Numbered from the stretch's first letter, positions 1-64,000 are shown. The stretch: 64,000 nucleotides of DNA from Oscillatoria salina IIICB1 (GCF_020144665.1 NZ_JAAHBQ010000013.1:1-64000), one strand, 5' to 3'. Numbers and translations are program-made. Notes: generated by a model from the sequence alone, not told the origin.

Positions 1-4
1 ATTT

Positions 5-1120
5 ATGACTGATTTTCCCGTCGAACCAACAATTTTAGTCGCTCGAATTAGGCAATTAGAAAGACAACATAATTCTTTTAAGAAATATTTACTAAAGCTT
101 AAGCACGAATTAGAAGAATTAACAGAAAAATTTAACAATCACGTCGAGGGGGAAAGTGGCGATCGCTTATCCGCTACTCCCAAATTAGATACACAAACCC
201 CGGAGTTTGTCAACCGTCTTAGTGACGAAGAATTCCAAGTTGAGCGGATTTTGTTATTACTCGGCTTTTACGCAGACGAAGAAAAAATTGAAAAACCTGC
301 CATTTCTGCTGAAGAATTTAAGCAGCGAAAAAACCAGGGACAAAAAGATTTTTCTGGGCTTAATTTAGCGGGAATAAATTTAACTGAAGAATGGCTCGAT
401 GTTAACTTCAGCAAAGCTAATTTAGCACAAGCAAGGTTAAGTCGTTGTTTGATAGACTCGCTTAATCTCGATGGTGCAAATTTAAAAGGAGCCGACTTGA
501 GTGGAGTAACTACTAACCATCGTAGTCGCAAAGGTTATTATCCAGCAACAATGAAGGAGGCAAATCTTGAAAATGCCAACCTGAATAAAGCGCAATTACA
601 ATGTGCAATATTAGCCAAAGCAAATTTAACCAAAGCTACTCTTAGCGAAGCTAATTTATGGAAAGCAGATTTAAGCGGAGCTAACTTACGTGGAGCCAAT
701 TTAACTAAAGCAAGATTATTTAATACCACTTTTGGTATAGCTAATTTGGAGAAAGCAAATCTCAATCAAGCTCTTTACAACAAAGAAACTTTGTTTCCTC
801 CCAACTTCGATATTACCAAAACAGGTGCTTATTTAATTGCGCCTGCTAGCTCACTACAAAAAGCCAATTTAGTTGGTGTAATCTTAAAAGAAATAAATTT
901 AAGTGGAGCAGATTTACAAGAGGCAGACTTGCGAGGAGCATCTCTTTGTGGTGCAGATTTACGGGGAGTTGATTTTACTAAAGCAGATTTGCGTGCAGCT
1001 AACTTCAATAGAGCAGATTTAACTGGTGCAAACCTAACAGAAGCTAAACTAGGTGGTACTATTTTACTAGGTGCAAAACTAACAGGAGCAATTATGCCCG
1101 ATGGAACAATTCATGAGTAG
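5..1120 (+). CDS. Pentapeptide-repeat protein with N-terminal coiled coil (paralogue A)
   Basis: A 371-residue protein. Residues 10-45 are charged and heptad-like (coiled coil). A conserved block follows (LSDEEFQVERILLLLGFYAD, about 72-92). From about 115 to the end it is built of A(D/N)LxX pentapeptide repeats, which fold as a right-handed quadrilateral beta-helix. One non-repeat insert at about 255-285 (YNKETLFPPNFDITKTGAYL) breaks the helix. No signal peptide or membrane segment is seen, so it is probably cytosolic. It is followed 99 bp later by a paralogue with the same N-terminal block and the same last residues (AKLTGAI then MPDGTIHE), so this is a tandem duplication. The biochemical role is unknown; such proteins usually act as scaffolds or binding surfaces. 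Confidence 0.9.
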   Translation: MTDFPVEPTILVARIRQLERQHNSFKKYLLKLKHELEELTEKFNNHVEGESGDRLSATPKLDTQTPEFVNRLSDEEFQVERILLLLGFYADEEKIEKPAISAEEFKQRKNQGQKDFSGLNLAGINLTEEWLDVNFSKANLAQARLSRCLIDSLNLDGANLKGADLSGVTTNHRSRKGYYPATMKEANLENANLNKAQLQCAILAKANLTKATLSEANLWKADLSGANLRGANLTKARLFNTTFGIANLEKANLNQALYNKETLFPPNFDITKTGAYLIAPASSLQKANLVGVILKEINLSGADLQEADLRGASLCGADLRGVDFTKADLRAANFNRADLTGANLTEAKLGGTILLGAKLTGAIMPDGTIHE

Positions 1121-1219
1121 ATGAAGTGGACAGAAATTGCTTTGTTTAGTCTGAGTTTTACAGTCATATCCTTGAATAATTTTTAGTCAATTTATCTCAT
1201 TATTATTAGGTATAAACTA

Positions 1220-2200
1220 ATGAATGAATCACCAATACCTCAAATAGATGTAAACGTAAGAATTGCTAAGTTGGAAAAAGAGCATAATTTGCTTAAAAAA
1301 TACTTAGTAAAACTGAAACGCCAAGTAGAAAAGTTAACTGAAAAAATTAACGGCGAATCTAGAGAAAGTGATGAGGGAGCGAGTAACCAAATTCCTGAAT
1401 TAAATACACAAATTCCGGAAAAAGTCAACTATTTTAGTGACGAGGAATTGCAAGTTGAGCGAATTTTGTTGTTAGTCGGCTTCTACGCAGATGATGAAAC
1501 AATTGAAAAACCTGCCATTTCTGCTGAAGAATTAGTGCAGCGATACAATAAGGGAGAAAGAGATTTTTCTGGGCTTAATTTAGCTGGAATTAATCTCAGT
1601 GGTGCTAATTTATCTGGGGGAAATTTTATAGATACTAATTTACAACAAGCAAATTTAAGTTCAGCAGATTTAACAAACTGCGACTTTAGTGATGCTAACT
1701 TAATTAGTGCTGATTTAACCAAGGCAAATTTACGAACTGCGAAACTTTTACAAACGAATCTTAGTAGAGCAAATTTAAGTAAAGCAAACCTAATTGGTGC
1801 TAATTTAACTGCTGCTAACCTTAGTAATACCAATTTAACAGAGGCAAACTTGGAAGCTAATTTAACCGCAGCCGATTTAAGTGAGGCAAATTTGAAAAGA
1901 GCTACATTTGGAAGGGTAAATTTAAGCGGTGCAATCTTGAGAAAAACCAATTTAGTTGGTGTAGTTCTTCAAAGAAACTTAGCCGGAGTGGACTTGAGTG
2001 AAGCAAAACTTTGTGGTGCAACTTTGTGTGTTTCAAAATTAAATGAAGCTAATCTAAGTTTAGCCGATCTTCGAGGAGTAAATTTTACACAAGCTAACTT
2101 AGAAAAAGCAAACTTTAAAGGAGCAAATTTAGGTGGAGCAATTTTCGATCAAGCAAAACTAACAGGGGCAATTATGCCGGATGGAACAATTCATGAGTAA
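1220..2200 (+). CDS. Pentapeptide-repeat protein with N-terminal coiled coil (paralogue B)
   Basis: A 326-residue tandem paralogue of the upstream gene. It shares the coiled coil (LEKEHNLLKKYLVKLKRQVEKL), the block FSDEELQVERILLLVGFYAD and the C-terminus MPDGTIHE. The pentapeptide tract runs from about 120 to 325 and lacks the insert present in paralogue A. The 5-residue periodicity slips by one residue at two places (ANLE followed directly by ANLTA, and VLQR followed by NLAGV). This looks like two in-frame one-codon losses that would put kinks in the beta-helix. A strong hairpin terminator follows. Function unknown. Confidence 0.9.
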   Translation: MNESPIPQIDVNVRIAKLEKEHNLLKKYLVKLKRQVEKLTEKINGESRESDEGASNQIPELNTQIPEKVNYFSDEELQVERILLLVGFYADDETIEKPAISAEELVQRYNKGERDFSGLNLAGINLSGANLSGGNFIDTNLQQANLSSADLTNCDFSDANLISADLTKANLRTAKLLQTNLSRANLSKANLIGANLTAANLSNTNLTEANLEANLTAADLSEANLKRATFGRVNLSGAILRKTNLVGVVLQRNLAGVDLSEAKLCGATLCVSKLNEANLSLADLRGVNFTQANLEKANFKGANLGGAIFDQAKLTGAIMPDGTIHE

Positions 2201-2242
2201 GGAAAAAAGATGTTTAATAAATTAATACTTAGACAAACAAAA

Positions 2243-2272
2243 ATTCCCCCGAGGTGGGGGAATGTGTTTTTT
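2243..2272 (+). terminator. Rho-independent terminator after the pentapeptide pair
   Basis: A perfect 8-bp stem ATTCCCCC / GGGGGAAT with loop GAGGT is followed by GTG and six T. It lies 42 bp after the pentapeptide stop codon. It also sits just beyond the end of the convergent tautomerase gene. Confidence 0.8.
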
Positions 2273-2283
2273 GAAGTTAGTTA

Positions 2284-2637
2284 TTAAGCAAAGGTTGCGC
2301 CATTCCAGCCCCACATATGTCTTTCGGCATCGTTGAATTCAATATAGATGCGATTAATTGGTACGCCGAGTTTTTCAGTAATTTGCTGGCAAAAATCTTG
2401 ACTCATAGCTTCTGTTTGGGCTGGTGTCATTTTGCCAATACTTTTTACTTCGACAAAACAGGTTGGTTCGATAGTTCCGGCAAAAGTCATTGGTACGCCT
2501 GATTCAAAGGCTGTCATAACGTAAGATTCCGGTTTTCCGAGATGTTTTGCTAGTTTAGCGGAAAGGGTTTTAAGTAGTCCTTCAACTAAGGCTTTTTCTT
2601 GGGCTTCAACTGAAGATTGTACTTTGATTAGTGGCAT
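2284..2637 (-). CDS. MIF-like tautomerase (phenylpyruvate tautomerase MIF-related)
   Basis: A 117-residue protein, the usual size of the macrophage migration inhibitory factor / D-dopachrome tautomerase family. It starts MPLIKVQSS, giving the catalytic Pro1 after Met removal. The family pattern continues with ESYVMTAFESGVPMTFAGT and ends with INRIYIEFNDAERHMWGWNGATFA. These trimeric cytosolic enzymes tautomerise phenylpyruvate-like keto/enol substrates; the physiological substrate in cyanobacteria is unknown. A flavin reductase gene lies 44 bp upstream on the same strand, so they are probably co-transcribed. Confidence 0.9.
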   Translation of the reverse strand: MPLIKVQSSVEAQEKALVEGLLKTLSAKLAKHLGKPESYVMTAFESGVPMTFAGTIEPTCFVEVKSIGKMTPAQTEAMSQDFCQQITEKLGVPINRIYIEFNDAERHMWGWNGATFA

Positions 2638-2681
2638 ATTTTTCTCACTTTGAAGTTAATAGCTAAGAGATGTTTAGAGAT

Positions 2682-3164
2682 TTAGCCGCCATAGTTCCAA
2701 CCTGTCGTTTCTAGTAATAATTGAGAACCTTCGCGGTGTACGCCCGAACCGATAACTTCAGCAACAAATACAGTATGGTCGCCTTTTTCGATGCGATCGA
2801 CAACTTTACATTCGATATAACCGAGAGAATCTTTAATAATTGGGCAGCCTGTTTCTGCACCTGGGTAAAATTCTACATCTTCTAATTTATCACCAACGCG
2901 ACGCTTGGGCTGAAAGAACTTTGCTGCCATATCTTTTTGTTCGCTGTCGAGGAAGGAAACGCTGAATAAAGCAGTGTTTTTAATCATGGCATGGGAACCG
3001 GAATCTTGCTTGACACAAGCTACTACCAGTGGCGGTTTAAACGAGGACTGGGTTAACCAACTGAGGGTAAAACCGTTCATTTCGTCGCCATCTTTAACCC
3101 CGCAGATGTAAAGTCCGTGGGGGATTTTTCGGAGCATGGTTTTTTTCGCTTGTTCGTCTAGCAT
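2682..3164 (-). CDS. Flavin reductase-like FMN-binding protein
   Basis: A 160-residue protein matching the flavin_reduct (FMN-binding split-barrel) fold, with the hallmark run MNGFTLSWLTQSSFKPPLVVACV (about 29-51) and SVSFLDSEQKDMAAKFF. It resembles the stand-alone form of the C-terminal module of cyanobacterial diflavin flavodiiron proteins. It probably reduces FMN with NAD(P)H or carries FMN for a partner. It sits upstream of the tautomerase on the same strand. The partner oxygenase or flavoprotein is not evident nearby. Confidence 0.85.
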   Translation of the reverse strand: MLDEQAKKTMLRKIPHGLYICGVKDGDEMNGFTLSWLTQSSFKPPLVVACVKQDSGSHAMIKNTALFSVSFLDSEQKDMAAKFFQPKRRVGDKLEDVEFYPGAETGCPIIKDSLGYIECKVVDRIEKGDHTVFVAEVIGSGVHREGSQLLLETTGWNYGG

Positions 3165-3290
3165 AAGTTCTCCTATCGATTTGATGTTAGTTTACCAATC
3201 TTTACGCAATTATTCGATTATCCCTAGGAGGGAGAGTGTGGAGGGGAGATTGTCATCTGGTGGGATTTTAGTTTCCACTGCTGGATGAGA

Positions 3291-3575
3291 TCAAGCAAAA
3301 AGTTTGTCTGAGTTAACGGGAAAAGTGGCGATCGCTCTTTTTTTGAGAGAGATTTTAATTTTGTTCGCTAGTCGCAGTTGCGCAACTGGTTCGACGAGTA
3401 AGTCACGATTTGAGAGAACTCCTTCAGCGACATCTTCACTAAAACAACGGATATGCAAAACTCGCCAACTTCGGAAAACTTTACATTTACCCAGGATTTT
3501 TAGCTGTCGCAGTTCTTTTTGGTTCTCTCGATAGAAATCCCAAATGAGTTTAGTTAATTGAGAAGGTCGGTTCAT
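3291..3575 (-). CDS. Hypothetical protein, 94 aa
   Basis: An open frame of 94 codons with an ATG start (MNRPSQLTKLIWDFYRENQ). It is basic and has no membrane segment or recognised domain. A 76-codon frame on the opposite strand overlaps it. I prefer this frame because its N-terminus reads like a normal amphipathic protein and the other strand gives Arg/Ser-rich low-quality sequence. It stands alone between the flavin reductase and peroxiredoxin genes. Function unknown. Confidence 0.55.
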   Translation of the reverse strand: MNRPSQLTKLIWDFYRENQKELRQLKILGKCKVFRSWRVLHIRCFSEDVAEGVLSNRDLLVEPVAQLRLANKIKISLKKRAIATFPVNSDKLFA

Positions 3576-3873
3576 GTCCGGTTCGTCTTGTTTGCTAATT
3601 CAACACCAAAGCCAGGAAGTTGATTTACGGACTTCAGCTTTTTTTGGTATAGTTTCTCCCTTTAATAACTATTGAAACTTATTTGTCTAGCTAATGGGCT
3701 GGGACTGAAAAAAGATTTAACCACAGTGTTGCTCTAACGTAAAGAAACGCGAAGAAACGATCGCGCCCAACCTCTCAAATTGTCTAGAAATATTATAAAC
3801 GTCTAAAATCCGATCGGAAAAACGTATTTTTGTGGCAAGATCGAAAATTGCTGCTATGTGGAGATTCTAAATT

Positions 3874-4512
3874 ATGGCACTGCGATTAGGCGATACCGTA
3901 CCAGATTTTACTCAAGCTTCTAGCATGGGCGAAATTTCCTTTCACGAGTGGGCTGGAGATAGCTGGGTAGTTCTCTTTTCTCACCCGGCTGACTACACCC
4001 CAGTTTGCACCACCGAATTAGGAATGGTTGCTAAACTCAAGTCAGAATTTGACAAGCGTAACGTCAAAACCCTAGCACTCAGCGTTGATGATACCGAATC
4101 TCATCAAGGTTGGATCAAAGATATAGAAGAAACCCAGAATACTACTGTCAACTATCCCATCTTGGCAGACCCAGACCGCAAGGTTTCCGATCTTTACGAC
4201 ATGATCCACCCCAACGCGGACAATAGCTTAACAGTTCGTTCCGTCTTCATCATCGATCCTAGCAAAAAACTGCGCTTAGTCATCACCTATCCGGCTAGCA
4301 CTGGGCGTAACTTTGACGAAATTTTGCGGGTAATTGATTCTCTCCAATTAACCGACAACTACAAAGTTGCTACTCCAGTTAACTGGACAGATGGCGGTGA
4401 TTGCGTGATTGTTCCTTCGATTAAAGATCCTCAAGAGTTAAAAGAACGTTTCCCCAAAGGATACGAAGAAGTAAAACCTTACTTGCGGATGACACCTCAA
4501 CCAAACAAATAA
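3874..4512 (+). CDS. 1-Cys peroxiredoxin (Prx6 type)
   Basis: A 212-residue protein, the usual Prx6 length. The peroxidatic site is SHPADYTPVCTTELG with Cys45, preceded by the Pro and Thr of the PxxxTxxC motif. The C-terminal dimerisation arm of the 1-Cys class is present (VATPVNWTDGGDCVIVPS). It reduces H2O2 and alkyl hydroperoxides in the cytosol using thiol donors. It is transcribed alone and a hairpin separates it from cysK. A 298-bp spacer lies upstream, in which I see no clear promoter or operator. Confidence 0.93.
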   Translation: MALRLGDTVPDFTQASSMGEISFHEWAGDSWVVLFSHPADYTPVCTTELGMVAKLKSEFDKRNVKTLALSVDDTESHQGWIKDIEETQNTTVNYPILADPDRKVSDLYDMIHPNADNSLTVRSVFIIDPSKKLRLVITYPASTGRNFDEILRVIDSLQLTDNYKVATPVNWTDGGDCVIVPSIKDPQELKERFPKGYEEVKPYLRMTPQPNK

Positions 4513-4543
4513 GAGGTATGGTTAACGCATAGATGTGGTAATT

Positions 4544-4572
4544 GTAGGGTGGGCATTATTTTGCTCACCCTA
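4544..4572. terminator. Hairpin between peroxiredoxin and cysK (GTAGGGTG-type repeat)
   Basis: An 11-bp stem (GTAGGGTGGGC paired with GCTCACCCTAC, one G-T wobble) with a 7-nt A/T loop lies 31 bp after the peroxiredoxin stop. GTAGGGTG-type hairpins recur at 16029-16093 and 29664-29687, so it is also a member of a dispersed palindrome family. There is no long T tract. Confidence 0.6.
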
Positions 4573-4612
4573 CTTAGTTTAACTAGCAAAAACATCAGAT
4601 TTAGCAGACATA

Positions 4613-5593
4613 ATGGATATTAAAAACGGTTTCGTTGATACAGTTGGCAATACACCTTTAATTCGCTTAAATAGCTTTAGTGAGGAAACAGGATGCGAAA
4701 TTTTAGGGAAAGCAGAATTTCTCAATCCCGGAGGGTCGGTAAAAGACCGTGCGGCTTTGTATATTATTGAAGATGCAGAAAAAAAAGGCTTGCTGAAACC
4801 AGGAGGTACTGTAGTAGAAGGAACTGCTGGGAATACCGGAATTGGTTTAGCCCACATTTGCAACGCGAAAGGTTACAAATGTTTGATAATTATTCCGGAA
4901 ACTCAGTCTCAGGAAAAAATCGATATGCTGAAAACCCTAGGGGCTGAAGTGCGTACTGTACCAGCCGTACCATATCGCGACCCTAATAATTATGTCAAGG
5001 TTTCTGGGCGTTTAGCTGAAGAAATGAATAATGCAATTTGGGCAAATCAGTTTGATAATTTAGCTAATCGACAAGCACATTATGAGACTACAGGACCCGA
5101 AATTTGGGCGCAAACTGATGGTACTATAAATGCTTGGGTCGCTGCAACTGGTACGGGTGGAACTTATGCTGGTGTAGCTATGTTTTTGAAAGAAAAGAAT
5201 CCCGATCTTAAATGTATTGTCGCCGATCCAATGGGTAGCGGACTTTATAGTTATGTGAAAACTGGGGAAATTAATCCTGAAGGTAGTTCGATTACTGAAG
5301 GAATTGGCAACAGTCGGATTACTGCTAATATGGAAGGGGTACCGATTGATGATGCGATTCAAGTTGATGACCAAGAATGTCTGAGGGTGGTTTATCAGTT
5401 ATTAGAAAAAGATGGTTTGTTTATGGGGGGTTCGGTCGGAATTAATGTCGGTGCTGCTTATGCTTTGGCTAAAGAAATGGGTCCAGGTCAAACAATTGTA
5501 ACTGTTCTTTGTGATGGTGGCAGTAGGTATCAATCTAGGTTGTACAATCGGGAATGGTTAGCTGAAAAAGGTCTTTTACCACCAGAAGTTTAA
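4613..5593 (+). CDS. cysK: Cysteine synthase A (O-acetylserine sulfhydrylase)
   Basis: A 326-residue fold-type II PLP enzyme. NPGGSVKDRAA holds the Schiff-base Lys44. EGTAGNTGIGLA is the substrate-binding loop, ATGTGGTYAG the phosphate-binding loop and GGSVGINVGAA the C-terminal motif. It makes L-cysteine from O-acetylserine and sulfide in the cytosol, so it is one of the sulfide-consuming activities in this window. It stands alone on its strand, with a hairpin on the upstream side. Confidence 0.93.
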   Translation: MDIKNGFVDTVGNTPLIRLNSFSEETGCEILGKAEFLNPGGSVKDRAALYIIEDAEKKGLLKPGGTVVEGTAGNTGIGLAHICNAKGYKCLIIIPETQSQEKIDMLKTLGAEVRTVPAVPYRDPNNYVKVSGRLAEEMNNAIWANQFDNLANRQAHYETTGPEIWAQTDGTINAWVAATGTGGTYAGVAMFLKEKNPDLKCIVADPMGSGLYSYVKTGEINPEGSSITEGIGNSRITANMEGVPIDDAIQVDDQECLRVVYQLLEKDGLFMGGSVGINVGAAYALAKEMGPGQTIVTVLCDGGSRYQSRLYNREWLAEKGLLPPEV

Positions 5594-5799
5594 ATCAGCG
5601 ATCGGTTACCAGTTATCAGTTAAGCTATGACGTATTTAATCTGAAGTAGTGAGAAAGATTTTCAAGGACAACATATGAATAAATGTTACTCTACATCACA
5701 TTCTGATGAAGCTTTGTAAAAAACTGTAATCAAAGCAATGAGCCAAAAATGAGAAAGCTAGAATAAAAGTATAAATACTCAACCAATGAGGAGGACGCT

Positions 5800-5997
5800 A
5801 TGAAACTCAATTCGATGATTGGTGCAGTTTTAGTAACAGCGATCGCTCTCTCAGCCGTACCAGCGATCGCCTGGGGTCGCCTCAATTCTCACGATTATAG
5901 CAACCAAAATGTTACCGATACTGTGATGCCAAACCACTATGGTGGAAATCACGGCGGAACCCATCGGGGTAGACTGAATAGGCATGGTGGATGCTAG
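5800..5997 (+). CDS. Small secreted Gly/His-rich protein, 65 aa
   Basis: A strong ribosome-binding site (GAGGAGG) precedes the ATG. Residues 1-24 form a signal peptide (MKLNSMIGAVLVTAIALSA, cleavage near AIA). The mature part, about 40 residues, is rich in Asn, Gly and His (HYGGNHGGTHRGRLNRHGGC) and ends in a single Cys. It is probably periplasmic and possibly metal-binding; that is inference from composition only. Function unknown. Confidence 0.65.
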   Translation: MKLNSMIGAVLVTAIALSAVPAIAWGRLNSHDYSNQNVTDTVMPNHYGGNHGGTHRGRLNRHGGC

Positions 5998-6083
5998 TTA
6001 TTAGAAAACTCCCCAGAATGACTAAACAAACTACCAGTTTAGGTTTCAACCTGCTTGTTACCCCATAAGTGCAAGATTGCCAA

Positions 6084-6108
6084 GAAAAAGGCGTAGCATG
6101 GCTACGTC
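6084..6108 (-). terminator. Terminator for the ygfZ-like gene
   Basis: Read on the minus strand, the stem ACGTAGC / GCTACGC with loop CAT is followed by five T. It lies about 30 bp after the ygfZ-like stop. The secreted-protein gene converges from the other side. Confidence 0.6.
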
Positions 6109-6137
6109 TTCTAAATGACAATTGAGACTGAGAATTT

Positions 6138-7187
6138 TTACTTTTCTGGTTGATAATATTCGTGGGTTAAGAAAGGTACATCAACTAATTCTCCCGTTGT
6201 GTTTCCTACCTCAAGTTTTAAACCTACACTACCTGCTTTTGTTCGCACGTAAGCTAAACCAAATGCGCCTTCGGGAGTGTCGGCATAGCTGGTTAAAGTG
6301 CCAACTTTTTCGCCGTTAACTGTGATAATTGTTCCTGGTTCTACGGGGGCGGCTAGTCGAATTCCTCGAAGTTGTTGTTTGACACCTTTGTAAGTATTTA
6401 AACGCGCAATTGTTTCTTGACCAATGTAACAACCTTTGGTAAAAGAAATTGCTTGCCACAAACCTGCTTCGAGGGGGTTATAATCTTCGGTAAGTTCTCG
6501 ATTTGGTGTTGGTCTTCCTTGCCAGACACGCAGTTTTTCCCAGACATTTTCGCCTATGGGAATTGCTCCCGCAGCCGCAATTCTTGACCATATTTCTGCT
6601 GCTTTGTCAAGAGGAATAATGAAAGTGTAACCGGGAATTGCTAAACCACTACCAACAGCAAGGCGCACATCTTGAAAAAGTTGATGAGTGGCGTTTGGTT
6701 GACCAATTATGGCTTCCATGTTTAGTTTGGTTAAAATTTGCTCGCTGGCGGAACCAATTAAGCTAAAAATAGCATATTGGGCGGAGAGATTGGCTAATTT
6801 TACGCGATCCATGGGGAAAAGATAGCGGTCTAACCAGGACATGATTTTTTCTGATTGACCGGGAGAAATTAAGAGTAAAGCGCTATCTTCGGTGGTGTAA
6901 ACTGTAGCTAAATCAATTGTGCGTGCGGTTGAGTTAACAAAAATTGTTTCGCAGCCTTGTCCTGGTTGAAGTGATTTGATGTCGTTAGTAGTTTGATTGT
7001 GGAGGAAAGTTAAACGATCGCTGTCGCTAACTTCAATTATGCCCCAGTGAGAGCGATCGCACAAGGCAACACCCTCGGTGGCAGCTTGGAAAGCTTCGCG
7101 ATCGTTACCAAAACTGGTTGGCGTGCTAGAATCTTCAGTAAAGATTGCTCCTGCTTGAGTTTGTATTTCTGTTAATTTTGGGGTCAT
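6138..7187 (-). CDS. ygfZ: YgfZ/GcvT-type folate-binding protein
   Basis: A 349-residue protein of the COG0354 family. The signature K-G-C-Y-x-G-Q-E is present (KGCYIGQE, 251-257), with the GcvT-like N-terminal barrel before it. The family binds tetrahydrofolate and helps assemble or repair a subset of [4Fe-4S] enzymes through the Cys of this motif. That fits a window containing many Fe-S proteins, but there is no direct operon link. Start ATG; cytosolic. Confidence 0.9.
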   Translation of the reverse strand: MTPKLTEIQTQAGAIFTEDSSTPTSFGNDREAFQAATEGVALCDRSHWGIIEVSDSDRLTFLHNQTTNDIKSLQPGQGCETIFVNSTARTIDLATVYTTEDSALLLISPGQSEKIMSWLDRYLFPMDRVKLANLSAQYAIFSLIGSASEQILTKLNMEAIIGQPNATHQLFQDVRLAVGSGLAIPGYTFIIPLDKAAEIWSRIAAAGAIPIGENVWEKLRVWQGRPTPNRELTEDYNPLEAGLWQAISFTKGCYIGQETIARLNTYKGVKQQLRGIRLAAPVEPGTIITVNGEKVGTLTSYADTPEGAFGLAYVRTKAGSVGLKLEVGNTTGELVDVPFLTHEYYQPEK

Positions 7188-7309
7188 AGTTGAAATTTCA
7201 GGATAGGAACCACAGATGAACGCAGATCAACGCGGATGATTGAACTTAGATTGCTTAGTTTATCCTTAATTTAGCATTTAGATAAGTTTTTCTTTCTGGC
7301 AAGCATTTT

Positions 7310-7711
7310 TTAGTTTGAAGGGAGATTAGCAAATAAAGTTTCAATAGTTTGTTTGGTTTTGGCTTCTAATTTTTCCCAGTCTACATCTCCAGTTTCGTCA
7401 ATTAAATTAGTATCAATTTCAACTTCGCTAGTGGCAGAAGTGTCTTCTTCAGCAACATATAATAAATCTCGATTGTAATTGCGAAAACAGATTTGAAAAC
7501 AAAGACTCCAAAGATCCACTGTTACAGTACAATCTTTGTGAGTTAAAATGAGGCGATCGCCAGGAAGTGGTGTTTCAGTTTTTTCGTAGTTACCTTTCCA
7601 GTTGCCTTTTTCTAACTGTTTGCGAAGGTTATCGACGACTCTAATATATGCTGGTTGCATCAAGAGTTGGGCTTGTTCCCAAGCTTGGATATCTTTAAAT
7701 GTTGGTTTCAT
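7310..7711 (-). CDS. Hypothetical protein, 133 aa
   Basis: An acidic protein of 133 residues starting MKPTFKDIQAWEQAQLLMQPAYIRVVDNLRKQ. It has no signal peptide or membrane segment. The middle (DRLILTHKDCTVTVDLWSLCFQICF) looks like beta-strands. I believe it is a conserved cyanobacterial protein of unknown function, judged by its sound coding character and good ATG; I do not recognise a named domain. It stands alone, downstream of and on the opposite strand to the kinase gene. Confidence 0.75.
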   Translation of the reverse strand: MKPTFKDIQAWEQAQLLMQPAYIRVVDNLRKQLEKGNWKGNYEKTETPLPGDRLILTHKDCTVTVDLWSLCFQICFRNYNRDLLYVAEEDTSATSEVEIDTNLIDETGDVDWEKLEAKTKQTIETLFANLPSN

Positions 7712-7730
7712 AGTTTAGTTAGCGGTTAGT

Positions 7731-7860
7731 AATTGGGGACTGGGAATTCAGTTATCAGTGAACAGTTAGCAGGTAGCCGCATTTACCAATTATCAGTTTA
7801 TACTCCTTGTCATCCTCATCCCAATCCCTAATCCCCAGTCCCTAATCCCCAGTCCCCCCA
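7731..7860. repeat. Degenerate heptamer repeats (TGGGGAC / AGTTATC types)
   Basis: The spacer before the kinase gene holds ATTGGGGACTGGGA, then CAGTTATCAGTGAACAGTTAG, and after about 60 bp the complementary C-rich series (CCCAATCCC, TAATCCCCAGTCCC repeated). The two arms can pair imperfectly. Similar tracts occur at 30051-30090, 45903-45957 and 55061-55215. This is the short tandemly repeated repetitive type of sequence common in cyanobacteria. Confidence 0.75.
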
Positions 7861-7905
7861 CAAGTGTGTAAAGATTAAAAGTTAGAAACATAAACCGATG
7901 TTCTT

Positions 7906-9807
7906 ATGATTGGTAAGCTACTAGACGGGCGTTATCAGGTTGTCCAAGTTTTGAGTGGGGGTGGATTTGGCGAGACTTACATAGCCCAAGATACCCGACG
8001 ACCGGGTAATCCGGTTTGTGTTGTTAAACATCTTAAACCTGCGAGTCGCGACCCGGAAACGTTAGCTGTCGCAAGGCGCTTATTTAATAGTGAAGCAGAA
8101 ACCCTGGAAACTTTGGGCGACCATCCTCAAATTCCCCGACTTTTAGCTTATTTTGAAGAAGACGAGGAATTTTACCTGGTACAAGATTATATTGATGGAC
8201 ATACTTTAGCAGCCGAGTTGGTTCCAGGTAAACCTTGGCAGGAAAGTTGGGTAATACAACTATTGCTGGAAGTTTTGCCGATTTTAGAGTTTGTCCATTC
8301 TCAGGGTGTTATTCATCGAGACGTCAAACCAGAGAATTTGCTGCGTAACCGCCAGGAGAAAAAGTTATTTTTGGTAGATTTTGGTTCGGTGAAGCAAGTT
8401 AGTAATCAAACAGCGATCGCTAAAGGTCCGCTTAATCCTACTGTAGTGGTGGGTACTCCTGGTTATATGCCTAGCGAACAAGGTAGAGGACAACCGCGTC
8501 ACAGTAGCGATATTTATTCTCTGGGTATTATTTGTCTTCAAGCTTTGAGTGGGGTTAAACCAGTTAATTTCCGTTACGATACGAAAACTGGCGAAATTCT
8601 CTGGCAGCATCTTGCAGACATTAGTCCGGAATTAGCCACAATTTTAAATCAAATGGTACTTTACCATTTCCGAGAACGTTTTGCTTCGGCGAGAGAAGTT
8701 TTAGCTGCACTTCAGCCGCTTATTCCGGCTACTCCACCTTTAGATTATCCTCCATCGCCGGAACTTTCTGCACCTCCACCACCAACGCCAAAACCAGCAA
8801 CACCGCCTTTATCGGAACAACGTACTGTAGCTGTGGGAGGTGGTAATTCACCTCAGCAACCAACTCCTCGCCCTTCGCCTTCTCCTCGCCCAACTTCTCC
8901 GCCTAGCCCGGAACCAGATAACTTACCTGTATTTTTGTTTGGGAGTGCGATCGCTGCTATCTTGGCTTTAGGAATTGGTATTGCTTTTGCTTTGCGTCAA
9001 GAACCGACAACTTTGGGAGAACAAAGAAGTTGTACAGTTACAGTTAGTGGTTTAAATGTGCGTTCTAGTCCTGGCGGAACGGTTGTCGATGTGGTTGAGA
9101 GAGGAACAGTTCTTGCTTTGACAGGTGTACAAGAAAATGCTTGGGTAGAAATTAACGATCCTGTTTCTGGTTGGGTATATAACAGCGAACAATATATTGA
9201 TTGTGATGCAGTTAGTCAACCTCCGGAAGTCGTTTCCCCGACACCCTCACCTTCACCTTCACCTTCACCTTCACCTAAACCCCAAGTAACTCCAAAACCT
9301 AAACCTGTTGACAACGGACCGAGACAATTAGCCGCAGCAACTGAGAAATATCAACAAGGAAATTTAGAAGCAGCGATCGCGCAAGCAAATTCAATTGGGC
9401 GAACCAGTTCGGCTTATAATGATGCTCAAGCGGCTATTCGTAATTGGCGCAGTCAATGGTCACAAGCTGAAGCTAAATATAATGAAGCTTTACAAGCTTT
9501 TGATGCCAGTCAATGGGATGATGTCATTGCTTATGCTAATAGCGACTTACCAGACAACCGCTACTGGCGAGAACAATTTCAACAACTAGCTGCCGAAGCC
9601 AAAAAACGTCAAGCTGAGGCGGAAAAAGAACCACCACCCCCACAACCAAGTCCGAGTGAGTCACCGAAACCGCCATCGGTGGAAGTACCGGAAGTTGAGT
9701 CACCCGAACCACCGAATACTGAACCCTTGGAATTACCGAAAACTGAGAAGCCAGAACAGCCGGAAATTATCGTTCCCGAACCAACTTCGCCTTCATCAGA
9801 AGAGTAA
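7906..9807 (+). CDS. Membrane-anchored Ser/Thr protein kinase with SH3 domain
   Basis: A 633-residue Hanks-type kinase. The catalytic domain (about 8-270) has the Gly loop SGGGFGETY, Lys41, HRDVKPEN (137-144) and DFG (158-160), so it should be active. A Pro-rich linker follows, then one membrane segment (VFLFGSAIAAILALGIGIAFAL, about 343-365). Next come a bacterial SH3 module (VSGLNVRSSPGG) and a Ser/Pro tract (SPSPSPSP) leading to an acidic Pro/Glu tail. The kinase is cytosolic and the SH3 and tail are outside the membrane, so it likely senses the wall or periplasm. It is monocistronic, and its substrates cannot be read from context. Confidence 0.92.
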   Translation: MIGKLLDGRYQVVQVLSGGGFGETYIAQDTRRPGNPVCVVKHLKPASRDPETLAVARRLFNSEAETLETLGDHPQIPRLLAYFEEDEEFYLVQDYIDGHTLAAELVPGKPWQESWVIQLLLEVLPILEFVHSQGVIHRDVKPENLLRNRQEKKLFLVDFGSVKQVSNQTAIAKGPLNPTVVVGTPGYMPSEQGRGQPRHSSDIYSLGIICLQALSGVKPVNFRYDTKTGEILWQHLADISPELATILNQMVLYHFRERFASAREVLAALQPLIPATPPLDYPPSPELSAPPPPTPKPATPPLSEQRTVAVGGGNSPQQPTPRPSPSPRPTSPPSPEPDNLPVFLFGSAIAAILALGIGIAFALRQEPTTLGEQRSCTVTVSGLNVRSSPGGTVVDVVERGTVLALTGVQENAWVEINDPVSGWVYNSEQYIDCDAVSQPPEVVSPTPSPSPSPSPSPKPQVTPKPKPVDNGPRQLAAATEKYQQGNLEAAIAQANSIGRTSSAYNDAQAAIRNWRSQWSQAEAKYNEALQAFDASQWDDVIAYANSDLPDNRYWREQFQQLAAEAKKRQAEAEKEPPPPQPSPSESPKPPSVEVPEVESPEPPNTEPLELPKTEKPEQPEIIVPEPTSPSSEE

Positions 9808-9867
9808 TTTCCCCATTTTGAATATTATTAAATCTTTCTCGCGATCGCTGAATCTTGCTTATTATTA

Positions 9868-10611
9868 TTAATTAGAAGGAAACTGAGTTACATTAGCAAC
9901 AGCTTGTAAAATTAATTTTCCTGAATTCACTTCTAATTGCTGAATTCGCAAGGAAATTCCTTCCATTTCAAAATTGCTTAAAGTTAAAATTTCTCTGGCT
10001 TTTGCTAACAAAGCTTTAGTTAATTCTGGCGAAAGTTCTTTACCTTCTTGATACTCTACCTCTGCTAACACAACTGCTCTCCCATCGGTTGAAACATGAG
10101 GTGTAGTTTGGAAAGAAACTTGCTTATTTTCGCCCGTTTGCTGTACTTTAATTTCTGCATCAATAGCAATTTTCCCATCAGCTAGCAGATGACAATCAAC
10201 TCTTTCTGTATCAATTGTTACCCTTTCCTTATCTAATTCAATTTGTAAATTCTGCATTCGATCGCTGAGGATTTCTGAGTTAAAAGCACGATTGATATCT
10301 TCTTCAGTTAAAACAATTTGAGCTTTTCCTTCTGTAGGTTTGGTTAATTCGATATTTCCCATCAAAGCCTTCATCGGATTAACAGCAATACTATTCATTT
10401 GGATTTGCATTTTTTGCATCCGCAAATCTTCTTGCATTACCAGTCCTTCACCATCAATGGCTAAAGATTCTAGTTCACCTTGAGCTAATTTTCCTGGATC
10501 TGTTTTTACCTCAACCTCTAAATTGTCTGCTTCATCTAATTGGGTAGAAAGTGCTACTTCAGCGATTTTATTCAACGCTTGTTCTCCTAAATTATCTATT
10601 CCTGGAACCAT
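9868..10611 (-). CDS. DUF2993 (LmeA-like) protein, paralogue 1
   Basis: A 247-residue protein with the family pattern LGEQALNKIAEVALSTQLDEADNLEVEVKTDPGKLAQGELESLAIDGEG followed by beta-strand-rich sequence and LTEEDINRAFNS. DUF2993 proteins are thought to be lipid-binding tubular folds (LmeA family). No signal peptide is seen. Two close paralogues lie at 25838-26575 and 26702-27442. It is convergent with the kinase gene, with 60 bp between stops. Function in cyanobacteria unknown. Confidence 0.85.
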   Translation of the reverse strand: MVPGIDNLGEQALNKIAEVALSTQLDEADNLEVEVKTDPGKLAQGELESLAIDGEGLVMQEDLRMQKMQIQMNSIAVNPMKALMGNIELTKPTEGKAQIVLTEEDINRAFNSEILSDRMQNLQIELDKERVTIDTERVDCHLLADGKIAIDAEIKVQQTGENKQVSFQTTPHVSTDGRAVVLAEVEYQEGKELSPELTKALLAKAREILTLSNFEMEGISLRIQQLEVNSGKLILQAVANVTQFPSN

Positions 10612-10689
10612 ATTATTTACCTGAGTTGCAACATTTTAAATGTAGAAAAAAGCTAGGCAAAAAATATCTGTCCCAGAGTAGGTATTTTT

Positions 10690-10893
10690 GAGCAGGACTG
10701 AAGTCCTGACTACGAACTTGCTTGAGCAGGACTTTAGTACTGACTACGAACTTGCTTGAGCAGGACTGAAGTCCTGACTACGAACTTGCTTGAGCAGGAC
10801 TGAAGTCCTGACTACGAACTTGCTTGAGCAGGACTGAAGTCCTGACTACGAACTTGCTTGAGCAGGACTGAAGTCCTGACTACGAACTTGCTG
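10690..10893. repeat. Six tandem copies of a 34-bp unit
   Basis: The unit begins GAGCAGGACTGAAGTCC and continues TGACTACGAACTTGCTT. Copies start at 10690, 10724, 10758, 10792, 10826 and 10860. Copy 2 carries TTTAGTACT in place of TGAAGTCCT and copy 6 ends GCTG; the others are identical. Each unit contains a dyad AGGACT-GA-AGTCCT. It lies in the 381-bp divergent spacer between the DUF2993 and ankyrin genes. The rest of that spacer shows no other clear element. Confidence 0.97.
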
Positions 10894-10992
10894 GAGCAGT
10901 TTTGTTTTTTAGATTACAAATTGAAGTACAGTATGTAGTTTAAACTAGAATTGGCATTCTAAAATTTAGTTAGATCGGGGGAAAAATGGCTG

Positions 10993-13662
10993 ATGGATGA
11001 GCAACTGTTTGCTGCGATCGCGGCGAAAGATTTACCGCGAGTGGAAGAGTTACTGGCTGCGGGAGCAAATCCCAATGCTCGTCAAGGAGACAAGAGCGCT
11101 TATCAACTCGTACCTCACGGCTCTGACGAGATCAAATGTGCTTTGATTGAAGCAGGTGCAGAAGACCCAGAACTGATTTATTCTTTGGTTTGGGTAATTG
11201 GTACAGGAAGGGTGGAAGCAGTTCGTGTCTTGATTAACAAAGGAGCGGATGTGAATGTTTCTACTGGTTTGGGGACACCAATTCGGGTAGCAGCAGGTGA
11301 CGGTATGACAGAAATTGTCGAATTACTGATTGAGGCTGGAGCCGACGTAGATGCAGGAAGCACTATTAGTACACCTTTGATTGATGCGATCGCGCACGGA
11401 CATACAGAAATTGTTCGTAAACTGCTTGCCGCCGGAGCCGATCTCAATCTTACACCTCCTTTCCACCCTACTCCACCCATTGGTATCGCCTCGGCTCAAG
11501 GTTCTCCAGAAATTATTCAGAGCTTAATTAGCGCCGGGGCAGATGTTAATACCAAGATCCCAGAGATTACGTTGAATTCAATCGAAATCAAGCAACAAGC
11601 CGGATCTAGCCTGAAAGCCGCCTTTGAAGCAATGGAAGCTTTTGGACAGATGATGCAATCCCTAGAAGGATTTGAGGAGAATGAAGCACTACCGAACGCG
11701 ATCGTCGCTGAAATTGAAAGCGAACTCGCTCAAATCGAAACTATCTCCAACGAACAACAACAGCAAGACAAATTAGAACCGGATCGTGCTGTGGATACTT
11801 TTCCGGCGATTATTGCGGCTCGTTGCGGTCATGCCGCAGCTTTAGCTATCTTATTAGCGGCGGGAGCCGACCCTCATCGCAAAGATAGTGCAGGAATGTC
11901 TGCTTTTGATTGGGCATTACGAAACGAATATCCCCATGTTTTGGCGGTTCTACGGCAATTTGGGGTCACGGAAACTCGGTTTACACTGGAGGAAAAGCTT
12001 TTACTCGCGGCTGAAAATGGCGATGTTGCTATGGTTCGAGATTGCCTCGATCGAGGTGCAGAGGTGAATGCGCGAGATACTCGTCGGCGGACAAAAGGAA
12101 AAACTGCTTTAATTTTAGCGGCTATGACTGGACATTTACCGATTGTCCAAGTTTTGCTAGCCGCCGGAGCAGATCCCCAGATGACAGATCGTACTCCAGA
12201 TGACGAACCGATACCAGAATGGGTGTTAAGAAACTCTCAAGAATCATGGATAAGTATGGGTTACATCTTTGGACGTACAGCCCTCATAGAAGCCGCCAAA
12301 GCTGGACATACGGAGATTGTGGAATCGTTATTAGAAGCGGGTGCTAATCCTAATTACCAAGATCAGGCAAACTACACGGCGTTAACTTTGGCAGCCGAAA
12401 ACAACCATTTCGCTATAGTTCAGGCGTTAATAGCCGCAGGTGCAGATGTTAATCTGGCGGAAATTTCGGGGAATACACCTTTGCTTTTGGCTTGCGAAAA
12501 AGGTGCTGTGGAAATTGCTGAATTTTTGCTGCGGGAAAATGCCGATTTTACTCAGACAAATTCTCGTGGTAGAACTGCTTTGATGAATGCAGCCGCAGTG
12601 GGAAGTTTAAGTTTAGTTGAGCTTTTGCTCGCGCGGGGAGCCGAGGTTAATGCTGTTTCTCAAGATGGTGAAACAGCGATCGCTCTCGCTGCGGGTGCAA
12701 GTCATTACGTTGAAGTTGATAAAAACGCTCCTAGTGGTGGAATGCTAGAATATCGCGATGGTGGCTGTTGGGAACTGCAACCTTTACCTGAAGACCAAAT
12801 TCTCGCAGTTGTTCAAGCACTTTTACAAGCAGGTGCTAATCCTAATTTACCCGATTGTGATACGACTCCATTAATCGAAGCTGCAAGAAATGGACAATTA
12901 CGCTTGCTGCAAGCTTTGCTAAATTCCGGAGCAAGTTTGGCTGTACGCGATCGTTATGGTAATACAGCCGTATATTGGGCAACAGAAAAGGTTTTAGCAT
13001 TTCTGCGCGAGTATACTGGAACTAACTTGAGCGAGTTCGAGGAATCTTCTGAAACCGAAGCTGATGAAGATCCTGAAGAGGAAGCCCGACGCTGGGGTGC
13101 AGATTTACCGCAGCCCGATTTTTCCGCAGCAGCCCAAAATCCAGACTATCAAGAAGCAGTCAACGAACTAGCCGAGATTTGTGGTAGTAAACCGACGGGT
13201 AGCGAAGATTTTCCCGGTTGGTTTCGGCTTCACGTCCAAACTAAACGTCGTCAAGACATCGATACCGAAGCCATCCAGCGCGAATTTTTAACCAAGGGAT
13301 ACTTTGTTTATGAACCTCAATATTGCTTTGGAGAGGGTCCGGAAAAACTGGGAATTTTACCTACTACAGATAAATATGACGCGATCGCCTTACACCAAAC
13401 CAACGGTTGCAATTACGGTATCGGTCCCGGTTACGTCGTAGAATGGCTGAAAAATCTCGAAGCAGAGCAACCTTTCATCATCACTTGCATCCGTGACGAT
13501 CTCCTTGCAGGAAGATTTTTAACTCCGATTCAAGATCCAGAGGGTTTAGCAGCATCGATGTATGATTTTTGCCCCGATCTTGTCGATCAAGGCTGTGGTT
13601 CCCTCGAGCAGCTTGCAGAAAACTTAGTCGAGAGCGATCGCCTCTATTTCTGGTGGGATTAA
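10993..13662 (+). CDS. Large ankyrin-repeat protein with C-terminal DUF4253-like domain
   Basis: An 889-residue protein. Ankyrin repeats fill residues 1-690 in several blocks (patterns such as TPLxxAxxxGHTEIVxxLLxAGADVN), with a non-repeat stretch at about 200-260. The C-terminal 150 residues (GWFRLHVQTKRRQDID ... YDAIALHQTNGCNYGIGPGYVVEWLKNLE ... DRLYFWWD) look like DUF4253, a domain of unknown function; that assignment is from memory. It is cytosolic. An ATG at 10986 in another frame reaches a stop at once, so the ATG at 10993 is used. Probably a protein-binding scaffold; partner unknown. Confidence 0.88.
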   Translation: MDEQLFAAIAAKDLPRVEELLAAGANPNARQGDKSAYQLVPHGSDEIKCALIEAGAEDPELIYSLVWVIGTGRVEAVRVLINKGADVNVSTGLGTPIRVAAGDGMTEIVELLIEAGADVDAGSTISTPLIDAIAHGHTEIVRKLLAAGADLNLTPPFHPTPPIGIASAQGSPEIIQSLISAGADVNTKIPEITLNSIEIKQQAGSSLKAAFEAMEAFGQMMQSLEGFEENEALPNAIVAEIESELAQIETISNEQQQQDKLEPDRAVDTFPAIIAARCGHAAALAILLAAGADPHRKDSAGMSAFDWALRNEYPHVLAVLRQFGVTETRFTLEEKLLLAAENGDVAMVRDCLDRGAEVNARDTRRRTKGKTALILAAMTGHLPIVQVLLAAGADPQMTDRTPDDEPIPEWVLRNSQESWISMGYIFGRTALIEAAKAGHTEIVESLLEAGANPNYQDQANYTALTLAAENNHFAIVQALIAAGADVNLAEISGNTPLLLACEKGAVEIAEFLLRENADFTQTNSRGRTALMNAAAVGSLSLVELLLARGAEVNAVSQDGETAIALAAGASHYVEVDKNAPSGGMLEYRDGGCWELQPLPEDQILAVVQALLQAGANPNLPDCDTTPLIEAARNGQLRLLQALLNSGASLAVRDRYGNTAVYWATEKVLAFLREYTGTNLSEFEESSETEADEDPEEEARRWGADLPQPDFSAAAQNPDYQEAVNELAEICGSKPTGSEDFPGWFRLHVQTKRRQDIDTEAIQREFLTKGYFVYEPQYCFGEGPEKLGILPTTDKYDAIALHQTNGCNYGIGPGYVVEWLKNLEAEQPFIITCIRDDLLAGRFLTPIQDPEGLAASMYDFCPDLVDQGCGSLEQLAENLVESDRLYFWWD

Positions 13663-13666
13663 AGTA

Positions 13667-13691
13667 GGGGCAATCCCCCTGTGGTTGCCCC
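13667..13691 (+). terminator. Hairpin after the ankyrin gene
   Basis: A perfect stem GGGGCAA / TTGCCCC with an 11-nt loop starts 5 bp after the stop codon. A run of T follows about 9 nt later. It is probably a terminator and resembles a widespread cyanobacterial palindromic repeat. Confidence 0.6.
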
Positions 13692-13705
13692 ACAGATAGC
13701 TTTTT

Positions 13706-13762
13706 CATTTCAAATTACGTCATCCTTCGCGAAGCTCAGGATGACATTTTTCCACATTATCG
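13706..13762. repeat. Dispersed palindromic repeat, copy 1
   Basis: An outer stem GTCATCC / GGATGAC encloses a 13-nt core TTCGCGAAGCTCA. The right flank is ATTTTTCCACATTATCG. A second copy with the same flanks but an essentially inverted core is at 63550-63606. It lies between the convergent ankyrin and sqr genes. Confidence 0.85.
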
Positions 13763-13781
13763 CTTTGCAAGGACATTGGGA

Positions 13782-15101
13782 TCAGAACTTTTTCCACTGA
13801 ATAAACTTAAGATAATCCCCCTCAAATAGCTCTCCTTTAAGCATTCGATTCCAATAAATCCAAGGCAAAACAGTAGTTTTCATTTTCCACATAATCCAAC
13901 GCTCTTTAATCGGATTAAGAGGAAAGCTAGACATTGGTGTCTTAGTATAACCATTAAATTCAGCCATGATTGTCTTACCATAGCCAGTAATTAAAGGACA
14001 ACAAGTATAGCCATCATACTTATTTGATAACGGTTTTGAATCAATGAAAGCAAGTAAATTTGCGGCGACAACTACCGATTGTTTTCGAGCGGCGGCTGCG
14101 GTTTTAGAAGTTGGTAAAGAAGAAGCATCTCCTAAACTAAAAACATTAGTATATCGATTGTGCTGTAGCGTATATTGATCCACGTCTACCCAACCATAAG
14201 AATTATCCGAAACAGCTAAAGGACTCTCTTTAATAAAGTTAGGGGCGCTTTGGGGCGGCGTAACGTGAATCATGTCGTATTTGTAGGTAACTTCATCGAC
14301 AACCGCACCATTATCGTCGAAAACATCAAAAACTGCTTCTTTGATTTCCCCTTTAATTTCTTTCAAATTGTGCTGGAATTTAACATCAATTTCGCGTTCG
14401 GCAACTACTTTATCTAAGATTGCTGAATATTCTGGTACAGAAAACATTTTCGTCGCTGGTGTGAGAAACATCACGTTAGTACGCTGACGAACTCCGAATT
14501 TACTGCGGAAAGTGTCATCTGCCATATACATTACTTTTTGCGGCGCACCACCACATTTAACAGGAGTTTTGGGAAAGGTAAATAAAGCATTTCCACCAGA
14601 AAAATTTTTGATTAGTTCCCATGTATAAGGTGCGTAATTAGGTAAATAGTTGCTGGTGACACCATTTTTTCCGATCGCTTCTTTTAGCCCTTTAATTAAA
14701 TGCCAGTCTAACTGTATACCAGGACAGACAACTAAGTAATCATACTTAACCAGAATCCCTTCTTTGGTCAGGACAGCATTATTATCTGGGTCTAATTTAA
14801 TCACTCGGTCTGCAATCCAAGTCGCTTGGGGAGGAATGAAATCTTTTTTATCCTTAAAGGTATCCTCAATTTGGAATACTCCTCCACCTGTCAGCGTCCA
14901 ACCGGGCTGGTAATACTGCTTCTGCGATGGGTCGATAATCGCAATATCTAGGGAATTGTTCTTTTTCAATATGATCGAAGCGGTGGTAAGTCCCGCAGAC
15001 CCACCCCCAATGAACACAATTTGGTGATGCAGGGTTTTGGCGATCGCGTGGTTGACAGATAAAGCTGGAGTCTGCGACTGCTGGGAAGTTGATGTTATCA
15101 T
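13782..15101 (-). CDS. sqr: Sulfide:quinone oxidoreductase, type II
   Basis: A 439-residue flavoprotein from the ATG; a TTG nine codons upstream (15128) is possible but has no ribosome-binding site. FAD-binding GGGSAG is at 32-37. The catalytic cysteines of the type II (mitochondrial SQOR-like) class are both present: Cys183 in TPVKCGGAPQKVMYM and Cys368 in GYTCCPLITGYG. A third Cys lies in VVCPG (126). The C-terminal half ends in amphipathic Trp-rich sequence suited to membrane attachment. It oxidises sulfide to zero-valent sulfur and passes electrons to plastoquinone. It is divergent from the NifX-to-rhodanese run and shares a promoter motif with the hdr operon. The assignment is strong; the physiological acceptor is inferred. 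Confidence 0.93.
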   Translation of the reverse strand: MITSTSQQSQTPALSVNHAIAKTLHHQIVFIGGGSAGLTTASIILKKNNSLDIAIIDPSQKQYYQPGWTLTGGGVFQIEDTFKDKKDFIPPQATWIADRVIKLDPDNNAVLTKEGILVKYDYLVVCPGIQLDWHLIKGLKEAIGKNGVTSNYLPNYAPYTWELIKNFSGGNALFTFPKTPVKCGGAPQKVMYMADDTFRSKFGVRQRTNVMFLTPATKMFSVPEYSAILDKVVAEREIDVKFQHNLKEIKGEIKEAVFDVFDDNGAVVDEVTYKYDMIHVTPPQSAPNFIKESPLAVSDNSYGWVDVDQYTLQHNRYTNVFSLGDASSLPTSKTAAAARKQSVVVAANLLAFIDSKPLSNKYDGYTCCPLITGYGKTIMAEFNGYTKTPMSSFPLNPIKERWIMWKMKTTVLPWIYWNRMLKGELFEGDYLKFIQWKKF

Positions 15102-15146
15102 AATTAGTCTTTTTTTCGTCTGAGACAAGTTGTAAAGATTTAATCA

Positions 15147-15162
15147 TTATATAACAATATAG
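15147..15162 (-). promoter_or_regulatory. Motif in the sqr promoter shared with the hdr promoter
   Basis: On the minus strand this reads CTATATTGTTATATAA, followed by TGA. It differs by one base from CTATATAGTTATATAA (followed by ATGA) at 21215-21230 in the hdr promoter. It contains a TATAAT-like -10 (TATATAAT) and an imperfect dyad TATAT-TGTT-ATATA. It is 46-61 bp upstream of the sqr ATG. Probable binding site for a shared sulfide or persulfide regulator; the regulator gene is not in the window. Confidence 0.6.
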
Positions 15163-15224
15163 ACAAACAATAAGTTTTTGCCTAGTAGTGCACATTTAAA
15201 TCTAAGACGAATTTTTCAGCTCCC

Positions 15225-15253
15225 TTGACTTATTTAACTAAATAGCTATAAAA
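15225..15253 (+). promoter_or_regulatory. Sigma-70-type promoter on the plus-strand side of the sqr divergent region
   Basis: TTGACT, a 17-bp spacer and TATAAA match the consensus -35 and -10. The -10 overlaps an ATAGCTAT palindrome. It would drive the small frame at 15273 and probably the plus-strand run beginning at 15581. Confidence 0.55.
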
Positions 15254-15272
15254 TGATTATAGGAAATGCCTG

Positions 15273-15431
15273 GTGAACCGAAACCCGTTACAAACTCACG
15301 ATTTCTACAAGTTGTGTGAACGGAATCGACAAGACCCAAAACCAGAAACTCTGCAAGAATTTATCGAGGCTGTTGATTCTGCAAACAAGCTGATTAATAT
15401 TGCCAGCCAGAGAAATCAACCCAATCGTTGA
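15273..15431 (+). CDS. Small hypothetical frame (52 aa), possibly the front part of a broken gene
   Basis: A GTG start (VNRNPLQTHDFYKLCERNRQ) is preceded by AGGAAA at good spacing and by a consensus-like promoter. The frame stops with TGA at 15429. Beyond the TGA the same frame stays open for 38 more codons, to a TAA at 15546 (RKLRKLDGTAVPKTRQALG, later NCPVEACDREYFLT). Either it is a genuine 52-residue peptide or one nonsense change has split a 91-residue gene. I do not recognise the product. It directly precedes the NifX-like gene. Confidence 0.45.
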   Translation: MNRNPLQTHDFYKLCERNRQDPKPETLQEFIEAVDSANKLINIASQRNQPNR

Positions 15432-15580
15432 AGAAAATTGCGAAAATTAGACGGAACAGCAGTACCGAAAACAAGGCAAGCTTTGGGACTAGAAAATAAA
15501 CCGAATTGTCCTGTAGAAGCTTGCGATCGCGAGTATTTCCTCACCTAACAAAATCCAGTTTAAACTTAGGAAAATTAGCC

Positions 15581-16006
15581 ATGAAAATTGCCGTAGCCAG
15601 TCAAAACAAAACAACCATCACCGAACATACCGGACATTGCCTAAAATTTTGGATTTACGAAATTAACGAAAACCAAATTGTAGACAAGAAACTCTTAGAA
15701 TTATCTCCCCAACAATCTTTCCATAACATTTCCCCCAACGAAACCCATCCTTTAGATGAAGTCCAAGTTTTAATTTCTGGAGGAATGGGACGTGGTTTGG
15801 TGGAACGATTAGAACAGAGAGGAATTGAAGGTATTATAACGAAAGAAACCGATTTAGATCGAGCAGTGAATGCTTATTTAGATAGTTCTTTAGTTAGAGA
15901 AGAACCAGAATGTCACGAACATGAAGGCAAACATAAACATCAAAACCGCCATCAAAACCGCCATCACCACCACCATCACAAATGTAACACTCCCAGTGCT
16001 ACTTAA
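15581..16006 (+). CDS. NifX/NifB-type dinitrogenase FeMo-cofactor-fold protein with His-rich tail
   Basis: A 141-residue protein from the ATG at 15581 (AGGAAA upstream); an in-frame TTG at 15506 is unlikely. The RNase H-like Nitro_FeMo-Co domain spans about 1-110: MKIAVASQNKTTITEHTGHC, then VQVLISGGMGRGLVERL and IEGIITKETDLDRAV. The last 30 residues are His-rich (HEHEGKHKHQ, later six consecutive His and a Cys). No nif genes are present, so it is probably a small metal- or Fe-S-cofactor-binding protein of the MTH1175 type. It is the first clear gene of a plus-strand run with DUF2214, flavoprotein, MBL and rhodanese genes. Confidence 0.82.
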   Translation: MKIAVASQNKTTITEHTGHCLKFWIYEINENQIVDKKLLELSPQQSFHNISPNETHPLDEVQVLISGGMGRGLVERLEQRGIEGIITKETDLDRAVNAYLDSSLVREEPECHEHEGKHKHQNRHQNRHHHHHHKCNTPSAT

Positions 16007-16028
16007 TTCCCGTTAATAGTGTTAATCT

Positions 16029-16093
16029 AGTAGGTGCGTGATGACAGAAAAAACAGCTAATCGATTTCAGCTTTTTGCGATCGCGCACCTACT
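16029..16093. repeat. Inverted repeat between the NifX-like and DUF2214 genes
   Basis: Perfect 10-bp arms AGTAGGTGCG and CGCACCTACT are separated by 45 bp. It belongs with the GTAGGGTG-type hairpins at 4544 and 29664 by sequence. It may attenuate or process the transcript between the first gene and the rest of the run. Confidence 0.6.
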
Positions 16094-16125
16094 ACTACTG
16101 TTCATTTACTGATATCAAAATTCTC

Positions 16126-16581
16126 ATGTGGGCAAGTTCAATTACTGCTTATTTCCATTACTTAGGCTTCATGTTAGCTTTCGCCGCACTAACAGTAGAA
16201 GTCTTCAACTTGAAAAAAGAAATGACTCTCAATGAAGCCAAAAGAGTTGCCTTTGCCGATGCTGCTTACGGGATAGCTGCTACTGCAATTCTAATTACCG
16301 GAGTGTTAAGAGTTCTCTATTTTGGGAAAGGAACCGATTACTATCTAAACAATCCATTTTTCTACACCAAAATGGGCGTTTTTATCCTTGTCAGTTTATT
16401 TTCTCTTTATCCAACATTTACGTTTATTTCCTGGTTTAAAGACTTACGAAGCGAGCGAGCACCCAGCTTAGAAATTGCTCAAGTCAACCGATTATCTTGG
16501 CTAATCAAAGGCGAATTATTTTGTTTTACTTTATTGCCCCTCCTAGCAGCATTAATGGCAAGAATGAGTGGATGGAATTAA
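16126..16581 (+). CDS. DUF2214 integral membrane protein
   Basis: A 151-residue protein from the ATG at 16126; the longer frame would need a TTG inside the inverted repeat. It has four predicted membrane helices: SSITAYFHYLGFMLAFAALTV, YGIAATAILITGVLRVLYF, MGVFILVSLFSLYPTFTF and ELFCFTLLPLLAALMA. It looks like DUF2214. Function unknown. It is 12 bp upstream of the flavoprotein gene, so it is co-transcribed and may be a membrane or quinone-side partner of the sulfur/redox genes. Confidence 0.8.
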   Translation: MWASSITAYFHYLGFMLAFAALTVEVFNLKKEMTLNEAKRVAFADAAYGIAATAILITGVLRVLYFGKGTDYYLNNPFFYTKMGVFILVSLFSLYPTFTFISWFKDLRSERAPSLEIAQVNRLSWLIKGELFCFTLLPLLAALMARMSGWN

Positions 16582-16593
16582 CGGAGAAAACTT

Positions 16594-17601
16594 ATGCAGC
16601 TTACCAAAAATAATCTACAGGAAAAACAAACCCACATTTATGATGCGATCGTGGTTGGGGGCGGTGCTGGCGGACTTTCGGCTGGCATTTACTTACAACG
16701 TTATCTTCTTTCTAGTTTAATTATTGATAAAGGCAAAGCCCGGTCTTTTTGGATGCAAGAATTGCACAATTATTTGGGTTTGCCATCTGATACTCCGGGC
16801 CGAGTTTTGTTGCAACGAGGAAAGGAACATTACGCGAGTTTAGATGGAGATTTTCTTAATGGTTTTGTTGAGGAAGTCAGGGATGAGGGAGAAACTTTTG
16901 CGGTGCTGGTAAAAGTAGGTCGCCAGAAGAGTATTCAGGCAGTTTTTCGCGCCAAATATTTAATTGCTGCAAGCGGAATTATCGATTATTTACCGCCTTT
17001 AGATGATCTGCGGAATGTTTACGAATATGCGGGTTATAACTTGCACGTTTGTATGGTCTGCGATGGCTATGAAATGACTGATAAAAAATGCGGTTTTTTT
17101 GCTGGTAGCGAAGCGGCGATTGAGGAAATGGTGTTTAATTTGAGTTGGTTTACAGCATATATTACAATTTTTACTCATGGGGCTTTTGCTGTTAACGAAG
17201 CACTGAAAGAGAAACTGCGAAATCATGGTTATCCGCTTATTGAAACACCGATTAAACAGTTTCTTGGTCAAAATCATCAAATGACAGGAGTTGAGTTAGC
17301 AGATGGCAAAATTATTGAGTTGGAAACGGGTTTGATTTCAATGGGTTCTTGCTATCACAATACTTATCTAAAAGAGATGAATTTGGAATTGAAAGGTGGG
17401 AATTTAGTAACTGATAAAATGTGCCGCACTTCTCATCCAAGAATTTTTGCGATCGGGGATTTAAAAGTGGGCTTAAATCAAGTTATCATTGCCGCAGGAG
17501 ATGGGGCTTTAGCAGCTACAGGAATTTGGCGCGAAATTCGGCGTACTAGGGGAGCAAGATTGTGGTCGAAAAATCTGCTTAAGGAACAAGTTGAGGATTG
17601 A
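16594..17601 (+). CDS. Thioredoxin-reductase-like FAD/NAD(P) oxidoreductase
   Basis: A 335-residue flavoprotein with the FAD motif VVGGGAGGLSAGIYL (about 20-34), an inserted pyridine-nucleotide domain and the C-terminal FAD motif IFAIGDLKVGLNQVIIAAGDGALAA. A CxxC pair is present in HVCMVCDGYE, the position of the redox-active disulfide of thioredoxin reductases. It probably reduces or oxidises a thiol or persulfide carrier. It overlaps the MBL-fold gene at TGATG. The N-terminal length fits the family. Partner and cofactor are not determined. Confidence 0.85.
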   Translation: MQLTKNNLQEKQTHIYDAIVVGGGAGGLSAGIYLQRYLLSSLIIDKGKARSFWMQELHNYLGLPSDTPGRVLLQRGKEHYASLDGDFLNGFVEEVRDEGETFAVLVKVGRQKSIQAVFRAKYLIAASGIIDYLPPLDDLRNVYEYAGYNLHVCMVCDGYEMTDKKCGFFAGSEAAIEEMVFNLSWFTAYITIFTHGAFAVNEALKEKLRNHGYPLIETPIKQFLGQNHQMTGVELADGKIIELETGLISMGSCYHNTYLKEMNLELKGGNLVTDKMCRTSHPRIFAIGDLKVGLNQVIIAAGDGALAATGIWREIRRTRGARLWSKNLLKEQVED

Positions 17602-18431
17602 TGAAAAGTTCGTTTTTAGTCAGAATTTTAGTCGAAAATACGGCTGCGGGTCGAGGTTTGTTGGGAGAACATGGATTAGCTTATTTAATCGAAACTGGTT
17701 CTCACCGCATTTTATTCGATACAGGACAAGGATTGGTTTTAAAACATAATGCTCAACAGTTGGGAATTTGTTTAGAAAATTTAGATGCTGTTGTCCTCAG
17801 TCACGGTCATTTCGATCGTGCGGGTGGTTTAATGGTAGTATTAGATGAGGAATGTCAGGCTACTAATTTATTTTTGCATCCATCGGCGCTGCAACCTAAA
17901 TTTAGTAAGCGGGGTGAGATTGGTTCTCCAATTCAAGATAAAGAAAGTCTGGAAAAGCAATTTCGTCAGTTAGTTTGGACAGATAAACTAACAGAAATTG
18001 TCTCTGGAATTTATGTTACAGGTACAATTCCACGAGTTCATCCTTTGGAGGATACAGGAGGGGATTTTTGGCAAGATTCTCAACACGATCGCGTTGATTT
18101 CCTCTTAGACGATCAAGCATTATTTTTTGCAGCGCGAGAAGGTTTAGTGGTGGTTTTAGGCTGCGCTCATGCCGGAGTTATTAATACTTTAAACTACATT
18201 ACCCAACTTACTGGCAAAGAAAAAATTTATGCGGTAATGGGGGGAATGCACCTCATAAATGCAAGTCGCGATCGCCTGCAAGCAACTGTGGAAACTTTAA
18301 TCAACTATGATGTCCAACTAATCGGTGCAAACCACTGTACGGGAATGACAGCCTTAGCTTTTTTGTGGCATCACTTAGCTGGACGTTGCTTTAGTTGCCA
18401 TGTTGGTACTCGCTTCGAGTTTGGAACTTAA
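17601..18431 (+). CDS. MBL-fold metallohydrolase (COG1237-like) with altered metal motif
   Basis: A 276-residue protein whose ATG overlaps the stop codon of the flavoprotein gene. The metallo-beta-lactamase fold is clear: LFDTGQG, SHGHFDRAGGL, GCAHAGVIN, GGMHLI and GANHCTG. The HxHxDH motif reads HGHFDR, so the last His, a ligand of metal 2, is Arg. The family includes dihydropterin-phosphate synthase-like proteins often found near NifX-type genes in anaerobes. Sequence resemblance to persulfide dioxygenase (ETHE1) is limited to the fold. Substrate unknown; a role in sulfur or cofactor metabolism is inferred from neighbours. Confidence 0.85.
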   Translation: MKSSFLVRILVENTAAGRGLLGEHGLAYLIETGSHRILFDTGQGLVLKHNAQQLGICLENLDAVVLSHGHFDRAGGLMVVLDEECQATNLFLHPSALQPKFSKRGEIGSPIQDKESLEKQFRQLVWTDKLTEIVSGIYVTGTIPRVHPLEDTGGDFWQDSQHDRVDFLLDDQALFFAAREGLVVVLGCAHAGVINTLNYITQLTGKEKIYAVMGGMHLINASRDRLQATVETLINYDVQLIGANHCTGMTALAFLWHHLAGRCFSCHVGTRFEFGT

Positions 18432-18471
18432 CACAAATTGTCCTTACTTGTCAATCTTTATTCAGAAAAAT

Positions 18472-18954
18472 ATGCGGAAACTATTACTTACCTTATGCTT
18501 GGGATTGTCACTGATGATTTTCCCTTTCTGGTTCATTAATTCAACACCAGCAATTGCGGCTACTGTGCAGGAAGAAACAGCGAAATCAAAGCTAGATCTG
18601 CCGGAAGCGATCGCGCAATTTCTCACTACTATTCCTCATGATTATTACACTCTTTCCAACGTAGACAGTCTCAAAAAAACGCTCAAAAATAATCAGGCTC
18701 TCCTAGTTGACGTGCGCCAACCTTCAGAATACGCTTCTGGTCACATTCCTGGCGCGATTAACATCCCCTTACGGACTTTAACGCAAAATCTGGACAAAAT
18801 CCCCCCAGACCGCCCAGTCGTTCTTTATTGCACCACTGGTTATCGCACCGCAATGGGAGTAACTGCTTTACAAATGCTCGGTTATAGCAACGTCCAAGGT
18901 TTTCCTCCCAGCATTCAAGGTTGGCAGGCGGCGAGAGAACCGTTAGAAAAGTAA
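18472..18954 (+). CDS. Secreted single-domain rhodanese
   Basis: A 160-residue protein from the ATG at 18472; the frame is open further upstream inside the MBL gene. Residues 1-30 form a signal peptide (MRKLLLTLCLGLSLMIFPFW, cleavage near AIAA). The rhodanese domain follows, with VDVRQPSEYASGHIPGAINIP and active-site loop CTTGYRT (Cys120). It transfers sulfane sulfur in the periplasm or thylakoid lumen. It is the last gene of the plus-strand run, and its stop is 6 bp from the end of the convergent feoB. The export suggests it handles sulfur produced outside the cytosol. Confidence 0.9.
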   Translation: MRKLLLTLCLGLSLMIFPFWFINSTPAIAATVQEETAKSKLDLPEAIAQFLTTIPHDYYTLSNVDSLKKTLKNNQALLVDVRQPSEYASGHIPGAINIPLRTLTQNLDKIPPDRPVVLYCTTGYRTAMGVTALQMLGYSNVQGFPPSIQGWQAAREPLEK

Positions 18955-18960
18955 ATATAA

Positions 18961-20790
18961 CTAACTGAAAAGCAAAGCTCCCTGATAAAAAAGGAAACTC
19001 ATCATCCAAGCAAACAGAAGCGAAACTCCGGCGGAAAATAAAGTAAATTTCCACGACTTCGATTCATTTAAGATCGTGGCAGATGTGGTCAGACAAGGCA
19101 AATACAAAAGACAAAAAATACAGAAGCTATAAGCTTGGGCTGGTGTCACAGAGATAGCAAGGTGTTGACTCACCAAAGTGGAATTCAAGCCGTAAATTAC
19201 CGCTAAGGAACCGACAACTACTTCTTTAGCAATGATGCCAAAAATTAGTGCCAGAGTTAGATAAGGGTCAATACCAATCGGTTCCATGACGGGGTTCAGC
19301 CATTGCCCAATTTGTCCGCCAAGAGTGGCTAATCCAGTGGTTCCTGGTGGTAGATTGGTAAGAGTCCAGACGGCTAGACAGCCCAAGAGAATAAAGCCAG
19401 AAGCGCGGCTAAGAAATTGTTGCACTTCGCCCCAACTCCTCACGAAAATGTGTCGGATGGTGGGAAAGCGATAGGGGGGTAGTTCGAGGACGAAGGGTTC
19501 GTCATTTTTGAAGACACCACTTAGTAAAACGGCGGTAATCACTGCCACAATTAAACTGAGGAGATACAAAGAAAAAAGGGCGATCGCGCCCCAAAATCCG
19601 GGAAAGATGGCGGCGATAATAAAGACAAATACCTGCAACCGCGCGGAACAAACGGAGAAGGGAATAATCAGCATGGTCAACAAACGTAGCGATCGCGATC
19701 GCAAAATTCGCGTTCCCATTAAAGCAGGTACGTTGCAACCGAAACCCATAATTTGCATGACGAAACTGCGTCCATCTAATCCCAAGCGCACCATTAAGCC
19801 ATCCATTAAATAGGCGCAACGAGACAAATAACCGCTATCTTCCAAGATTGCCATCATCACGAAAAAGAGGAAAATGAGCGGTACAAAGGAAGCAACAGTC
19901 GAGACACCATTCCAAATGCCATTAATCAGCAAATCTTGCATTACACCTGGAAGCGGCTGAATTAGAGGTTCGAGGATAACTTCTTGAAATCCGCTTGTGA
20001 GGAAGCCCATGATATCTTGGGAGGGCAAACCTATTGTCCAGATGAGACAAAACACCAGAAACATCCCTAAGAAAAACAAAGGCAATCCGGCGATCGGGTG
20101 CAGTAAAATGCGATCGAGTTGAGAGGTTAGCGATCGCTGTAAATCCGAAGGGAAAGTAACTACTCCTTCGAGAATTGCGCTCATTGCTTCTGAGGTAATT
20201 GGTGCTGCTGTGGACAGACAATCGTTGAGATTATTAACTTTGTAAGACTGAGATTGAGTATCTAAAGCTTGGGCGATCGCTTGTTTTGCTTGGCGAAAAC
20301 CCTTTCCCTGTTTGGCACTGAGTAGCAAAACTGGCATCTCTAGTCGTTGGGAAAGTTCCTCGGTGGCAATTTCAATTCCGTAGCGTTTCGCTTCATCTGC
20401 CATATTCAAAAGCGCGATCGCTGGTAATCTTAACGCTTTTAGTTGCAACAGAAGACGAATTTGGCGATCGATTTGCGCCGCATTTAAAACCAGCAATACT
20501 AGATCGATCGCAAATGTTTCTAAAAAATAGCTGACTACTTTTTCGTCGTCAGAGAAACTTTTGAGGTCGTAAATTCCCGGTAAATCTACAAACTCAACCG
20601 ACTCACCATTAATCGGGATGGTTGCTTGCAACAAATCCACCGTCACGCCTGACCAATTGCCTACAAAAGCAGACGCACCTGTAATGCGATTAAACAGCGT
20701 TGATTTACCGCAATTGGGCATCCCAATTAAGACGACTCGCTTGACCGCATTAGGATTTTGAGCGGCGCGAGCCCCTGCATGACATCCCAT
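18961..20790 (-). CDS. feoB: Ferrous iron transporter FeoB
   Basis: A 609-residue protein from the ATG at 20790, which has GGGAG upstream; an ATG six codons earlier (20808) has none. The G domain has GMPNCGKST (23-31), DLPGIYDL and NMAD, followed by the membrane permease with its two Gate motifs and about eight helices. The C-terminal cytoplasmic tail of longer FeoB proteins is missing. It imports Fe(II). feoA lies immediately upstream. Sitting between sulfide-oxidation genes fits anoxic, Fe(II)- and sulfide-bearing water and the high Fe-S demand of the Hdr proteins. Confidence 0.93.
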   Translation of the reverse strand: MGCHAGARAAQNPNAVKRVVLIGMPNCGKSTLFNRITGASAFVGNWSGVTVDLLQATIPINGESVEFVDLPGIYDLKSFSDDEKVVSYFLETFAIDLVLLVLNAAQIDRQIRLLLQLKALRLPAIALLNMADEAKRYGIEIATEELSQRLEMPVLLLSAKQGKGFRQAKQAIAQALDTQSQSYKVNNLNDCLSTAAPITSEAMSAILEGVVTFPSDLQRSLTSQLDRILLHPIAGLPLFFLGMFLVFCLIWTIGLPSQDIMGFLTSGFQEVILEPLIQPLPGVMQDLLINGIWNGVSTVASFVPLIFLFFVMMAILEDSGYLSRCAYLMDGLMVRLGLDGRSFVMQIMGFGCNVPALMGTRILRSRSLRLLTMLIIPFSVCSARLQVFVFIIAAIFPGFWGAIALFSLYLLSLIVAVITAVLLSGVFKNDEPFVLELPPYRFPTIRHIFVRSWGEVQQFLSRASGFILLGCLAVWTLTNLPPGTTGLATLGGQIGQWLNPVMEPIGIDPYLTLALIFGIIAKEVVVGSLAVIYGLNSTLVSQHLAISVTPAQAYSFCIFCLLYLPCLTTSATILNESKSWKFTLFSAGVSLLFAWMMSFLFYQGALLFS

Positions 20791-20794
20791 TTGC

Positions 20795-21043
20795 TTACAC
20801 TCCCGCATTCAGGAGGCGTACTTGTACTGTCTCAGCCTCTCGACAGCGCAGCGCAATCTCTGTGGTTAACCCTACTCGGATATGCAAAGCTCCACCCAAT
20901 CTCGCCTTGCGTAAGACTTGGATGGATTTGCTGGAAATCACTCCTAGGGCTGCCAATCGATTCGCTAATTCGCCACCATGACGACCGATATTTACCTGTT
21001 CGACAATCGCCACGTCACCCACGTTTAACTCTGATAAAGTCAT
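20795..21043 (-). CDS. feoA: Ferrous iron transport protein FeoA
   Basis: An 82-residue SH3-like protein starting at the ATG at 21043 (AGGAAA just upstream): MTLSELNVGDVAIVEQV, RLAALGVI and a short C-terminal strand set. A longer frame to 21094 lacks a ribosome-binding site. FeoA is a cytosolic partner of FeoB. It is the first gene of feoAB, with a promoter and Fur-box-like dyad 50-80 bp upstream. Confidence 0.9.
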   Translation of the reverse strand: MTLSELNVGDVAIVEQVNIGRHGGELANRLAALGVISSKSIQVLRKARLGGALHIRVGLTTEIALRCREAETVQVRLLNAGV

Positions 21044-21093
21044 GAATTTCCTAGGTCTACTTAATACAAATTTTATCTTAATTATCGAAGTCA

Positions 21094-21123
21094 ATTATCT
21101 GCTTATTGATAATTAATATCAAT
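21094..21123 (-). promoter_or_regulatory. feoAB promoter with Fur-box-like dyad
   Basis: On the minus strand, TTGATA (21117-21122), a 17-bp spacer and GATAAT (21094-21099) form a good promoter. The -35 lies inside a 19-bp inverted repeat ATTGATA-n5-TATCAAT (21105-21123), the size and A/T character of a Fur box. Iron repression by Fur is inferred. Confidence 0.6.
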
Positions 21124-21177
21124 TATTTCTTCTCTGGCGCGATCGCCTACCTCCGATTTTCACAGAAACTTACTTAA

Positions 21178-21230
21178 TTGAGTATATTTGCTGATTGAAT
21201 TATAATATAAATAACTATATAGTTATATAA
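21178..21230 (+). promoter_or_regulatory. hdr operon promoter and palindromic operator
   Basis: TTGAGT (21178-21183), 17 bp and a perfect TATAAT (21201-21206) form the promoter. A perfect 16-bp palindrome ATAACTATATAGTTAT (21211-21226) covers the expected transcription start, the classic place for a repressor. CTATATAGTTATATAA (21215-21230) recurs with one mismatch in the sqr promoter. An ArsR-family regulator (SqrR/BigR/sHdrR type) is the natural candidate; none is encoded here. Confidence 0.7.
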
Positions 21231-21288
21231 ATGAGATAGCAAATTGGAATTAACGTAACTCAGGGGTACACCTGAAAGGGCTTTACCG

Positions 21289-21996
21289 ATGGGCAAATTA
21301 TTTAACGAACTAAAAGAAGACATTTTGTATCAGCACGGGATGAATGCCTGCCTAAATTGCGGTGTCTGTACCGCCGTTTGTCCCGCAGCCGAATTTAATG
21401 ACTACTCTCCCAGAGAAGTAATGAACACCGTGCAATCAGAAGATGATGAGTTGATTATAGAATTACTCAAGTCAGACAAAATTTGGTACTGCGGGCAATG
21501 TTTTTCCTGTAAAACCAGATGTCCCAGAGGCAACAACACCGCCAACGTTATTTTAGCATTACGCCGACTTTCGATTCGTTACGGCTACTTTACCGAATCA
21601 GAAAAAGGCAGACAACAACTATTTGCCAAGCGGGTATTTGGGGAAAATATGCTCAAACGAGGCTATACCTTGCTAGCCGAAAATATCACACCTGCCCACT
21701 TTCCAGAATTAGGCGAAAACTGGGAATACTATTACGAACATAGAGAAGAAATGCGCGAGTGGTGGGATGTACCAATGGACTTAGAAAATAGCCCCGGTTC
21801 CCACCGAGTCATTCCCGAAAAAGACATGGAAGAATTGCGAGCAATTTATCAAGCAACAGGTGCAATCGAGTTAATGGATAGCGTCGAAAAAAGCATGGAA
21901 AAGAAACTCGGTAGCAAAAAAGAAGTCGAGAAATATTGGCAAACTTGGTTAGAAACAGGCGATAGTAGAAACTACGAAATCAAAGATAACAAATAA
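21289..21996 (+). CDS. hdrC1: HdrC-like iron-sulfur protein 1 (sHdrC1-like)
   Basis: A 235-residue ferredoxin-type protein with two [4Fe-4S] motifs: CLNCGVCTAVCP (Cys21, 24, 27, 31) and CGQCFSCKTRCPRG (Cys68, 71, 74, 78). An acidic C-terminal part follows (residues 100-235), longer than in HdrC2. It would pass electrons between HdrB1 and HdrA. It is the first gene of C1-B1-A-C2-B2, read from the palindromic promoter at 21178, with a 12-bp gap to hdrB1. The name follows the order known for sHdr clusters; function is inferred by homology and synteny. Confidence 0.88.
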   Translation: MGKLFNELKEDILYQHGMNACLNCGVCTAVCPAAEFNDYSPREVMNTVQSEDDELIIELLKSDKIWYCGQCFSCKTRCPRGNNTANVILALRRLSIRYGYFTESEKGRQQLFAKRVFGENMLKRGYTLLAENITPAHFPELGENWEYYYEHREEMREWWDVPMDLENSPGSHRVIPEKDMEELRAIYQATGAIELMDSVEKSMEKKLGSKKEVEKYWQTWLETGDSRNYEIKDNK

Positions 21997-22008
21997 GGAG
22001 AAAAGATC

Positions 22009-23055
22009 GTGAAAGTAGCAAGAGAAAACTTAGCTTGGCAAAAACATCAAAAGCACGTTCCCACAATCGATGAACCGGGAGGAAAATTATGGGGTTGCTT
22101 CCGTAGCTGTTTCTTACAAAGTGCTGCCCCTTACACCGAAGGAATAGCCTATAAAATCTTAAAAAATGATTTAGGCATGGATTTGCGAGAAGCACCAGGA
22201 CATACTTCTTGTGGCGCAATTGGCTATCACGGAGATGTGTCAAACGTAGAAACCCAAATGGTAGTTGCAGCCAGAAACTTTTCCGTAGCCCATCACGAAT
22301 TAGGTGTCGATAATCTCTTTTCCTTCTGTGTAACTTCCTTTGCCAACTACACAGAAATGATCCATCTTTGGGAAGAAGAACCAGAGTTGCGAGAATATAC
22401 AGCAAAAACCTTAAAAGAAACTACAGGGCGAGAATTTTGGGTTCCTCATGTTTCCGGTGGTAGACCTTCTGTAGTTCATGCTTCCGATGTCTTTTTTGCT
22501 AATCGACATCAACTAGCCGCCAAAGCTAAATATAGCCTTAAAGGAATCAAAGCAGTCGATCATATTGGATGTCACTACGGAAAAATATTTCCTGGTGAAG
22601 CAATGGGTGGGGTTGAGTTTCCCCAAGTTTTAGTAGGATTACTAGAAGCTTTCGGTGCAGAAATTGTTGACTATCCCGAAAGAAGACATTGCTGCGGTAT
22701 GGGTTTCCGACAATGTGCATTTCCAGAAAATAGAGACTACACCGCGAGTAGTGTCTACAAGAAAATGAAAAGTTTGAAAGAAGCGCACCCAGATTGTAAC
22801 TTAATGCTTACCAATTGTCCCGGTTGTACTGTATTTTTAGATGCCGAACAAGGAACGATTAAAGAGGTTTTAGAAGAAGAGTTTAACGTTAGTGTTTTGG
22901 ACTACGCCCAACTGACAGGATTAATGTTAGGTTATGACCCTTTCAAAGATTGCGGATTGAATGCCAAAGCAGTGTTAGTTGAACCATTACTGGATCAAAT
23001 TGGCATTCCTTATGACAAATCTAAGACTGCGGAAGAACGCAGAAGACCATTTTAG
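22009..23055 (+). CDS. hdrB1: HdrB-like CCG-domain protein 1 (sHdrB1-like)
   Basis: A 348-residue protein with a GTG start and a strong AAGGAGAA site. The C-terminal CCG motif is complete (Cys188, Cys228-Cys229, Cys270 and Cys273 in NCPGC) and should bind the noncubane cluster. The N-terminal motif is degenerate: one Cys (68) replaces CC, and CVTS (Cys107) replaces CxxC. So only one catalytic cluster is expected, unlike HdrB2. It is the putative catalytic subunit of an Hdr-like complex acting on sulfur-bound thiols. A 103-bp gap with a hairpin separates it from hdrA. Confidence 0.88.
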   Translation: MKVARENLAWQKHQKHVPTIDEPGGKLWGCFRSCFLQSAAPYTEGIAYKILKNDLGMDLREAPGHTSCGAIGYHGDVSNVETQMVVAARNFSVAHHELGVDNLFSFCVTSFANYTEMIHLWEEEPELREYTAKTLKETTGREFWVPHVSGGRPSVVHASDVFFANRHQLAAKAKYSLKGIKAVDHIGCHYGKIFPGEAMGGVEFPQVLVGLLEAFGAEIVDYPERRHCCGMGFRQCAFPENRDYTASSVYKKMKSLKEAHPDCNLMLTNCPGCTVFLDAEQGTIKEVLEEEFNVSVLDYAQLTGLMLGYDPFKDCGLNAKAVLVEPLLDQIGIPYDKSKTAEERRRPF

Positions 23056-23084
23056 TTTTTCCCTGAAAAGAAGAAGAAGGTAAA

Positions 23085-23116
23085 AGTACCTCTGAAAAGC
23101 AAAATTTAGAGGTACT
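23085..23116 (+). terminator. Hairpin inside the hdr operon
   Basis: Perfect 9-bp arms AGTACCTCT / AGAGGTACT with a 14-nt A-rich loop lie in the only large gap of the operon, between hdrB1 and hdrA. No T tract follows (AAAA instead). It is more likely a processing, stability or partial-attenuation hairpin than a full terminator. Confidence 0.5.
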
Positions 23117-23158
23117 AAAATACTCAATAATTGCCAACAAAATTAAAGGTAAAAAACA

Positions 23159-24229
23159 ATGAACAAAAAAGTAGTAGTAATTGGTGGTGGACCTGCGGGC
23201 ATGGCAGCAGCAGGAAAACTGCAAGATTTCGGATATGATGTAGTTTTAGTCGAGAAAAAAGCCGAAGTTGGCGGACATTTAAATAAGTGGTATAAAGTTT
23301 TTCCTGACTTTACCGATGCTTCGGAAATTATCGCCAATTTAAAGCAAGGTTTGGGTGAAACTCGAATTTTAAATAATGCTACTGTCACTCAAATTGAAGG
23401 GTCAGCACCCAATTTTAAAGTAACTGTATCGACAGGAGAAGAAATTGAGGCGACGGCGATTTTAGTGGCGACTGGGTTTAAGCATTTCGATGCTTCTTTT
23501 AAAGAAGAATATGGCTATGGAATTTACGATAATTGCATCACTTCGGTAGAATTGGATGCCATGTTAAAGGCGCAAAGTGTCAAAACCAGCAATGGAAAAT
23601 TACCGAAAAAAGTGGCAATGGTTCACTGTGTTGGTTCTCGCGATCGACAAGTGAATAATAATTACTGTTCGCGAGTTTGTTGTACCAATGCAATTAAAGT
23701 TGCGATCGAGATTAAAGAACAAAATCCCGATTGTGAAATTTACTGCCTTTATATGGATATTCGGGTATTTGGTCGCGGTTATGAGGAATTGTATCGAACC
23801 TCACAACAAGAATTTGGCGTGCAGTTTCTCCGGGGTCGGCTTTCCGAGGCTGGTGAAAAAAATGATGGTAGTTTATTGTTGCGTTTAGAAGATACTTTAA
23901 CCGCAAAACCGATGCGATTGACAGTTGATTTGTTGGTTTTGATGGTAGGAATGGAAGGTAATTCTGAGTTAGCCGAAGTTGCAGGTTTAACTGTTGGTTG
24001 CGATCGCTTTTATACCACGGCACATCAACAATATTCTAATAATGCTTCTCCGAGGAAAGGAATTTTTCTCGCGGGGACAGCCACAGGTCCGAAAGCAATT
24101 GTCGAATCAATTACTGATGGGCGATCGGCTGCGGCAGAAATTGCGGGTTTTTTAGCTAATAATCAAGGCTTAAATTCATCGGCAAATGGGCAGTTAGTAG
24201 CAACAGAAATGGCAGCTTCACATAAGTAA
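23159..24229 (+). CDS. hdrA: HdrA-like flavoprotein (sHdrA-like)
   Basis: A 356-residue protein, the short form typical of sHdrA and lacking the extra ferredoxin and thioredoxin-reductase parts of methanogen HdrA. FAD motif GGGPAG is at 9-14. The HdrA iron-sulfur motif is present: CVGSRD (Cys157) and YCSRVCC (Cys170, 174, 175). The C-terminal FAD motif is IFLAGTATGPKAIVESITDGRSAA. It would move electrons between FAD and the C and B subunits. It is 11 bp upstream of hdrC2. No hypothetical gene lies between A and C2, unlike many sHdr loci. Confidence 0.9.
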   Translation: MNKKVVVIGGGPAGMAAAGKLQDFGYDVVLVEKKAEVGGHLNKWYKVFPDFTDASEIIANLKQGLGETRILNNATVTQIEGSAPNFKVTVSTGEEIEATAILVATGFKHFDASFKEEYGYGIYDNCITSVELDAMLKAQSVKTSNGKLPKKVAMVHCVGSRDRQVNNNYCSRVCCTNAIKVAIEIKEQNPDCEIYCLYMDIRVFGRGYEELYRTSQQEFGVQFLRGRLSEAGEKNDGSLLLRLEDTLTAKPMRLTVDLLVLMVGMEGNSELAEVAGLTVGCDRFYTTAHQQYSNNASPRKGIFLAGTATGPKAIVESITDGRSAAAEIAGFLANNQGLNSSANGQLVATEMAASHK

Positions 24230-24240
24230 GGTGGAAAAAA

Positions 24241-24825
24241 ATGGTAGCTAAAAAAAAGTTTTTATTTGGGCTGAAAGCCGATCGCCAAATTGACGGCGAT
24301 AAAATGAATCGAGAATTTAGCGATCGCGTAATGGCGGAAGGTGGAGAAGGTGCCGCGATCGCTGCTTGTATGCAGTGTGGTACTTGTAGTGGTGGCTGTA
24401 CTAATATTGACCGAATGGATATGTCACCCAGAACCCTTATTCTGATGGTACAACGAGGGGAATGGGAAAAGGTACTGAAAAGTAACAGTCTGTGGTTATG
24501 TACTACTTGTTACATTTGTACATCCAGATGTCCTCGTGGGGTGCGCCCTGCCGATGTCATCGAAGCGGTAAAGGCGATCGCAATTCGCCAAGGAATTGAG
24601 AACGATTCTACCCGATTTAATCAAATATTTGTTGAGTTAGTTCAGAAACGAGGCATCCTTTTTGAACCAGAATTAATGCAGAAATATGGCGGCTTACAAG
24701 CGATGCTCGAACAAGCAAAATTGGGCATTCAATTAACCCTTAAAGGCAAAATGTCGCCCTTTCCGGCAAAAATTAAAAACCCGAAAAAATTTAACGAAGC
24801 ATTAGAAAAGGCAGGCAAACAATGA
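24241..24825 (+). CDS. hdrC2: HdrC-like iron-sulfur protein 2 (sHdrC2-like)
   Basis: A 194-residue protein with two [4Fe-4S] motifs: CMQCGTCSGGCT (Cys43, 46, 49, 53) and CTTCYICTSRCPRG (Cys87, 90, 93, 97). A basic helical C-terminus follows. It overlaps hdrB2 by 4 bp (ATGA), so the two are translationally coupled. It is the electron-relay partner of HdrB2 and HdrA, by homology. Confidence 0.9.
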   Translation: MVAKKKFLFGLKADRQIDGDKMNREFSDRVMAEGGEGAAIAACMQCGTCSGGCTNIDRMDMSPRTLILMVQRGEWEKVLKSNSLWLCTTCYICTSRCPRGVRPADVIEAVKAIAIRQGIENDSTRFNQIFVELVQKRGILFEPELMQKYGGLQAMLEQAKLGIQLTLKGKMSPFPAKIKNPKKFNEALEKAGKQ

Positions 24826-25688
24826 AATATTCTTACTATCCCGGATGCAGCCTTCATACCACAGCGAAAGAGTTTGATATCTCCACAAAAGTCGTCATGG
24901 AAGAACTGGGAATTGAACTCAAAGAACTTGAAGATTGGTCTTGTTGTGGTGGTTCCGTAGCTGCTGGCGTTTCTCATGACGTAGGAATGGCAATGGCGGC
25001 GAGAAATGTCGCTTTAGCCCAAAAGCAAAATCTCGATCTTTTAGCCTCTTGTTCTGGTTGTTATAATAAGTCAGCTAGGGCAGCCAAGGCATTAGAAAAT
25101 GAAACGGAAAAAGACCGCATTAACACGATCCTTTCCAAGATGGGGATATCAGTTTCTGATTACAATATTAGAGTCAGAAATGTAGTCGATGTCTTAGTCA
25201 ATGATTTAGATATTTCCAGCCGCATCAAAAAGCCTTTAACAGGTTTAAAAGTTGCTTGTTATTATGGTTGTCTCTTGACTAGACCCGCAGATATTACAGG
25301 CTGGGATTCTCCTGTTATCCCGATGTCAATGGATAAATTAGCTCAAGCTTGTGGGGCTGAAGTGGTTGATTTTCGGTCAAAAACTAAATGCTGTGGCGGA
25401 CCAATTTTAGTCTCAAAACAAGAGGTTGCTTTTGAATTAACTAAAAAACTCTTAGATGAGGCAAAATCTCTGGATGCAGATTGCATTGTTTTGGCTTGTC
25501 CCTTGTGTGCAACTAACCTAGAACTAAGACAACCTGATATTGAGAAAAAGTACAATGTGTCTTACAATCTACCAGTTCTTTATATCACTGAAATCATCGG
25601 ATTAGCTTTAGGAATTAAACCCGGAAAACTGGGGATTAACAAACATATTGTCTCACCGAAATCTGTTTTAGCAAAACTGGGAATTTAA
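24822..25688 (+). CDS. hdrB2: HdrB-like CCG-domain protein 2 (sHdrB2-like)
   Basis: A 288-residue protein with both CCG motifs complete: Cys9, Cys41-42, Cys77 and Cys80, then Cys150 (or 146), Cys190-191, Cys226 and Cys229. It should carry two noncubane [4Fe-4S] clusters of the heterodisulfide-reductase type, the likely site of disulfide or persulfide chemistry. It is the last gene of the hdr operon and is followed by a perfect 24-bp palindrome. No lipoate-binding protein or lipoate ligase gene follows, unlike known sHdr loci. Confidence 0.9.
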   Translation: MKYSYYPGCSLHTTAKEFDISTKVVMEELGIELKELEDWSCCGGSVAAGVSHDVGMAMAARNVALAQKQNLDLLASCSGCYNKSARAAKALENETEKDRINTILSKMGISVSDYNIRVRNVVDVLVNDLDISSRIKKPLTGLKVACYYGCLLTRPADITGWDSPVIPMSMDKLAQACGAEVVDFRSKTKCCGGPILVSKQEVAFELTKKLLDEAKSLDADCIVLACPLCATNLELRQPDIEKKYNVSYNLPVLYITEIIGLALGIKPGKLGINKHIVSPKSVLAKLGI

Positions 25689-25753
25689 ATAATCTCTTTG
25701 ATCATCCTTTGTCACTCTCCAAGAATGAGAAAAGAGAGATAAATTTGCCTACC

Positions 25754-25777
25754 CAGCTTGAATTAATTCAAGCTGGA
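25754..25777 (+). terminator. Palindromic terminator after the hdr operon
   Basis: A perfect 24-bp palindrome with arms CCAGCTTGAATT / AATTCAAGCTGG lies 65 bp after the hdrB2 stop. No T run is adjacent. The convergent DUF2993 gene ends 60 bp further on. Confidence 0.6.
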
Positions 25778-25837
25778 AATTTAAACAGATTGTGATTTTC
25801 CTTGATATCTGTCGATTATAGCACGCGATCGATTAAT

Positions 25838-26575
25838 CTAATCAGGAAATTCTTCAACGTGAGCCTCTGCTTCTAAAGTCAATTTACCTTTTTGTAAGTT
25901 AAGTTGTTGCAAGCGTAGCTTCATTCCTTCTAATTCAAAGTTGCGTAAGTCAAGCAATTCGCTAGCACTATTTAATAACGCTTTTGTGAGTTCGGGGGAA
26001 GCTTTTTTCCCTTGGCTATATTCAACATTTTCTAGGGAGACTCGGTTTCCTCCTTCTGTTGTTTTCGGGACGGCGGTAAAAGCAACTTGTTTCGTTTCGC
26101 CTGTTTCCACAATTTGTGTTTCTGCACTCAGGGCAATTTTCTGGTTGTCGGGAATAGTAAAGTTAACTTTTTTCACATTGACTGGGGTTTGTTTGCCGTC
26201 TATTTTTACCTGCAAATTTTGCAATTTGTGCTTGATATATTGCGAATTAAAAGCACGTTCGATGTCTTTTTCAGTCAAGACAACATGAGCTTGAGCATCA
26301 GTAGGATGTTTTAATTCAATATCACCAAAAGTAGCTTTCAGTGGGTCGATGGCAATACTGTCAATATCTACGTCTAACTCTTCGGTACGGAGGTCTTTTT
26401 CCATGACCAAACCATCACCTTCAATCTCGACTGATTCTAATTCTCCTTGTACCAGTTTACCTGGGTCAGTACGGACATCAACTTCTAAGTTATCTGCTTC
26501 ATCGAGTTGGCTTTTTAAACCAACTTCTGCTGCTGTACTAATTGCTTGTTCGCCTAAATCTTGTTTCTCTTTCAT
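25838..26575 (-). CDS. DUF2993 (LmeA-like) protein, paralogue 2
   Basis: A 245-residue protein closely related to the copy at 9868: LGEQAISTAAEVGLKSQLDEADNLEVDVRTDPGKLVQGELESVEIEGDG, then LTEKDIERAFNSQYI. No signal peptide. The N-terminal amphipathic helix and beta-rich remainder suggest lipid binding, by analogy to LmeA. The next paralogue starts upstream on the same strand, 126 bp away. Function unknown. Confidence 0.85.
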   Translation of the reverse strand: MKEKQDLGEQAISTAAEVGLKSQLDEADNLEVDVRTDPGKLVQGELESVEIEGDGLVMEKDLRTEELDVDIDSIAIDPLKATFGDIELKHPTDAQAHVVLTEKDIERAFNSQYIKHKLQNLQVKIDGKQTPVNVKKVNFTIPDNQKIALSAETQIVETGETKQVAFTAVPKTTEGGNRVSLENVEYSQGKKASPELTKALLNSASELLDLRNFELEGMKLRLQQLNLQKGKLTLEAEAHVEEFPD

Positions 26576-26701
26576 AAGTTAATTACTTGTTTTTTTGCTA
26601 ATTTAATATCTTGTGGAGACAAACGCCTGTAACTGGTCTAGTATTGAGCCTAAAATATCGCTTTAGTTCAGCGAATCTATCTGACGAAATAAGGTAATTT
26701 T

Positions 26702-27442
26702 TCATTCGGGGAGCTGCTCTATATGAACTTGCGCCCAAAGGATTATTTTTTTTGTTGTTACTTCAATGCGATCTATATCTAAAGATAAGGTAGAGAGTCG
26801 CAAATGACGTAATTTTAATAACCGCTCTACTTGTTCTAAAATGGAAATAGTTGCTTCTAAAGGTAGGTCTTTACCTTGTTGAAAATCACCTTTCTGTAGA
26901 TAAATTTTTTGTTTTTTGTCAATACGCAGTAAGACAGAGAAAGCAACTGCTTTAGTTTGCTTTCCTATTTGAGCAGTTAACTCAGCTTTCAGTGTTAGTT
27001 TGTCATTTCCATGTAAGTAACATTCTCCTCGATTCCAAATTAAAGTAAGCGTATCCTGTTCTAAGGAAAAGTCTAACTGACGAATCAGCGATCGCAAATA
27101 GTCCGAGTTCAAAACACGATTGAGATCTGCTTCGGTTAAGGTAATTCTCGCTCTAGCATCAGCCGGATGGGTGAGTTCTACTTTCCCCAAAGCAATATTC
27201 AATAAATCGATCGCCACATGGTCAGTTTTCAGGAGAATTTCTTCTAAACGCAAATTCTGAGGTGTGATTAAACCCTCTCCGCGCATTTCTACCGAATCTA
27301 CTTTCCCTTGTACTAATTTCACGGGATTGCTGTCGATATCGATATCTACTTTCTCTGCTTCTTCTAATTGGCTTTTAACACCAATTTCTGCTGCCTTAGA
27401 AAGCGCTTCTTCTGGAAGTCCTCTATCTTTTGATTTGGACAC
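26702..27442 (-). CDS. DUF2993 (LmeA-like) protein, paralogue 3
   Basis: A 246-residue protein with a GTG start and a good GAGGAG site. It is more diverged than the other two copies but keeps EEALSKAAEIGVKSQLEEAEKVDIDIDSNPVKLVQGKVDSVEMRGEG and LTEADLNRVLNSDYL. It is probably the result of tandem duplication with paralogue 2. The 285-bp spacer upstream shows no clear element beyond A/T-rich promoter-like sequence. Confidence 0.82.
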   Translation of the reverse strand: MSKSKDRGLPEEALSKAAEIGVKSQLEEAEKVDIDIDSNPVKLVQGKVDSVEMRGEGLITPQNLRLEEILLKTDHVAIDLLNIALGKVELTHPADARARITLTEADLNRVLNSDYLRSLIRQLDFSLEQDTLTLIWNRGECYLHGNDKLTLKAELTAQIGKQTKAVAFSVLLRIDKKQKIYLQKGDFQQGKDLPLEATISILEQVERLLKLRHLRLSTLSLDIDRIEVTTKKIILWAQVHIEQLPE

Positions 27443-27727
27443 AAGGCAGTCTCCTCTCGCGTATTTTTCAATATTTAAATATTAGTTACTCACTTACTTT
27501 TTTTTATCTATCTTAAATTTTATTTCTGAATCTTCAACAAATTTTTTCTCAAAAGTCAATCTTCCCAAAGAATTAAATATTTAACTACATTAACAATCAA
27601 AAATAGCTGTCCTAGTGACTAGATGAGCCACAGGAAAACAAGCGATCGTCAAGCTAAAACGAGATTACTTGTCTTTCATAAAGTTGAATTATGCTATTTA
27701 ATAAAGTAATGTATCCAAATCTAACCT

Positions 27728-27997
27728 ATGAACCCACAAAAAAACGATCTAGCCATAGTTGAAGATTTAGTCATTGCCGTAAAACTGACCCATCCTGGTG
27801 AGGTAGAAATTGTTGAAGCATCGGCAGCAGTAGATTTAGCAGAATTCGATCTCACACCAGAGGAACTAAAAAAACTGAAGGCGATCTTTCAAAAATTGAA
27901 CAACAGGCTTTATGAGTCACTGCAAAAAACTTGTCCCGCAGTTTCAGTTATTTCTGAAATCAGGAATAATTCTGATTCTTGGTTAAGTGAAACTTAG
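27728..27997 (+). CDS. Hypothetical protein, 89 aa
   Basis: A small acidic protein (MNPQKNDLAIVEDLVIAVKLTHPGEVEIVEASAA) with a helical middle LTPEELKKLKAIFQKLNNRLYESL. No signal peptide or membrane segment. It stands alone and is followed by a strong hairpin. I do not recognise the family. Confidence 0.6.
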   Translation: MNPQKNDLAIVEDLVIAVKLTHPGEVEIVEASAAVDLAEFDLTPEELKKLKAIFQKLNNRLYESLQKTCPAVSVISEIRNNSDSWLSET

Positions 27998-28082
27998 TTC
28001 AATTTTCCTGGAAAAACTTGGGAAATCACTTCAATTTCACCTGAAACAAAAAAGATATTTTCAGTCAAAATTCCTGAAGATA

Positions 28083-28116
28083 GAGCAATCCTTTCATACT
28101 AGCGAAAGGATTGCTC
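28083..28116. terminator. Bidirectional hairpin between convergent genes
   Basis: Perfect 13-bp arms GAGCAATCCTTTC / GAAAGGATTGCTC with an 8-nt loop lie between the 89-aa gene and the peptidoglycan-binding-domain gene, which end towards each other. Confidence 0.75.
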
Positions 28117-28176
28117 GCTTATCCTAAATAATCAAGAAAATCAGCTTAGATAAATGTTTAAGGTAGTTGCTTGTAA

Positions 28177-28692
28177 CTATCGATCTCCTAGTTCATTACC
28201 ATAAGCATCTTCCGCATCAAAAACACCTGGTTCGTTATTCAGCAAACTTTCTTCTTCGTCAAAAACATTAGGTTCGTCTTCGAGAAAGTTATCATTTTGA
28301 TTGTTGAAATTATTTGGTTGTGTCAAGTTTTGTTCGGATGGACTAGCCGCCATTACAGCCCAGGTATCGTCGCCAATTCTACCATCTACTAACAAATCAT
28401 TATCGTCCTGAAATTCTCTAACAGCATTTTCAGTCATTGAACCATAAATACTGTCAATTGGACCATCATAATATCCTTGTGCTGCTAAAAACAATTGAGC
28501 ATCTCTAACCGCAACTCCTCGATCGCCTCTAGTTAATAATGGCGCAGATTGAGTGGTATATTCAAATTCTTGAATGTCACCATCAGCAGTTACAGCTTTG
28601 GCTGGGGTACTACCTAATAAAACCGGAGCTACAGATAGTAAAGAAGCAGCACCGAGAGTAAGTCCGGATTGAATAATCTTTTTAATAGCCAT
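28177..28692 (-). CDS. Secreted peptidoglycan-binding-domain protein
   Basis: A 171-residue protein from the ATG at 28692 (AGGAGA site); a TTG ten codons upstream is less likely. A signal peptide is present (QSGLTLGAASLLSVAPVLLG, cleavage near AKA). One PGBD1-type domain follows: LLTRGDRGVAVRDAQLFLAAQGYYDGP, IYGSMTENAVREFQDDNDLLVDGRIGDDTW. The C-terminal 55 residues are acidic and Asn-rich. It probably binds the cell wall. The 348-bp spacer upstream, to 29040, holds only the terminator of the HMA operon. Confidence 0.82.
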   Translation of the reverse strand: MAIKKIIQSGLTLGAASLLSVAPVLLGSTPAKAVTADGDIQEFEYTTQSAPLLTRGDRGVAVRDAQLFLAAQGYYDGPIDSIYGSMTENAVREFQDDNDLLVDGRIGDDTWAVMAASPSEQNLTQPNNFNNQNDNFLEDEPNVFDEEESLLNNEPGVFDAEDAYGNELGDR

Positions 28693-28996
28693 AAAAATAT
28701 TTTCTCCTAAATTTAACTGCAAAGATTTTTTCAGCTTACCTTCAGTTTATCTTCGGATCGTTAAGTGTCGCATCAGGCATAAGTTTGACTTGTTACTAAT
28801 CGGAAATTAAACCTTGAGAAAGGTTAAAAAGATTTTGTCAAGTAACTAAAGGTAGAAAAAGTTAAAAAACTAAGTTGAGCAGTCAGCGATCGCTACTGTG
28901 AAGCTAAAATGTAATTCTTAAGAAAGAAGACATAAAATGAGCTGAATAGATCTTGAATAATTTGATTGTTAGCATGGGATGAAATTATTCCTGAAA

Positions 28997-29032
28997 AATC
29001 CCTAATCTCAGCCGTTAGATAGATTAGGGATT
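28997..29032 (-). terminator. Rho-independent terminator of the HMA/P-ATPase cluster
   Basis: Perfect 12-bp arms AATCCCTAATCT / AGATTAGGGATT with a 12-nt loop are followed on the minus strand by a short T run (five T in a row including the stem end). It begins 8 bp after the stop of the last HMA2 gene. Confidence 0.8.
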
Positions 29033-29040
29033 GGGTTAAT

Positions 29041-29601
29041 TTACTCTTCTTTTGGTTCGCTGGTATAATGCAGTTTGAGGAAGCTATCAAAGGCGTACCA
29101 AGCGAACACGTACCAGGGAATTATTTCTAGCTGTACTCCTTTCGTTATCAATTGCCGCACCGCTAAAATACTAAATGTCAAAGGAACGAAAAAGCGTAAG
29201 TCGGCAATTCCATTGGTTGTGTATTTAACTTCACGGTTAAAGTTAGTAACTGAATCAACGATCGCGGCGGCGGCTTGAGATTTACCTTTTGTTACTTGTC
29301 GCTCGAAAGTAATGTTTAAATCTGCTAAAATTTGGCAAAGATCTGTAAAATTTAAGCGATCGCGTGCGTAAAATATGGTAATACTGCCACTAGCAAGATT
29401 TGTCCGCACTCGATAAATTTCTAGTATTTCTTTGAGTGTGGCAGCAATGCGTTCGATCTGTTCGGGTTGGCGTGTCCCTAGAAGTCGAAAGCGAAGTCTA
29501 CCGGGAGTTTGACTCACGATACGAGCAGGTATGGTTGCCAATTCTGGGTCAATTTCCTTAGCGATCGCTGATGTCATTTTACCGTTATTTGTGACTACCA
29601 T
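29041..29601 (-). CDS. HMA2-domain membrane-associated protein
   Basis: A 186-residue protein. The HMA2 (heavy-metal-associated-like) domain spans about 20-95: PARIVSQTPGRLRFRLLGTRQ and TNLASGSITIFYARDRLNFTDLCQIL. It lacks the CxxC metal site of true HMA domains. Two hydrophobic stretches at the C-terminus (LRFFVPLTFSILAVRQL, IIPWYVFAWYAFDSFL) suggest membrane attachment. It is the last gene of a minus-strand cluster with DUF5132, a P-type ATPase and a second HMA2 protein. Role inferred: accessory to the ATPase. Confidence 0.8.
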   Translation of the reverse strand: MVVTNNGKMTSAIAKEIDPELATIPARIVSQTPGRLRFRLLGTRQPEQIERIAATLKEILEIYRVRTNLASGSITIFYARDRLNFTDLCQILADLNITFERQVTKGKSQAAAAIVDSVTNFNREVKYTTNGIADLRFFVPLTFSILAVRQLITKGVQLEIIPWYVFAWYAFDSFLKLHYTSEPKEE

Positions 29602-29663
29602 CTCGGAGATCTCCTCATCTGCGATCCGGATGAATATTAATTTTAGACAATAATTTTAAGTTG

Positions 29664-29687
29664 AGGGTGCGCTCGATTACGCACCCT
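29664..29687. repeat. Hairpin, GGGTGCG-type palindromic repeat
   Basis: Perfect 8-bp arms AGGGTGCG / CGCACCCT with loop CTCGATTA lie in the 118-bp gap between the DUF5132 and HMA2 genes. Related palindromes are at 4544 and 16029. Confidence 0.65.
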
Positions 29688-29719
29688 ACTTGAGCGTCAC
29701 TGGAGTCTATCCTACTCTC

Positions 29720-30001
29720 CTAACCCATTTCTGAGTTACCTTGAGCAGCTTCGATCGCTTTTTGCGATCGCTTTTCGGCAAGTTCAGCTTTGGCTTCTGC
29801 GACCATGTCTTCAAAGGCTTCGCTACCTTCGGCAATAATTCCTTTACCTTTCTCATAGACGACAATGCCGCCTTTGATAACTGCTTTGGTTACAGGTTTC
29901 AGCGCGGGAATTACGAATGGTGCAAGCACAACTGCACCGATACCTGCGGCAATACCGGGCGCTCCGAGGTCTTCAAATAAGTCTTCAACTTTAAGTCCCA
30001 T
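29720..30001 (-). CDS. DUF5132-like small membrane protein
   Basis: A 93-residue protein. The Gly/Ala-rich hydrophobic part (GAPGIAAGIGAVVLAPFVIPALKPV, about 13-37) is followed by a charged helix (AEGSEAFEDMVAEAKAELAEKR). It fits DUF5132, a small family found next to HMA2 and P-type ATPase genes. It lies between the ATPase and the terminal HMA2 gene on the same strand. Possible small regulatory or assembly subunit; function unknown. Confidence 0.75.
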   Translation of the reverse strand: MGLKVEDLFEDLGAPGIAAGIGAVVLAPFVIPALKPVTKAVIKGGIVVYEKGKGIIAEGSEAFEDMVAEAKAELAEKRSQKAIEAAQGNSEMG

Positions 30002-30050
30002 AATTGGTACCTCCTTTACTACAATTTAACCAAATCTTAAGTAGGGATTG

Positions 30051-30090
30051 GGTTCAGTTATCAGTTAACAGTTACCAGCGAACAGTCCCC
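30051..30090. repeat. Heptamer-type short repeats (CAGTTATC / CAGTTAAC)
   Basis: Several successive degenerate copies (CAGTTATCAGTTAACAGTTA, then CCAGCGAACAGTCCCC) sit in the 95-bp gap between the ATPase and DUF5132 genes. The same family occurs at 5610-5625, 7750-7800, 41730-41745 and 45903-45940. Confidence 0.7.
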
Positions 30091-30096
30091 AATCGC

Positions 30097-32343
30097 CTAA
30101 ACTTCTGCTTGAACCTTGCGAGGTTGCAAAACTGGTCGCAGTCCGTTGAGTCCGGCAACAACGCTAGAACCGTTGTTGATGGCGGTTGCAGCCATTGGGT
30201 TGAGTCCGACAGTCGAGGCTAAGATAAAGCCGACTAAGTTGGGAACAGCGACAATGCTGGTATTTTGATGAATGATTTGCTTGGCGCTACGGGCGATCGC
30301 GATCGCTTCGACTAAGCCGTGCAAGTCGTTATTCATCAAGACAACATCGGCGGTTTCGCGAGCGACGTCGGAACCATCTCGAAATGAGATAGATGCGTCT
30401 GCGTAAGCTAGGGCTGCCGAATCGTTCAATCCGTCGCCGACAAAAGCGACTGTTTTGCCTTCTTCATGCAACTTTTGGACGATTTCCGCTTTTTGTTCGG
30501 GGAAAGCTTCAGCATGAGTATTACTCGGCTTAATTTCGAGTTTTTTGGCGATCGCGGCTGCTCTGGAGGCGCAGTCTCCGGTTAACATCTGGATTTCTGC
30601 GCCAATTTCTGTCCGCAAGGCGTTCACAATCTCGAGACTTTCGGGACGCAGGGGATCGTCGTACTGAATTACGCCTTGGAGTTTGCCATCGCTGGCGACG
30701 TAAATCGCGGAAACTGATTTGCTGTCAAAATCAGGATAGCGATCGCCTAGCTCTTCTAAACTTACTCCTTCTTGAATCAGGAAGCGTTGGCTACCCACAA
30801 GCACGATTTCGCCGTTGATTTCTGCTTCGATACCTAAACCGACGTGATAGTGCCATTCGCCGCGAGGCAAGATTTCCAGTTCTTCTGTTTGGGCTTGGCG
30901 AGCGATCGCTTCTGCCACTGGGTGAGTAATTCTTTGTTCCGCAGCCGCAGCGATTTGCAACACTTCTCGGGCGCTGCGATCGCTGGTTGTTTTAATTTCG
31001 ACGACGGAAACTCGTCCGAGGGTTAAAGTTCCGGTTTTATCGAAAACAATTGTCTCGATTTCCGCCAATTTTTCCAATGCTCGTCCGCTACGAATCAAAA
31101 TTCCGTGTCGGGCGGCGTAAGTCAATGCTGCTAATACTGTTGTTGGTACGGAGACGCGAATGCCAGTGGCAAAGTCTAAGGTTAACACTGAAGCTGCTCT
31201 CGCTGGGCTACCTGTGGCAGCAAAAACGATGCTTCCTAACAACAGCGTGGGCAAGACTGCGCGATCGGCAATCTTGGCGGCATAATTTTCAATGCGGGTA
31301 TCGTGGACGGGTGCGTCTTGAATTAACTGCACTGTCCGTCCCGCGCGAGTTTCTGCTCCGGTGCGTTCGGTGAGGACGTAAATTTGTCCTTCTCTGACTA
31401 AGGTTGTCGCATAAACTGCTTGACCTTGGTTTCGCACTACTGGCATTGATTCGCCTGTGAGTTTTTGCTCGTCGATTAAGGCTGTACCGCGCAGGATCGT
31501 ACCGTCAATGGGTATTTGTTCCCCTGGATAGACGATAACTATATCTCCGGGCTGTACTTCTTCTAAGGGAATTTCTTCTTTGCCGCCGTTGCGTTCTACC
31601 CAAACAAATTGAGCCAGAGAACTCAACAAATCTTGGGTTTGATTTTCTGAAGAACGAGCAGTTAAGTCGCGAATTGATTCTCCGAGTTGGATTAGTGCCA
31701 GCATACTCGAAGAGGTGATTAAATGCCCTTGAATTGTGGTAATTGTTAGGGCGCTGAGGTCGAGAAAATCGACGTTTAAACGCCGTTCGCGGAAAATACC
31801 TTCGAGGGCGCGTCCTACCACTGGTAAAGCGGCGATCGCGATCGTTCCTCGGATAATTATTTGGGGTATTCCTAGCCCAAAGGGACCGCTTAGCAATGAT
31901 AGTGTTGTAGCTAAAACGGGCAGTTGCAGTGCTAAACCACAGATTTTCCGATCCGATTGTTCCCTTGACTTGACTGTTACTCGAAGTGGTATATTATCGA
32001 TACCAGCGAGTTGAATTAAATCGATTAAACGGCTGCGAACTTTACTCGGCTGGGCATCGTCGGGATAATAAACGATGACGCAGCGAGCCGGATAGTTAAA
32101 TCTTACTTTGCTAAAGTTTTTGTCCGATCCGATTAATCCTTGGAGTCGTTGAACGTATTGGCGATCGCTGAAAATTCTTTCTATCCGACAGCGTATTCGT
32201 CCTAAAACTTCATGGACAATTGTATAAGTAATTTCTGAACCGTTTGCTGCTTGATTGTTTTTGCGAGCAACTGGTGCTTTTGACCCATTCTTTTCTCCCT
32301 TTACGAGAGTGAGGGTTTGCGGGTGTTCTACCAGTTGTACCAT
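30097..32343 (-). CDS. P1B-like P-type ATPase lacking a CPx motif
   Basis: A 748-residue ATPase. The N-terminal HMA2-like domain (about 38-125) has no CxxC. The actuator loop has TGES (296-299), the phosphorylation site is DKTGTL (435-440), the nucleotide domain has the HP motif in ITHPVAEAI, and the hinge is VAFVGDGLNDSAAL. The conserved membrane helix that normally carries CPC/SPC/TPC reads DFATGIRVSVPTTV (390-403), with no Cys-Pro pair, so metal selectivity is unclear and the substrate may not be a soft metal. It is encoded with two HMA2 proteins and DUF5132. Inner or thylakoid membrane. Confidence 0.9.
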   Translation of the reverse strand: MVQLVEHPQTLTLVKGEKNGSKAPVARKNNQAANGSEITYTIVHEVLGRIRCRIERIFSDRQYVQRLQGLIGSDKNFSKVRFNYPARCVIVYYPDDAQPSKVRSRLIDLIQLAGIDNIPLRVTVKSREQSDRKICGLALQLPVLATTLSLLSGPFGLGIPQIIIRGTIAIAALPVVGRALEGIFRERRLNVDFLDLSALTITTIQGHLITSSSMLALIQLGESIRDLTARSSENQTQDLLSSLAQFVWVERNGGKEEIPLEEVQPGDIVIVYPGEQIPIDGTILRGTALIDEQKLTGESMPVVRNQGQAVYATTLVREGQIYVLTERTGAETRAGRTVQLIQDAPVHDTRIENYAAKIADRAVLPTLLLGSIVFAATGSPARAASVLTLDFATGIRVSVPTTVLAALTYAARHGILIRSGRALEKLAEIETIVFDKTGTLTLGRVSVVEIKTTSDRSAREVLQIAAAAEQRITHPVAEAIARQAQTEELEILPRGEWHYHVGLGIEAEINGEIVLVGSQRFLIQEGVSLEELGDRYPDFDSKSVSAIYVASDGKLQGVIQYDDPLRPESLEIVNALRTEIGAEIQMLTGDCASRAAAIAKKLEIKPSNTHAEAFPEQKAEIVQKLHEEGKTVAFVGDGLNDSAALAYADASISFRDGSDVARETADVVLMNNDLHGLVEAIAIARSAKQIIHQNTSIVAVPNLVGFILASTVGLNPMAATAINNGSSVVAGLNGLRPVLQPRKVQAEV

Positions 32344-32377
32344 TTCACCCCCCTTGTTTTGATTAACAATTTGTTGG

Positions 32378-33565
32378 TTAGGCTTCGGCTTTCTGTACGG
32401 GCAGGTTTGCCATTAAGTTCAACATTGCCGCTAGCATTGCGTTACGAAAGCGCGACCAACAACTAGCTTTTTCAGTTTTTGGTTGCTGGCTGGTTTGTGC
32501 TTCTGTTTCTGCAACTACTTCTGCTTGATTATTTGGTTGTTGAATTGCTTTTGCTTCTGTTTCCTTCGTTGTTTCTAGTTTTGGCGATCGCGGCAATTCT
32601 AATTCTTGGTTTTCTGCTAATTCAGTTGCTGGTAAATCTACCTTGGGCGGTAATTGTTCTTCGGCAACTGGAGCATTTTTTTCTTGATTCAGCTTCTTGG
32701 TAGATCCCACAGCTACTAACTCTTGGCTATCCGTTAGTTTACCGTTCGTTTTCCCATTTTTGTCGGGGCGAAATTGTTCCATTCCTAGCTCGCTAGCTGC
32801 TTGAATCAAACTAGCTAGATAGGATTCCATTTCGTCTTGGTCTACCCGATTTGCTGAATAATCAACGATTACCGATGCAGTATCGCTACTAATCCGAATA
32901 TTGATAATTCTGTTATCGGCTACCGCTAATCTTTCCAGTCTTTTCGCATAGTCGGCATTTTTAGCAACTTCGGGAATTAGTACGCGAATGCGTCCGGGAA
33001 CTGCGTGCAGAATGCGATAAACTGCTGCTTGTTTTTCCACATTTTCGGTGGTTAATTCTTCATCAGGAGAAGATTTTTTTTCTCTCGCAATTCCTGGTAT
33101 TCCTAGATCTAATTGCTCCCAAACTTCGCGAATTAAACTCGTACTAATTAGATATACGGGTAAAGCAGTCCAACCGTAAAACCCCAGCGATCGCGTCAGC
33201 AATATTCCGCCGATTGAAGGTACAAACGACTGAAGTCGAGTTGCAGCTTCAGCTACAGCATTGGCTTGTCTGGTTGCTCTTTTTTCTGCTTCAGACAGTG
33301 CTTTTATTTCCCCTATTCCACTCTCACCAAGCACTGCTAAAATTTGCGTTTGCTTAATAATATTTGGCTCAAACTTCACAACCAAACTACCTGTTTGCTG
33401 GTTGGGACGAATTTCACGCACACCATTCTTTTGTCGTAACTTCTGCGCTACTACTTCAAGTTTTCCTTGAGCGTTTTTATCTGTAGCCCGAAGTCGCATA
33501 CGACCACCAACAGCAGATACTACCTCAAACCCGCAGCGATCGCGGGGTACCCTGACTTTGGTCAT
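32378..33565 (-). CDS. Double HMA2-domain protein
   Basis: A 395-residue protein with two HMA2-like domains: about 10-85 (FEVVSAVGGRMRLRATDKN) and about 180-265 (YRILHAVPGRIRVLIPEVAK). Neither has a CxxC motif. A hydrophobic stretch separates them (SIGGILLTRSLGFYGWTALPVYLIS). A Gln/Glu/Thr-rich linker (270-360) and a hydrophobic C-terminus follow. It is the first gene of the ATPase cluster, 34 bp from the ATPase. Its ATG lies 8 bp from a Pho-box-like triple repeat. Likely accessory or regulatory partner of the ATPase. Confidence 0.8.
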   Translation of the reverse strand: MTKVRVPRDRCGFEVVSAVGGRMRLRATDKNAQGKLEVVAQKLRQKNGVREIRPNQQTGSLVVKFEPNIIKQTQILAVLGESGIGEIKALSEAEKRATRQANAVAEAATRLQSFVPSIGGILLTRSLGFYGWTALPVYLISTSLIREVWEQLDLGIPGIAREKKSSPDEELTTENVEKQAAVYRILHAVPGRIRVLIPEVAKNADYAKRLERLAVADNRIINIRISSDTASVIVDYSANRVDQDEMESYLASLIQAASELGMEQFRPDKNGKTNGKLTDSQELVAVGSTKKLNQEKNAPVAEEQLPPKVDLPATELAENQELELPRSPKLETTKETEAKAIQQPNNQAEVVAETEAQTSQQPKTEKASCWSRFRNAMLAAMLNLMANLPVQKAEA

Positions 33566-33573
33566 TGATAATA

Positions 33574-33603
33574 CACTTAAGCTCCGGTTAAGAACAGGTT
33601 AAG
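33574..33603 (-). promoter_or_regulatory. Pho-box-like triple direct repeat upstream of the HMA/P-ATPase cluster
   Basis: On the minus strand: CTTAACCT, GTT, CTTAACCG, GAG, CTTAAGTG. These are three 8-bp direct repeats with 3-bp spacers, the architecture and consensus (PyTTAAPyPy-T/A) described for SphR/PhoB boxes in cyanobacteria. The third repeat fits least. It ends 8 bp from the ATG and is followed by TATTAT, which is unusually close to the gene. The link to phosphate is inference. Confidence 0.55.
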
Positions 33604-33977
33604 AATATTTAGAGTACAGTTTATTACTATACGACTTTCTTAAGTTTTTTGCAAGGTTTTTTGTATGAAAAAATGTAAATCGAAAAGCTATGCGAATATC
33701 TCTTGAAACCAGTAAACAACATCAGCGATCGCTAATTGGTATCAAAATACACCGAATGAAAAAAACTACCTGGTGACAACCACCTGTAGATTAGCGCACA
33801 ATTTAGTTGACATTTTAACTGAGTATTTTCAGCAAAAATTTAGGTTATATTCAAACAAGCTTTTTCTCATCAAAAAAGCATTAGCCCACTGGAAAATTAA
33901 ACACCACTGAAACCAATAACAAATCCCAAACGGGGAAAGCAACGCTAAACTAGGTTTGGTAGGATAAACTGTAACCC
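33604..33977. other. Intergenic region before the ABC-F gene
   Basis: A/T-rich spacer of about 370 bp with one GCGATCGC and a TTGACA at about 33808 with no well-spaced -10. No open frame or hairpin of note. Confidence 0.5.
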
Positions 33978-35897
33978 ATGACAATTTTCACGCTGCGATC
34001 GGTAAAAAAAGATTTTGGCATCAAAGAAATTTTGCGAGATGCTAGTTTTAGCCTGGAAGAAGGTGATAAAGTAGGCTTAATTGGCACAAACGGCTCTGGA
34101 AAATCCACATTATTGAAAGCGATCGCCGGATTAGAACCAATTGATAGCGGCGAAATTTGGGTAAATTCCGGAACAAAAATCGTCTATTTACCACAACAGC
34201 CAGAATTAGACGAAAATCGCACCGTTTTAGAGCAAGTTTTTGCTGATAGTGGCGAACAAATGGCATTAGTGCGCGAATACGAAGAAATTTCCGCTCAACT
34301 AGCCCGCAATCCCGAGCGTACAGAGCAACTACTGGCGCGTTTGTCAAGTATATCAGCAAAAATTGAAGCTGCTAGTGCCTGGGAATTAGAAACCAACGCG
34401 AAAATCATTCTCACCAAGTTAGGAATTGAGGATTTCGAGGTTAAAATAGGCAACCTTTCCGGTGGTTATCGCAAGCGGATAGCGATCGCTGCCGCACTAT
34501 TGTCAGAACCAGATGTATTATTAATGGATGAACCGACAAACCACCTCGACGCACTTTCGGTAGAATGGTTACAAAGTTATTTAAGTCGTTATCGAGGTGC
34601 ATTATTATTAATTACCCACGATCGCTACTTTTTAGATCGAGTCACCAATCGCATTATTGAAATCGATCGCGGCGATCTTTACACCTATGCTGGCAACTAC
34701 GCTTACTACTTAGAAAAAAAAGCAGAAGCCGAAGAATCAGCAGCTAGCAGTCAGCGCAAACATCGAGGAGTTTTGCGACGCGAACTTGAATGGCTGAAAC
34801 GCGGACCCAAAGCACGTAGTACCAAGCAAAAAGCCCGAATCGATCGCATTCGCGATATGCAGACACAAGAGTTTAAACAAGCCCAAGGTAAAGTCGATAT
34901 TTCCACCGCAACTCGTCGCATTGGTAAGAAAGTTATTGAATTAGAAAATATTTCTAAATCTTATGACGGGCGTACTTTAATTAACAACTTTACCTACAAT
35001 TTAAATCCTGAAGATCGCATCGGTATTATTGGCAGTAATGGTGCGGGAAAATCAACTTTAATGGATATTATTAGCGGACGAATAGAACCAGATTCCGGCA
35101 AAGTTGAAATCGGTTCGACAATTCATATTGGCTATTTTGACCAGCATTCCGATGATTTAGCCGGACATGAAAATCAACGAGTTATTGAATATCTCAAAAG
35201 TGTCGCCGAACTGGTGAAAACTGCTGACGGAAGCGTAATTACCGCCTCGCAAATGTTGGAAAGATTTTTGTTTCCACCCAATCAACAATACGCACCAATT
35301 AATAAACTTTCTGGCGGAGAAAAACGGCGTTTATTTTTGTTGCGAGTATTAATGAGTGCGCCCAATGTCTTAATTTTTGACGAACCAACCAACGATTTAG
35401 ACGTACAAACTTTAGCTGTTTTAGAAGAGTATTTAGAAGACTTTAATGGTTGTGTAATTGTTGTTTCCCACGATCGCTATTTTCTCGATCGCACCGTAGA
35501 TGCAATTTTCGCCTTTGAGTCGGGTGGTAACTTGCGTCAATATCCCGGAAATTACTCGGTATATTTAGACTACAAGCAAGCAGAAGAAGCCAAAGAAACT
35601 CAAGAAAATCAACCTAAAAATACTTCCCAAGCTTCGCCGAAAAAAGCCCAAACTCAAAAGCCAAAATCCGAGAAACCTCGCAAACTTTCTTACAAAGAAA
35701 AATCCGAATACGAACAACTAGAAAACACAATTCCCGAAATGGAAGCCGAAAAAGAAGAACTAGAAAAACTTCTTTATAATCATCCTCCCAATGACTTTAC
35801 CGAAATGCAAGAATTAACCGAACGTTTAGCAAAATTGTGTCAGGAAATAGATACCGCTACCGAACGTTGGTTAGAATTAGCGGAAAGAGTTAGTTAA
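33978..35897 (+). CDS. ABC-F family ATPase
   Basis: A 639-residue protein with two ABC nucleotide-binding domains and no membrane segments. Walker A is GTNGSGKST in the first and GSNGAGKST in the second. Signatures are LSGGYRKR and LSGGEKRR; Walker B motifs are VLLMDEPTNHLD and VLIFDEPTNDLD. The ABC-F linker lies between the domains (about 245-315, KRGPKARSTKQKARIDRI), and a coiled coil is at the C-terminus (about 575-635). This layout is Uup-like. ABC-F proteins act on the ribosome or on DNA intermediates, not in transport. A palindromic terminator follows. Confidence 0.93.
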   Translation: MTIFTLRSVKKDFGIKEILRDASFSLEEGDKVGLIGTNGSGKSTLLKAIAGLEPIDSGEIWVNSGTKIVYLPQQPELDENRTVLEQVFADSGEQMALVREYEEISAQLARNPERTEQLLARLSSISAKIEAASAWELETNAKIILTKLGIEDFEVKIGNLSGGYRKRIAIAAALLSEPDVLLMDEPTNHLDALSVEWLQSYLSRYRGALLLITHDRYFLDRVTNRIIEIDRGDLYTYAGNYAYYLEKKAEAEESAASSQRKHRGVLRRELEWLKRGPKARSTKQKARIDRIRDMQTQEFKQAQGKVDISTATRRIGKKVIELENISKSYDGRTLINNFTYNLNPEDRIGIIGSNGAGKSTLMDIISGRIEPDSGKVEIGSTIHIGYFDQHSDDLAGHENQRVIEYLKSVAELVKTADGSVITASQMLERFLFPPNQQYAPINKLSGGEKRRLFLLRVLMSAPNVLIFDEPTNDLDVQTLAVLEEYLEDFNGCVIVVSHDRYFLDRTVDAIFAFESGGNLRQYPGNYSVYLDYKQAEEAKETQENQPKNTSQASPKKAQTQKPKSEKPRKLSYKEKSEYEQLENTIPEMEAEKEELEKLLYNHPPNDFTEMQELTERLAKLCQEIDTATERWLELAERVS

Positions 35898-35905
35898 CAC
35901 AAACT

Positions 35906-35935
35906 TGTAGAGACGTTGCAGACAACATCTCTACA
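35906..35935. terminator. GTAGAGACGTTG palindromic repeat, copy 1 (terminator position)
   Basis: TGTAGAGACGTTG pairs with CAACATCTCTACA across a short loop (one mismatch). It lies between the stops of the convergent ABC-F and WD40 genes. Related copies are at 43211-43248 and 49487-49516. Confidence 0.75.
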
Positions 35936-35942
35936 TCACATC

Positions 35943-38396
35943 TTAAAAACAGCGCCAAATCTTAATTAGATTATCTTGACTGCGACTAGCAAGAGTTTGT
36001 CCATCCGGACTAAGTGCGAGCGCGCGAACTGCTGCGCTAAAATCAGCTAAAGTTTGTACCAATTCGCCTGTTTCTAAATGCCAAATTTTGATAGTTTTGT
36101 CTTCGCTAGCGCTAAAAATATATTGACCGTCAGGACTAATTTTAACAGCATAAACTGCACCAGAATGCTCGCGAGAATAAAGCAATTTTTCTGTTTCTAC
36201 ATCCCAAACTTTAAGCGTACAATCTTTACTAGCACTAGCTATTTTACTTCCGTCAAGACTAATCGTAACACTGGTAACACTAGCTTGATGTCCCTGGAAA
36301 ACGCTAAGTAATTCTTCTGTAGTTGGATGCCAAATTTTCACTGTTTTGTCTTCACTACCACTAATAATAGTTTCTCCGTCAGGGCTAAAAGTGAGCGCAT
36401 AAACCCATTCTTTATGTCCAAATAAAGTGCATAAAGGTTCGCCTGATTTTAAGTCCCAAAGTTTAATTTTATGACTGCCACTAACCAAAGTTTGTCCGTT
36501 GGGACTAAGGGCTAGAGAATGAATATCTTTTTTATGTCCGAATAAAGTACGACAGAGTTTTCCCGTGGGAAAATGCCAAATTTTAATGTAACTTCGATCC
36601 TGAGATTTATCACTACTAGCGAGAATTTGTCCATCTCGATCTAGCGCGATCGCTAAAACTTTTCCCGAATGTCCGTTTAAAATTTTCCTGGGAGTTGGGT
36701 TGAAATTCTTTTCTAAATCCCAAAGCTTAATTGTACAGTCGTCGCTACCACCAACTAAAGTTAAAGTTTGTTGGTTTGGGCTAATAGCTAGGGAAGTAAC
36801 TGCTGCTGAGTTATCGGCAATTATTTGTGTAAAATAAAATTGAATTTGTTGGGGTGGTTTAGTCTGGGAAGCAATAATTTTCAGGAGTTTTTCTACTTCA
36901 GTAACAGCGAGATTATCTCCCAAAATTAGCAAACATTTTTGTAAAGTTTGACAATATTCTTCATCGCTTCCTGTTAAATCTGAACTCATATTTTGCAGAT
37001 TTTGTACTCGTTCACTTACTACCGGAAGTTGATGCAAATGCAACCAACTAGCTAAAGACATATCTAATTGTTGATTTGCCCAAATTTGATTGGGTAAATA
37101 ACTTAAACTATAAGCCAAGTTTATAGTTAGTTCCGGCAGCAAGGAAAATTGAGAAATTGCTAGCATCTCAAACACATTTTGATAAATTGAAACTGTCGCT
37201 GCGGCGAGATCGTCAATTAACTTTTCGTCAGGAATATCTTTAATTAAATCAGGAAGTAATTGTGGTAGTTGGGGCGAAATCTCATTTTTCATGAGATGAT
37301 AAATATCTGCCATCCAACCCGCTACTAAACAATGACAAGCAATTAAAACTCGATTTAAATATTCCCAGTCTTGGCTATTAATTTGGTAAGACAAATTTAA
37401 GTCTCTAGGATCGATTCCCGCCTGCTGTAACTCTTCTTCTTCTGCTAAAACTGTTAAATTGTCGTAATTTTCTCCTCCCAAACGCTTAATCTCGGCTATA
37501 GTTTTTCCTAATTCTAGCAGTTTGGTTTGAGTTTCTTGCCATTTTCTTGCCCGGTTTTTGGCGGAAGTATTCAGTAATTCTCGATAGGGAATTTGCAAAA
37601 GAGTTTGATAAGTATAACTTTCTTGTGCTAAACCCCAATAAGCTAAGCGAAAGTACAAATAATCCCCACTAATTTCTGAATCAAGAATTAAAGTAGGTTC
37701 GGATTTGAGAATTCCCGATAAAGCTTTAATACTTGCTTCGCCACGAAAGAGATTTGCGTCTAAAGCACCGCCTAAAAATTCTGTAGGTCTAACTTGACTT
37801 TTTAAGGGATAATTAGTAGTTAAAAACTTTCGCAAACCTTCGTTAATTTGGGATTCAAGTTCGCAAATTTCTGAGTGGGAATCGTCTTTAATTGGCGGCG
37901 GTGCCACGAAAATCAAGAGTGGGATTGAATTTCGATTTAAGTGAGATTCTAGGAGTTGGGAAGGTAATAAACGTAACGACCAATTTTCGATAATTTTCTT
38001 AATTTCTGGTAACTTAAGTGTTGTTTCTCGTTGATAGCTGGCAAACTGTAAAAGTGTCTCGCGATTTTCAACAACTAATTGCTGCTGTAGGGCTTTTTCT
38101 TGGAGGAATGTTTTACTTGGAAAATTTAATCCGGTTTTTTCGATTAACCAAGCAAAAATTTGCAGTAATTCTTCAATTTCTTTTCCCGAAATTTCCGGCG
38201 ATTTAACAATTTTTTCTTTAAGATTCTGCGTATTCAAGTCAATCTGTGTTTCACTTGCTACACTTTTCAGTAAAGATAAAGCTTGGTGTTGCTTTTCCTG
38301 AAAAATTTCAGTTGACAAATCGCTAATTTTGGCATAAGCAATCGATTTGACAATAGGAAGAATAGCTTCTAAAAGTAATTGTAACCAAGGTGTCAT
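35943..38396 (-). CDS. WD40 beta-propeller protein with large uncharacterised N-terminal region
   Basis: An 817-residue protein. Residues about 525-817 hold seven WD40 repeats (for example GHKEWVYALTFSPDGETIISGSEDKTVKIW), enough for one complete propeller. Residues 1-520 are mostly helical, with the start MTPWLQLLLEAILPIVKS and IPLLIFVAPPPIKDDS at about 160. No Walker A, caspase or TIR motif is seen, so this is not a recognisable STAND NTPase. It is probably a cytosolic scaffold. It stands alone on its strand. Function unknown. Confidence 0.88.
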   Translation of the reverse strand: MTPWLQLLLEAILPIVKSIAYAKISDLSTEIFQEKQHQALSLLKSVASETQIDLNTQNLKEKIVKSPEISGKEIEELLQIFAWLIEKTGLNFPSKTFLQEKALQQQLVVENRETLLQFASYQRETTLKLPEIKKIIENWSLRLLPSQLLESHLNRNSIPLLIFVAPPPIKDDSHSEICELESQINEGLRKFLTTNYPLKSQVRPTEFLGGALDANLFRGEASIKALSGILKSEPTLILDSEISGDYLYFRLAYWGLAQESYTYQTLLQIPYRELLNTSAKNRARKWQETQTKLLELGKTIAEIKRLGGENYDNLTVLAEEEELQQAGIDPRDLNLSYQINSQDWEYLNRVLIACHCLVAGWMADIYHLMKNEISPQLPQLLPDLIKDIPDEKLIDDLAAATVSIYQNVFEMLAISQFSLLPELTINLAYSLSYLPNQIWANQQLDMSLASWLHLHQLPVVSERVQNLQNMSSDLTGSDEEYCQTLQKCLLILGDNLAVTEVEKLLKIIASQTKPPQQIQFYFTQIIADNSAAVTSLAISPNQQTLTLVGGSDDCTIKLWDLEKNFNPTPRKILNGHSGKVLAIALDRDGQILASSDKSQDRSYIKIWHFPTGKLCRTLFGHKKDIHSLALSPNGQTLVSGSHKIKLWDLKSGEPLCTLFGHKEWVYALTFSPDGETIISGSEDKTVKIWHPTTEELLSVFQGHQASVTSVTISLDGSKIASASKDCTLKVWDVETEKLLYSREHSGAVYAVKISPDGQYIFSASEDKTIKIWHLETGELVQTLADFSAAVRALALSPDGQTLASRSQDNLIKIWRCF

Positions 38397-38656
38397 AAAG
38401 TTATTTTTTTTTACTAATTGATTCTCGGTATTTTAATAGCGAACAGTTGCTCTTTAGTGCAAGTATCTGGGAACGATCGCGCTTTTTCCAACAAAGCTAA
38501 ACTCAACCAGCACCCACCAAACGATCTTCTCGCAGAGAACGAGTTAGCTCTTGACGAAAACTTTGCTACCATAGGCTTTAATCGCTGTTTACTGTTCGCT
38601 GCTATAGCGATCGCTACCCCCGATCCGAGTATATATTTTACTTTCTAATTCCGCTT
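38397..38656. other. Intergenic region upstream of the WD40 gene
   Basis: Holds two GCGATCGC-like sites and a 76-codon plus-strand frame (38418-38648) that I do not believe is a gene. No clear element. Confidence 0.4.
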
Positions 38657-38675
38657 TTTAACCAAAGCTTAAACA
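38657..38675 (+). promoter_or_regulatory. Two-repeat Pho-box-like sequence upstream of the phnD-like gene
   Basis: TTTAACCA, AAG, CTTAAACA: two 8-bp repeats at 11-bp period, one mismatch in the second. A further single CTTAACCT lies at 38839 and a perfect TATAAT -10 at 38866-38871. The distance to the gene (about 340 bp) is large, so the assignment is weak. Confidence 0.3.
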
Positions 38676-38932
38676 ACCAACTTAAGTAAGTTTTTAATTT
38701 AGTAAAATTTGGATTATTAAAAGGTTAAATTAATTCTTGACTTGAGTTTATACATGAAAGTTATTCTTTGTCAATAAGTAAATCTCCTTAAATTTCAGCA
38801 AACCGATCTACTCGGCTTTAAACTGCTTGTCATTTTTACTTAACCTAGTTGAATTTTTCTTGAGTTATAATGGCTAGGAAAACAAATTATAGCTAGAAAA
38901 AAGATGATTTGCTAACTTGCTGCCTTGGATAA

Positions 38933-38971
38933 CCCGAAGTAGAAGTTAAAGAAGTAAAATCTACTTTCGGG
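38933..38971 (+). promoter_or_regulatory. Leader hairpin of the phnD-like gene
   Basis: CCCGAAGTAGA pairs with TCTACTTTCGGG (one bulged base) across a 16-nt A-rich loop, 40 bp before the ATG and downstream of the -10 TATAAT at 38866. It is in the likely 5' untranslated leader. No T run follows, so it may affect mRNA stability or translation. Confidence 0.5.
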
Positions 38972-39010
38972 TGTATCTGCGACTCTACCTAATCATCATC
39001 ATATTGAGCC

Positions 39011-39910
39011 ATGAAAAGACGTAAATTTATTTGGTATTCTTTGCTAGCGATCGCTGGATGCAGTGGTGCAAACACTACTAATAACCAAACTGACAACTCA
39101 GTAGTTTCTGAGCCTACCACACTAAGATTTGCCGTCACAGATGTGAAAGGTTTAGAACTCTTAACCCAAGAGTACGAAGAATTTCGCCAAAAAATAGCAG
39201 AAATATTAAATAAAGAAATTGTCTTTTTCCCTGTGGAAACTTATACAGGCGCAGCCATCGCTTTACAAGAAAATCAAGTCGAACTCGTACTAACTGGACC
39301 CTCAGAATATGTAATTATTCGCAGTCGAACTAACGCCATTCCAGTTATTAGCATTACTCGTCCAAACTACTACTCAGTTATTGCTGTTTCAGCAGATAGC
39401 GGGATTCAATCATTAGCAGAATTAAAAGGCAAAACCATAGCCATGAGTGCCATTGGTTCTACTAGCGGTTATCTGGGACCAAACAATATTTTAGCCAAAG
39501 GTGGATTAGATCCTAAATCAGATTTTGAAACTAAACTTTTAGGTGACGAAGGTTTATCTGCATTAACAAAAGATGAAGTCGATGCTTGGGGTGGATGGTT
39601 CACTGATTATACAGATTTTCTGGACAAGGAAAATCTTTCCGAACAAGAATTGCCCGTACTTGTCAAGAGTCAACCGCTTCCTAACGATGTTTTAGTAGCT
39701 AGTAGCCATTTAAACTCTCAATTTATCGAAGCGATGAGAGAAAATCTTCTTGCTAACAAAGAAACTTTGCTACCAACCCTAGCTAAAGTAGATAAGGGCA
39801 AATATGCTCAAGCCACATTAATTTCAGCAAAAGACTCAGACTATGATCTGATTCGCGAAGCCTACGAAGCTATTGGAGAAGGAAATTTTCTTCAAGGGAG
39901 GAGCCAATAA
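39011..39910 (+). CDS. PhnD-like phosphate/phosphonate-type periplasmic binding lipoprotein
   Basis: A 299-residue lipoprotein with N-terminus MKRRKFIWYSLLAIAGCSG and lipobox IAGC. The binding-protein fold of the PhnD/PtxB/PstS-like type II family is seen: LRFAVTDVKGLELL, VELVLTGPSEYVII, ELKGKTIAMSAIGSTSGYLGP and DEVDAWGGW. There are no permease or ATPase genes beside it; a sensor histidine kinase follows directly. It is therefore more likely a ligand-sensing partner of the kinase than part of a transporter. Ligand unknown (phosphate, phosphite or phosphonate by family). Confidence 0.88.
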   Translation: MKRRKFIWYSLLAIAGCSGANTTNNQTDNSVVSEPTTLRFAVTDVKGLELLTQEYEEFRQKIAEILNKEIVFFPVETYTGAAIALQENQVELVLTGPSEYVIIRSRTNAIPVISITRPNYYSVIAVSADSGIQSLAELKGKTIAMSAIGSTSGYLGPNNILAKGGLDPKSDFETKLLGDEGLSALTKDEVDAWGGWFTDYTDFLDKENLSEQELPVLVKSQPLPNDVLVASSHLNSQFIEAMRENLLANKETLLPTLAKVDKGKYAQATLISAKDSDYDLIREAYEAIGEGNFLQGRSQ

Positions 39911-39920
39911 CCTGAAAAAC

Positions 39921-41726
39921 ATGGAACTAGCTAAATTTTCTTTAAAAGAGATAAAAAAGTGTATTTCTCATTTAAAGATAGCTCAAAAAATTGGTTATAG
40001 TTTTGCTGTGACAATTGGCATGGCAACTACTGGAACTCTCGTTGGATTAGTAATTGGCGATGCTTATCAACAACAAGCTTTTGAGCATTTAACTGTTGCC
40101 GATCGACAGGAACATTTGCTTAACGATCTGGAAAAATCAGTATTAGAAGTGAGAACGCATCCCCAAAGGTTAATTTCTGTCCTAGGAAATTCAATTTGGT
40201 TTGAGTATGAAGCTAACAAATTCATTAGCGATCTCAGAAAAGTCGAACAATTAACAGTAGAAATAGATGGTTTTGCTGGCGAATATCCTAATCATTTAGC
40301 AGTTAATGTTTCCGCTCTAGAAGATTTATCCTCTAGCTACAAAACTACTACAGAATCGTACCAGAAATTAATTAAATCTCTTTGGGAAAAAATCGAACCA
40401 TATCGATTAAACCAAGAAGAAATTATTTTAGCCGAACAACAGATATTTAATGAAATGAGAGAGAAAGATGCTGTAGAAATTGGCATTGAATTTGAACGTT
40501 TAGCAGAAAAATTAGAGCGGGTTATTATCACAGCCGAAAAACAACAGTTCCAAGCTACAGAAGACTTCAAAAAAGCAGAAGCACTGCGGCGCGATATTGT
40601 GGTCGTGAGTATGCTAATTTCACTGGGAATGGTGGCAGTATCAGCGTTTTTTATCAGTAGCGCGATCGCGCGACCTTTAGAACAAGTTACTCAAGTAGCA
40701 AATACAATCACTAAAGAGTCTAACTTTGACCTCCGAGTTCCTATAAATTACTATGATGAAGTTGGTTCTCTAGCAGTTTCTTTGAACCAATTAGTTGAAC
40801 AAGTACAAGAGTACACTCAAGAGTTAGAAATTGCTCGCGATACTTTAGAACAAAGAGTTGAAGAAAGAACCCAAGAACTTTGCCAAATACTTAAAAAGCT
40901 TAAACAAACTCAAGCACAATTACTACATAGCGAAAAAATGTCGAGTTTGGGACAAATGGTAGCAGGTGTAGCTCATGAAATCAATAATCCAGTTAATTTT
41001 ATTTACGGTAATATAGATTATATAGATGATTATAGTCAAGACTTACTAAAACTTATTCAACTTTATCAAAAACATTATCCAGAACCTCTCCCAGCAATCC
41101 AAAAAGAAATAGAAGAAATTGACTTAGAGTTTACAATTGAAGATTTACCCAAAATTTTAAAATCAATCCGTTTGGGTGCAGAAAGAATTCGGGAAATTGT
41201 CCGTTCTCTACGCAATTTTTCGCGACTTGATGAAGCAGAATTAAAAACAGCAAATATTCATGAGGGAATTGATAGCACTTTGATGATTTTGCAAAATCGC
41301 CTCAAATCTAAACCGAATCAACCCGCTATTGAAATTATTAAAGATTATGGCAATATTTCGCCAATAGATTGCTATCCGAGTCAGTTAAATCAAGTTTTCA
41401 TGAATATTCTTAATAATTCGATAGACGCGCTGGAAACCTACTTTAAAAATCAAACAACTGCTCGTCCAAAAATTTTGATTCGTACTGAGACAATTGACGA
41501 ACAAATAGAAATTCACATTATTGATAATGGACCGGGAATAGAACCGGCAATCCAAAAGCGTTTGTTTGACCCTTTTTTTACAACTAAACCTGTAGGTAAG
41601 GGAACTGGCTTAGGTTTGTCGATTAGTTATCAAATTGTGGTTGAGCAACATGGCGGAGACTTATACTGCTTTTCTACTCCTGGTAGAGGTGCCGAGTTTG
41701 TAGTTAAAATACCTAAAAAAAGATAA
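39921..41726 (+). CDS. Sensor histidine kinase with HAMP domain
   Basis: A 601-residue kinase from the ATG at 39921; an in-frame TTG at 39873 would overlap the binding-protein gene. It has membrane helix 1 (GYSFAVTIGMATTGTLVGLVI, about 24-46), a helical periplasmic region, membrane helix 2 (about 225-248), HAMP, a coiled coil, the H box MVAGVAHEINNP with His352, then N, D/F and G boxes (LDPFFTTKP-like, GTGLGLSISYQIV). It follows the PhnD-like gene by 10 bp and probably reads its ligand state. No response regulator gene is adjacent, so its partner is encoded elsewhere. Confidence 0.9.
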   Translation: MELAKFSLKEIKKCISHLKIAQKIGYSFAVTIGMATTGTLVGLVIGDAYQQQAFEHLTVADRQEHLLNDLEKSVLEVRTHPQRLISVLGNSIWFEYEANKFISDLRKVEQLTVEIDGFAGEYPNHLAVNVSALEDLSSSYKTTTESYQKLIKSLWEKIEPYRLNQEEIILAEQQIFNEMREKDAVEIGIEFERLAEKLERVIITAEKQQFQATEDFKKAEALRRDIVVVSMLISLGMVAVSAFFISSAIARPLEQVTQVANTITKESNFDLRVPINYYDEVGSLAVSLNQLVEQVQEYTQELEIARDTLEQRVEERTQELCQILKKLKQTQAQLLHSEKMSSLGQMVAGVAHEINNPVNFIYGNIDYIDDYSQDLLKLIQLYQKHYPEPLPAIQKEIEEIDLEFTIEDLPKILKSIRLGAERIREIVRSLRNFSRLDEAELKTANIHEGIDSTLMILQNRLKSKPNQPAIEIIKDYGNISPIDCYPSQLNQVFMNILNNSIDALETYFKNQTTARPKILIRTETIDEQIEIHIIDNGPGIEPAIQKRLFDPFFTTKPVGKGTGLGLSISYQIVVEQHGGDLYCFSTPGRGAEFVVKIPKKR

Positions 41727-41832
41727 ATTAGTTATCAGTTATCAATCTTGGCAAAATAATCTTGAAAAATTAGTTATCGCTCGTCTTAAATAAGCGCTAA
41801 AATTAGCAAATAAACTAAATATTTTGGCAATC

Positions 41833-42159
41833 ATGGCTAATATTTTCTCTTTACCAAATCAACTAGTCGAATCAGAAATATTTGAACCTTTGTTAGCTAG
41901 CGAAAATATATTAATTGAACGCATTGTTTCTACCGGACAAGTTACCCCAGAAGGAGAATGGTACAATCAGGAAAAAGATGAATGGGTAGTGCTTTTACAA
42001 GGTGAAGCTAAGCTTTCCTATGCTGATGGTTCCTCTCTTATTCTTCAAGCAGGAGATTACGTTTTTCTTCCCGCGCATGAAAAGCATCGCGTAGATTATA
42101 CTAGCTCAAAACCACCTTGCATTTGGTTGGCAATTCACGGCAATTTTCAATTAAAATAA
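41833..42159 (+). CDS. Cupin-domain protein
   Basis: A 108-residue protein (ATG 41833; TTG 41824 possible). A single cupin barrel: DEWVVLLQGEAKLSYADG as motif 1 and GDYVFLPAHEKHRVDYTS as motif 2. Motif 1 lacks the usual HxH. It may be a small metal-dependent isomerase or a sugar/ligand-binding protein; substrate unknown. It lies alone, 106 bp after the kinase gene. Confidence 0.82.
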   Translation: MANIFSLPNQLVESEIFEPLLASENILIERIVSTGQVTPEGEWYNQEKDEWVVLLQGEAKLSYADGSSLILQAGDYVFLPAHEKHRVDYTSSKPPCIWLAIHGNFQLK

Positions 42160-42527
42160 GCTGAGATATTCAGATAAAATTAGTAAAAATGAGTGAAGAA
42201 AATCGAGTAGGTTTTTTAAGTAAAACTTGGCTAAGAATAGTAGCCTGAGTTGGAGAGGGTGTTGGGGGGTTTGCCGGACGCCTTGGGAAGTGGTTAATTT
42301 GTTTGCCCATCTTAGGAGTAAGGCAGAGCTAACTGTGGCGGAATTGGATGTGTTGAGGAAACATAGACTGTGTTAAGCTACAGGTTGAAAACGCTATATG
42401 CAACTTTTTCCAAGTCAGGAGATTTACCGAGTTTTGAGAAGCATATTTTTAGCGAAAGACTCAAACCCCTTGATTATTTTGTGCAAAGTTGCGCATCACG
42501 TAACCTTGAAATTTTGAGGATATATCA
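42160..42527. other. Intergenic region with short decayed frames
   Basis: An ATG at 42189 opens a 19-codon frame (MSEENRVGFLSKTWLRIVA) that stops at once. A second short frame, ending VAELDVLRKHRLC at 42375, has no good start. This could be a relic of a lost gene; nothing else is recognisable. Confidence 0.35.
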
Positions 42528-43103
42528 ATGAAAAAACTACTCATTTTAACCGTGGCAATCCTAATTACTCTGTCTCAATTATCAGGAACTGCGTTGGCTG
42601 CTCGACCTAGTTACCCTTGGAATTCTACGTATCCTTATTCACTGCAAACAGGACAAACAAGACATCACACGATCCCCTGGCAGCAGTTAACAACTTTCGG
42701 TGTAAATGAATACAATACAGCACAAAAGCTAACTGATTTTCTCAATAAATTTAATAGTATAAACCAGGCAAATCTCGGCGAATATCAAAATGTAAGTGAA
42801 CTGGTACAAGGATACTTTAACGGCGAATCGCCTGCAAAAGAAACTGTTTCTGAATTATTTGCTTGGATGCAAGGAAATCTTGTGGTCGGACCATCACAAC
42901 GAACTAACGATCCAGGTGAAAAATTTGATACACCGGCTTTTAACTGTCGTCAATATTACTATCCAAACCCTGCTTACAATAACTTAGAACAACGATGGAA
43001 TGGAACAGCAAATGAAAAGTTGCAGGTATTTGAGACTCTTAGTACTAATGCAATGTCCGGTAATAATACTGTAAATAACCATGAACCTCAATGTAAATGG
43101 TAA
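42528..43103 (+). CDS. Secreted protein of unknown function, 191 aa
   Basis: A signal peptide is clear (MKKLLILTVAILITLSQLSG, cleavage near ALA at about 24). The mature protein is Asn/Gln/Tyr-rich and has two Cys (in FNCRQYYYP and EPQCKW) that could form one disulfide. It has the segments TIPWQQLTTFGVNEYNTAQKLTDFL and SELFAWMQGNLVVGPSQRTND. No known domain recognised. It stands alone and is followed by a terminator repeat. Confidence 0.7.
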   Translation: MKKLLILTVAILITLSQLSGTALAARPSYPWNSTYPYSLQTGQTRHHTIPWQQLTTFGVNEYNTAQKLTDFLNKFNSINQANLGEYQNVSELVQGYFNGESPAKETVSELFAWMQGNLVVGPSQRTNDPGEKFDTPAFNCRQYYYPNPAYNNLEQRWNGTANEKLQVFETLSTNAMSGNNTVNNHEPQCKW

Positions 43104-43210
43104 ACAGGTAAGCAAAAAAAGATGAGAAACTAGGCAAAACCTTAGTTTTTTAAAGTTTGCAGCGCTTTTCAGGTTGAAGGTGAACAAGAGCCTCTTAATT
43201 AAAGTTATAC

Positions 43211-43248
43211 AGAAGGTAGAGACGTTGTAGATAACGTCTCTACCTTCT
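43211..43248. terminator. GTAGAGACGTT palindromic repeat, copy 2 (terminator position)
   Basis: Perfect 16-bp arms AGAAGGTAGAGACGTT / AACGTCTCTACCTTCT with a 6-nt loop, in the gap between the convergent secreted-protein and hemerythrin genes. Confidence 0.8.
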
Positions 43249-43288
43249 TAGACAGAATCTCTAGAATAAGGGTTTTCTAGAGGCAAAA

Positions 43289-44311
43289 CTAGCTAGACAT
43301 TTTCGTTTCTAACTGTTTCTTGCTTTCCTTGAACTCACGTCCAAGTTGCTTCAGTTCGTCAGAACTCATGTGCTGACGCATTCTGAAGAATAAACCTGTT
43401 TCTTCTTCGCTAGTGTGTTGGTCTACCTCTTGCTTAATTTTCATAATTAGAGGCTTAAATTCTGGTGAAGTCGGGTTCATTGACTTACCTTTTTCTAGTA
43501 ACTTTTTCAGTTCAGCTTGTTCGTCATACAATTGCTGAGTTTCGCCGTAGATGTCACGAGCTTTTGGATAGACAACCTCTTCTTCTGCTTCAGCGTGAAC
43601 CGAGAGATCGGCGTATAGTTGAGAGAATAACTCTTTGAGCTTATCTGGGTCTTGTTGACCGCGAATTTCCCCAATTAGGGTCTTGGCTTTGGTATGATCG
43701 GTACGGATGATTTGAAGCACATCCAACTCGTCTGCGGTGCGGGTAAATGCGCTGCCCAACGCACCCGTAGCCGCAGCAATACTATCTTGTACTCGTCCCC
43801 AGATACCTTGTTCTGGTTCTTTACCTGTGAGTTCGCGAGTACCGAGAATTTCGAGGATACCTTTTAGTTGCTCTTGATGAGCGCGGTTATCAAAGTTAAT
43901 TGTGTTTAGAGGTGAAAGCGCTTGCATGACATCAGGTTCGCTGACTTGAGCGGCTTTGTGTACTACCAGTCCGGAAATTACTTGTCCGTGCTTGAGTAGC
44001 TCGTGCTGAACTATTTTTTCGTACATATTTAGTTCAGAACCTTTCATCATCGACTCGGTTTGTTGAATCAGTTTTTGAACTTTGTCTTTGGGTTTAGACT
44101 GAACGCCAAATTGTGTAATTACAGTTTCGATGATTTCGAGATTTTTCCGGTCATCTTCAAGCATATCTTGAAGGCGATCGCTAATTTCTCGATCGTCGCA
44201 CTGATTCAGGAATTGTTCCTCATTGGCAATCAGTAAGTTTTGAATTGCTCGCATATCTGCCAATTTTTCGGCGATCGCGGAGCGTTTGGTTTTTTCTAGT
44301 GTAGATACCAT
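43289..44311 (-). CDS. Hemerythrin HHE-domain protein
   Basis: A 340-residue protein, all helical. The C-terminal half (about 185-330) has hemerythrin-type metal ligands: LQIIRTDHTKAK, VHAEAEEEVVYP and QHTSEEETGLFFRMRQHM. The N-terminal half is a separate helical domain (MRAIQNLLIANEEQFLNQC, HELLKHGQVISGLVVHKAAQ) with its own His and Glu residues, possibly a degenerate helical bundle. It likely binds a di-iron site and handles O2, NO or stress. It stands alone, divergent from nothing nearby. Cytosolic. Confidence 0.87.
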   Translation of the reverse strand: MVSTLEKTKRSAIAEKLADMRAIQNLLIANEEQFLNQCDDREISDRLQDMLEDDRKNLEIIETVITQFGVQSKPKDKVQKLIQQTESMMKGSELNMYEKIVQHELLKHGQVISGLVVHKAAQVSEPDVMQALSPLNTINFDNRAHQEQLKGILEILGTRELTGKEPEQGIWGRVQDSIAAATGALGSAFTRTADELDVLQIIRTDHTKAKTLIGEIRGQQDPDKLKELFSQLYADLSVHAEAEEEVVYPKARDIYGETQQLYDEQAELKKLLEKGKSMNPTSPEFKPLIMKIKQEVDQHTSEEETGLFFRMRQHMSSDELKQLGREFKESKKQLETKMSS

Positions 44312-44590
44312 AAGTTAGTGTTCTCCTATCTCACATCTATTAATTTTGCATTCTTCAACTTTTATTTCATCATCCTTGTGAAAGAGTAACATTTTTAACC
44401 TTTTGAGATAAGTATTTTCCCTGGCGAACAGTTGATAAGTTTTTAACTAATTTTCATCTGCTAAAAGTAAGATTGAGAAAGAGGAACACAGTGACAACTA
44501 TGTTCCTAACAAATCGAATAAGTTAACTATTCGTAATAACGCAATTTTTCGCGATGCAAACGCAACTGGTAGAGTTGTTTTTTTCTTGGT

Positions 44591-45451
44591 TTAAGCACCC
44601 ACGACTACACCGCCATTGGGATGCAATACTTGACCGGCAAAGTAAGAAGAATCATCTGAAGCTAAAAAGACATAGCAGGTTGCTACTTCTACAGGTTGTC
44701 CGGGACGCTTCATCGGAACTTGCTTCCCAAAGTCAGATACAGCGTCAGGTGGAAAAGTGCTAGGAATAAATGGCGTCCAAATTGGACCGGGAGCAACTGC
44801 ATTGACGCGAATACCTTTTTCTAATAAAGATTGAGAAATTGAGCGGGTAAAGGCAAGAATTGCACCTTTAGTTGTCGAATAACTCAACAAGGGAGCATTT
44901 CCTTTGTAGGCATTAATTGAGGTAGTATTAATGATTGAACTACCTTTTTTCATGTGTTGAATAGCTGCTTTAGTCAGGTAAAACATTGAGAAAATATTAG
45001 TGCTAAAAATGCTTTCTAAGCGAGCAGCATCAATATTTTCGATTGTTCCTTCTAGATATTGTTCGGCAGCATTATTAACCAGAATATCCAAGCGACCTAA
45101 TTCGCTTACAGTTGTTTGAACTGCTTCTTGACAAAACTGGTCGTTGCTAATATCTCCAGCAATTAATAAACACTTGCGACCTTGTTTTTCTACTAGTCGC
45201 TTGGTTTCTTTTGCGTCTTCATGTTCGTCGAGGTAAACAATCGCAACATCAGCTTCTTCTTTAGCATACAAAACTGCTACAGAACGACCGATTCCACTAT
45301 CTCCACCAGTAATTAAAGCTACTTTACCGCGTAATTTACCGCTACCTTGATAACTATCGCGATCGTATTCTGGTTTGGGAGTCATTTCCGTTTCTAAACC
45401 AGGTTTTCTTTCTTGTGCTTGAGGTGGAATTTTATTGGGGGTAATAGTCAT
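44591..45451 (-). CDS. Short-chain dehydrogenase/reductase (YghA/general-stress type)
   Basis: A 286-residue classical SDR with a 40-residue N-terminal extension. NAD(P) motif TGGDSGIGRSVA, NNAAEQ, and the active site with Ser (TTSINAYKGNAPLLS), Tyr and Lys (YSTTKGA). The acidic YLDEHED after beta-strand 2 is consistent with the subgroup of stress-induced SDRs. Substrate unknown. A structured element lies 140-260 bp upstream of its start. Confidence 0.9.
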   Translation of the reverse strand: MTITPNKIPPQAQERKPGLETEMTPKPEYDRDSYQGSGKLRGKVALITGGDSGIGRSVAVLYAKEEADVAIVYLDEHEDAKETKRLVEKQGRKCLLIAGDISNDQFCQEAVQTTVSELGRLDILVNNAAEQYLEGTIENIDAARLESIFSTNIFSMFYLTKAAIQHMKKGSSIINTTSINAYKGNAPLLSYSTTKGAILAFTRSISQSLLEKGIRVNAVAPGPIWTPFIPSTFPPDAVSDFGKQVPMKRPGQPVEVATCYVFLASDDSSYFAGQVLHPNGGVVVGA

Positions 45452-45591
45452 AAATTAATTTTCTCCGGATCGATTTCACGATTGAGTAGCAAGGGATTTA
45501 ATCCTCGCTATCAAGAGAGGCGATCGCGACTAGATCGCCACTATCTATTAATAAAAGTTAAATACCGCTCAAATTGCATTTAGAAAGCATC

Positions 45592-45712
45592 GAAGATAAG
45601 GACGTTTACTGTCTCGGGCTGTTCTGGTAGAGGATTGCGCCTCTCCTTGACAGTAATTAAGTGGAGGAAGCGATAAAAACTCCACAACGTACTTTACTTA
45701 CTTTGATGCTTC
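45592..45712. ncRNA. Structured element: candidate small RNA or SDR leader
   Basis: About 120 bp can fold into a multi-branch structure. The outer helix is GAAAGCATCGAAG with CTTTGATGCTTC, then AAGGACGTT with AACGTACTT. Inside, hairpin 1 is ACTGTC / GACAGT holding AGAGG / CCTCT, and hairpin 2 is GTGGAG / CTCCAC. Strand is undecided: on the minus strand it lies in the 5' region of the SDR gene, on the plus strand it would be a free-standing RNA. It matches no riboswitch or RNA class I can recall. The rest of the 506-bp spacer holds only heptamer repeats near folD. Confidence 0.45.
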
Positions 45713-45902
45713 TGCACTGTCCAAATCTCTGCCAATTCGCTCTCCTTCGAGATTTAGCAATAAGTCACAACAGCAAAACCCTTATCCAGTGCAGTTAATA
45801 ACTTTTTCAATTTACATTTATATCTTAGCAGCGATCGCTAAGTGCTTCGATCGCTCTTGGGGTCGAAAATTCTTTCAACCTCCAGATGGAGAAAGGTTTT
45901 GC

Positions 45903-45957
45903 AGTTACCAGTTAACAGTGAACAGTTATCAGTTACCAATCCAAGGTCCCCCAATCA
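45903..45957. repeat. Heptamer-type short repeats before folD
   Basis: Series CAGTTACCAGTTAACAGTGA then ACAGTTATCAGTTACC, ending with AAGGTCCCCC. Same family as at 7731 and 30051. It lies directly downstream of the folD stop. Confidence 0.7.
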
Positions 45958-46830
45958 CTAACTCACGATTGAGTTCGCTTTTTTGTAACTATTAACTGTA
46001 TTTTGTAACAGCATCGCTACTGTCATGGGTCCAACACCGCCGGGAACGGGGGTAAGATATTCAGCAACTTCTGCTACCGAATCAAAATCTACATCTCCCA
46101 CGAGGCGAGATTTTCCGGTATCGGCAACCACGCGATTGATTCCTACGTCGATAACTACCGCCCCTGGTTTAACCATCTCAGCCGTAAGGAAATGCGATCG
46201 CCCCACTGCGGCAACTAAAATATCGGCATTCCGAGTTAAACTAGGTAGGTCGGTAGTACGGGAATGAGCAACAGTTACAGTTGCGTTTGCTTCTAAGAGC
46301 ATTAATGCCAGGGGTTTGCCTACTAAGATACTCCGCCCGACGACAACAGCTTGTTTTCCTGCTAGTTCGATTTCTGCTTCTGCTAACAAGCGCATTACGC
46401 CAGCAGGGGTGCAACTGCGTAAACCTGGTTCGCTGCGTATCAGTCGCCCTAAATTCACTGGATGCAGTCCATCAGCGTCTTTATCGGGGTCAATTTGATT
46501 TAAAAGCGCAACCGCATCTAAATTTGCGGGTAAGGGTAACTGTACTAAAATACCATCAACTTGCGGGTCTTGATTGAGTTGCGCGATCGCCTCCTCCAGT
46601 TCGACAAAGGAAGTATCTGCGGGAAAATGTTTACCAAACGAAGCAATACCTACTTTCGCACAAGCACGTTCTTTATTACGGACGTAAGCAGCCGAAGCTG
46701 GATTATCTCCCACCATTAATACAGCCAATCCGGGCGGTCTTCCAATTTTTTCTTGTAAGACTTGTATTTGTTCGCCAAGTTGAGTTTGAATTTTTTCAGC
46801 TAGTGCTTTACCGTCTAAAAGCTTTGTCAT
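45958..46830 (-). CDS. folD: Bifunctional methylenetetrahydrofolate dehydrogenase/cyclohydrolase FolD
   Basis: A 290-residue protein, the usual length. Conserved elements: [23 protein letters not shown] (catalytic Tyr and Lys region), [34 protein letters not shown] (NADP site) and [18 protein letters not shown]. It interconverts methylene-, methenyl- and formyl-tetrahydrofolate in the cytosol. ATG start; convergent to nothing, monocistronic. Confidence 0.96.
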
Positions 46831-46950
46831 TATTACTGTGTCACGTTTAGTAGATGAAATTGAGTTAAAGAAAATTGTCAGTCAGCTAGGATTATAGCTG
46901 AAAGGATCTCGCCAACCTGTTATTAGCTACTCTAGATCGTGAGAAGGGAC

Positions 46951-47403
46951 ATGACTCTGAAATTGAACAAATTTTATTTCTTATCTCTATTGCTAGCTCT
47001 TTTAGTTGGCTGTAGCCAAAATTTTGGTGTCACTTTCCCTGGGGAACGACGACTTGCGCTTACTCAAATTGGCGAACTCGATTTACCAACCAACTACGAA
47101 GACACTACAGTCTACCTTAAAGGTCAAGTAATTAGTGTAGCGCCTTTTTTAGAAAGTGGTGCTTATTTGTTACAGGATACCACTGGAACTATTTGGGTAG
47201 TTACCAAGGAAACTATCCCCGATCGGGGAGATATAGTCCTAATTCAAGGTAAACTCGTTTATGAAAGCATTCCCATTGGCGAGCAAGAGTTGGGAGAGCT
47301 TTATGTTCAACAAGAACAACAGTTAGGACGCCAAGCTAGTCAGTTACCAAACTCTAGTGGTGCGGTGATTCTCCCAGAAAGAAGTTTTGAATCTCAACCT
47401 TAA
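46951..47403 (+). CDS. OB-fold-like lipoprotein
   Basis: A 150-residue protein from the ATG at 46951 (GAGAAGGG upstream; a GTG at 46939 is in frame). Signal peptide with lipobox LLVGC. The mature part has YLKGQVISVAPFLESGAYLLQDTTGTIWVVTKE and GDIVLIQGKLVYESI, an OB-fold-like (tRNA-anti/nucleic-acid-type) pattern. Outer- or inner-membrane anchored; function unknown. A NUDIX gene follows in the same direction 48 bp on. Confidence 0.78.
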   Translation: MTLKLNKFYFLSLLLALLVGCSQNFGVTFPGERRLALTQIGELDLPTNYEDTTVYLKGQVISVAPFLESGAYLLQDTTGTIWVVTKETIPDRGDIVLIQGKLVYESIPIGEQELGELYVQQEQQLGRQASQLPNSSGAVILPERSFESQP

Positions 47404-47451
47404 AAAGTTATGGTAAATTTAGCTTAACGAGCAATAAATCTCCAAGTCAGA

Positions 47452-47901
47452 ATGAAGCCTGAAGTCGTGACTGTAGCGATCGCGATCCTCTACCAAGATA
47501 ATCAATTTCTCATGCAGTTACGGGATAATATCTCTGGTATTGTCTATCCTGGACATTGGGGACTATTTGGCGGTCATTTAGAACTAGGAGAAACTCCTGA
47601 AATAGCTTTACGTCGAGAGTTGCTTGAAGAAATTGGCTATGCACCACCCAAAGCTGAATTATTTGGCTATTATAACGATGAGGAGGTAGTTCGTCACGTC
47701 TACCAAGCTCGGCTGACAGTTCCCTTAGATCGTCTCGTTCTCCAAGAAGGCTGGGATATGGCTCTAGTCACAACTGAGGACATTAGACGCGGTAGTTGTT
47801 ATTCACACAAAGCAGAGCAAGAACGACCCCTTGGACATCCTCATCAGCAAATTTTGCTCGATTTTATCGCTAGTGGCTCGTCAAAAATTTTCTCTCCATG
47901 A
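47452..47901 (+). CDS. NUDIX hydrolase
   Basis: A 149-residue protein with a complete Nudix box GHLELGETPEIALRRELL followed by EEIGY (matches GX5EX7REUXEEXGU). It hydrolyses a nucleoside diphosphate linked to another group; substrate not predictable. Start MKPEVVTVAIAILYQ. Probably co-transcribed with the upstream lipoprotein. Confidence 0.9.
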   Translation: MKPEVVTVAIAILYQDNQFLMQLRDNISGIVYPGHWGLFGGHLELGETPEIALRRELLEEIGYAPPKAELFGYYNDEEVVRHVYQARLTVPLDRLVLQEGWDMALVTTEDIRRGSCYSHKAEQERPLGHPHQQILLDFIASGSSKIFSP

Positions 47902-48188
47902 AAAGCAAAAATTTGCTAAATTCTCTTGACAATTAAGCAAAAATAAGTCAATAAATCAAAAAAAGAAATTAGGTAATTGGGAATTAAAGTAAATGTTAAA
48001 TCTTTTAACTATGGTTCGTGAAGTTCAAAGAAAAATAAGGACAATGAAGAAAGTGGCACTGAGGTTGCTCTTTAACCCTGAATAGCTAGGCTATTTTAAC
48101 TGTAAAATGCGTAAAAGCTCTAGCTTGTATATTTTTTCACTGCAAACTCCTCAAGTAGCTAGCGTAAACTCTTAAGCACTCCTTCTAT

Positions 48189-49457
48189 ATGAAAAAGTCT
48201 ACAAAAAAAATCTCCCCAATGGATCGTTTACTCTGTGGAAGCGCGATCGCAGCTCTCTCAACTGTCTCGGTTTTGGCTCCGGGAATGAGTCCTTCTGCTA
48301 GTGCGGCTTTAGAAGATAGCCCGAAAACAGTTGTAGATGAAGTTTGGCAAATTGTTAACAATGAATATGTAGATCGCAGCTTTAATTCCGTTGACTGGCA
48401 GGCAAAACGACAAGAATTATTGAGCAAAAATTATCCCAGTAAAGAGCAAGCATACAACGCAATTCGAGCAGCTTTACGAGAAATCGGCGATCCCTATACT
48501 CGTTTTCTCGATCCCGCACAGTTTGAAGCTCTATCTAGTCGGACTTTCGGCGAACTATCGGGTGTGGGTATTCGCATGGAAATCGACAAAAAAACTAAAG
48601 TATTAACAGTGGTAGAGCCAATCGAAAATTCTCCGGCTACTCAAGCAGATATTCGCCCTGGAGACCAAATTCTGGAAATAGATGGCAAAGTAACTGCCAA
48701 AATGACCGTCGAAGAAGCATCGGAATTGATTCGCGGGGAAACAGGAACCGAGGTACGCTTGAAAATGGCGCGAGGTGGCAGCAAAATTTTTGATGTGATC
48801 TTAACTCGCGTCCAAATAGAATTACCCGCAGTGCGCTACACGCTTAAAGAGGAAGGAAACAAGCGAGTTGGCTACATTAAGTTAGAAGAATTTACCTCTC
48901 ACGCTGCCGAACAAATGGAACGGGCGATCGTGAAATTGAATAATGACAAGGTAGAGGCTTTTGTTCTCGATTTACGGGGAAACCCAGGCGGTTTGTTGTT
49001 TGCTAGCGTCGATATTGCGCGGATGTGGATGGAAACTGGGACAATTGTGCGTACAGTAGACCGTAAAGGTGGCGATCGCCAGTTTGCTGCTAATCGCACC
49101 GCTTTGACTAATTTGCCTTTGGTCGTCTTGGTAGATGAATATTCTGCGAGTGCAAGTGAAATTCTCGCTGGGGCTTTGAAAGATAGCGGACGAGCAACGA
49201 TCGTCGGTAATCGGACTTATGGTAAAGGAGCAGTACAGTCTGTTCACACGCTTTCTGATGGTTCGGGTTTGGTGGTGACGATTTCCCGTTATTATCTTCC
49301 CAGTGGTGCTGATATTAACAAGCGAGGAATTACACCTGACATTCAGCTTGGTTTAACCGCCGAACAGCAATTGCGTTTGACCAGCGATCCTTCCTTAGTT
49401 GGTACGGGTCACGATCCTCAATATGCACGCGCGATTTCGGTTTTGAGTCGCAGATAG
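48189..49457 (+). CDS. Carboxyl-terminal processing protease (S41A)
   Basis: A 422-residue secreted protease with signal peptide (LLCGSAIAALSTVSVLAPG), an N-terminal helical region, a PDZ domain (about 120-200, GELSGVGIRMEID ... IRPGDQILEIDGK) and an S41 core. The catalytic Ser lies in DEYSASASE (about 319-323) and Lys346 in NRTYGKGAV. Cyanobacteria have several such enzymes (CtpA processes the D1 protein); which paralogue this is cannot be settled by eye. Lumen or periplasm. Confidence 0.92.
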   Translation: MKKSTKKISPMDRLLCGSAIAALSTVSVLAPGMSPSASAALEDSPKTVVDEVWQIVNNEYVDRSFNSVDWQAKRQELLSKNYPSKEQAYNAIRAALREIGDPYTRFLDPAQFEALSSRTFGELSGVGIRMEIDKKTKVLTVVEPIENSPATQADIRPGDQILEIDGKVTAKMTVEEASELIRGETGTEVRLKMARGGSKIFDVILTRVQIELPAVRYTLKEEGNKRVGYIKLEEFTSHAAEQMERAIVKLNNDKVEAFVLDLRGNPGGLLFASVDIARMWMETGTIVRTVDRKGGDRQFAANRTALTNLPLVVLVDEYSASASEILAGALKDSGRATIVGNRTYGKGAVQSVHTLSDGSGLVVTISRYYLPSGADINKRGITPDIQLGLTAEQQLRLTSDPSLVGTGHDPQYARAISVLSRR

Positions 49458-49486
49458 TCAAAGATCGGTGGTTGATGGGATATGGT

Positions 49487-49516
49487 TGTAGAGACGTAGC
49501 GTGCTACGTCTCTACA
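49487..49516. terminator. GTAGAGACGTAGC palindromic repeat, copy 3 (terminator position)
   Basis: Perfect 14-bp arms TGTAGAGACGTAGC / GCTACGTCTCTACA with a 2-bp centre, followed by six T after one A/T step. It lies between the convergent ctp-type and leuA genes. Confidence 0.85.
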
Positions 49517-49545
49517 TTTTTTTCCTGAGATACTGTTAACTGAAA

Positions 49546-51162
49546 TTATTGGGCTGTTACGGGAACTTCGCTTGCTTCTGCCTGTTGTTTTGCCAAAGCA
49601 GCATAAAGACGGTTCAAAGCACTAATGTAAGCCCGCGCAGAAGCGACGATAATATCAGTGTTCGCAGCATGACCAGAATAAGTTTTACCTTCATGTCGCA
49701 AGCGAATAGTTACTTCACCGATCGCGTCAATACCAGCCGTAACTGACTTAACCGAAAACTCAATTAACTCATTGGGGACATTAACTACTCGGTTAATTGC
49801 TTTATAAACTGCATCCACAGGTCCAGTACCGATCGCTGCATCAGTAAGTTCTTCACCTGTGGGAGTACGCAAAGTAACTGTCGCGGTTGGAGTTGCGCGA
49901 TCGCCACAGGAAACCTGGACTAACTCCAAACGGAATAACTCTGGTACTTGCTGAATTTCGTCGTTAACGATCGCTTCGAGATCCCAATCACTAATCGCTT
50001 TTTTCTTATCCGCTACATCCTTAAAGCGCAAAAATGCTTTATTCAAATCAGTTTCAGACAATTCAAAGCCTAACTCGCGCAAACGGGTACGAAAAGCATT
50101 GCGTCCGGAATGTTTACCGAGGATAATCTGATTGGCGTTTAAACCAATCGATTCCGCATCCATAATCTCATAAGTCAGCTTATTCTTCAGTACCCCATCT
50201 TGGTGAATACCCGACTCATGAGCAAAAGCATTTGCACCAACGATCGCTTTATTCGGCTGCACCGCCATTCCCGTCAAACTCGAAACCAAGCGAGAAGTCT
50301 TATAAATCTGCTTCGTATCGATATTCGTCAAAGGTTCTTCCGAATTCGGCTCTCGTCCCAAGAAAGGATTAAAATACTGTCTGCGCACATAAAGAGCCAT
50401 CACCAACTCTTCCAAAGCCGCATTTCCGGCACGTTCGCCGATACCATTAATCGTACATTCCAACTGTCGCGCCCCATTTTTGACAGCTTCGAGGAAATTC
50501 GCCACCGCCAAACCTAAATCATTATGACCGTGAACCGAAATAATTGCTTGGTCAATATTCGGGACATTTTCTTTAATTCCGCGAATCAAAGCCCCAAACT
50601 CGCTCGGCGTAGTATAACCAACAGTATCCGGAATATTCACCGTAGTTGCACCCGCCGCGATCGCACTTTCCAACACTTGATACAAAAATTCTGGATCGCT
50701 ACGTCCTGCATCTTCGGGGGAAAACTCCACATCATCCACCAATGATTTCGCATAAGCGACCATTTCCGGGACAATTGACAACACCTCAGAGCGAGTTCTG
50801 CGCAGCTTATATTGTAAATGAATATCCGAAGTAGCGATAAAAGTATGAATCCGCCCCTTCGCCGCAGGTTTTAACGCTTCACCAGCCGCCTGAATATCTT
50901 CCTTCGTCGCCCTGGCTAAACCACAGATTCTCGGTCCTGTTTCCGAACCCACAGTCGCCGCAATCCGTTGTACCGCCTCAAAATCGCCGCTACTAGCTCT
51001 GGGGAAACCAGCCTCAATCACATCCACACCCAATTTTGCCAGAGCGCGGGCGATCGTCAACTTTTCCTCAACATTCAAAGTTGCGCCAGGGGATTGTTCC
51101 CCATCGCGGAGAGTAGTATCAAAAATGATAATCCGCTCTTGTGCTTGATTCACTTGATTCAT
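49546..51162 (-). CDS. leuA: 2-Isopropylmalate synthase
   Basis: A 538-residue enzyme. The TIM-barrel catalytic domain has [14 protein letters not shown] and the metal-binding [14 protein letters not shown] linker and the C-terminal LeuA regulatory domain (about 390-520) are present, so leucine feedback inhibition is expected. It condenses acetyl-CoA with 2-oxoisovalerate in leucine synthesis. ATG start, monocistronic here. Confidence 0.95.
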
Positions 51163-51236
51163 AGGTCTTCTTTGCTTATTTTGGGTAACTTTTTTACTTT
51201 TAACTAGAATATGCCGCCTTTTTTTGTTTCTAGCAA

Positions 51237-51761
51237 CTAATAATCAACTTTTTCAATTTTGTCACGAATATCATTTAAATCGATATAGCGATCGGTAGCA
51301 TTTCGCAATTCTCTAGCAATCATTCCTTCCGTAGAAACTACTGTAATATGAGTATTTTTGGAACGTAATAATTCTATTGCCCTTTCAAAATCACCATCAC
51401 CACTAAATAAAACTACTCGGTTATACTGATCGCAGGTGTTAAACATATCAACAACAATTTCTATATCTAGATTTGCCTTTTGCGAGTAACGCCCCGAACT
51501 ATCGTCATAATATTCTTTCAAGATTTTTGTTCTTACCGTATAACCTAAACTAATCAGAGCATCTCTAAATCCTCGCTGATCCTGGGAATCTTTTAATCCT
51601 GTATACCAAAAGGCATTTACCAGCATTATGTTTGGTTCGTCTTCAAATTGAAAATACTTCAAAACACGCTTTGGGTCAAAAAACCAACCATTTTTTTGTT
51701 GAGCGTAGAACATATTGTTTCCGTCTACGAAAATAGATAGACGATTCGGTCTACAACACAT
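51237..51761 (-). CDS. NYN-domain (LabA/DUF88-like) protein
   Basis: A 174-residue PIN-like NYN domain: [28 protein letters not shown] and [17 protein letters not shown] supply the acidic residues of the predicted nuclease site. Related cyanobacterial proteins include LabA, a clock-output factor. RNase activity is predicted from the fold, not shown. It lies downstream of a 353-bp spacer and 74 bp before leuA on the same strand. Confidence 0.85.
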
Positions 51762-52114
51762 AGAAACTAATACCTAAAATTGATAAATTTTTTATTTCGC
51801 TTTCTTAGCTTAACCTAGTATTATAGCAATTTTTAATAACAAATTATTGATCTATTTTTTGGGTAACTAAAATCGTCTCATTGGCAAGAAACAGTAATTC
51901 TTGCCAAGGAAAAGGCGAAATAGATTAGGAAACAAGCAAAAAGTTAGTGGATAGATGACAATTCAACTAGCACCAAAACTAGCCATTAACTTATCAACAG
52001 AAGCATCTTCAAGGGCAAAAATTGGTAGTAGCAGCCAAATCCCTAACTGACAGTTAACTTTAGACAGTAAAAGGAAGAATAGGAATTTTAATAGGAGGAT
52101 CGTCATTATTAAAA
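51762..52114. other. Intergenic region with one hairpin
   Basis: A perfect hairpin TTGGCAAGAA / TTCTTGCCAA (51881-51907, 7-nt loop) lies between the sulfurtransferase and NYN genes, without a T run on either strand. It may end the anti-sigma/sulfurtransferase transcript. No open frame of note. Confidence 0.6.
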
Positions 52115-52939
52115 CTAAATAATATAAGAACACCAATCACTCCAACCACCAGGATAGAGTTTGGCATTTTTAATACCTAGGGACTCCAAAGAGAGGAGAT
52201 TAACGCAAGCAGTCACGCCAGAACCACAATAAACAATAATTTCCTCAGCTTGGTCAAGTTGACTCCAGTGCTGTTTTAGTTCCGGTAAAGGTCGTAAATA
52301 GCCAGCCTCCTCAGACACCTCTGACCAAGGGAAGTTTACTGCTCCGGGAATATGACCAGCGATCGGGTCAATTGGTTCTGTTTCTCCACGATAGCGAGAA
52401 TGGGAGCGCGAATCCACCAAGATAGTTCCTGATAAATCCTTGCGAGTACGAACTGTTTCCAGGTCAGCAATTTTCTGCGAGATTAGTTGGGGGACAAAAT
52501 TGCCTGACTTAGGTGCAGGTATTGCCTGAGTCACCGGATATCCCCCTTGTAACCAAGCAGACCAACCACCATTGAGTATAGCAACTCTTTCGTGACCGAG
52601 ATAGCGTAGCAGCCACCACAAACGCGCAGCAAAGGCAAAGTTAAAATCATCATAAGCAACCACAAAGGTTTCGCCGAGGTCGATCCCCATAGCAGCTAAC
52701 TTTTGCGCTAGAATTTTTGGATTAGGTAAAGGATGGCGACCGCCGTGTTTGGCAACTGGAGCTGATAAATCTCGGTCTAAATTGAGGTAGTAAGCCCCCG
52801 GAATATGGCTCGAGCTATACTGCTGGAATCCCCAACTTGGGTTATTCAAGCGAAAGCGACAATCAGCGATCGCCACTTGGGGATTTTCGAGATTTTCCCA
52901 CAGCCACTCAACAGAAACTACTTGTTCATTTTCGCTCAT
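52115..52939 (-). CDS. sseA: 3-Mercaptopyruvate-type sulfurtransferase (two rhodanese domains)
   Basis: A 274-residue protein. An inactive N-terminal rhodanese domain (about 5-130) is followed by an active C-terminal domain with CGSGVTA (Cys238), the loop typical of mercaptopyruvate rather than thiosulfate sulfurtransferases. It donates sulfane sulfur to thiols. It overlaps the anti-sigma gene by 4 bp (ATGA), an unexpected pairing. Cytosolic; no signal peptide. Confidence 0.88.
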   Translation of the reverse strand: MSENEQVVSVEWLWENLENPQVAIADCRFRLNNPSWGFQQYSSSHIPGAYYLNLDRDLSAPVAKHGGRHPLPNPKILAQKLAAMGIDLGETFVVAYDDFNFAFAARLWWLLRYLGHERVAILNGGWSAWLQGGYPVTQAIPAPKSGNFVPQLISQKIADLETVRTRKDLSGTILVDSRSHSRYRGETEPIDPIAGHIPGAVNFPWSEVSEEAGYLRPLPELKQHWSQLDQAEEIIVYCGSGVTACVNLLSLESLGIKNAKLYPGGWSDWCSYII

Positions 52940-53400
52940 AAAATAGGCTCCGATTTAATGGGAGAATAAAATCTGACAATTCTTAAACAGTTGCGGTTGT
53001 CTTCGGTGCGTCTGTAAGTTAAGTAATCAGCTATCTTAGATAAAATTATCAGTCCTCGACCACCTCCCTTAAATTTTTCTGGTTGTTCAAGTTGTTTTTT
53101 TATTTCTGTTTCCAAATCGAAAGGAGATCCGCAGTCAATCACCTGAATTTCAATATTATTCTCGTAAAGAATAGCCGCGACTTCAATCAGGGTATCATCT
53201 GGAAGACCTTGATGAGCGTGGCGAACGGCGTTAGTAAATCCTTCTGCTAGAGCTAACTGACACTGCAACCAATCTTTTTTCGGAATCGAAGGTTGATTCA
53301 ACTGCTCGAACCAATTCAAAACCTCATCCAACGCCTTTAAATTGCTAGAAACTTTTAAAATAATTTTCTTGAGGAGATTCAATTGCCCAAAGCCTCTCAT
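52936..53400 (-). CDS. Anti-sigma-factor-type serine kinase (RsbW-like ATPase)
   Basis: A 154-residue GHKL ATPase-fold protein with N box EGFTNAVRHAH, G1-like VIDCGSPFD and G2-like GGGRGL. It would bind a sigma factor or a STAS antagonist and phosphorylate the latter. A SpoIIE phosphatase gene is divergent 100 bp away, and a STAS protein lies 1.2 kb on, so the three form a partner-switching set. It is coupled to the sulfurtransferase gene. Confidence 0.88.
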   Translation of the reverse strand: MRGFGQLNLLKKIILKVSSNLKALDEVLNWFEQLNQPSIPKKDWLQCQLALAEGFTNAVRHAHQGLPDDTLIEVAAILYENNIEIQVIDCGSPFDLETEIKKQLEQPEKFKGGGRGLIILSKIADYLTYRRTEDNRNCLRIVRFYSPIKSEPIL

Positions 53401-53500
53401 CTTGATAACAACAACATCGATTTCCTGCTACGATCGCACCGACTGTTTTTATAACCAATCTAGTTTAGCTTAGGTATGGTATTATTTTGCTCTCAAAGTC

Positions 53501-54640
53501 ATGGCTCAAATACTGATTATTGACGACGACCCTGGAATTCAACTTTTGCTCAAGCGAGCCTTAGCCAAACAAGGTTACGAAGTAACAGTCGCTAGCGATG
53601 GTGATGAAGGTTTGGCATTGGCGCGAAAACTATGTCCGGCAATGATTGTTTGTGACTGGATTATGCCGCGCTTGAGTGGTTTAGAAGTTTGTCGCCACGT
53701 CAAAGCAGCTCCGGAACTTTCTACCACTTTTTTTATTTTGCTCACTTCGTTAGGTTCGATTGACGATCGCGTTAAAGGTTTGGACGCTGGTGCAGACGAT
53801 TTTCTTTGTAAACCGATTGAAATGTACGAGTTACTGGCGAGAGTACGTTCCGGGTTAAGACAGCACCAACTCGCCTCTGACTTGAATAAACAAAAGCAGT
53901 TACTTGAAGCCGAGTTAGCACAAGCCGCAGAATATGTTTGTTCGATTTTACCAGAACCCCTGACTGAACCGCCTGTATTTATTGACGTGCGCTTTATTCC
54001 TTCTTCTCAGCTTGGCGGAGATAGTTTTGATTATTTTTGGCTGGATGAAATTCATTTGGCTATGTATCTCCTCGACGTTTCCGGACATGGGTTACGAGCT
54101 GCTTTACCTTCGCTTTCGGTTTTAAATTTACTGCGATCGCGAGGATTACCAAAAGTTAATTACCATCAGCCTAGTGATGTTTTGCGCGGTCTTAACTACG
54201 CTTTTCAGATGACTCAGCGCAATGACAAGTATTTTACTATCTGGTATGGAGTTTATAATATTCAAACTCGCGAGTTAGTTTATGCTAGTGCCGGACATCC
54301 ACCTGCGGTTTTACTTCACTCCCAACCGATAATAGGTATTCAAAGGCAAGATTTGAAAACTCCTGGCTTTCCTGTCGGTATGTTCCCAGACGCTGAATAT
54401 CTCGATGCTAAAGTCAAAATTACTCGCTCTGCTAGTCTTTATCTTTTTAGCGATGGGATTTATGAAATTAACCAACCTGACGGTACTGTTTGGGGACTGG
54501 ATAATTTCATTAACAAGTTGCAGGAGTATCAAAAATTACCCAATCGTCATCTCGATTTACTCATAGAACAGATTAAACGCCTGAATCCTCACGAAGTCTT
54601 AGATGACGACGTTTCTTTGATGCAAATTGATTTTTCTTAA
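53501..54640 (+). CDS. Response-regulator receiver with SpoIIE/PP2C phosphatase domain (RsbU-like)
   Basis: A 379-residue protein. The receiver domain has IDDDPG, phosphoacceptor Asp52 (CDWIMP), Thr/Ser and Lys (CKPIE). A helical linker (120-150) leads to a SpoIIE phosphatase domain (about 175-379) with GGDSFDYFWLD, DVSGHGLRAAL, SAGHPPAVL and LFSDGIYEI, which hold the metal-binding Asp residues. Signal-dependent dephosphorylation of the STAS partner is expected. The cognate sensor kinase is not adjacent. Confidence 0.92.
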   Translation: MAQILIIDDDPGIQLLLKRALAKQGYEVTVASDGDEGLALARKLCPAMIVCDWIMPRLSGLEVCRHVKAAPELSTTFFILLTSLGSIDDRVKGLDAGADDFLCKPIEMYELLARVRSGLRQHQLASDLNKQKQLLEAELAQAAEYVCSILPEPLTEPPVFIDVRFIPSSQLGGDSFDYFWLDEIHLAMYLLDVSGHGLRAALPSLSVLNLLRSRGLPKVNYHQPSDVLRGLNYAFQMTQRNDKYFTIWYGVYNIQTRELVYASAGHPPAVLLHSQPIIGIQRQDLKTPGFPVGMFPDAEYLDAKVKITRSASLYLFSDGIYEINQPDGTVWGLDNFINKLQEYQKLPNRHLDLLIEQIKRLNPHEVLDDDVSLMQIDFS

Positions 54641-54672
54641 AATTATCAACTGCTTTCAGCTTACCTAAATCT

Positions 54673-54999
54673 TTATTGTTGCAACAAAACTTGCTTATTA
54701 AATTCCTCTCGGCTGAGAAAAATATCAAACACGCGATCCATGCTCGTTAGTTCAAACAACATTCTAATTTGATCGTTGATCGAACATATATATAACTTGC
54801 CGCCAGCAGACCGAACACTTTTTAAGGCTAGCACGAGTGCGCCTAATCCAGAACTATCCATAAAAGTAACATCTTGGAAATCTACTAAAACAGTTTCGGC
54901 TCCGTTTTTTACGCTTTCGCTAATCTGCTGGCGAAATTCACTAGCTTTCGTGCCATCTAAAATTCCCGAAGGTTGAAAAATTTTAATTTTAGAACTCAT
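54673..54999 (-). CDS. STAS-domain anti-sigma-factor antagonist (RsbV/SpoIIAA-like)
   Basis: A 108-residue protein from the ATG at 54999 (a GTG at 55008 is in frame). STAS fold with the phosphorylatable Ser in VTFMDSSGLGALVLALKS. It would be phosphorylated by the RsbW-like kinase and dephosphorylated by the SpoIIE phosphatase. It converges with the phosphatase gene, 32 bp between stops. Confidence 0.92.
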   Translation of the reverse strand: MSSKIKIFQPSGILDGTKASEFRQQISESVKNGAETVLVDFQDVTFMDSSGLGALVLALKSVRSAGGKLYICSINDQIRMLFELTSMDRVFDIFLSREEFNKQVLLQQ

Positions 55000-55060
55000 A
55001 AAACGCACTTGTTAACCTAAACAAAAATGCTGGTGACTTTGCCAGTATAACTGAGGATAC

Positions 55061-55215
55061 GAGGATTGGGGATTGGGGAAGAGGGGATTGGGGATTGGGG
55101 ACTGGGTTAAGTTCTCAGTTCTCATTTCTTAGTTCTCAGTTTATCTCCCAATTCCCCCTCTCCCCCCTCTCCCAAGTCTCCAAATTCCCCGTCCCCAGTC
55201 CCCTCCTCCCCAATT
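55061..55215. repeat. G-rich then C-rich heptamer array (imperfect inverted repeat)
   Basis: GGATTGGGGATTGGGG-type units (55061-55105) are followed by TTCTCAGTTCTCATTTCTTAG-type units and then by C-rich units (AATTCCCCC, CCCCAGTCCCC) to 55215. The G-rich part has several runs of four G, a potential G-quadruplex. It occupies much of the spacer before crtO. The remaining 160 bp shows only a GAGGAT site before the crtO ATG. Confidence 0.8.
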
Positions 55216-55377
55216 CTTGCCTTTGGAAGATGGGAAGCTACCCTTACTTAATCTATAAACGAGGAAGTAGTCTGGTAAATTGTTGTCGCTAAACGCAGTA
55301 ATCTAGTAAAAGTCAAGCAAATTTAAAGATTCTTAATTGTCAAGAAACTTAGTCACAACGAACCGAGGATAAAATTA

Positions 55378-57072
55378 ATGGAAGCTTATGACGTAATTAT
55401 TATCGGCGCTGGTCACAACGGGCTAGTTTGTGCGGCTTACCTATTGAAAGCCGGATATAGCGTATTATTACTGGAAAAGCGCTCAGTTCCGGGCGGTGCG
55501 GCTACAACCGAAGAAGTAATGCCGAAGGAGGCTCCTGGTTTCAAGTTTAACCTTTGTGCGATCGATCATGAATTTATTCATCTCGGTCCGGTAGTTGAGG
55601 AATTAGAATTAGCCAAATATGGCTTAGAGTATCTTTATTGCGATCCAGTAGTATTTTGTCCTCATCCCGATGGTAAATATTTCCTCGGACATAAATCCGT
55701 AGAAGCAACTTGTGCTGAGATTGCACGCTACAGCGATCGCGACGCGCAAAAATACGGTGAGTTTATCGATTATTGGCAGCGTATCATGAGCGCGATCGCG
55801 CCAATGTTCAACGCACCACCTAAATCAATTATCGACATTGCTGGTAACTATAACATCGATAAACTCAAAGATTTACTTTCCGTTCTCGGTACTCCAGACA
55901 AAATTCTCGATTTTGTCCGTACTATGCTCACTTCTCCGGAAGATTTACTCGGTGAATGGTTCGATACCGAAATAGTCAAAGCACCTCTAGCTAGACTTGC
56001 TGCTGAAATTGGCGAACCTCCATCCCAAAAAGGTCTTTCTGTGGGAGCAATTATGATGGCAATGCGCCACCATCCCGGCATGGCAAGACCTCGCGGCGGT
56101 ACAGGCGCACTCACTCAAGCTTTAGTGAAATTAGTCACGGCAAAAGGTGGTAAAATTCTCACCGACCAAACTGTTAAAAATGTCATCATTGAAGACGGAC
56201 GCGCGATCGGTGTAAGAGTCGCCGGAGGTCAAGAATATCGTGCTAACAAAGGTGTAATTTCTAACATCGACGCAAAACGTTTATTCCTCCAATTAGTCGA
56301 ACCTACTGACATCGATGCTGCTGACTCCAAACTGCGTCATCGTTTAGACCGCAAAATTATTAATAACAACGAAACAATTCTGAAAATTGATTGTGCTTTA
56401 TCCGAACCTTTACGCTTTGAAGCCTACGATCACAAAGACGAATATTTAGTTGGTTCAGTCTTAATTGCTGATTCAGTTAACCACGTCGAAAAGTCACATT
56501 CGTTAGCGAAAATGGGCGAAATTCCTGACGAAAATCCTTCCATGTATCTCGATGTTCCCACAGTTCTCGATCCCTCAATGGCTCCAGAAGGAAAGCATAC
56601 TCTCTGGATTGAATTTTTCGCTCCTTATCAAATTGCTGGCGCAGAAGGAACAGGTTTAAATGGTACTGGTTGGACAGATGAATTGAAAAATAAAGTAGCC
56701 GATCGCGTCATCGATAAATTAGCAGATTATGCCCCCAATGTCAAAAATGCAATTATGGCTCGTCGCGTTGAAAGTCCTGCGGAATTAGGAGAGCGTTTAG
56801 GCGCATATAAAGGTAATTATTACCACGTTGATATGACTCTGGATCAAATGATTTTCTTCCGTCCTTTGCCAGAAATTGCTAACTACAAAACACCGATTAA
56901 GGGTTTATACTTATCTGGTGCTGGTACTCACCCTGGCGGTTCAATTTCGGGAATGCCGGGACGTAACTGTGCTCGCGTTTTCTTAAACGCACAGCAACCA
57001 TTTGCTCAGAAATTTAAAGAAGCACAAAGTTCTGTCACCTCGGCAATGCGCTCGGTTTTTGGTATTTTGTAG
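55378..57072 (+). CDS. crtO: Beta-carotene ketolase CrtO
   Basis: A 564-residue FAD-dependent carotenoid enzyme. N-terminal dinucleotide motif VIIGAGHNGLVCAAYLL; family-specific PGGAATTEEVMP, CAIDHEFIHLGPV and the C-terminal GAGTHPGGSISGMPGRNCARV match cyanobacterial CrtO closely by memory. It ketolates beta-carotene to echinenone, the chromophore precursor for orange carotenoid proteins. It is followed 61 bp later by a saccharopine-dehydrogenase-like gene on the same strand. Confidence 0.93.
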   Translation: MEAYDVIIIGAGHNGLVCAAYLLKAGYSVLLLEKRSVPGGAATTEEVMPKEAPGFKFNLCAIDHEFIHLGPVVEELELAKYGLEYLYCDPVVFCPHPDGKYFLGHKSVEATCAEIARYSDRDAQKYGEFIDYWQRIMSAIAPMFNAPPKSIIDIAGNYNIDKLKDLLSVLGTPDKILDFVRTMLTSPEDLLGEWFDTEIVKAPLARLAAEIGEPPSQKGLSVGAIMMAMRHHPGMARPRGGTGALTQALVKLVTAKGGKILTDQTVKNVIIEDGRAIGVRVAGGQEYRANKGVISNIDAKRLFLQLVEPTDIDAADSKLRHRLDRKIINNNETILKIDCALSEPLRFEAYDHKDEYLVGSVLIADSVNHVEKSHSLAKMGEIPDENPSMYLDVPTVLDPSMAPEGKHTLWIEFFAPYQIAGAEGTGLNGTGWTDELKNKVADRVIDKLADYAPNVKNAIMARRVESPAELGERLGAYKGNYYHVDMTLDQMIFFRPLPEIANYKTPIKGLYLSGAGTHPGGSISGMPGRNCARVFLNAQQPFAQKFKEAQSSVTSAMRSVFGIL

Positions 57073-57133
57073 TTATCGAGGTTAACTCAGGACTGCAAAA
57101 TTCTGCCAAGATTTTTGTAGTCTTGATAGCCTC

Positions 57134-58264
57134 ATGGAAAAATTAACAGAAAATTACCAAAAGCCAATGACTAAGAAAGTTTTAATTCTCGGAGGAACGG
57201 GCAGAATAGGAAGTAGTGTAGCGCAAGATTTATTAAACCATACTGAGGTGGAAATTGTCGCTACCGGAAGGACGATAAGCGGGGAAAAAATGTCAAATCC
57301 TCGAATCAAATATTTAGCTTTAGATTTAGCAAATATTGCCGAACTCGAAAAAGCTGTTGCAGAGGTTGATTTAGTAATTCATTGTGCGGGACCTTTTCAT
57401 CATCGCGATGGACGAGTTCTAAAAAGTTGTCTGGAGTCGAAAGTAAATTATCTCGATGTTAGCGATCATCGCTCATTTTATCACAAAGTAATTAAGTATC
57501 GACCGGAAGCTGCTGCTGCGGGAGTGACGGCAATTTTAAATACCGGAATTTTTCCGGGAATTTCTAATAGTATGGTACGCCAAGGAGTCGAACAATTTGA
57601 TGAAGTAGAAACTATTCATTTATCTTATGTAGTTAGCGGTTCTGGTGGTGCTGGTTTGACGGTGATGCGAACGACATTTTTAGGGCTACAAAATTCTTTT
57701 CAAGCGTGGCTAGATGGTAAATGGCAGGAAGTATTACCTTATAGCGATCGCGAAACTGTTTCGTTTCCTCAACCTTACGGTAAAATTGGGGTTTATTGGT
57801 TCGATATGCCAGAAACTTACACTTTTGTGGAATCTTTCCCGGCGAAAAATATTATCACTAAATTTGGTTCTGTACCGGATTTTTATAACCATCTTACTTG
57901 GATTGCTGCTCACATTTTTCCTAAGTCTTGGATTACTAGTCCTGCTGGTGTGGAATTTCTTGCTCGTGTCTCTTATCGTATGACTTCTGTTACAGATAAG
58001 TTTAGCGGAATTGGTGTTGCAATTCGCTCGGAAATTCAAGGACATAAAAATGGAAAAATGTCAAGTTATTGCTCCACTTTACTACATAAAAATACAGCAA
58101 CTTCCGCAGGTTGCGGGACTGGTGGTATTGCCCAACTTTTGTTAGCAGATAAACTCAAGAAACCGGGAGTTTGGGCTGTGGAACAAGCCTTACCGACAGA
58201 TTTATTTGAGCAAACAATGGCAAGTAGGGGAATTGAAATTAAGCAACAGTGGTTAGCTGCTTAA
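57134..58264 (+). CDS. Saccharopine dehydrogenase-like NAD(P)-binding protein
   Basis: A 376-residue protein. Rossmann motif VLILGGTGRIGSSVAQDLL, then LDLANIAELEKAVAEVDLVIHCAGPFHHRDGR typical of the saccharopine dehydrogenase-like NADP-binding family. The C-terminal half is specific to this group. Substrate unknown; such proteins are often trans-acting enoyl reductases or lipid oxidoreductases. It follows crtO, and its stop is 1 bp from the end of the convergent antiporter gene. Confidence 0.85.
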   Translation: MEKLTENYQKPMTKKVLILGGTGRIGSSVAQDLLNHTEVEIVATGRTISGEKMSNPRIKYLALDLANIAELEKAVAEVDLVIHCAGPFHHRDGRVLKSCLESKVNYLDVSDHRSFYHKVIKYRPEAAAAGVTAILNTGIFPGISNSMVRQGVEQFDEVETIHLSYVVSGSGGAGLTVMRTTFLGLQNSFQAWLDGKWQEVLPYSDRETVSFPQPYGKIGVYWFDMPETYTFVESFPAKNIITKFGSVPDFYNHLTWIAAHIFPKSWITSPAGVEFLARVSYRMTSVTDKFSGIGVAIRSEIQGHKNGKMSSYCSTLLHKNTATSAGCGTGGIAQLLLADKLKKPGVWAVEQALPTDLFEQTMASRGIEIKQQWLAA

Positions 58265-58265
58265 G

Positions 58266-59504
58266 TTATTTCTCGGTTACTTGGGGACAATTGTTTTTGA
58301 ATTGGCACTCGTACCAATTCATTAAAGGAGTAGCCGTAATGCCGTGAACGAGAATTGAACAAAGGATAACAATGTAAGTTATCCAAGCAATTTGTTCGCC
58401 AGTATCTCCGCTTAAACCTTTACTCAAAGAATAGGTTAAATAATAAATAGAACCAACGCCGCGAATGCCAAACCAACCAAATAATAAACGGGTTGGTATT
58501 GGCAAATGGCTGCCCAATGTACTCAGCCAAGCACCTACAGGTCGGATAATAAAAAACAGAAATATTGCTACAGTTAAGCCGGCAAAAGCAAAATTGAGCA
58601 GAGGATCGATGAGCAATAAGCCACCAAGTAGTAAAATAGTAGCAACTTCGAGTAATTTTTCAATTTGTTCGGTAAATTCTAGTTGGGAAAGTTGTTTTTG
58701 AGAGTCAAAATAACGACGTTGTACGACTACTCCAGCAATGAAGACAGCTAAAAAACCGTAGCCATTGACTATTTCAGTGAGCGAATAAGTAAGTAAAATC
58801 GTACTGAGACCGACGAAATCTTCCATTAAATTATCAACCGAACGGAAGTTTTGTAAGCGATCGCCAATCCAAATAACTGCTTTAGCGACGAGAATTCCCA
58901 TAACTACGCCCGCAGCGATCGCCCAAATAAAGTCAATTAATACCCATTGTTGAAACCAGTTATCGAAGTTGCTATCTTTAAACCAAAATAAGCCAAAATA
59001 AACAAAGGGAAAGGCTAGGGCGTCATTTAGCCCGCCTTCCGAGGTTAAACCAAAGCGTAACTCGTCTAGATCTTGAATATGAGCGAGTTGCACTTCGGAA
59101 GCTAAAACTGGGTCGGTAGGAGCTAAAATAGCACCAAGCAAAACCGAACTTCCCCAGCCAATCCCTAAAAACCAATGAGCTACTGCGGCGATCGCGATAA
59201 TCGAAATTGGCATCAAAAAACCGATTGATCGAATCGTAGTTTGCCAATAAGCTAATTTTAGCGGTCGATTCATTTTCAAACCACAACTAAAAACCGAGAC
59301 AATCACGACAATTTCTGTCATGCGCTCGATAAATTGCGCGCCCGGTCGCAAATCAATTATGCTAATACCTTGAGGGCCGAGAAAAATTCCCACAATCAGG
59401 TAGATAATCGCATAAGAAAGAGGGATGCGAGCAATCCAACCCGAACCGAGAGTTACAAAAAGTAAGACCAGACCGATAACTAAAAGAGTGAGAATATAAC
59501 TCAA
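58266..59504 (-). CDS. Na+/H+ antiporter, CPA1 (NhaP-type)
   Basis: A 412-residue protein with about 12 membrane helices. Ion-binding region GAILAPTDPVLASEVQ (two acidic/polar residues of the NhaP/NHE class) and SEGGLNDALAFPFVYF. The first codon is TTG; no ATG lies close enough to keep helix 1, so a TTG start or a start just outside my reading is assumed. It exchanges Na+ for H+ across the plasma membrane in pH and salt homeostasis. Confidence 0.88.
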   Translation of the reverse strand: MSYILTLLVIGLVLLFVTLGSGWIARIPLSYAIIYLIVGIFLGPQGISIIDLRPGAQFIERMTEIVVIVSVFSCGLKMNRPLKLAYWQTTIRSIGFLMPISIIAIAAVAHWFLGIGWGSSVLLGAILAPTDPVLASEVQLAHIQDLDELRFGLTSEGGLNDALAFPFVYFGLFWFKDSNFDNWFQQWVLIDFIWAIAAGVVMGILVAKAVIWIGDRLQNFRSVDNLMEDFVGLSTILLTYSLTEIVNGYGFLAVFIAGVVVQRRYFDSQKQLSQLEFTEQIEKLLEVATILLLGGLLLIDPLLNFAFAGLTVAIFLFFIIRPVGAWLSTLGSHLPIPTRLLFGWFGIRGVGSIYYLTYSLSKGLSGDTGEQIAWITYIVILCSILVHGITATPLMNWYECQFKNNCPQVTEK

Positions 59505-59795
59505 TTTTGTAGCGCCAAGTGTGAGAGTACAAAATTGAGTCTAAAACTTATGTTGCTAATTGTAAATCCGCTTTAAGCTAGATTTTGACTCTAGCTAAAT
59601 TTTCACAGAGAAATTCCGAGAATATCTGTGTTTATCCGCGTCTATCTGTAGTTACAAATACTTGATTAATTCACCAATTTATTGTTTTTGAGAGAGACGC
59701 GATCGCCGCGCTGCAAGATTGAGTAAGCTAACTAAATATCCGATGCCAGATGTATTTATTTGCTAAACTAGGCAAAGCTGATGATTTTTCGTTCT

Positions 59796-60125
59796 TTATT
59801 CTTCTGTTTCCGCCTTGCTATTACTAGGAGAAGAATTGTAGATCGAATCGAGTTGTTGACGGGCATCTTCTACAGATACAGAGCGCATCACCAAAAGTGG
59901 TTCATCAATTGGTTTACCCGTTGCATCTAATAACTCTGGATGAGGAACGCGAGAAGGAGCAGCAAGGGAATTTCCGAAATTATTATTACCAAATGTAGAG
60001 GGATTTCTTCCCGATTGGTAACTGCGACTTGAGTCGCCACTTAAAGTAATTAAGCTGCGAATTAAGTTACTAACTGCCAAAAATGCAATAATAGTAAAGG
60101 CAAGAATGTAAAGTAAATGTAACAT
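59796..60125 (-). CDS. DUF2973 protein
   Basis: A 109-residue protein with one N-terminal membrane helix (MLHLLYILAFTIIAFLAVSN) followed by a Ser/Asn-rich linker and the conserved PHPELLDATGKPIDEPLLVMR. This matches the cyanobacterial DUF2973 family as I remember it. It lies 133 bp downstream of the DUF2605 gene on the same strand, a pairing usual in cyanobacteria. Function unknown. Confidence 0.82.
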   Translation of the reverse strand: MLHLLYILAFTIIAFLAVSNLIRSLITLSGDSSRSYQSGRNPSTFGNNNFGNSLAAPSRVPHPELLDATGKPIDEPLLVMRSVSVEDARQQLDSIYNSSPSNSKAETEE

Positions 60126-60258
60126 TGTCTTTTTTTTCCTCCAAGCAGAATTTTTGCAGATTGGTATATTTATCGTCGAATTTTAAAAATTGACTTCGCT
60201 TTTGAGCCGTAATTTTAGCTTACCAAAGTAAGCAGTTGCTATTCCTCAGTCTTGGGGA

Positions 60259-60615
60259 TCAAAGTGTAGGCTTTGATTTGATAGCTTGGTTGGTTTGCGG
60301 ATTTTTCAGAGAACGCCAGCGCATTGAAACTCGCCAACATTCTGTCACCAAATTATGCCACGGAACTAAAGTAGCAGTGTCGATCCCAGCTTGACCGCCA
60401 GTAGCATGAAACAACATTTTAGCGGTACGGACTTCTTGCTGGGCGTTTTTTAGTCGTTTCAGCAATTCGTCTTGTTCCTCGTCGCTGAGAAAGATGATAT
60501 CCTCATTTTCTAATAAAGTACGCGATCGCTCAAACCAATATTGGAAATCGTCTAATAACGGCTCCAGCACTGCCTTGAGCAGTTTGTTCTCTGACGGTTG
60601 CGAAAGTGTCATCAA
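60259..60615 (-). CDS. DUF2605 protein
   Basis: A 118-residue protein (LLKAVLEPLLDDFQYWFERSRTLLENED, then LLKRLKNAQQEVRTAKMLFHATGGQAGID and CWRVSMRWR). This matches the cyanobacterial DUF2605 family by memory. Soluble and helical. It forms a likely two-gene unit with DUF2973. Divergent from thrS. Function unknown. Confidence 0.82.
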   Translation of the reverse strand: MMTLSQPSENKLLKAVLEPLLDDFQYWFERSRTLLENEDIIFLSDEEQDELLKRLKNAQQEVRTAKMLFHATGGQAGIDTATLVPWHNLVTECWRVSMRWRSLKNPQTNQAIKSKPTL

Positions 60616-60790
60616 CTAAATTTCAAATTTCCGATCTCAGCTTTATCTTAACTCTCTTTACAATATTTAATAGTATGTTAGTTTTTTTTAAGATTTGCAA
60701 GGCGATCGCTAGGCAAGCGCCAACCTGTGCCCCTAGTATCATGGAAAAAGTCACCAAATAGAATCATTAAGTCGTAAGAGTTATCAAGTT

Positions 60791-62611
60791 ATGGTTGCTG
60801 CTGAATCTGCTCCCGAACCAGAGGAGCAAATCCGACTACCTCGCACCAGCGAGTCTGAGTCTCTAAAAAAAATCCGTCACACCGCCTCCCACGTCATGGC
60901 GATGGCGGTACAAAAGTTATTTCCCAAAGCCCAGGTAACAATCGGACCTTGGACTGAATATGGTTTTTACTATGACTTCGACACTCCGGAACCCTTTACC
61001 GAACAAGACTTGAAGAAGATCAAAAAAGAAATGATCGAGATCGTTAAGCGTAAACTTCCGGTAGTACGCGAAGAAGTAAGCCGTCAAGAAGCCGAAAAAC
61101 GCATTAAGGAACTTAACGAACCTTACAAGCTAGAAATTCTCGAAGGAATCGAAGAACCGATTACCATTTATCACTTGGGTGAGGATTGGTGGGACTTGTG
61201 TGCCGGTCCGCACGTGGAAAATACCAAAGAACTCCATCCGAAAGCTTTCGACCTAGAAAGCGTTGCTGGGGCTTACTGGCGGGGCGATGAAAAGAACGCT
61301 CAGTTGCAGCGTATTTACGGCACAGCGTGGGAAACCCCCGAACAGCTAGCCGAGTACAAACGCCGGAAAGAAGAAGCTCTCAGACGCGATCATCGCCGAC
61401 TGGGGAAAGAATTAGGGCTGTTTGTCTTTAGCGAGATCGTCGGTCCGGGTTTACCAATGTGGACTCCGAAAGGAACGATTTTGCGATCGCTATTAGAAGA
61501 TTTCCTTAAGCAAGAACAGCTCAAGCGCGGTTATCTTCCGGTAGTCACTCCTCATATTGCCAAAGTAGACTTATTTAAAGTTTCTGGACACTGGCAAACT
61601 TATCAAGAGGATATGTTTCCGATGATGGCAGAATCGGAAGCTGATTTGCAAGCCGAACAAGGCTTTGTCCTCAAACCGATGAACTGTCCTTTTCACATCC
61701 AAATTTATGAAAGTGAATTGCGTTCTTATCGCGAATTACCGATACGTTTGGCAGAATTTGGCACAGTTTATCGTTACGAACAATCGGGAGAATTAGGCGG
61801 TTTAACTAGAGTTCGCGGTTTTACTGTTGATGACTCTCACTTGTTCGTTACTCCCAATCAACTTGATGAGGAATTTCTCAATGTAGTCGATTTAATTCTC
61901 TCAGTTTTCAAAGCTTTACAACTGAGTAATTTTAAAGCTAGATTGAGTTTCCGCGATCCAGATTCGGATAAATATATTGGCGGTGATGACGTTTGGAATC
62001 AAGCGGAAGGTGCAATTCGTCGTGCTGTTGAGAAGTTGGGAATGGAGCATTTTGAAGCTATCGGTGAAGCGGCTTTTTACGGTCCCAAACTTGATTTTAT
62101 CTTCCAAGATGCTTTAGAGCGCGAATGGCAATTAGGAACTGTTCAAGTAGACTATAATTTGCCCGAACGTTTTCAGTTAGAATATGTAGCTGAAGATGGT
62201 TCTCGTCAGCGCCCGGTAATGATTCACCGCGCACCTTTTGGTTCTTTAGAGCGGCTAATTGGTATCCTAATTGAAGAATATGCTGGCGATTTTCCTTTGT
62301 GGTTAGCACCAGTACAAATTAGGTTAGTTTGTGTCAGCGATCCGCAATTGGATTATGCTAAAGAAATAGCCGCCAAAATGCGTGCCGAAGGAATTCGCGT
62401 GGAAGTCGATACCAGTGGGGAAAGACTCGGTAAAGCAATTCGTAACGCTGAGAAAGATAAAATTCCCGTCATGGCGGTAGTTGGTGCAAAAGAGGTAGAA
62501 AATAATACCCTCAGTATACGCACTCGTGCGGCTGGCGAACTCGGCGCGATCGCTGTCACCGAAGTTATCGAGAAAATGAAAAACGCGATCGCTAATCATA
62601 CCAACTTCTAA
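60791..62611 (+). CDS. thrS: Threonyl-tRNA synthetase
   Basis: A 606-residue enzyme. The editing domain begins almost at the N-terminus (KIRHTASHVMAMAVQKLFPK at about 27-46 with the HxxxH motif; CAGPH later), so the TGS domain is absent. The class II catalytic domain has MNCPFHIQIY, SHLF and HRAPFGSLERLIGILIEEYAG (Zn ligands Cys and His visible), and the C-terminal anticodon-binding domain ends the protein. It charges tRNA-Thr. Start MVAAESAPEPEEQIRLP. Confidence 0.95.
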   Translation: MVAAESAPEPEEQIRLPRTSESESLKKIRHTASHVMAMAVQKLFPKAQVTIGPWTEYGFYYDFDTPEPFTEQDLKKIKKEMIEIVKRKLPVVREEVSRQEAEKRIKELNEPYKLEILEGIEEPITIYHLGEDWWDLCAGPHVENTKELHPKAFDLESVAGAYWRGDEKNAQLQRIYGTAWETPEQLAEYKRRKEEALRRDHRRLGKELGLFVFSEIVGPGLPMWTPKGTILRSLLEDFLKQEQLKRGYLPVVTPHIAKVDLFKVSGHWQTYQEDMFPMMAESEADLQAEQGFVLKPMNCPFHIQIYESELRSYRELPIRLAEFGTVYRYEQSGELGGLTRVRGFTVDDSHLFVTPNQLDEEFLNVVDLILSVFKALQLSNFKARLSFRDPDSDKYIGGDDVWNQAEGAIRRAVEKLGMEHFEAIGEAAFYGPKLDFIFQDALEREWQLGTVQVDYNLPERFQLEYVAEDGSRQRPVMIHRAPFGSLERLIGILIEEYAGDFPLWLAPVQIRLVCVSDPQLDYAKEIAAKMRAEGIRVEVDTSGERLGKAIRNAEKDKIPVMAVVGAKEVENNTLSIRTRAAGELGAIAVTEVIEKMKNAIANHTNF

Positions 62612-62633
62612 CCCTAACTCAACCAAGTTCCAA

Positions 62634-62653
62634 TAGCCCGCCTCGGCGGGCTA
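62634..62653 (+). terminator. Hairpin after thrS
   Basis: Perfect 9-bp arms TAGCCCGCC / GGCGGGCTA with a tight 2-nt centre, 23 bp after the thrS stop. Followed by A-rich rather than T-rich sequence. Confidence 0.65.
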
Positions 62654-62685
62654 AAAATATTAAATATTAATAACTTATCATCCTG

Positions 62686-63288
62686 ATGATTGCTAGTCTC
62701 GAACTTCCTCCCATGACTCCCGAAGAATACCTAGAATGGGAAGAAAAACAACCAATTAAATACCAATATATCAAGGGCGAAGTTTACGCTATGACAGGGG
62801 GAACTCTGAGTCATAATTCTATCGCACTTAACCTAGCTTCCGCCCTAAAAATTCACCTACGTCAAAAAGGATGTAAAGTATTCATAGCAGATGCCAAACT
62901 AGGCGTATCTCAACAAGGACCCTTTCATTATCCTGACATCATGGTAACGTGCGATCGCCGCGACCAAACCGCCCGTAAATTAGTTTATCATCCTTGTTTA
63001 ATTATCGAAGTTCTTTCTCCTAGTACCGAAGCATTCGACAGAGGTGACAAATTTAAACATTATCGTCGTATTAATACTTTAAAAGAATACGTTCTTATCG
63101 ATCCAGAAACAATCAACATCGAATGTTACCGACTCAATGAAAACAACAAATGGGAACTTACTCCTTATACTGCTGATGACTTTACAGCAGAATTAGACTC
63201 AGAAATTCATTTGACTAGCGTAGACTTTCACTGTCCAATTTCTTTGATTTACGAAGATGTAGAACTTCTGGAAAATAGCCCCGAATAA
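62686..63288 (+). CDS. Uma2 family (DUF820) putative endonuclease
   Basis: A 200-residue protein of the PD-(D/E)XK fold: PPMTPEEYLEWEEKQPIKYQYIKGEVYAM, PDIMVTCDRRD and LIIEVLSPSTEAFDRGDKF carry the Asp, Glu and Lys-type positions. The family is multicopy in cyanobacteria; nuclease activity is predicted only. It follows thrS after the hairpin, so it has its own transcript. No partner gene suggests a toxin-antitoxin role. Confidence 0.88.
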   Translation: MIASLELPPMTPEEYLEWEEKQPIKYQYIKGEVYAMTGGTLSHNSIALNLASALKIHLRQKGCKVFIADAKLGVSQQGPFHYPDIMVTCDRRDQTARKLVYHPCLIIEVLSPSTEAFDRGDKFKHYRRINTLKEYVLIDPETINIECYRLNENNKWELTPYTADDFTAELDSEIHLTSVDFHCPISLIYEDVELLENSPE

Positions 63289-63549
63289 TCATTCAAAGAT
63301 AAATATTTCTAACAATTTTTTGACAGAAAAATATCTTAATTTGCCTTGACTATACTACATGAAATTATCTATAAACCTTACCTACAAAATCTCTACAGAA
63401 TTTACATCTGTAGCATTTATTTAATTAGGAACATAGGCTTAAAGTTAATAATAAGTTGCACTTAAATCTAGTAAGGGTATAGAAACTAAAATGTTTAACT
63501 CAATGAAATATCTAGATACAACTTCTTGTTCATTTAAACTTAAGTTATT
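63289..63549. other. A/T-rich intergenic region
   Basis: No gene, hairpin or repeat that I can support. Confidence 0.5.
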
Positions 63550-63606
63550 CATTTAAACTTACGTCATCCTGAGCGAAGCGAAGGATGACATTTTTCCACA
63601 TTATCG
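63550..63606. repeat. Dispersed palindromic repeat, copy 2
   Basis: Outer stem GTCATCC / GGATGAC with core TGAGCGAAGCGAA and the same flanks (ACGTCATCC and GGATGACATTTTTCCACA) as at 13706-13762. The core is in the opposite orientation relative to copy 1. Confidence 0.85.
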
Positions 63607-63696
63607 TCTTCTAAGTATACTATCTTTGGACGTAACTTGGGATAATCTTTTAAATTATTATGATTAATTTATCAGTTTAAAATATTTAGTTGGATG

Positions 63697-63905
63697 CGAA
63701 TATTTTATTTACTAAATTATCAATAACTGACCAAATTTAAAATTATCAAATAGACTTATTTTTAATTATTATAAGCAAATTAGAAACAAAAAGTATTTAG
63801 GGTTATACGGCTATCTTCTTTCCTGATAATCATTACAAAAAGCATTTGATTTTGTCCGAATCTCTTATTTGCTAAATTATCAATAACTAACTAAATTTAA
63901 AATTA
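63697..63905. repeat. Direct repeat of 49 bp, two copies 160 bp apart
   Basis: Copies 63697-63745 and 63857-63905 share CGAAT, TTATTT and the block CTAAATTATCAATAACT, then AAATTTAAAATTA, with about five mismatches. They lie downstream of the partial gene at the window edge. Confidence 0.75.
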
Positions 63906-63918
63906 CTAATTCTTTTTT

Positions 63919-64000
63919 CTAACCAGATGATAACCGAATATTTTCTTCTAAAAAAATTGCTAATTCCGCCTTACTTATTGCTCCAGTAGCTACTTGAATA
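63919..64000 (-). CDS. C-terminal end of a gene running off the window
   Basis: The last 26 codons of a minus-strand frame are visible (QVATGAISKAELAIFLEENI, then RLSSG and TAG). The sequence reads as good coding sequence with an amphipathic helix, but it is too short to name. The start lies beyond position 64000. Confidence 0.4.
   Translation of the reverse strand, partial: IQVATGAISKAELAIFLEENIRLSSG

Follow-up and report, generated by a model that had tools for sequence, protein, structure and literature searches.

Does one regulator control both the sulfide:quinone oxidoreductase gene (sqr) and the heterodisulfide reductase-like (hdr) cluster of Oscillatoria salina IIICB1, and if so, which protein is it and what signal might it read? 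Little is settled about how cyanobacteria sense low oxygen or sulfide, and about how they switch between D1 isoforms and chlorophyll-synthesis isoenzymes or turn to sulfide oxidation; in two model strains, ChlR accounts for some of this. Both loci lie in a 64,000-nucleotide stretch of DNA (GCF_020144665.1 NZ_JAAHBQ010000013.1:1-64000), here called the window, a preliminary description of which had proposed, from a 16-bp motif shared by the two promoters, that both are under a common repressor, probably of the ArsR type, sensing persulfide and encoded elsewhere. Here, we provide a DNA site, a candidate protein and a list of targets, under which sulfide use and low-oxygen photosynthesis would fall under one control.

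Putative operator sites at the sqr and hdr promoters

The two 16-mers are present at 15147-15162 (minus strand) and 21215-21230 (plus strand) and differ by a single base. As had been described, the hdr copy overlaps a perfect 16-bp palindrome, ATAACTATATAGTTAT (21211-21226), whose first base lies four bases past the -10 box of a consensus promoter, TTGAGT-17-TATAAT (21178-21206, plus strand; boxes at 21178-21183 and 21201-21206). The TGA and ATGA reported to follow the 16-mers are found in the window, but relatives do not conserve them with the motif. The sqr-proximal copy, ATAACAATATAGACAA, is a poor palindrome with four mismatches and one good half only, and a better palindrome, with two mismatches, is located at 15234-15249, 83 bp farther upstream of sqr than the copy initially noticed. 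The top 16-mer match between the sqr and hdr intergenic regions (15/16) was reached by one of 400 first-order resamplings, and CTATATWGTTATATAA, at up to three mismatches, has seven matches in the window, compared with 2.0 on average, and never more than 6, in 100 shuffles. The only exact copies of the 16-mers in the 6-Mb genome are the two in the window; one more copy has a single mismatch.

The complete operator unit is a 24-bp palindrome, TTATATAACTATATAGTTATATAA, the consensus of sites in a 24-column weight matrix built from other genomes; a second matrix was derived from the hdr sites of other genomes alone. Both matrices place the same three sites, to which no strand is assigned, at the top of the window and in the same order, with scores under the first of 29.4 for 21207-21230, 22.3 for 15230-15253 and 15.7 for 15147-15170. 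The best scores of 20 simulated windows ranged from 8.4 to 20.0, so that the third score, taken alone, is within chance for 64 kb; this site is supported by its location, 46 bp ahead of the ATG of sqr and close beside the site at 15230.

The top-ranking operator adjoins the hdr core promoter and precedes an Hdr-like cluster in the order C-B-A-C-B (21289-25688, plus strand; Pfam and NCBIfam), in which A and C2 are directly adjacent; the sHdr sulfur-oxidation system has the arrangement hdrC1B1A-hyp-C2B2 along with a lipoate-binding protein. The second operator is upstream of sqr and also lies between the predicted -35 and -10 boxes (TTGACT-16-TATAAA, 15225-15252, plus strand) of a rightward operon encoding, by Pfam matches, NifX-like, DUF2214, thioredoxin-reductase-like, metallo-beta-lactamase fold and rhodanese proteins (15581-18954, plus strand), with a 52-aa open reading frame starting with GTG (15273-15431, plus strand) as a possible first gene. 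The imperfect sqr-proximal operator contains the 16-mer and covers a possible -10 box, TATAAT (15151-15146, minus strand). The sqr gene itself (13782-15128, minus strand), whose product matches human SQOR with an E value of 1e-110, has an alternative ATG start at 15101.

The hdrC1 gene was found in 14 of the 80 genomes searched, the own genome included, and ATAACTAWWTAGTTAT occurs upstream of it with 0-2 mismatches in 11 of the 14 (again including the own genome) and with 3 mismatches in a twelfth; in the scan of these 14 hdr promoters, those of G026 and G079 yielded no convincing site. A single site is common to divergent hdr and sqr in three genomes (G003, G036 and G059). Beyond the hdr-linked group of Sqr proteins, the genes for more distant ones mostly lack the site, and the operator is therefore not a general feature of sqr. 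Two grounds for doubt had been named beforehand, namely, lack of conservation upstream of orthologous genes and frequent occurrence at unrelated A/T-rich promoters; neither was borne out, and the operator proved to be conserved before hdr orthologues and enriched relative to an AT-matched background.

A candidate repressor and its linkage to the operator

The genome encompasses six ArsR-type genes, one of which (C2:72003-72371), on a contig other than that of the window, is located directly behind a psbA gene that itself carries the operator. The product of this gene, hereafter C2 ArsR, is 123 aa long and belongs to the ArsR/SmtB family, with an HTH_5/metalloregulator ArsR winged helix-turn-helix (HTH_5, 43.1 bits against a cut-off of 22; NF033788, 79.4 bits against a cut-off of 55), and its AlphaFold2 model (mean pLDDT 84) has the helix and strand order of a winged helix. 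In the fold comparison, which is uninformative on function, LmrR headed a long list of winged-helix families that tied in Z; the BigR structure 3pqj_A aligns at the level of the fold over 79 residues (Z 11.0, rmsd 3.1), and the NCBIfam BigR equivalog model scores 33.2 bits, below its cut-off of 155. Among 75 sequences of the C2 type, C101 is present in 73 and C105 in 74, together forming a CX3C motif in the last helix, whereas C44 is less constant (62 of 75). Relatives of C2 ArsR adjoin psbA in five genomes (G034, G022, G055, G076 and G003) and sqr in three (G026, G046 and G066), and in many relatives the operator precedes arsR itself. A plasmid-borne arsR of Synechocystis was considered as an orthologue and rejected (37% identity over 75% of the query).

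The linkage between operator and regulator was assessed in 80 loci of named genomes that were located through alignment to the ArsR alone. Sites were called when the hdr-only matrix score exceeded the 99th percentile of an AT-rich background drawn from the same loci, so that the training set (hdr) and the test set (ArsR) were kept blind to each other. The operator was detected upstream of arsR in 55 of the 80 loci (1% expected; Mann-Whitney p 1e-38), on all nine psbA genes neighbouring arsR and on 13 of 16 neighbouring acsF genes; because related genomes share ancestry, p-values of this kind overstate independence, and the fractions and controls weigh more. The operon-internal genes trx, hemN and tauE in the named loci had no site above the threshold, a standard D1 gene beside arsR (L093) had none, and in the Microcystis loci arsR is present and no site was found. 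At the start of the own arsR the operator-like site is weak (14.0, L022:8372), and autoregulation, common in relatives, would thus be weak or absent in the own genome.

For acsF, none of 13 upstream regions in 11 relatives lacking this ArsR has a site. In the ArsR-carrying genomes, the site precedes nine of 13 acsF copies that are more than 62% identical to the own acsF, the other four having no good site; it is missing, too, from 14 of the 16 copies that are less similar. The sharpest comparison is the one within a single genus, because most ArsR-less genomes hold the distant acsF type only: here, two genomes with the ArsR (G006 and G058) have the operator, and two without it (G035 and G077) have a ChlR-like motif instead. 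In Acaryochloris genomes, the operator is found on the acsF/ho2 pair and is absent from their other acsF copies.

Taken together, hdr conservation, core-promoter positions and linkage to an ArsR family give good support to the earlier suggestion of a common ArsR-type repressor encoded elsewhere. We infer binding and repression by C2 ArsR, and consider this protein very likely to be the repressor of one joint regulon that combines sulfur oxidation with micro-oxic photosynthesis.

Targets beyond the window and promoter geometry

Sites in the rest of the own genome were collected through mismatch-tolerant pattern searches, followed by matrix scoring of the matches, a procedure that may miss sites outside the patterns. 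The best match (27.1) is in the core promoter of psbA on contig C2. On contig C25, one site (21.6) precedes a DUF2892-Rieske-rhodanese operon and another (19.3) a persulfide dioxygenase-rhodanese-TauE operon, the dioxygenase product matching ETHE1-type solved structures. In the divergent acsF-ho2-hemN region of C2, sites are present on both sides, one scoring 19.0 and the other weaker. The hdr-only matrix, too, recovers the psbA, Rieske-operon and persulfide-dioxygenase sites, but those of acsF and ho2 score weakly under it, at 13.0 and 12.4, respectively; acsF/ho2 are probably members of the regulon. As a separate target, ho2 draws no support from the named loci, where one of eight upstream regions has a site; the exception is a second site that faces ho2 at C2:63532 and in Acaryochloris. 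The proposed regulon is broader than the sqr-hdr pair of the preliminary description.

The product of the regulated psbA has A80, A144, L158, M173 and A286 and retains all Mn ligands (D170, E189, H332, E333, D342 and A344). We take A80, L158 and A286 to be marks of a micro-oxic D1. PsbA2, the micro-oxic form in Thermosynechococcus (T. elongatus), is distinguished by C144P and P173M (PMC9709244). Judged by its residues, the product is thus predicted to be a micro-oxic D1 (D1', group 3 psbA). Among the psbA copies with strong sites that were listed, 12 of 13 have products that combine four or more of A80, A/P/S144, L158, M173 and A286. The own rogue D1 gene has a weak site only (15.6). Sites on C59 (18.1), C62 (17.0) and C162 (16.3) had no convincing target within the stretch examined, and matches on C12, C60, C53, C54, C72, C114, C117, C126, C34 and C50 were dropped with scores at or below about 15.

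Promoter boxes were assigned as consensus matches, and the core promoters are predictions. The register is the same across the 10 psbA promoters that were scored: in each, the operator sits between the TTGACA-like and TATATA-like boxes, with its centre 7-8 bp upstream of that of the -10 box, and in the own hdr, persulfide dioxygenase and acsF promoters it overlaps or follows the -10 box. Both positions would fit steric repression.

Inducing signal, alternative readings and known systems

In the mechanism that we propose, a homodimer of C2 ArsR on the 24-bp operator would stand in the way of RNA polymerase, given sites that lie between -35 and -10 or just past -10. The inducing signal would be read via C101 and C105, often also C44, and release of the repressor would open sqr, the rhodanese operon and hdr, along with the persulfide-dioxygenase and Rieske-protein operons, psbA (D1') and probably acsF/ho2. 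The most likely inducer is sulfide or persulfide, either alongside low oxygen or as its result. Persulfide sensing is plausible in light of the predicted targets, which include sqr, rhodaneses and persulfide dioxygenase, and of the CX3C motif kept in the last helix. An orthologue of this sqr is missing from 14 of the 18 genomes with a C2-type ArsR, and the most regular targets are genes of low-oxygen photosynthesis, D1' psbA and acsF, so that induction may depend on low oxygen or reduced sulfur rather than on sulfide alone.

These same two observations lend weight to a reading that we regard as a serious possibility, somewhat short of probable: C2 ArsR is the correct protein but reads low oxygen or thiol redox rather than sulfide or persulfide, the sulfur genes having joined a micro-oxic regulon later. 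The acsF and heme oxygenase genes of Acaryochloris marina (AM1_0465 and AM1_0466) rise strongly at low oxygen (PMC5295598), a published induction that fits the operator, which was seen in sister genomes. The own-genome targets, however, are mostly sulfur genes, persulfide dioxygenase and rhodaneses included, and sulfane sulfur could rise without sqr, too.

That another ArsR paralogue, or several jointly, binds the operator appears improbable. There are six ArsR-type genes to choose from, the C27 paralogue has a similar recognition helix, and genome G052 combines an imperfect hdr site with an ArsR of the paralogous type only; yet the operator is found upstream of the C27 type in one of 20 genomes, compared with 55 of 80 for the C2 type, and acsF is without sites where the C2 type is missing. 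Still harder to sustain is the view that the site serves ChlR or some other oxygen regulator, for example an activator of the MarR type. ChlR of Synechocystis 6803 and Synechococcus 7002 controls chlAII-ho2-hemN and, in 6803, psbA1 at low oxygen, targets of a kind that the proposed regulon covers, but it is a MarR-family activator with the motif TTMCC-N3/4-GGWAA (PMC4500134), which differs from the operator and has no match at the own promoters of acsF, psbA, hdr or sqr, and sites in core promoters suit a repressor rather than an activator. Chance likeness of A/T-rich promoters can be set aside: the pattern at three mismatches has hundreds of genome matches, and two of four single-mismatch sites (C12 and C60) come without a fitting score or target, but conservation and enrichment over the AT-matched background in blind training and test sets already contradict it.

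According to reviewers of ChlR, strains that have its target genes but no chlR probably rely on another mechanism (PMC4500134). It seems to us about as likely as not that many cyanobacteria share a single ArsR-type master switch, sensing sulfane sulfur or low oxygen, that jointly turns on micro-oxic D1, the micro-oxic synthesis of chlorophyll and bilins and, in those that have it, sulfide oxidation, with ChlR having replaced it in some lineages; if so, a single repressor would decide the change between oxygenic and sulfide-fed photosynthesis. No account of such a sulfur/micro-oxic regulon was found in the open-access literature searched.

The closest precedent is the analysis of Grim and Dick (2016, PMC5061849), who, in the passages on gene neighbourhoods, report arsR-like genes adjoining cyanobacterial sqr and group 2/3 psbA, the same kinds of neighbourhood as here, and call the psbA-sqr link untested; those passages give no operator, target list or assignment to a single regulator, and the link leaves out hdr, persulfide dioxygenase, acsF and ho2. 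In a July 2026 review of cyanobacterial redox control (PMC13421787), RexT figures as an ArsR redox regulator, and the relevant parts name no ArsR for psbA, acsF or sqr. RexT of Nostoc 7120 (PMC8960804) is likewise a cyanobacterial cysteine-based ArsR repressor, but it acts on trxA2 through a vicinal C40-C41 switch opened by H2O2, and its operator, ATTCG-N15-CGAAT, is not matched by the sites described here. SqrR, BigR, SoxR and sHdrR (PMC10451225, PMC12423496) share with C2 ArsR the fold and, as proposed here, the repressor logic and control of sqr- or hdr-type sulfur oxidation, whereas C2 ArsR has the CX3C motif in its last helix together with the less constant C44, and its predicted targets include photosynthesis genes. 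As far as its published description bears on this comparison, YgaV of Escherichia coli (PMC9774250) is proteobacterial and has other target genes, but it is a sulfide-responsive protein of the SqrR/BigR type that also controls anaerobic respiratory genes.

Operator and ChlR-like motif on acsF

Within one genus, the closest copy of acsF, a micro-oxic chlorophyll-synthesis gene, is preceded by either the ArsR operator or a motif resembling that of the MarR-family low-oxygen activator ChlR (TTMCC-N3/4-GGWAA), and which of the two is found tracks the presence of the ArsR gene. This comparison, of loci L288 (genome G077) and L290 (G035) versus L308 (G006) and L310 (G058), is compatible with a possible regulator replacement.

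A second SQR-like flavoprotein gene is located near psbA and arsR on contig C2 of O. salina (L022 2983-4287). G055, G036, G052, and G059 have relatives of it in the vicinity of hdr or sqr, and among named genomes, the relatives have the operator upstream in 4 of 4.

psbA complement and remnant or apparently truncated loci

The sole other psbA found in the O. salina assembly (C26:31908-32978; L130/L156) encodes a rogue D1 devoid of Mn ligands, with E170, Q189, Y332, A333, and L342 at these positions. No standard psbA was found in the 163 contigs, probably because identical copies were dropped from the assembly.

In G074, a psbA remnant adjoins a Rieske gene (L117 13841-14400), with most of the gene gone and only short pieces left; operator-like sites still lie upstream. 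The hdr operon of G055 appears truncated (L113 10001-13072): the hdrA match is limited to residues 1-248 and continues into hdrB2 from residue 118, and hdrC2 is missing.

Additional features of the window promoters

A Fur-like box, TGATAATTAATATCA (21107-21121), is located upstream of feoA between the divergent feoA and hdr, and thus, one intergenic region may serve both iron uptake and hdr, each with separate control sites. Between the operator at 15230 and the NifX-like gene, a plus-strand, GTG-initiated ORF of 52 amino acids (15273-15431) might open the rhodanese operon as a gene missing from the annotation.
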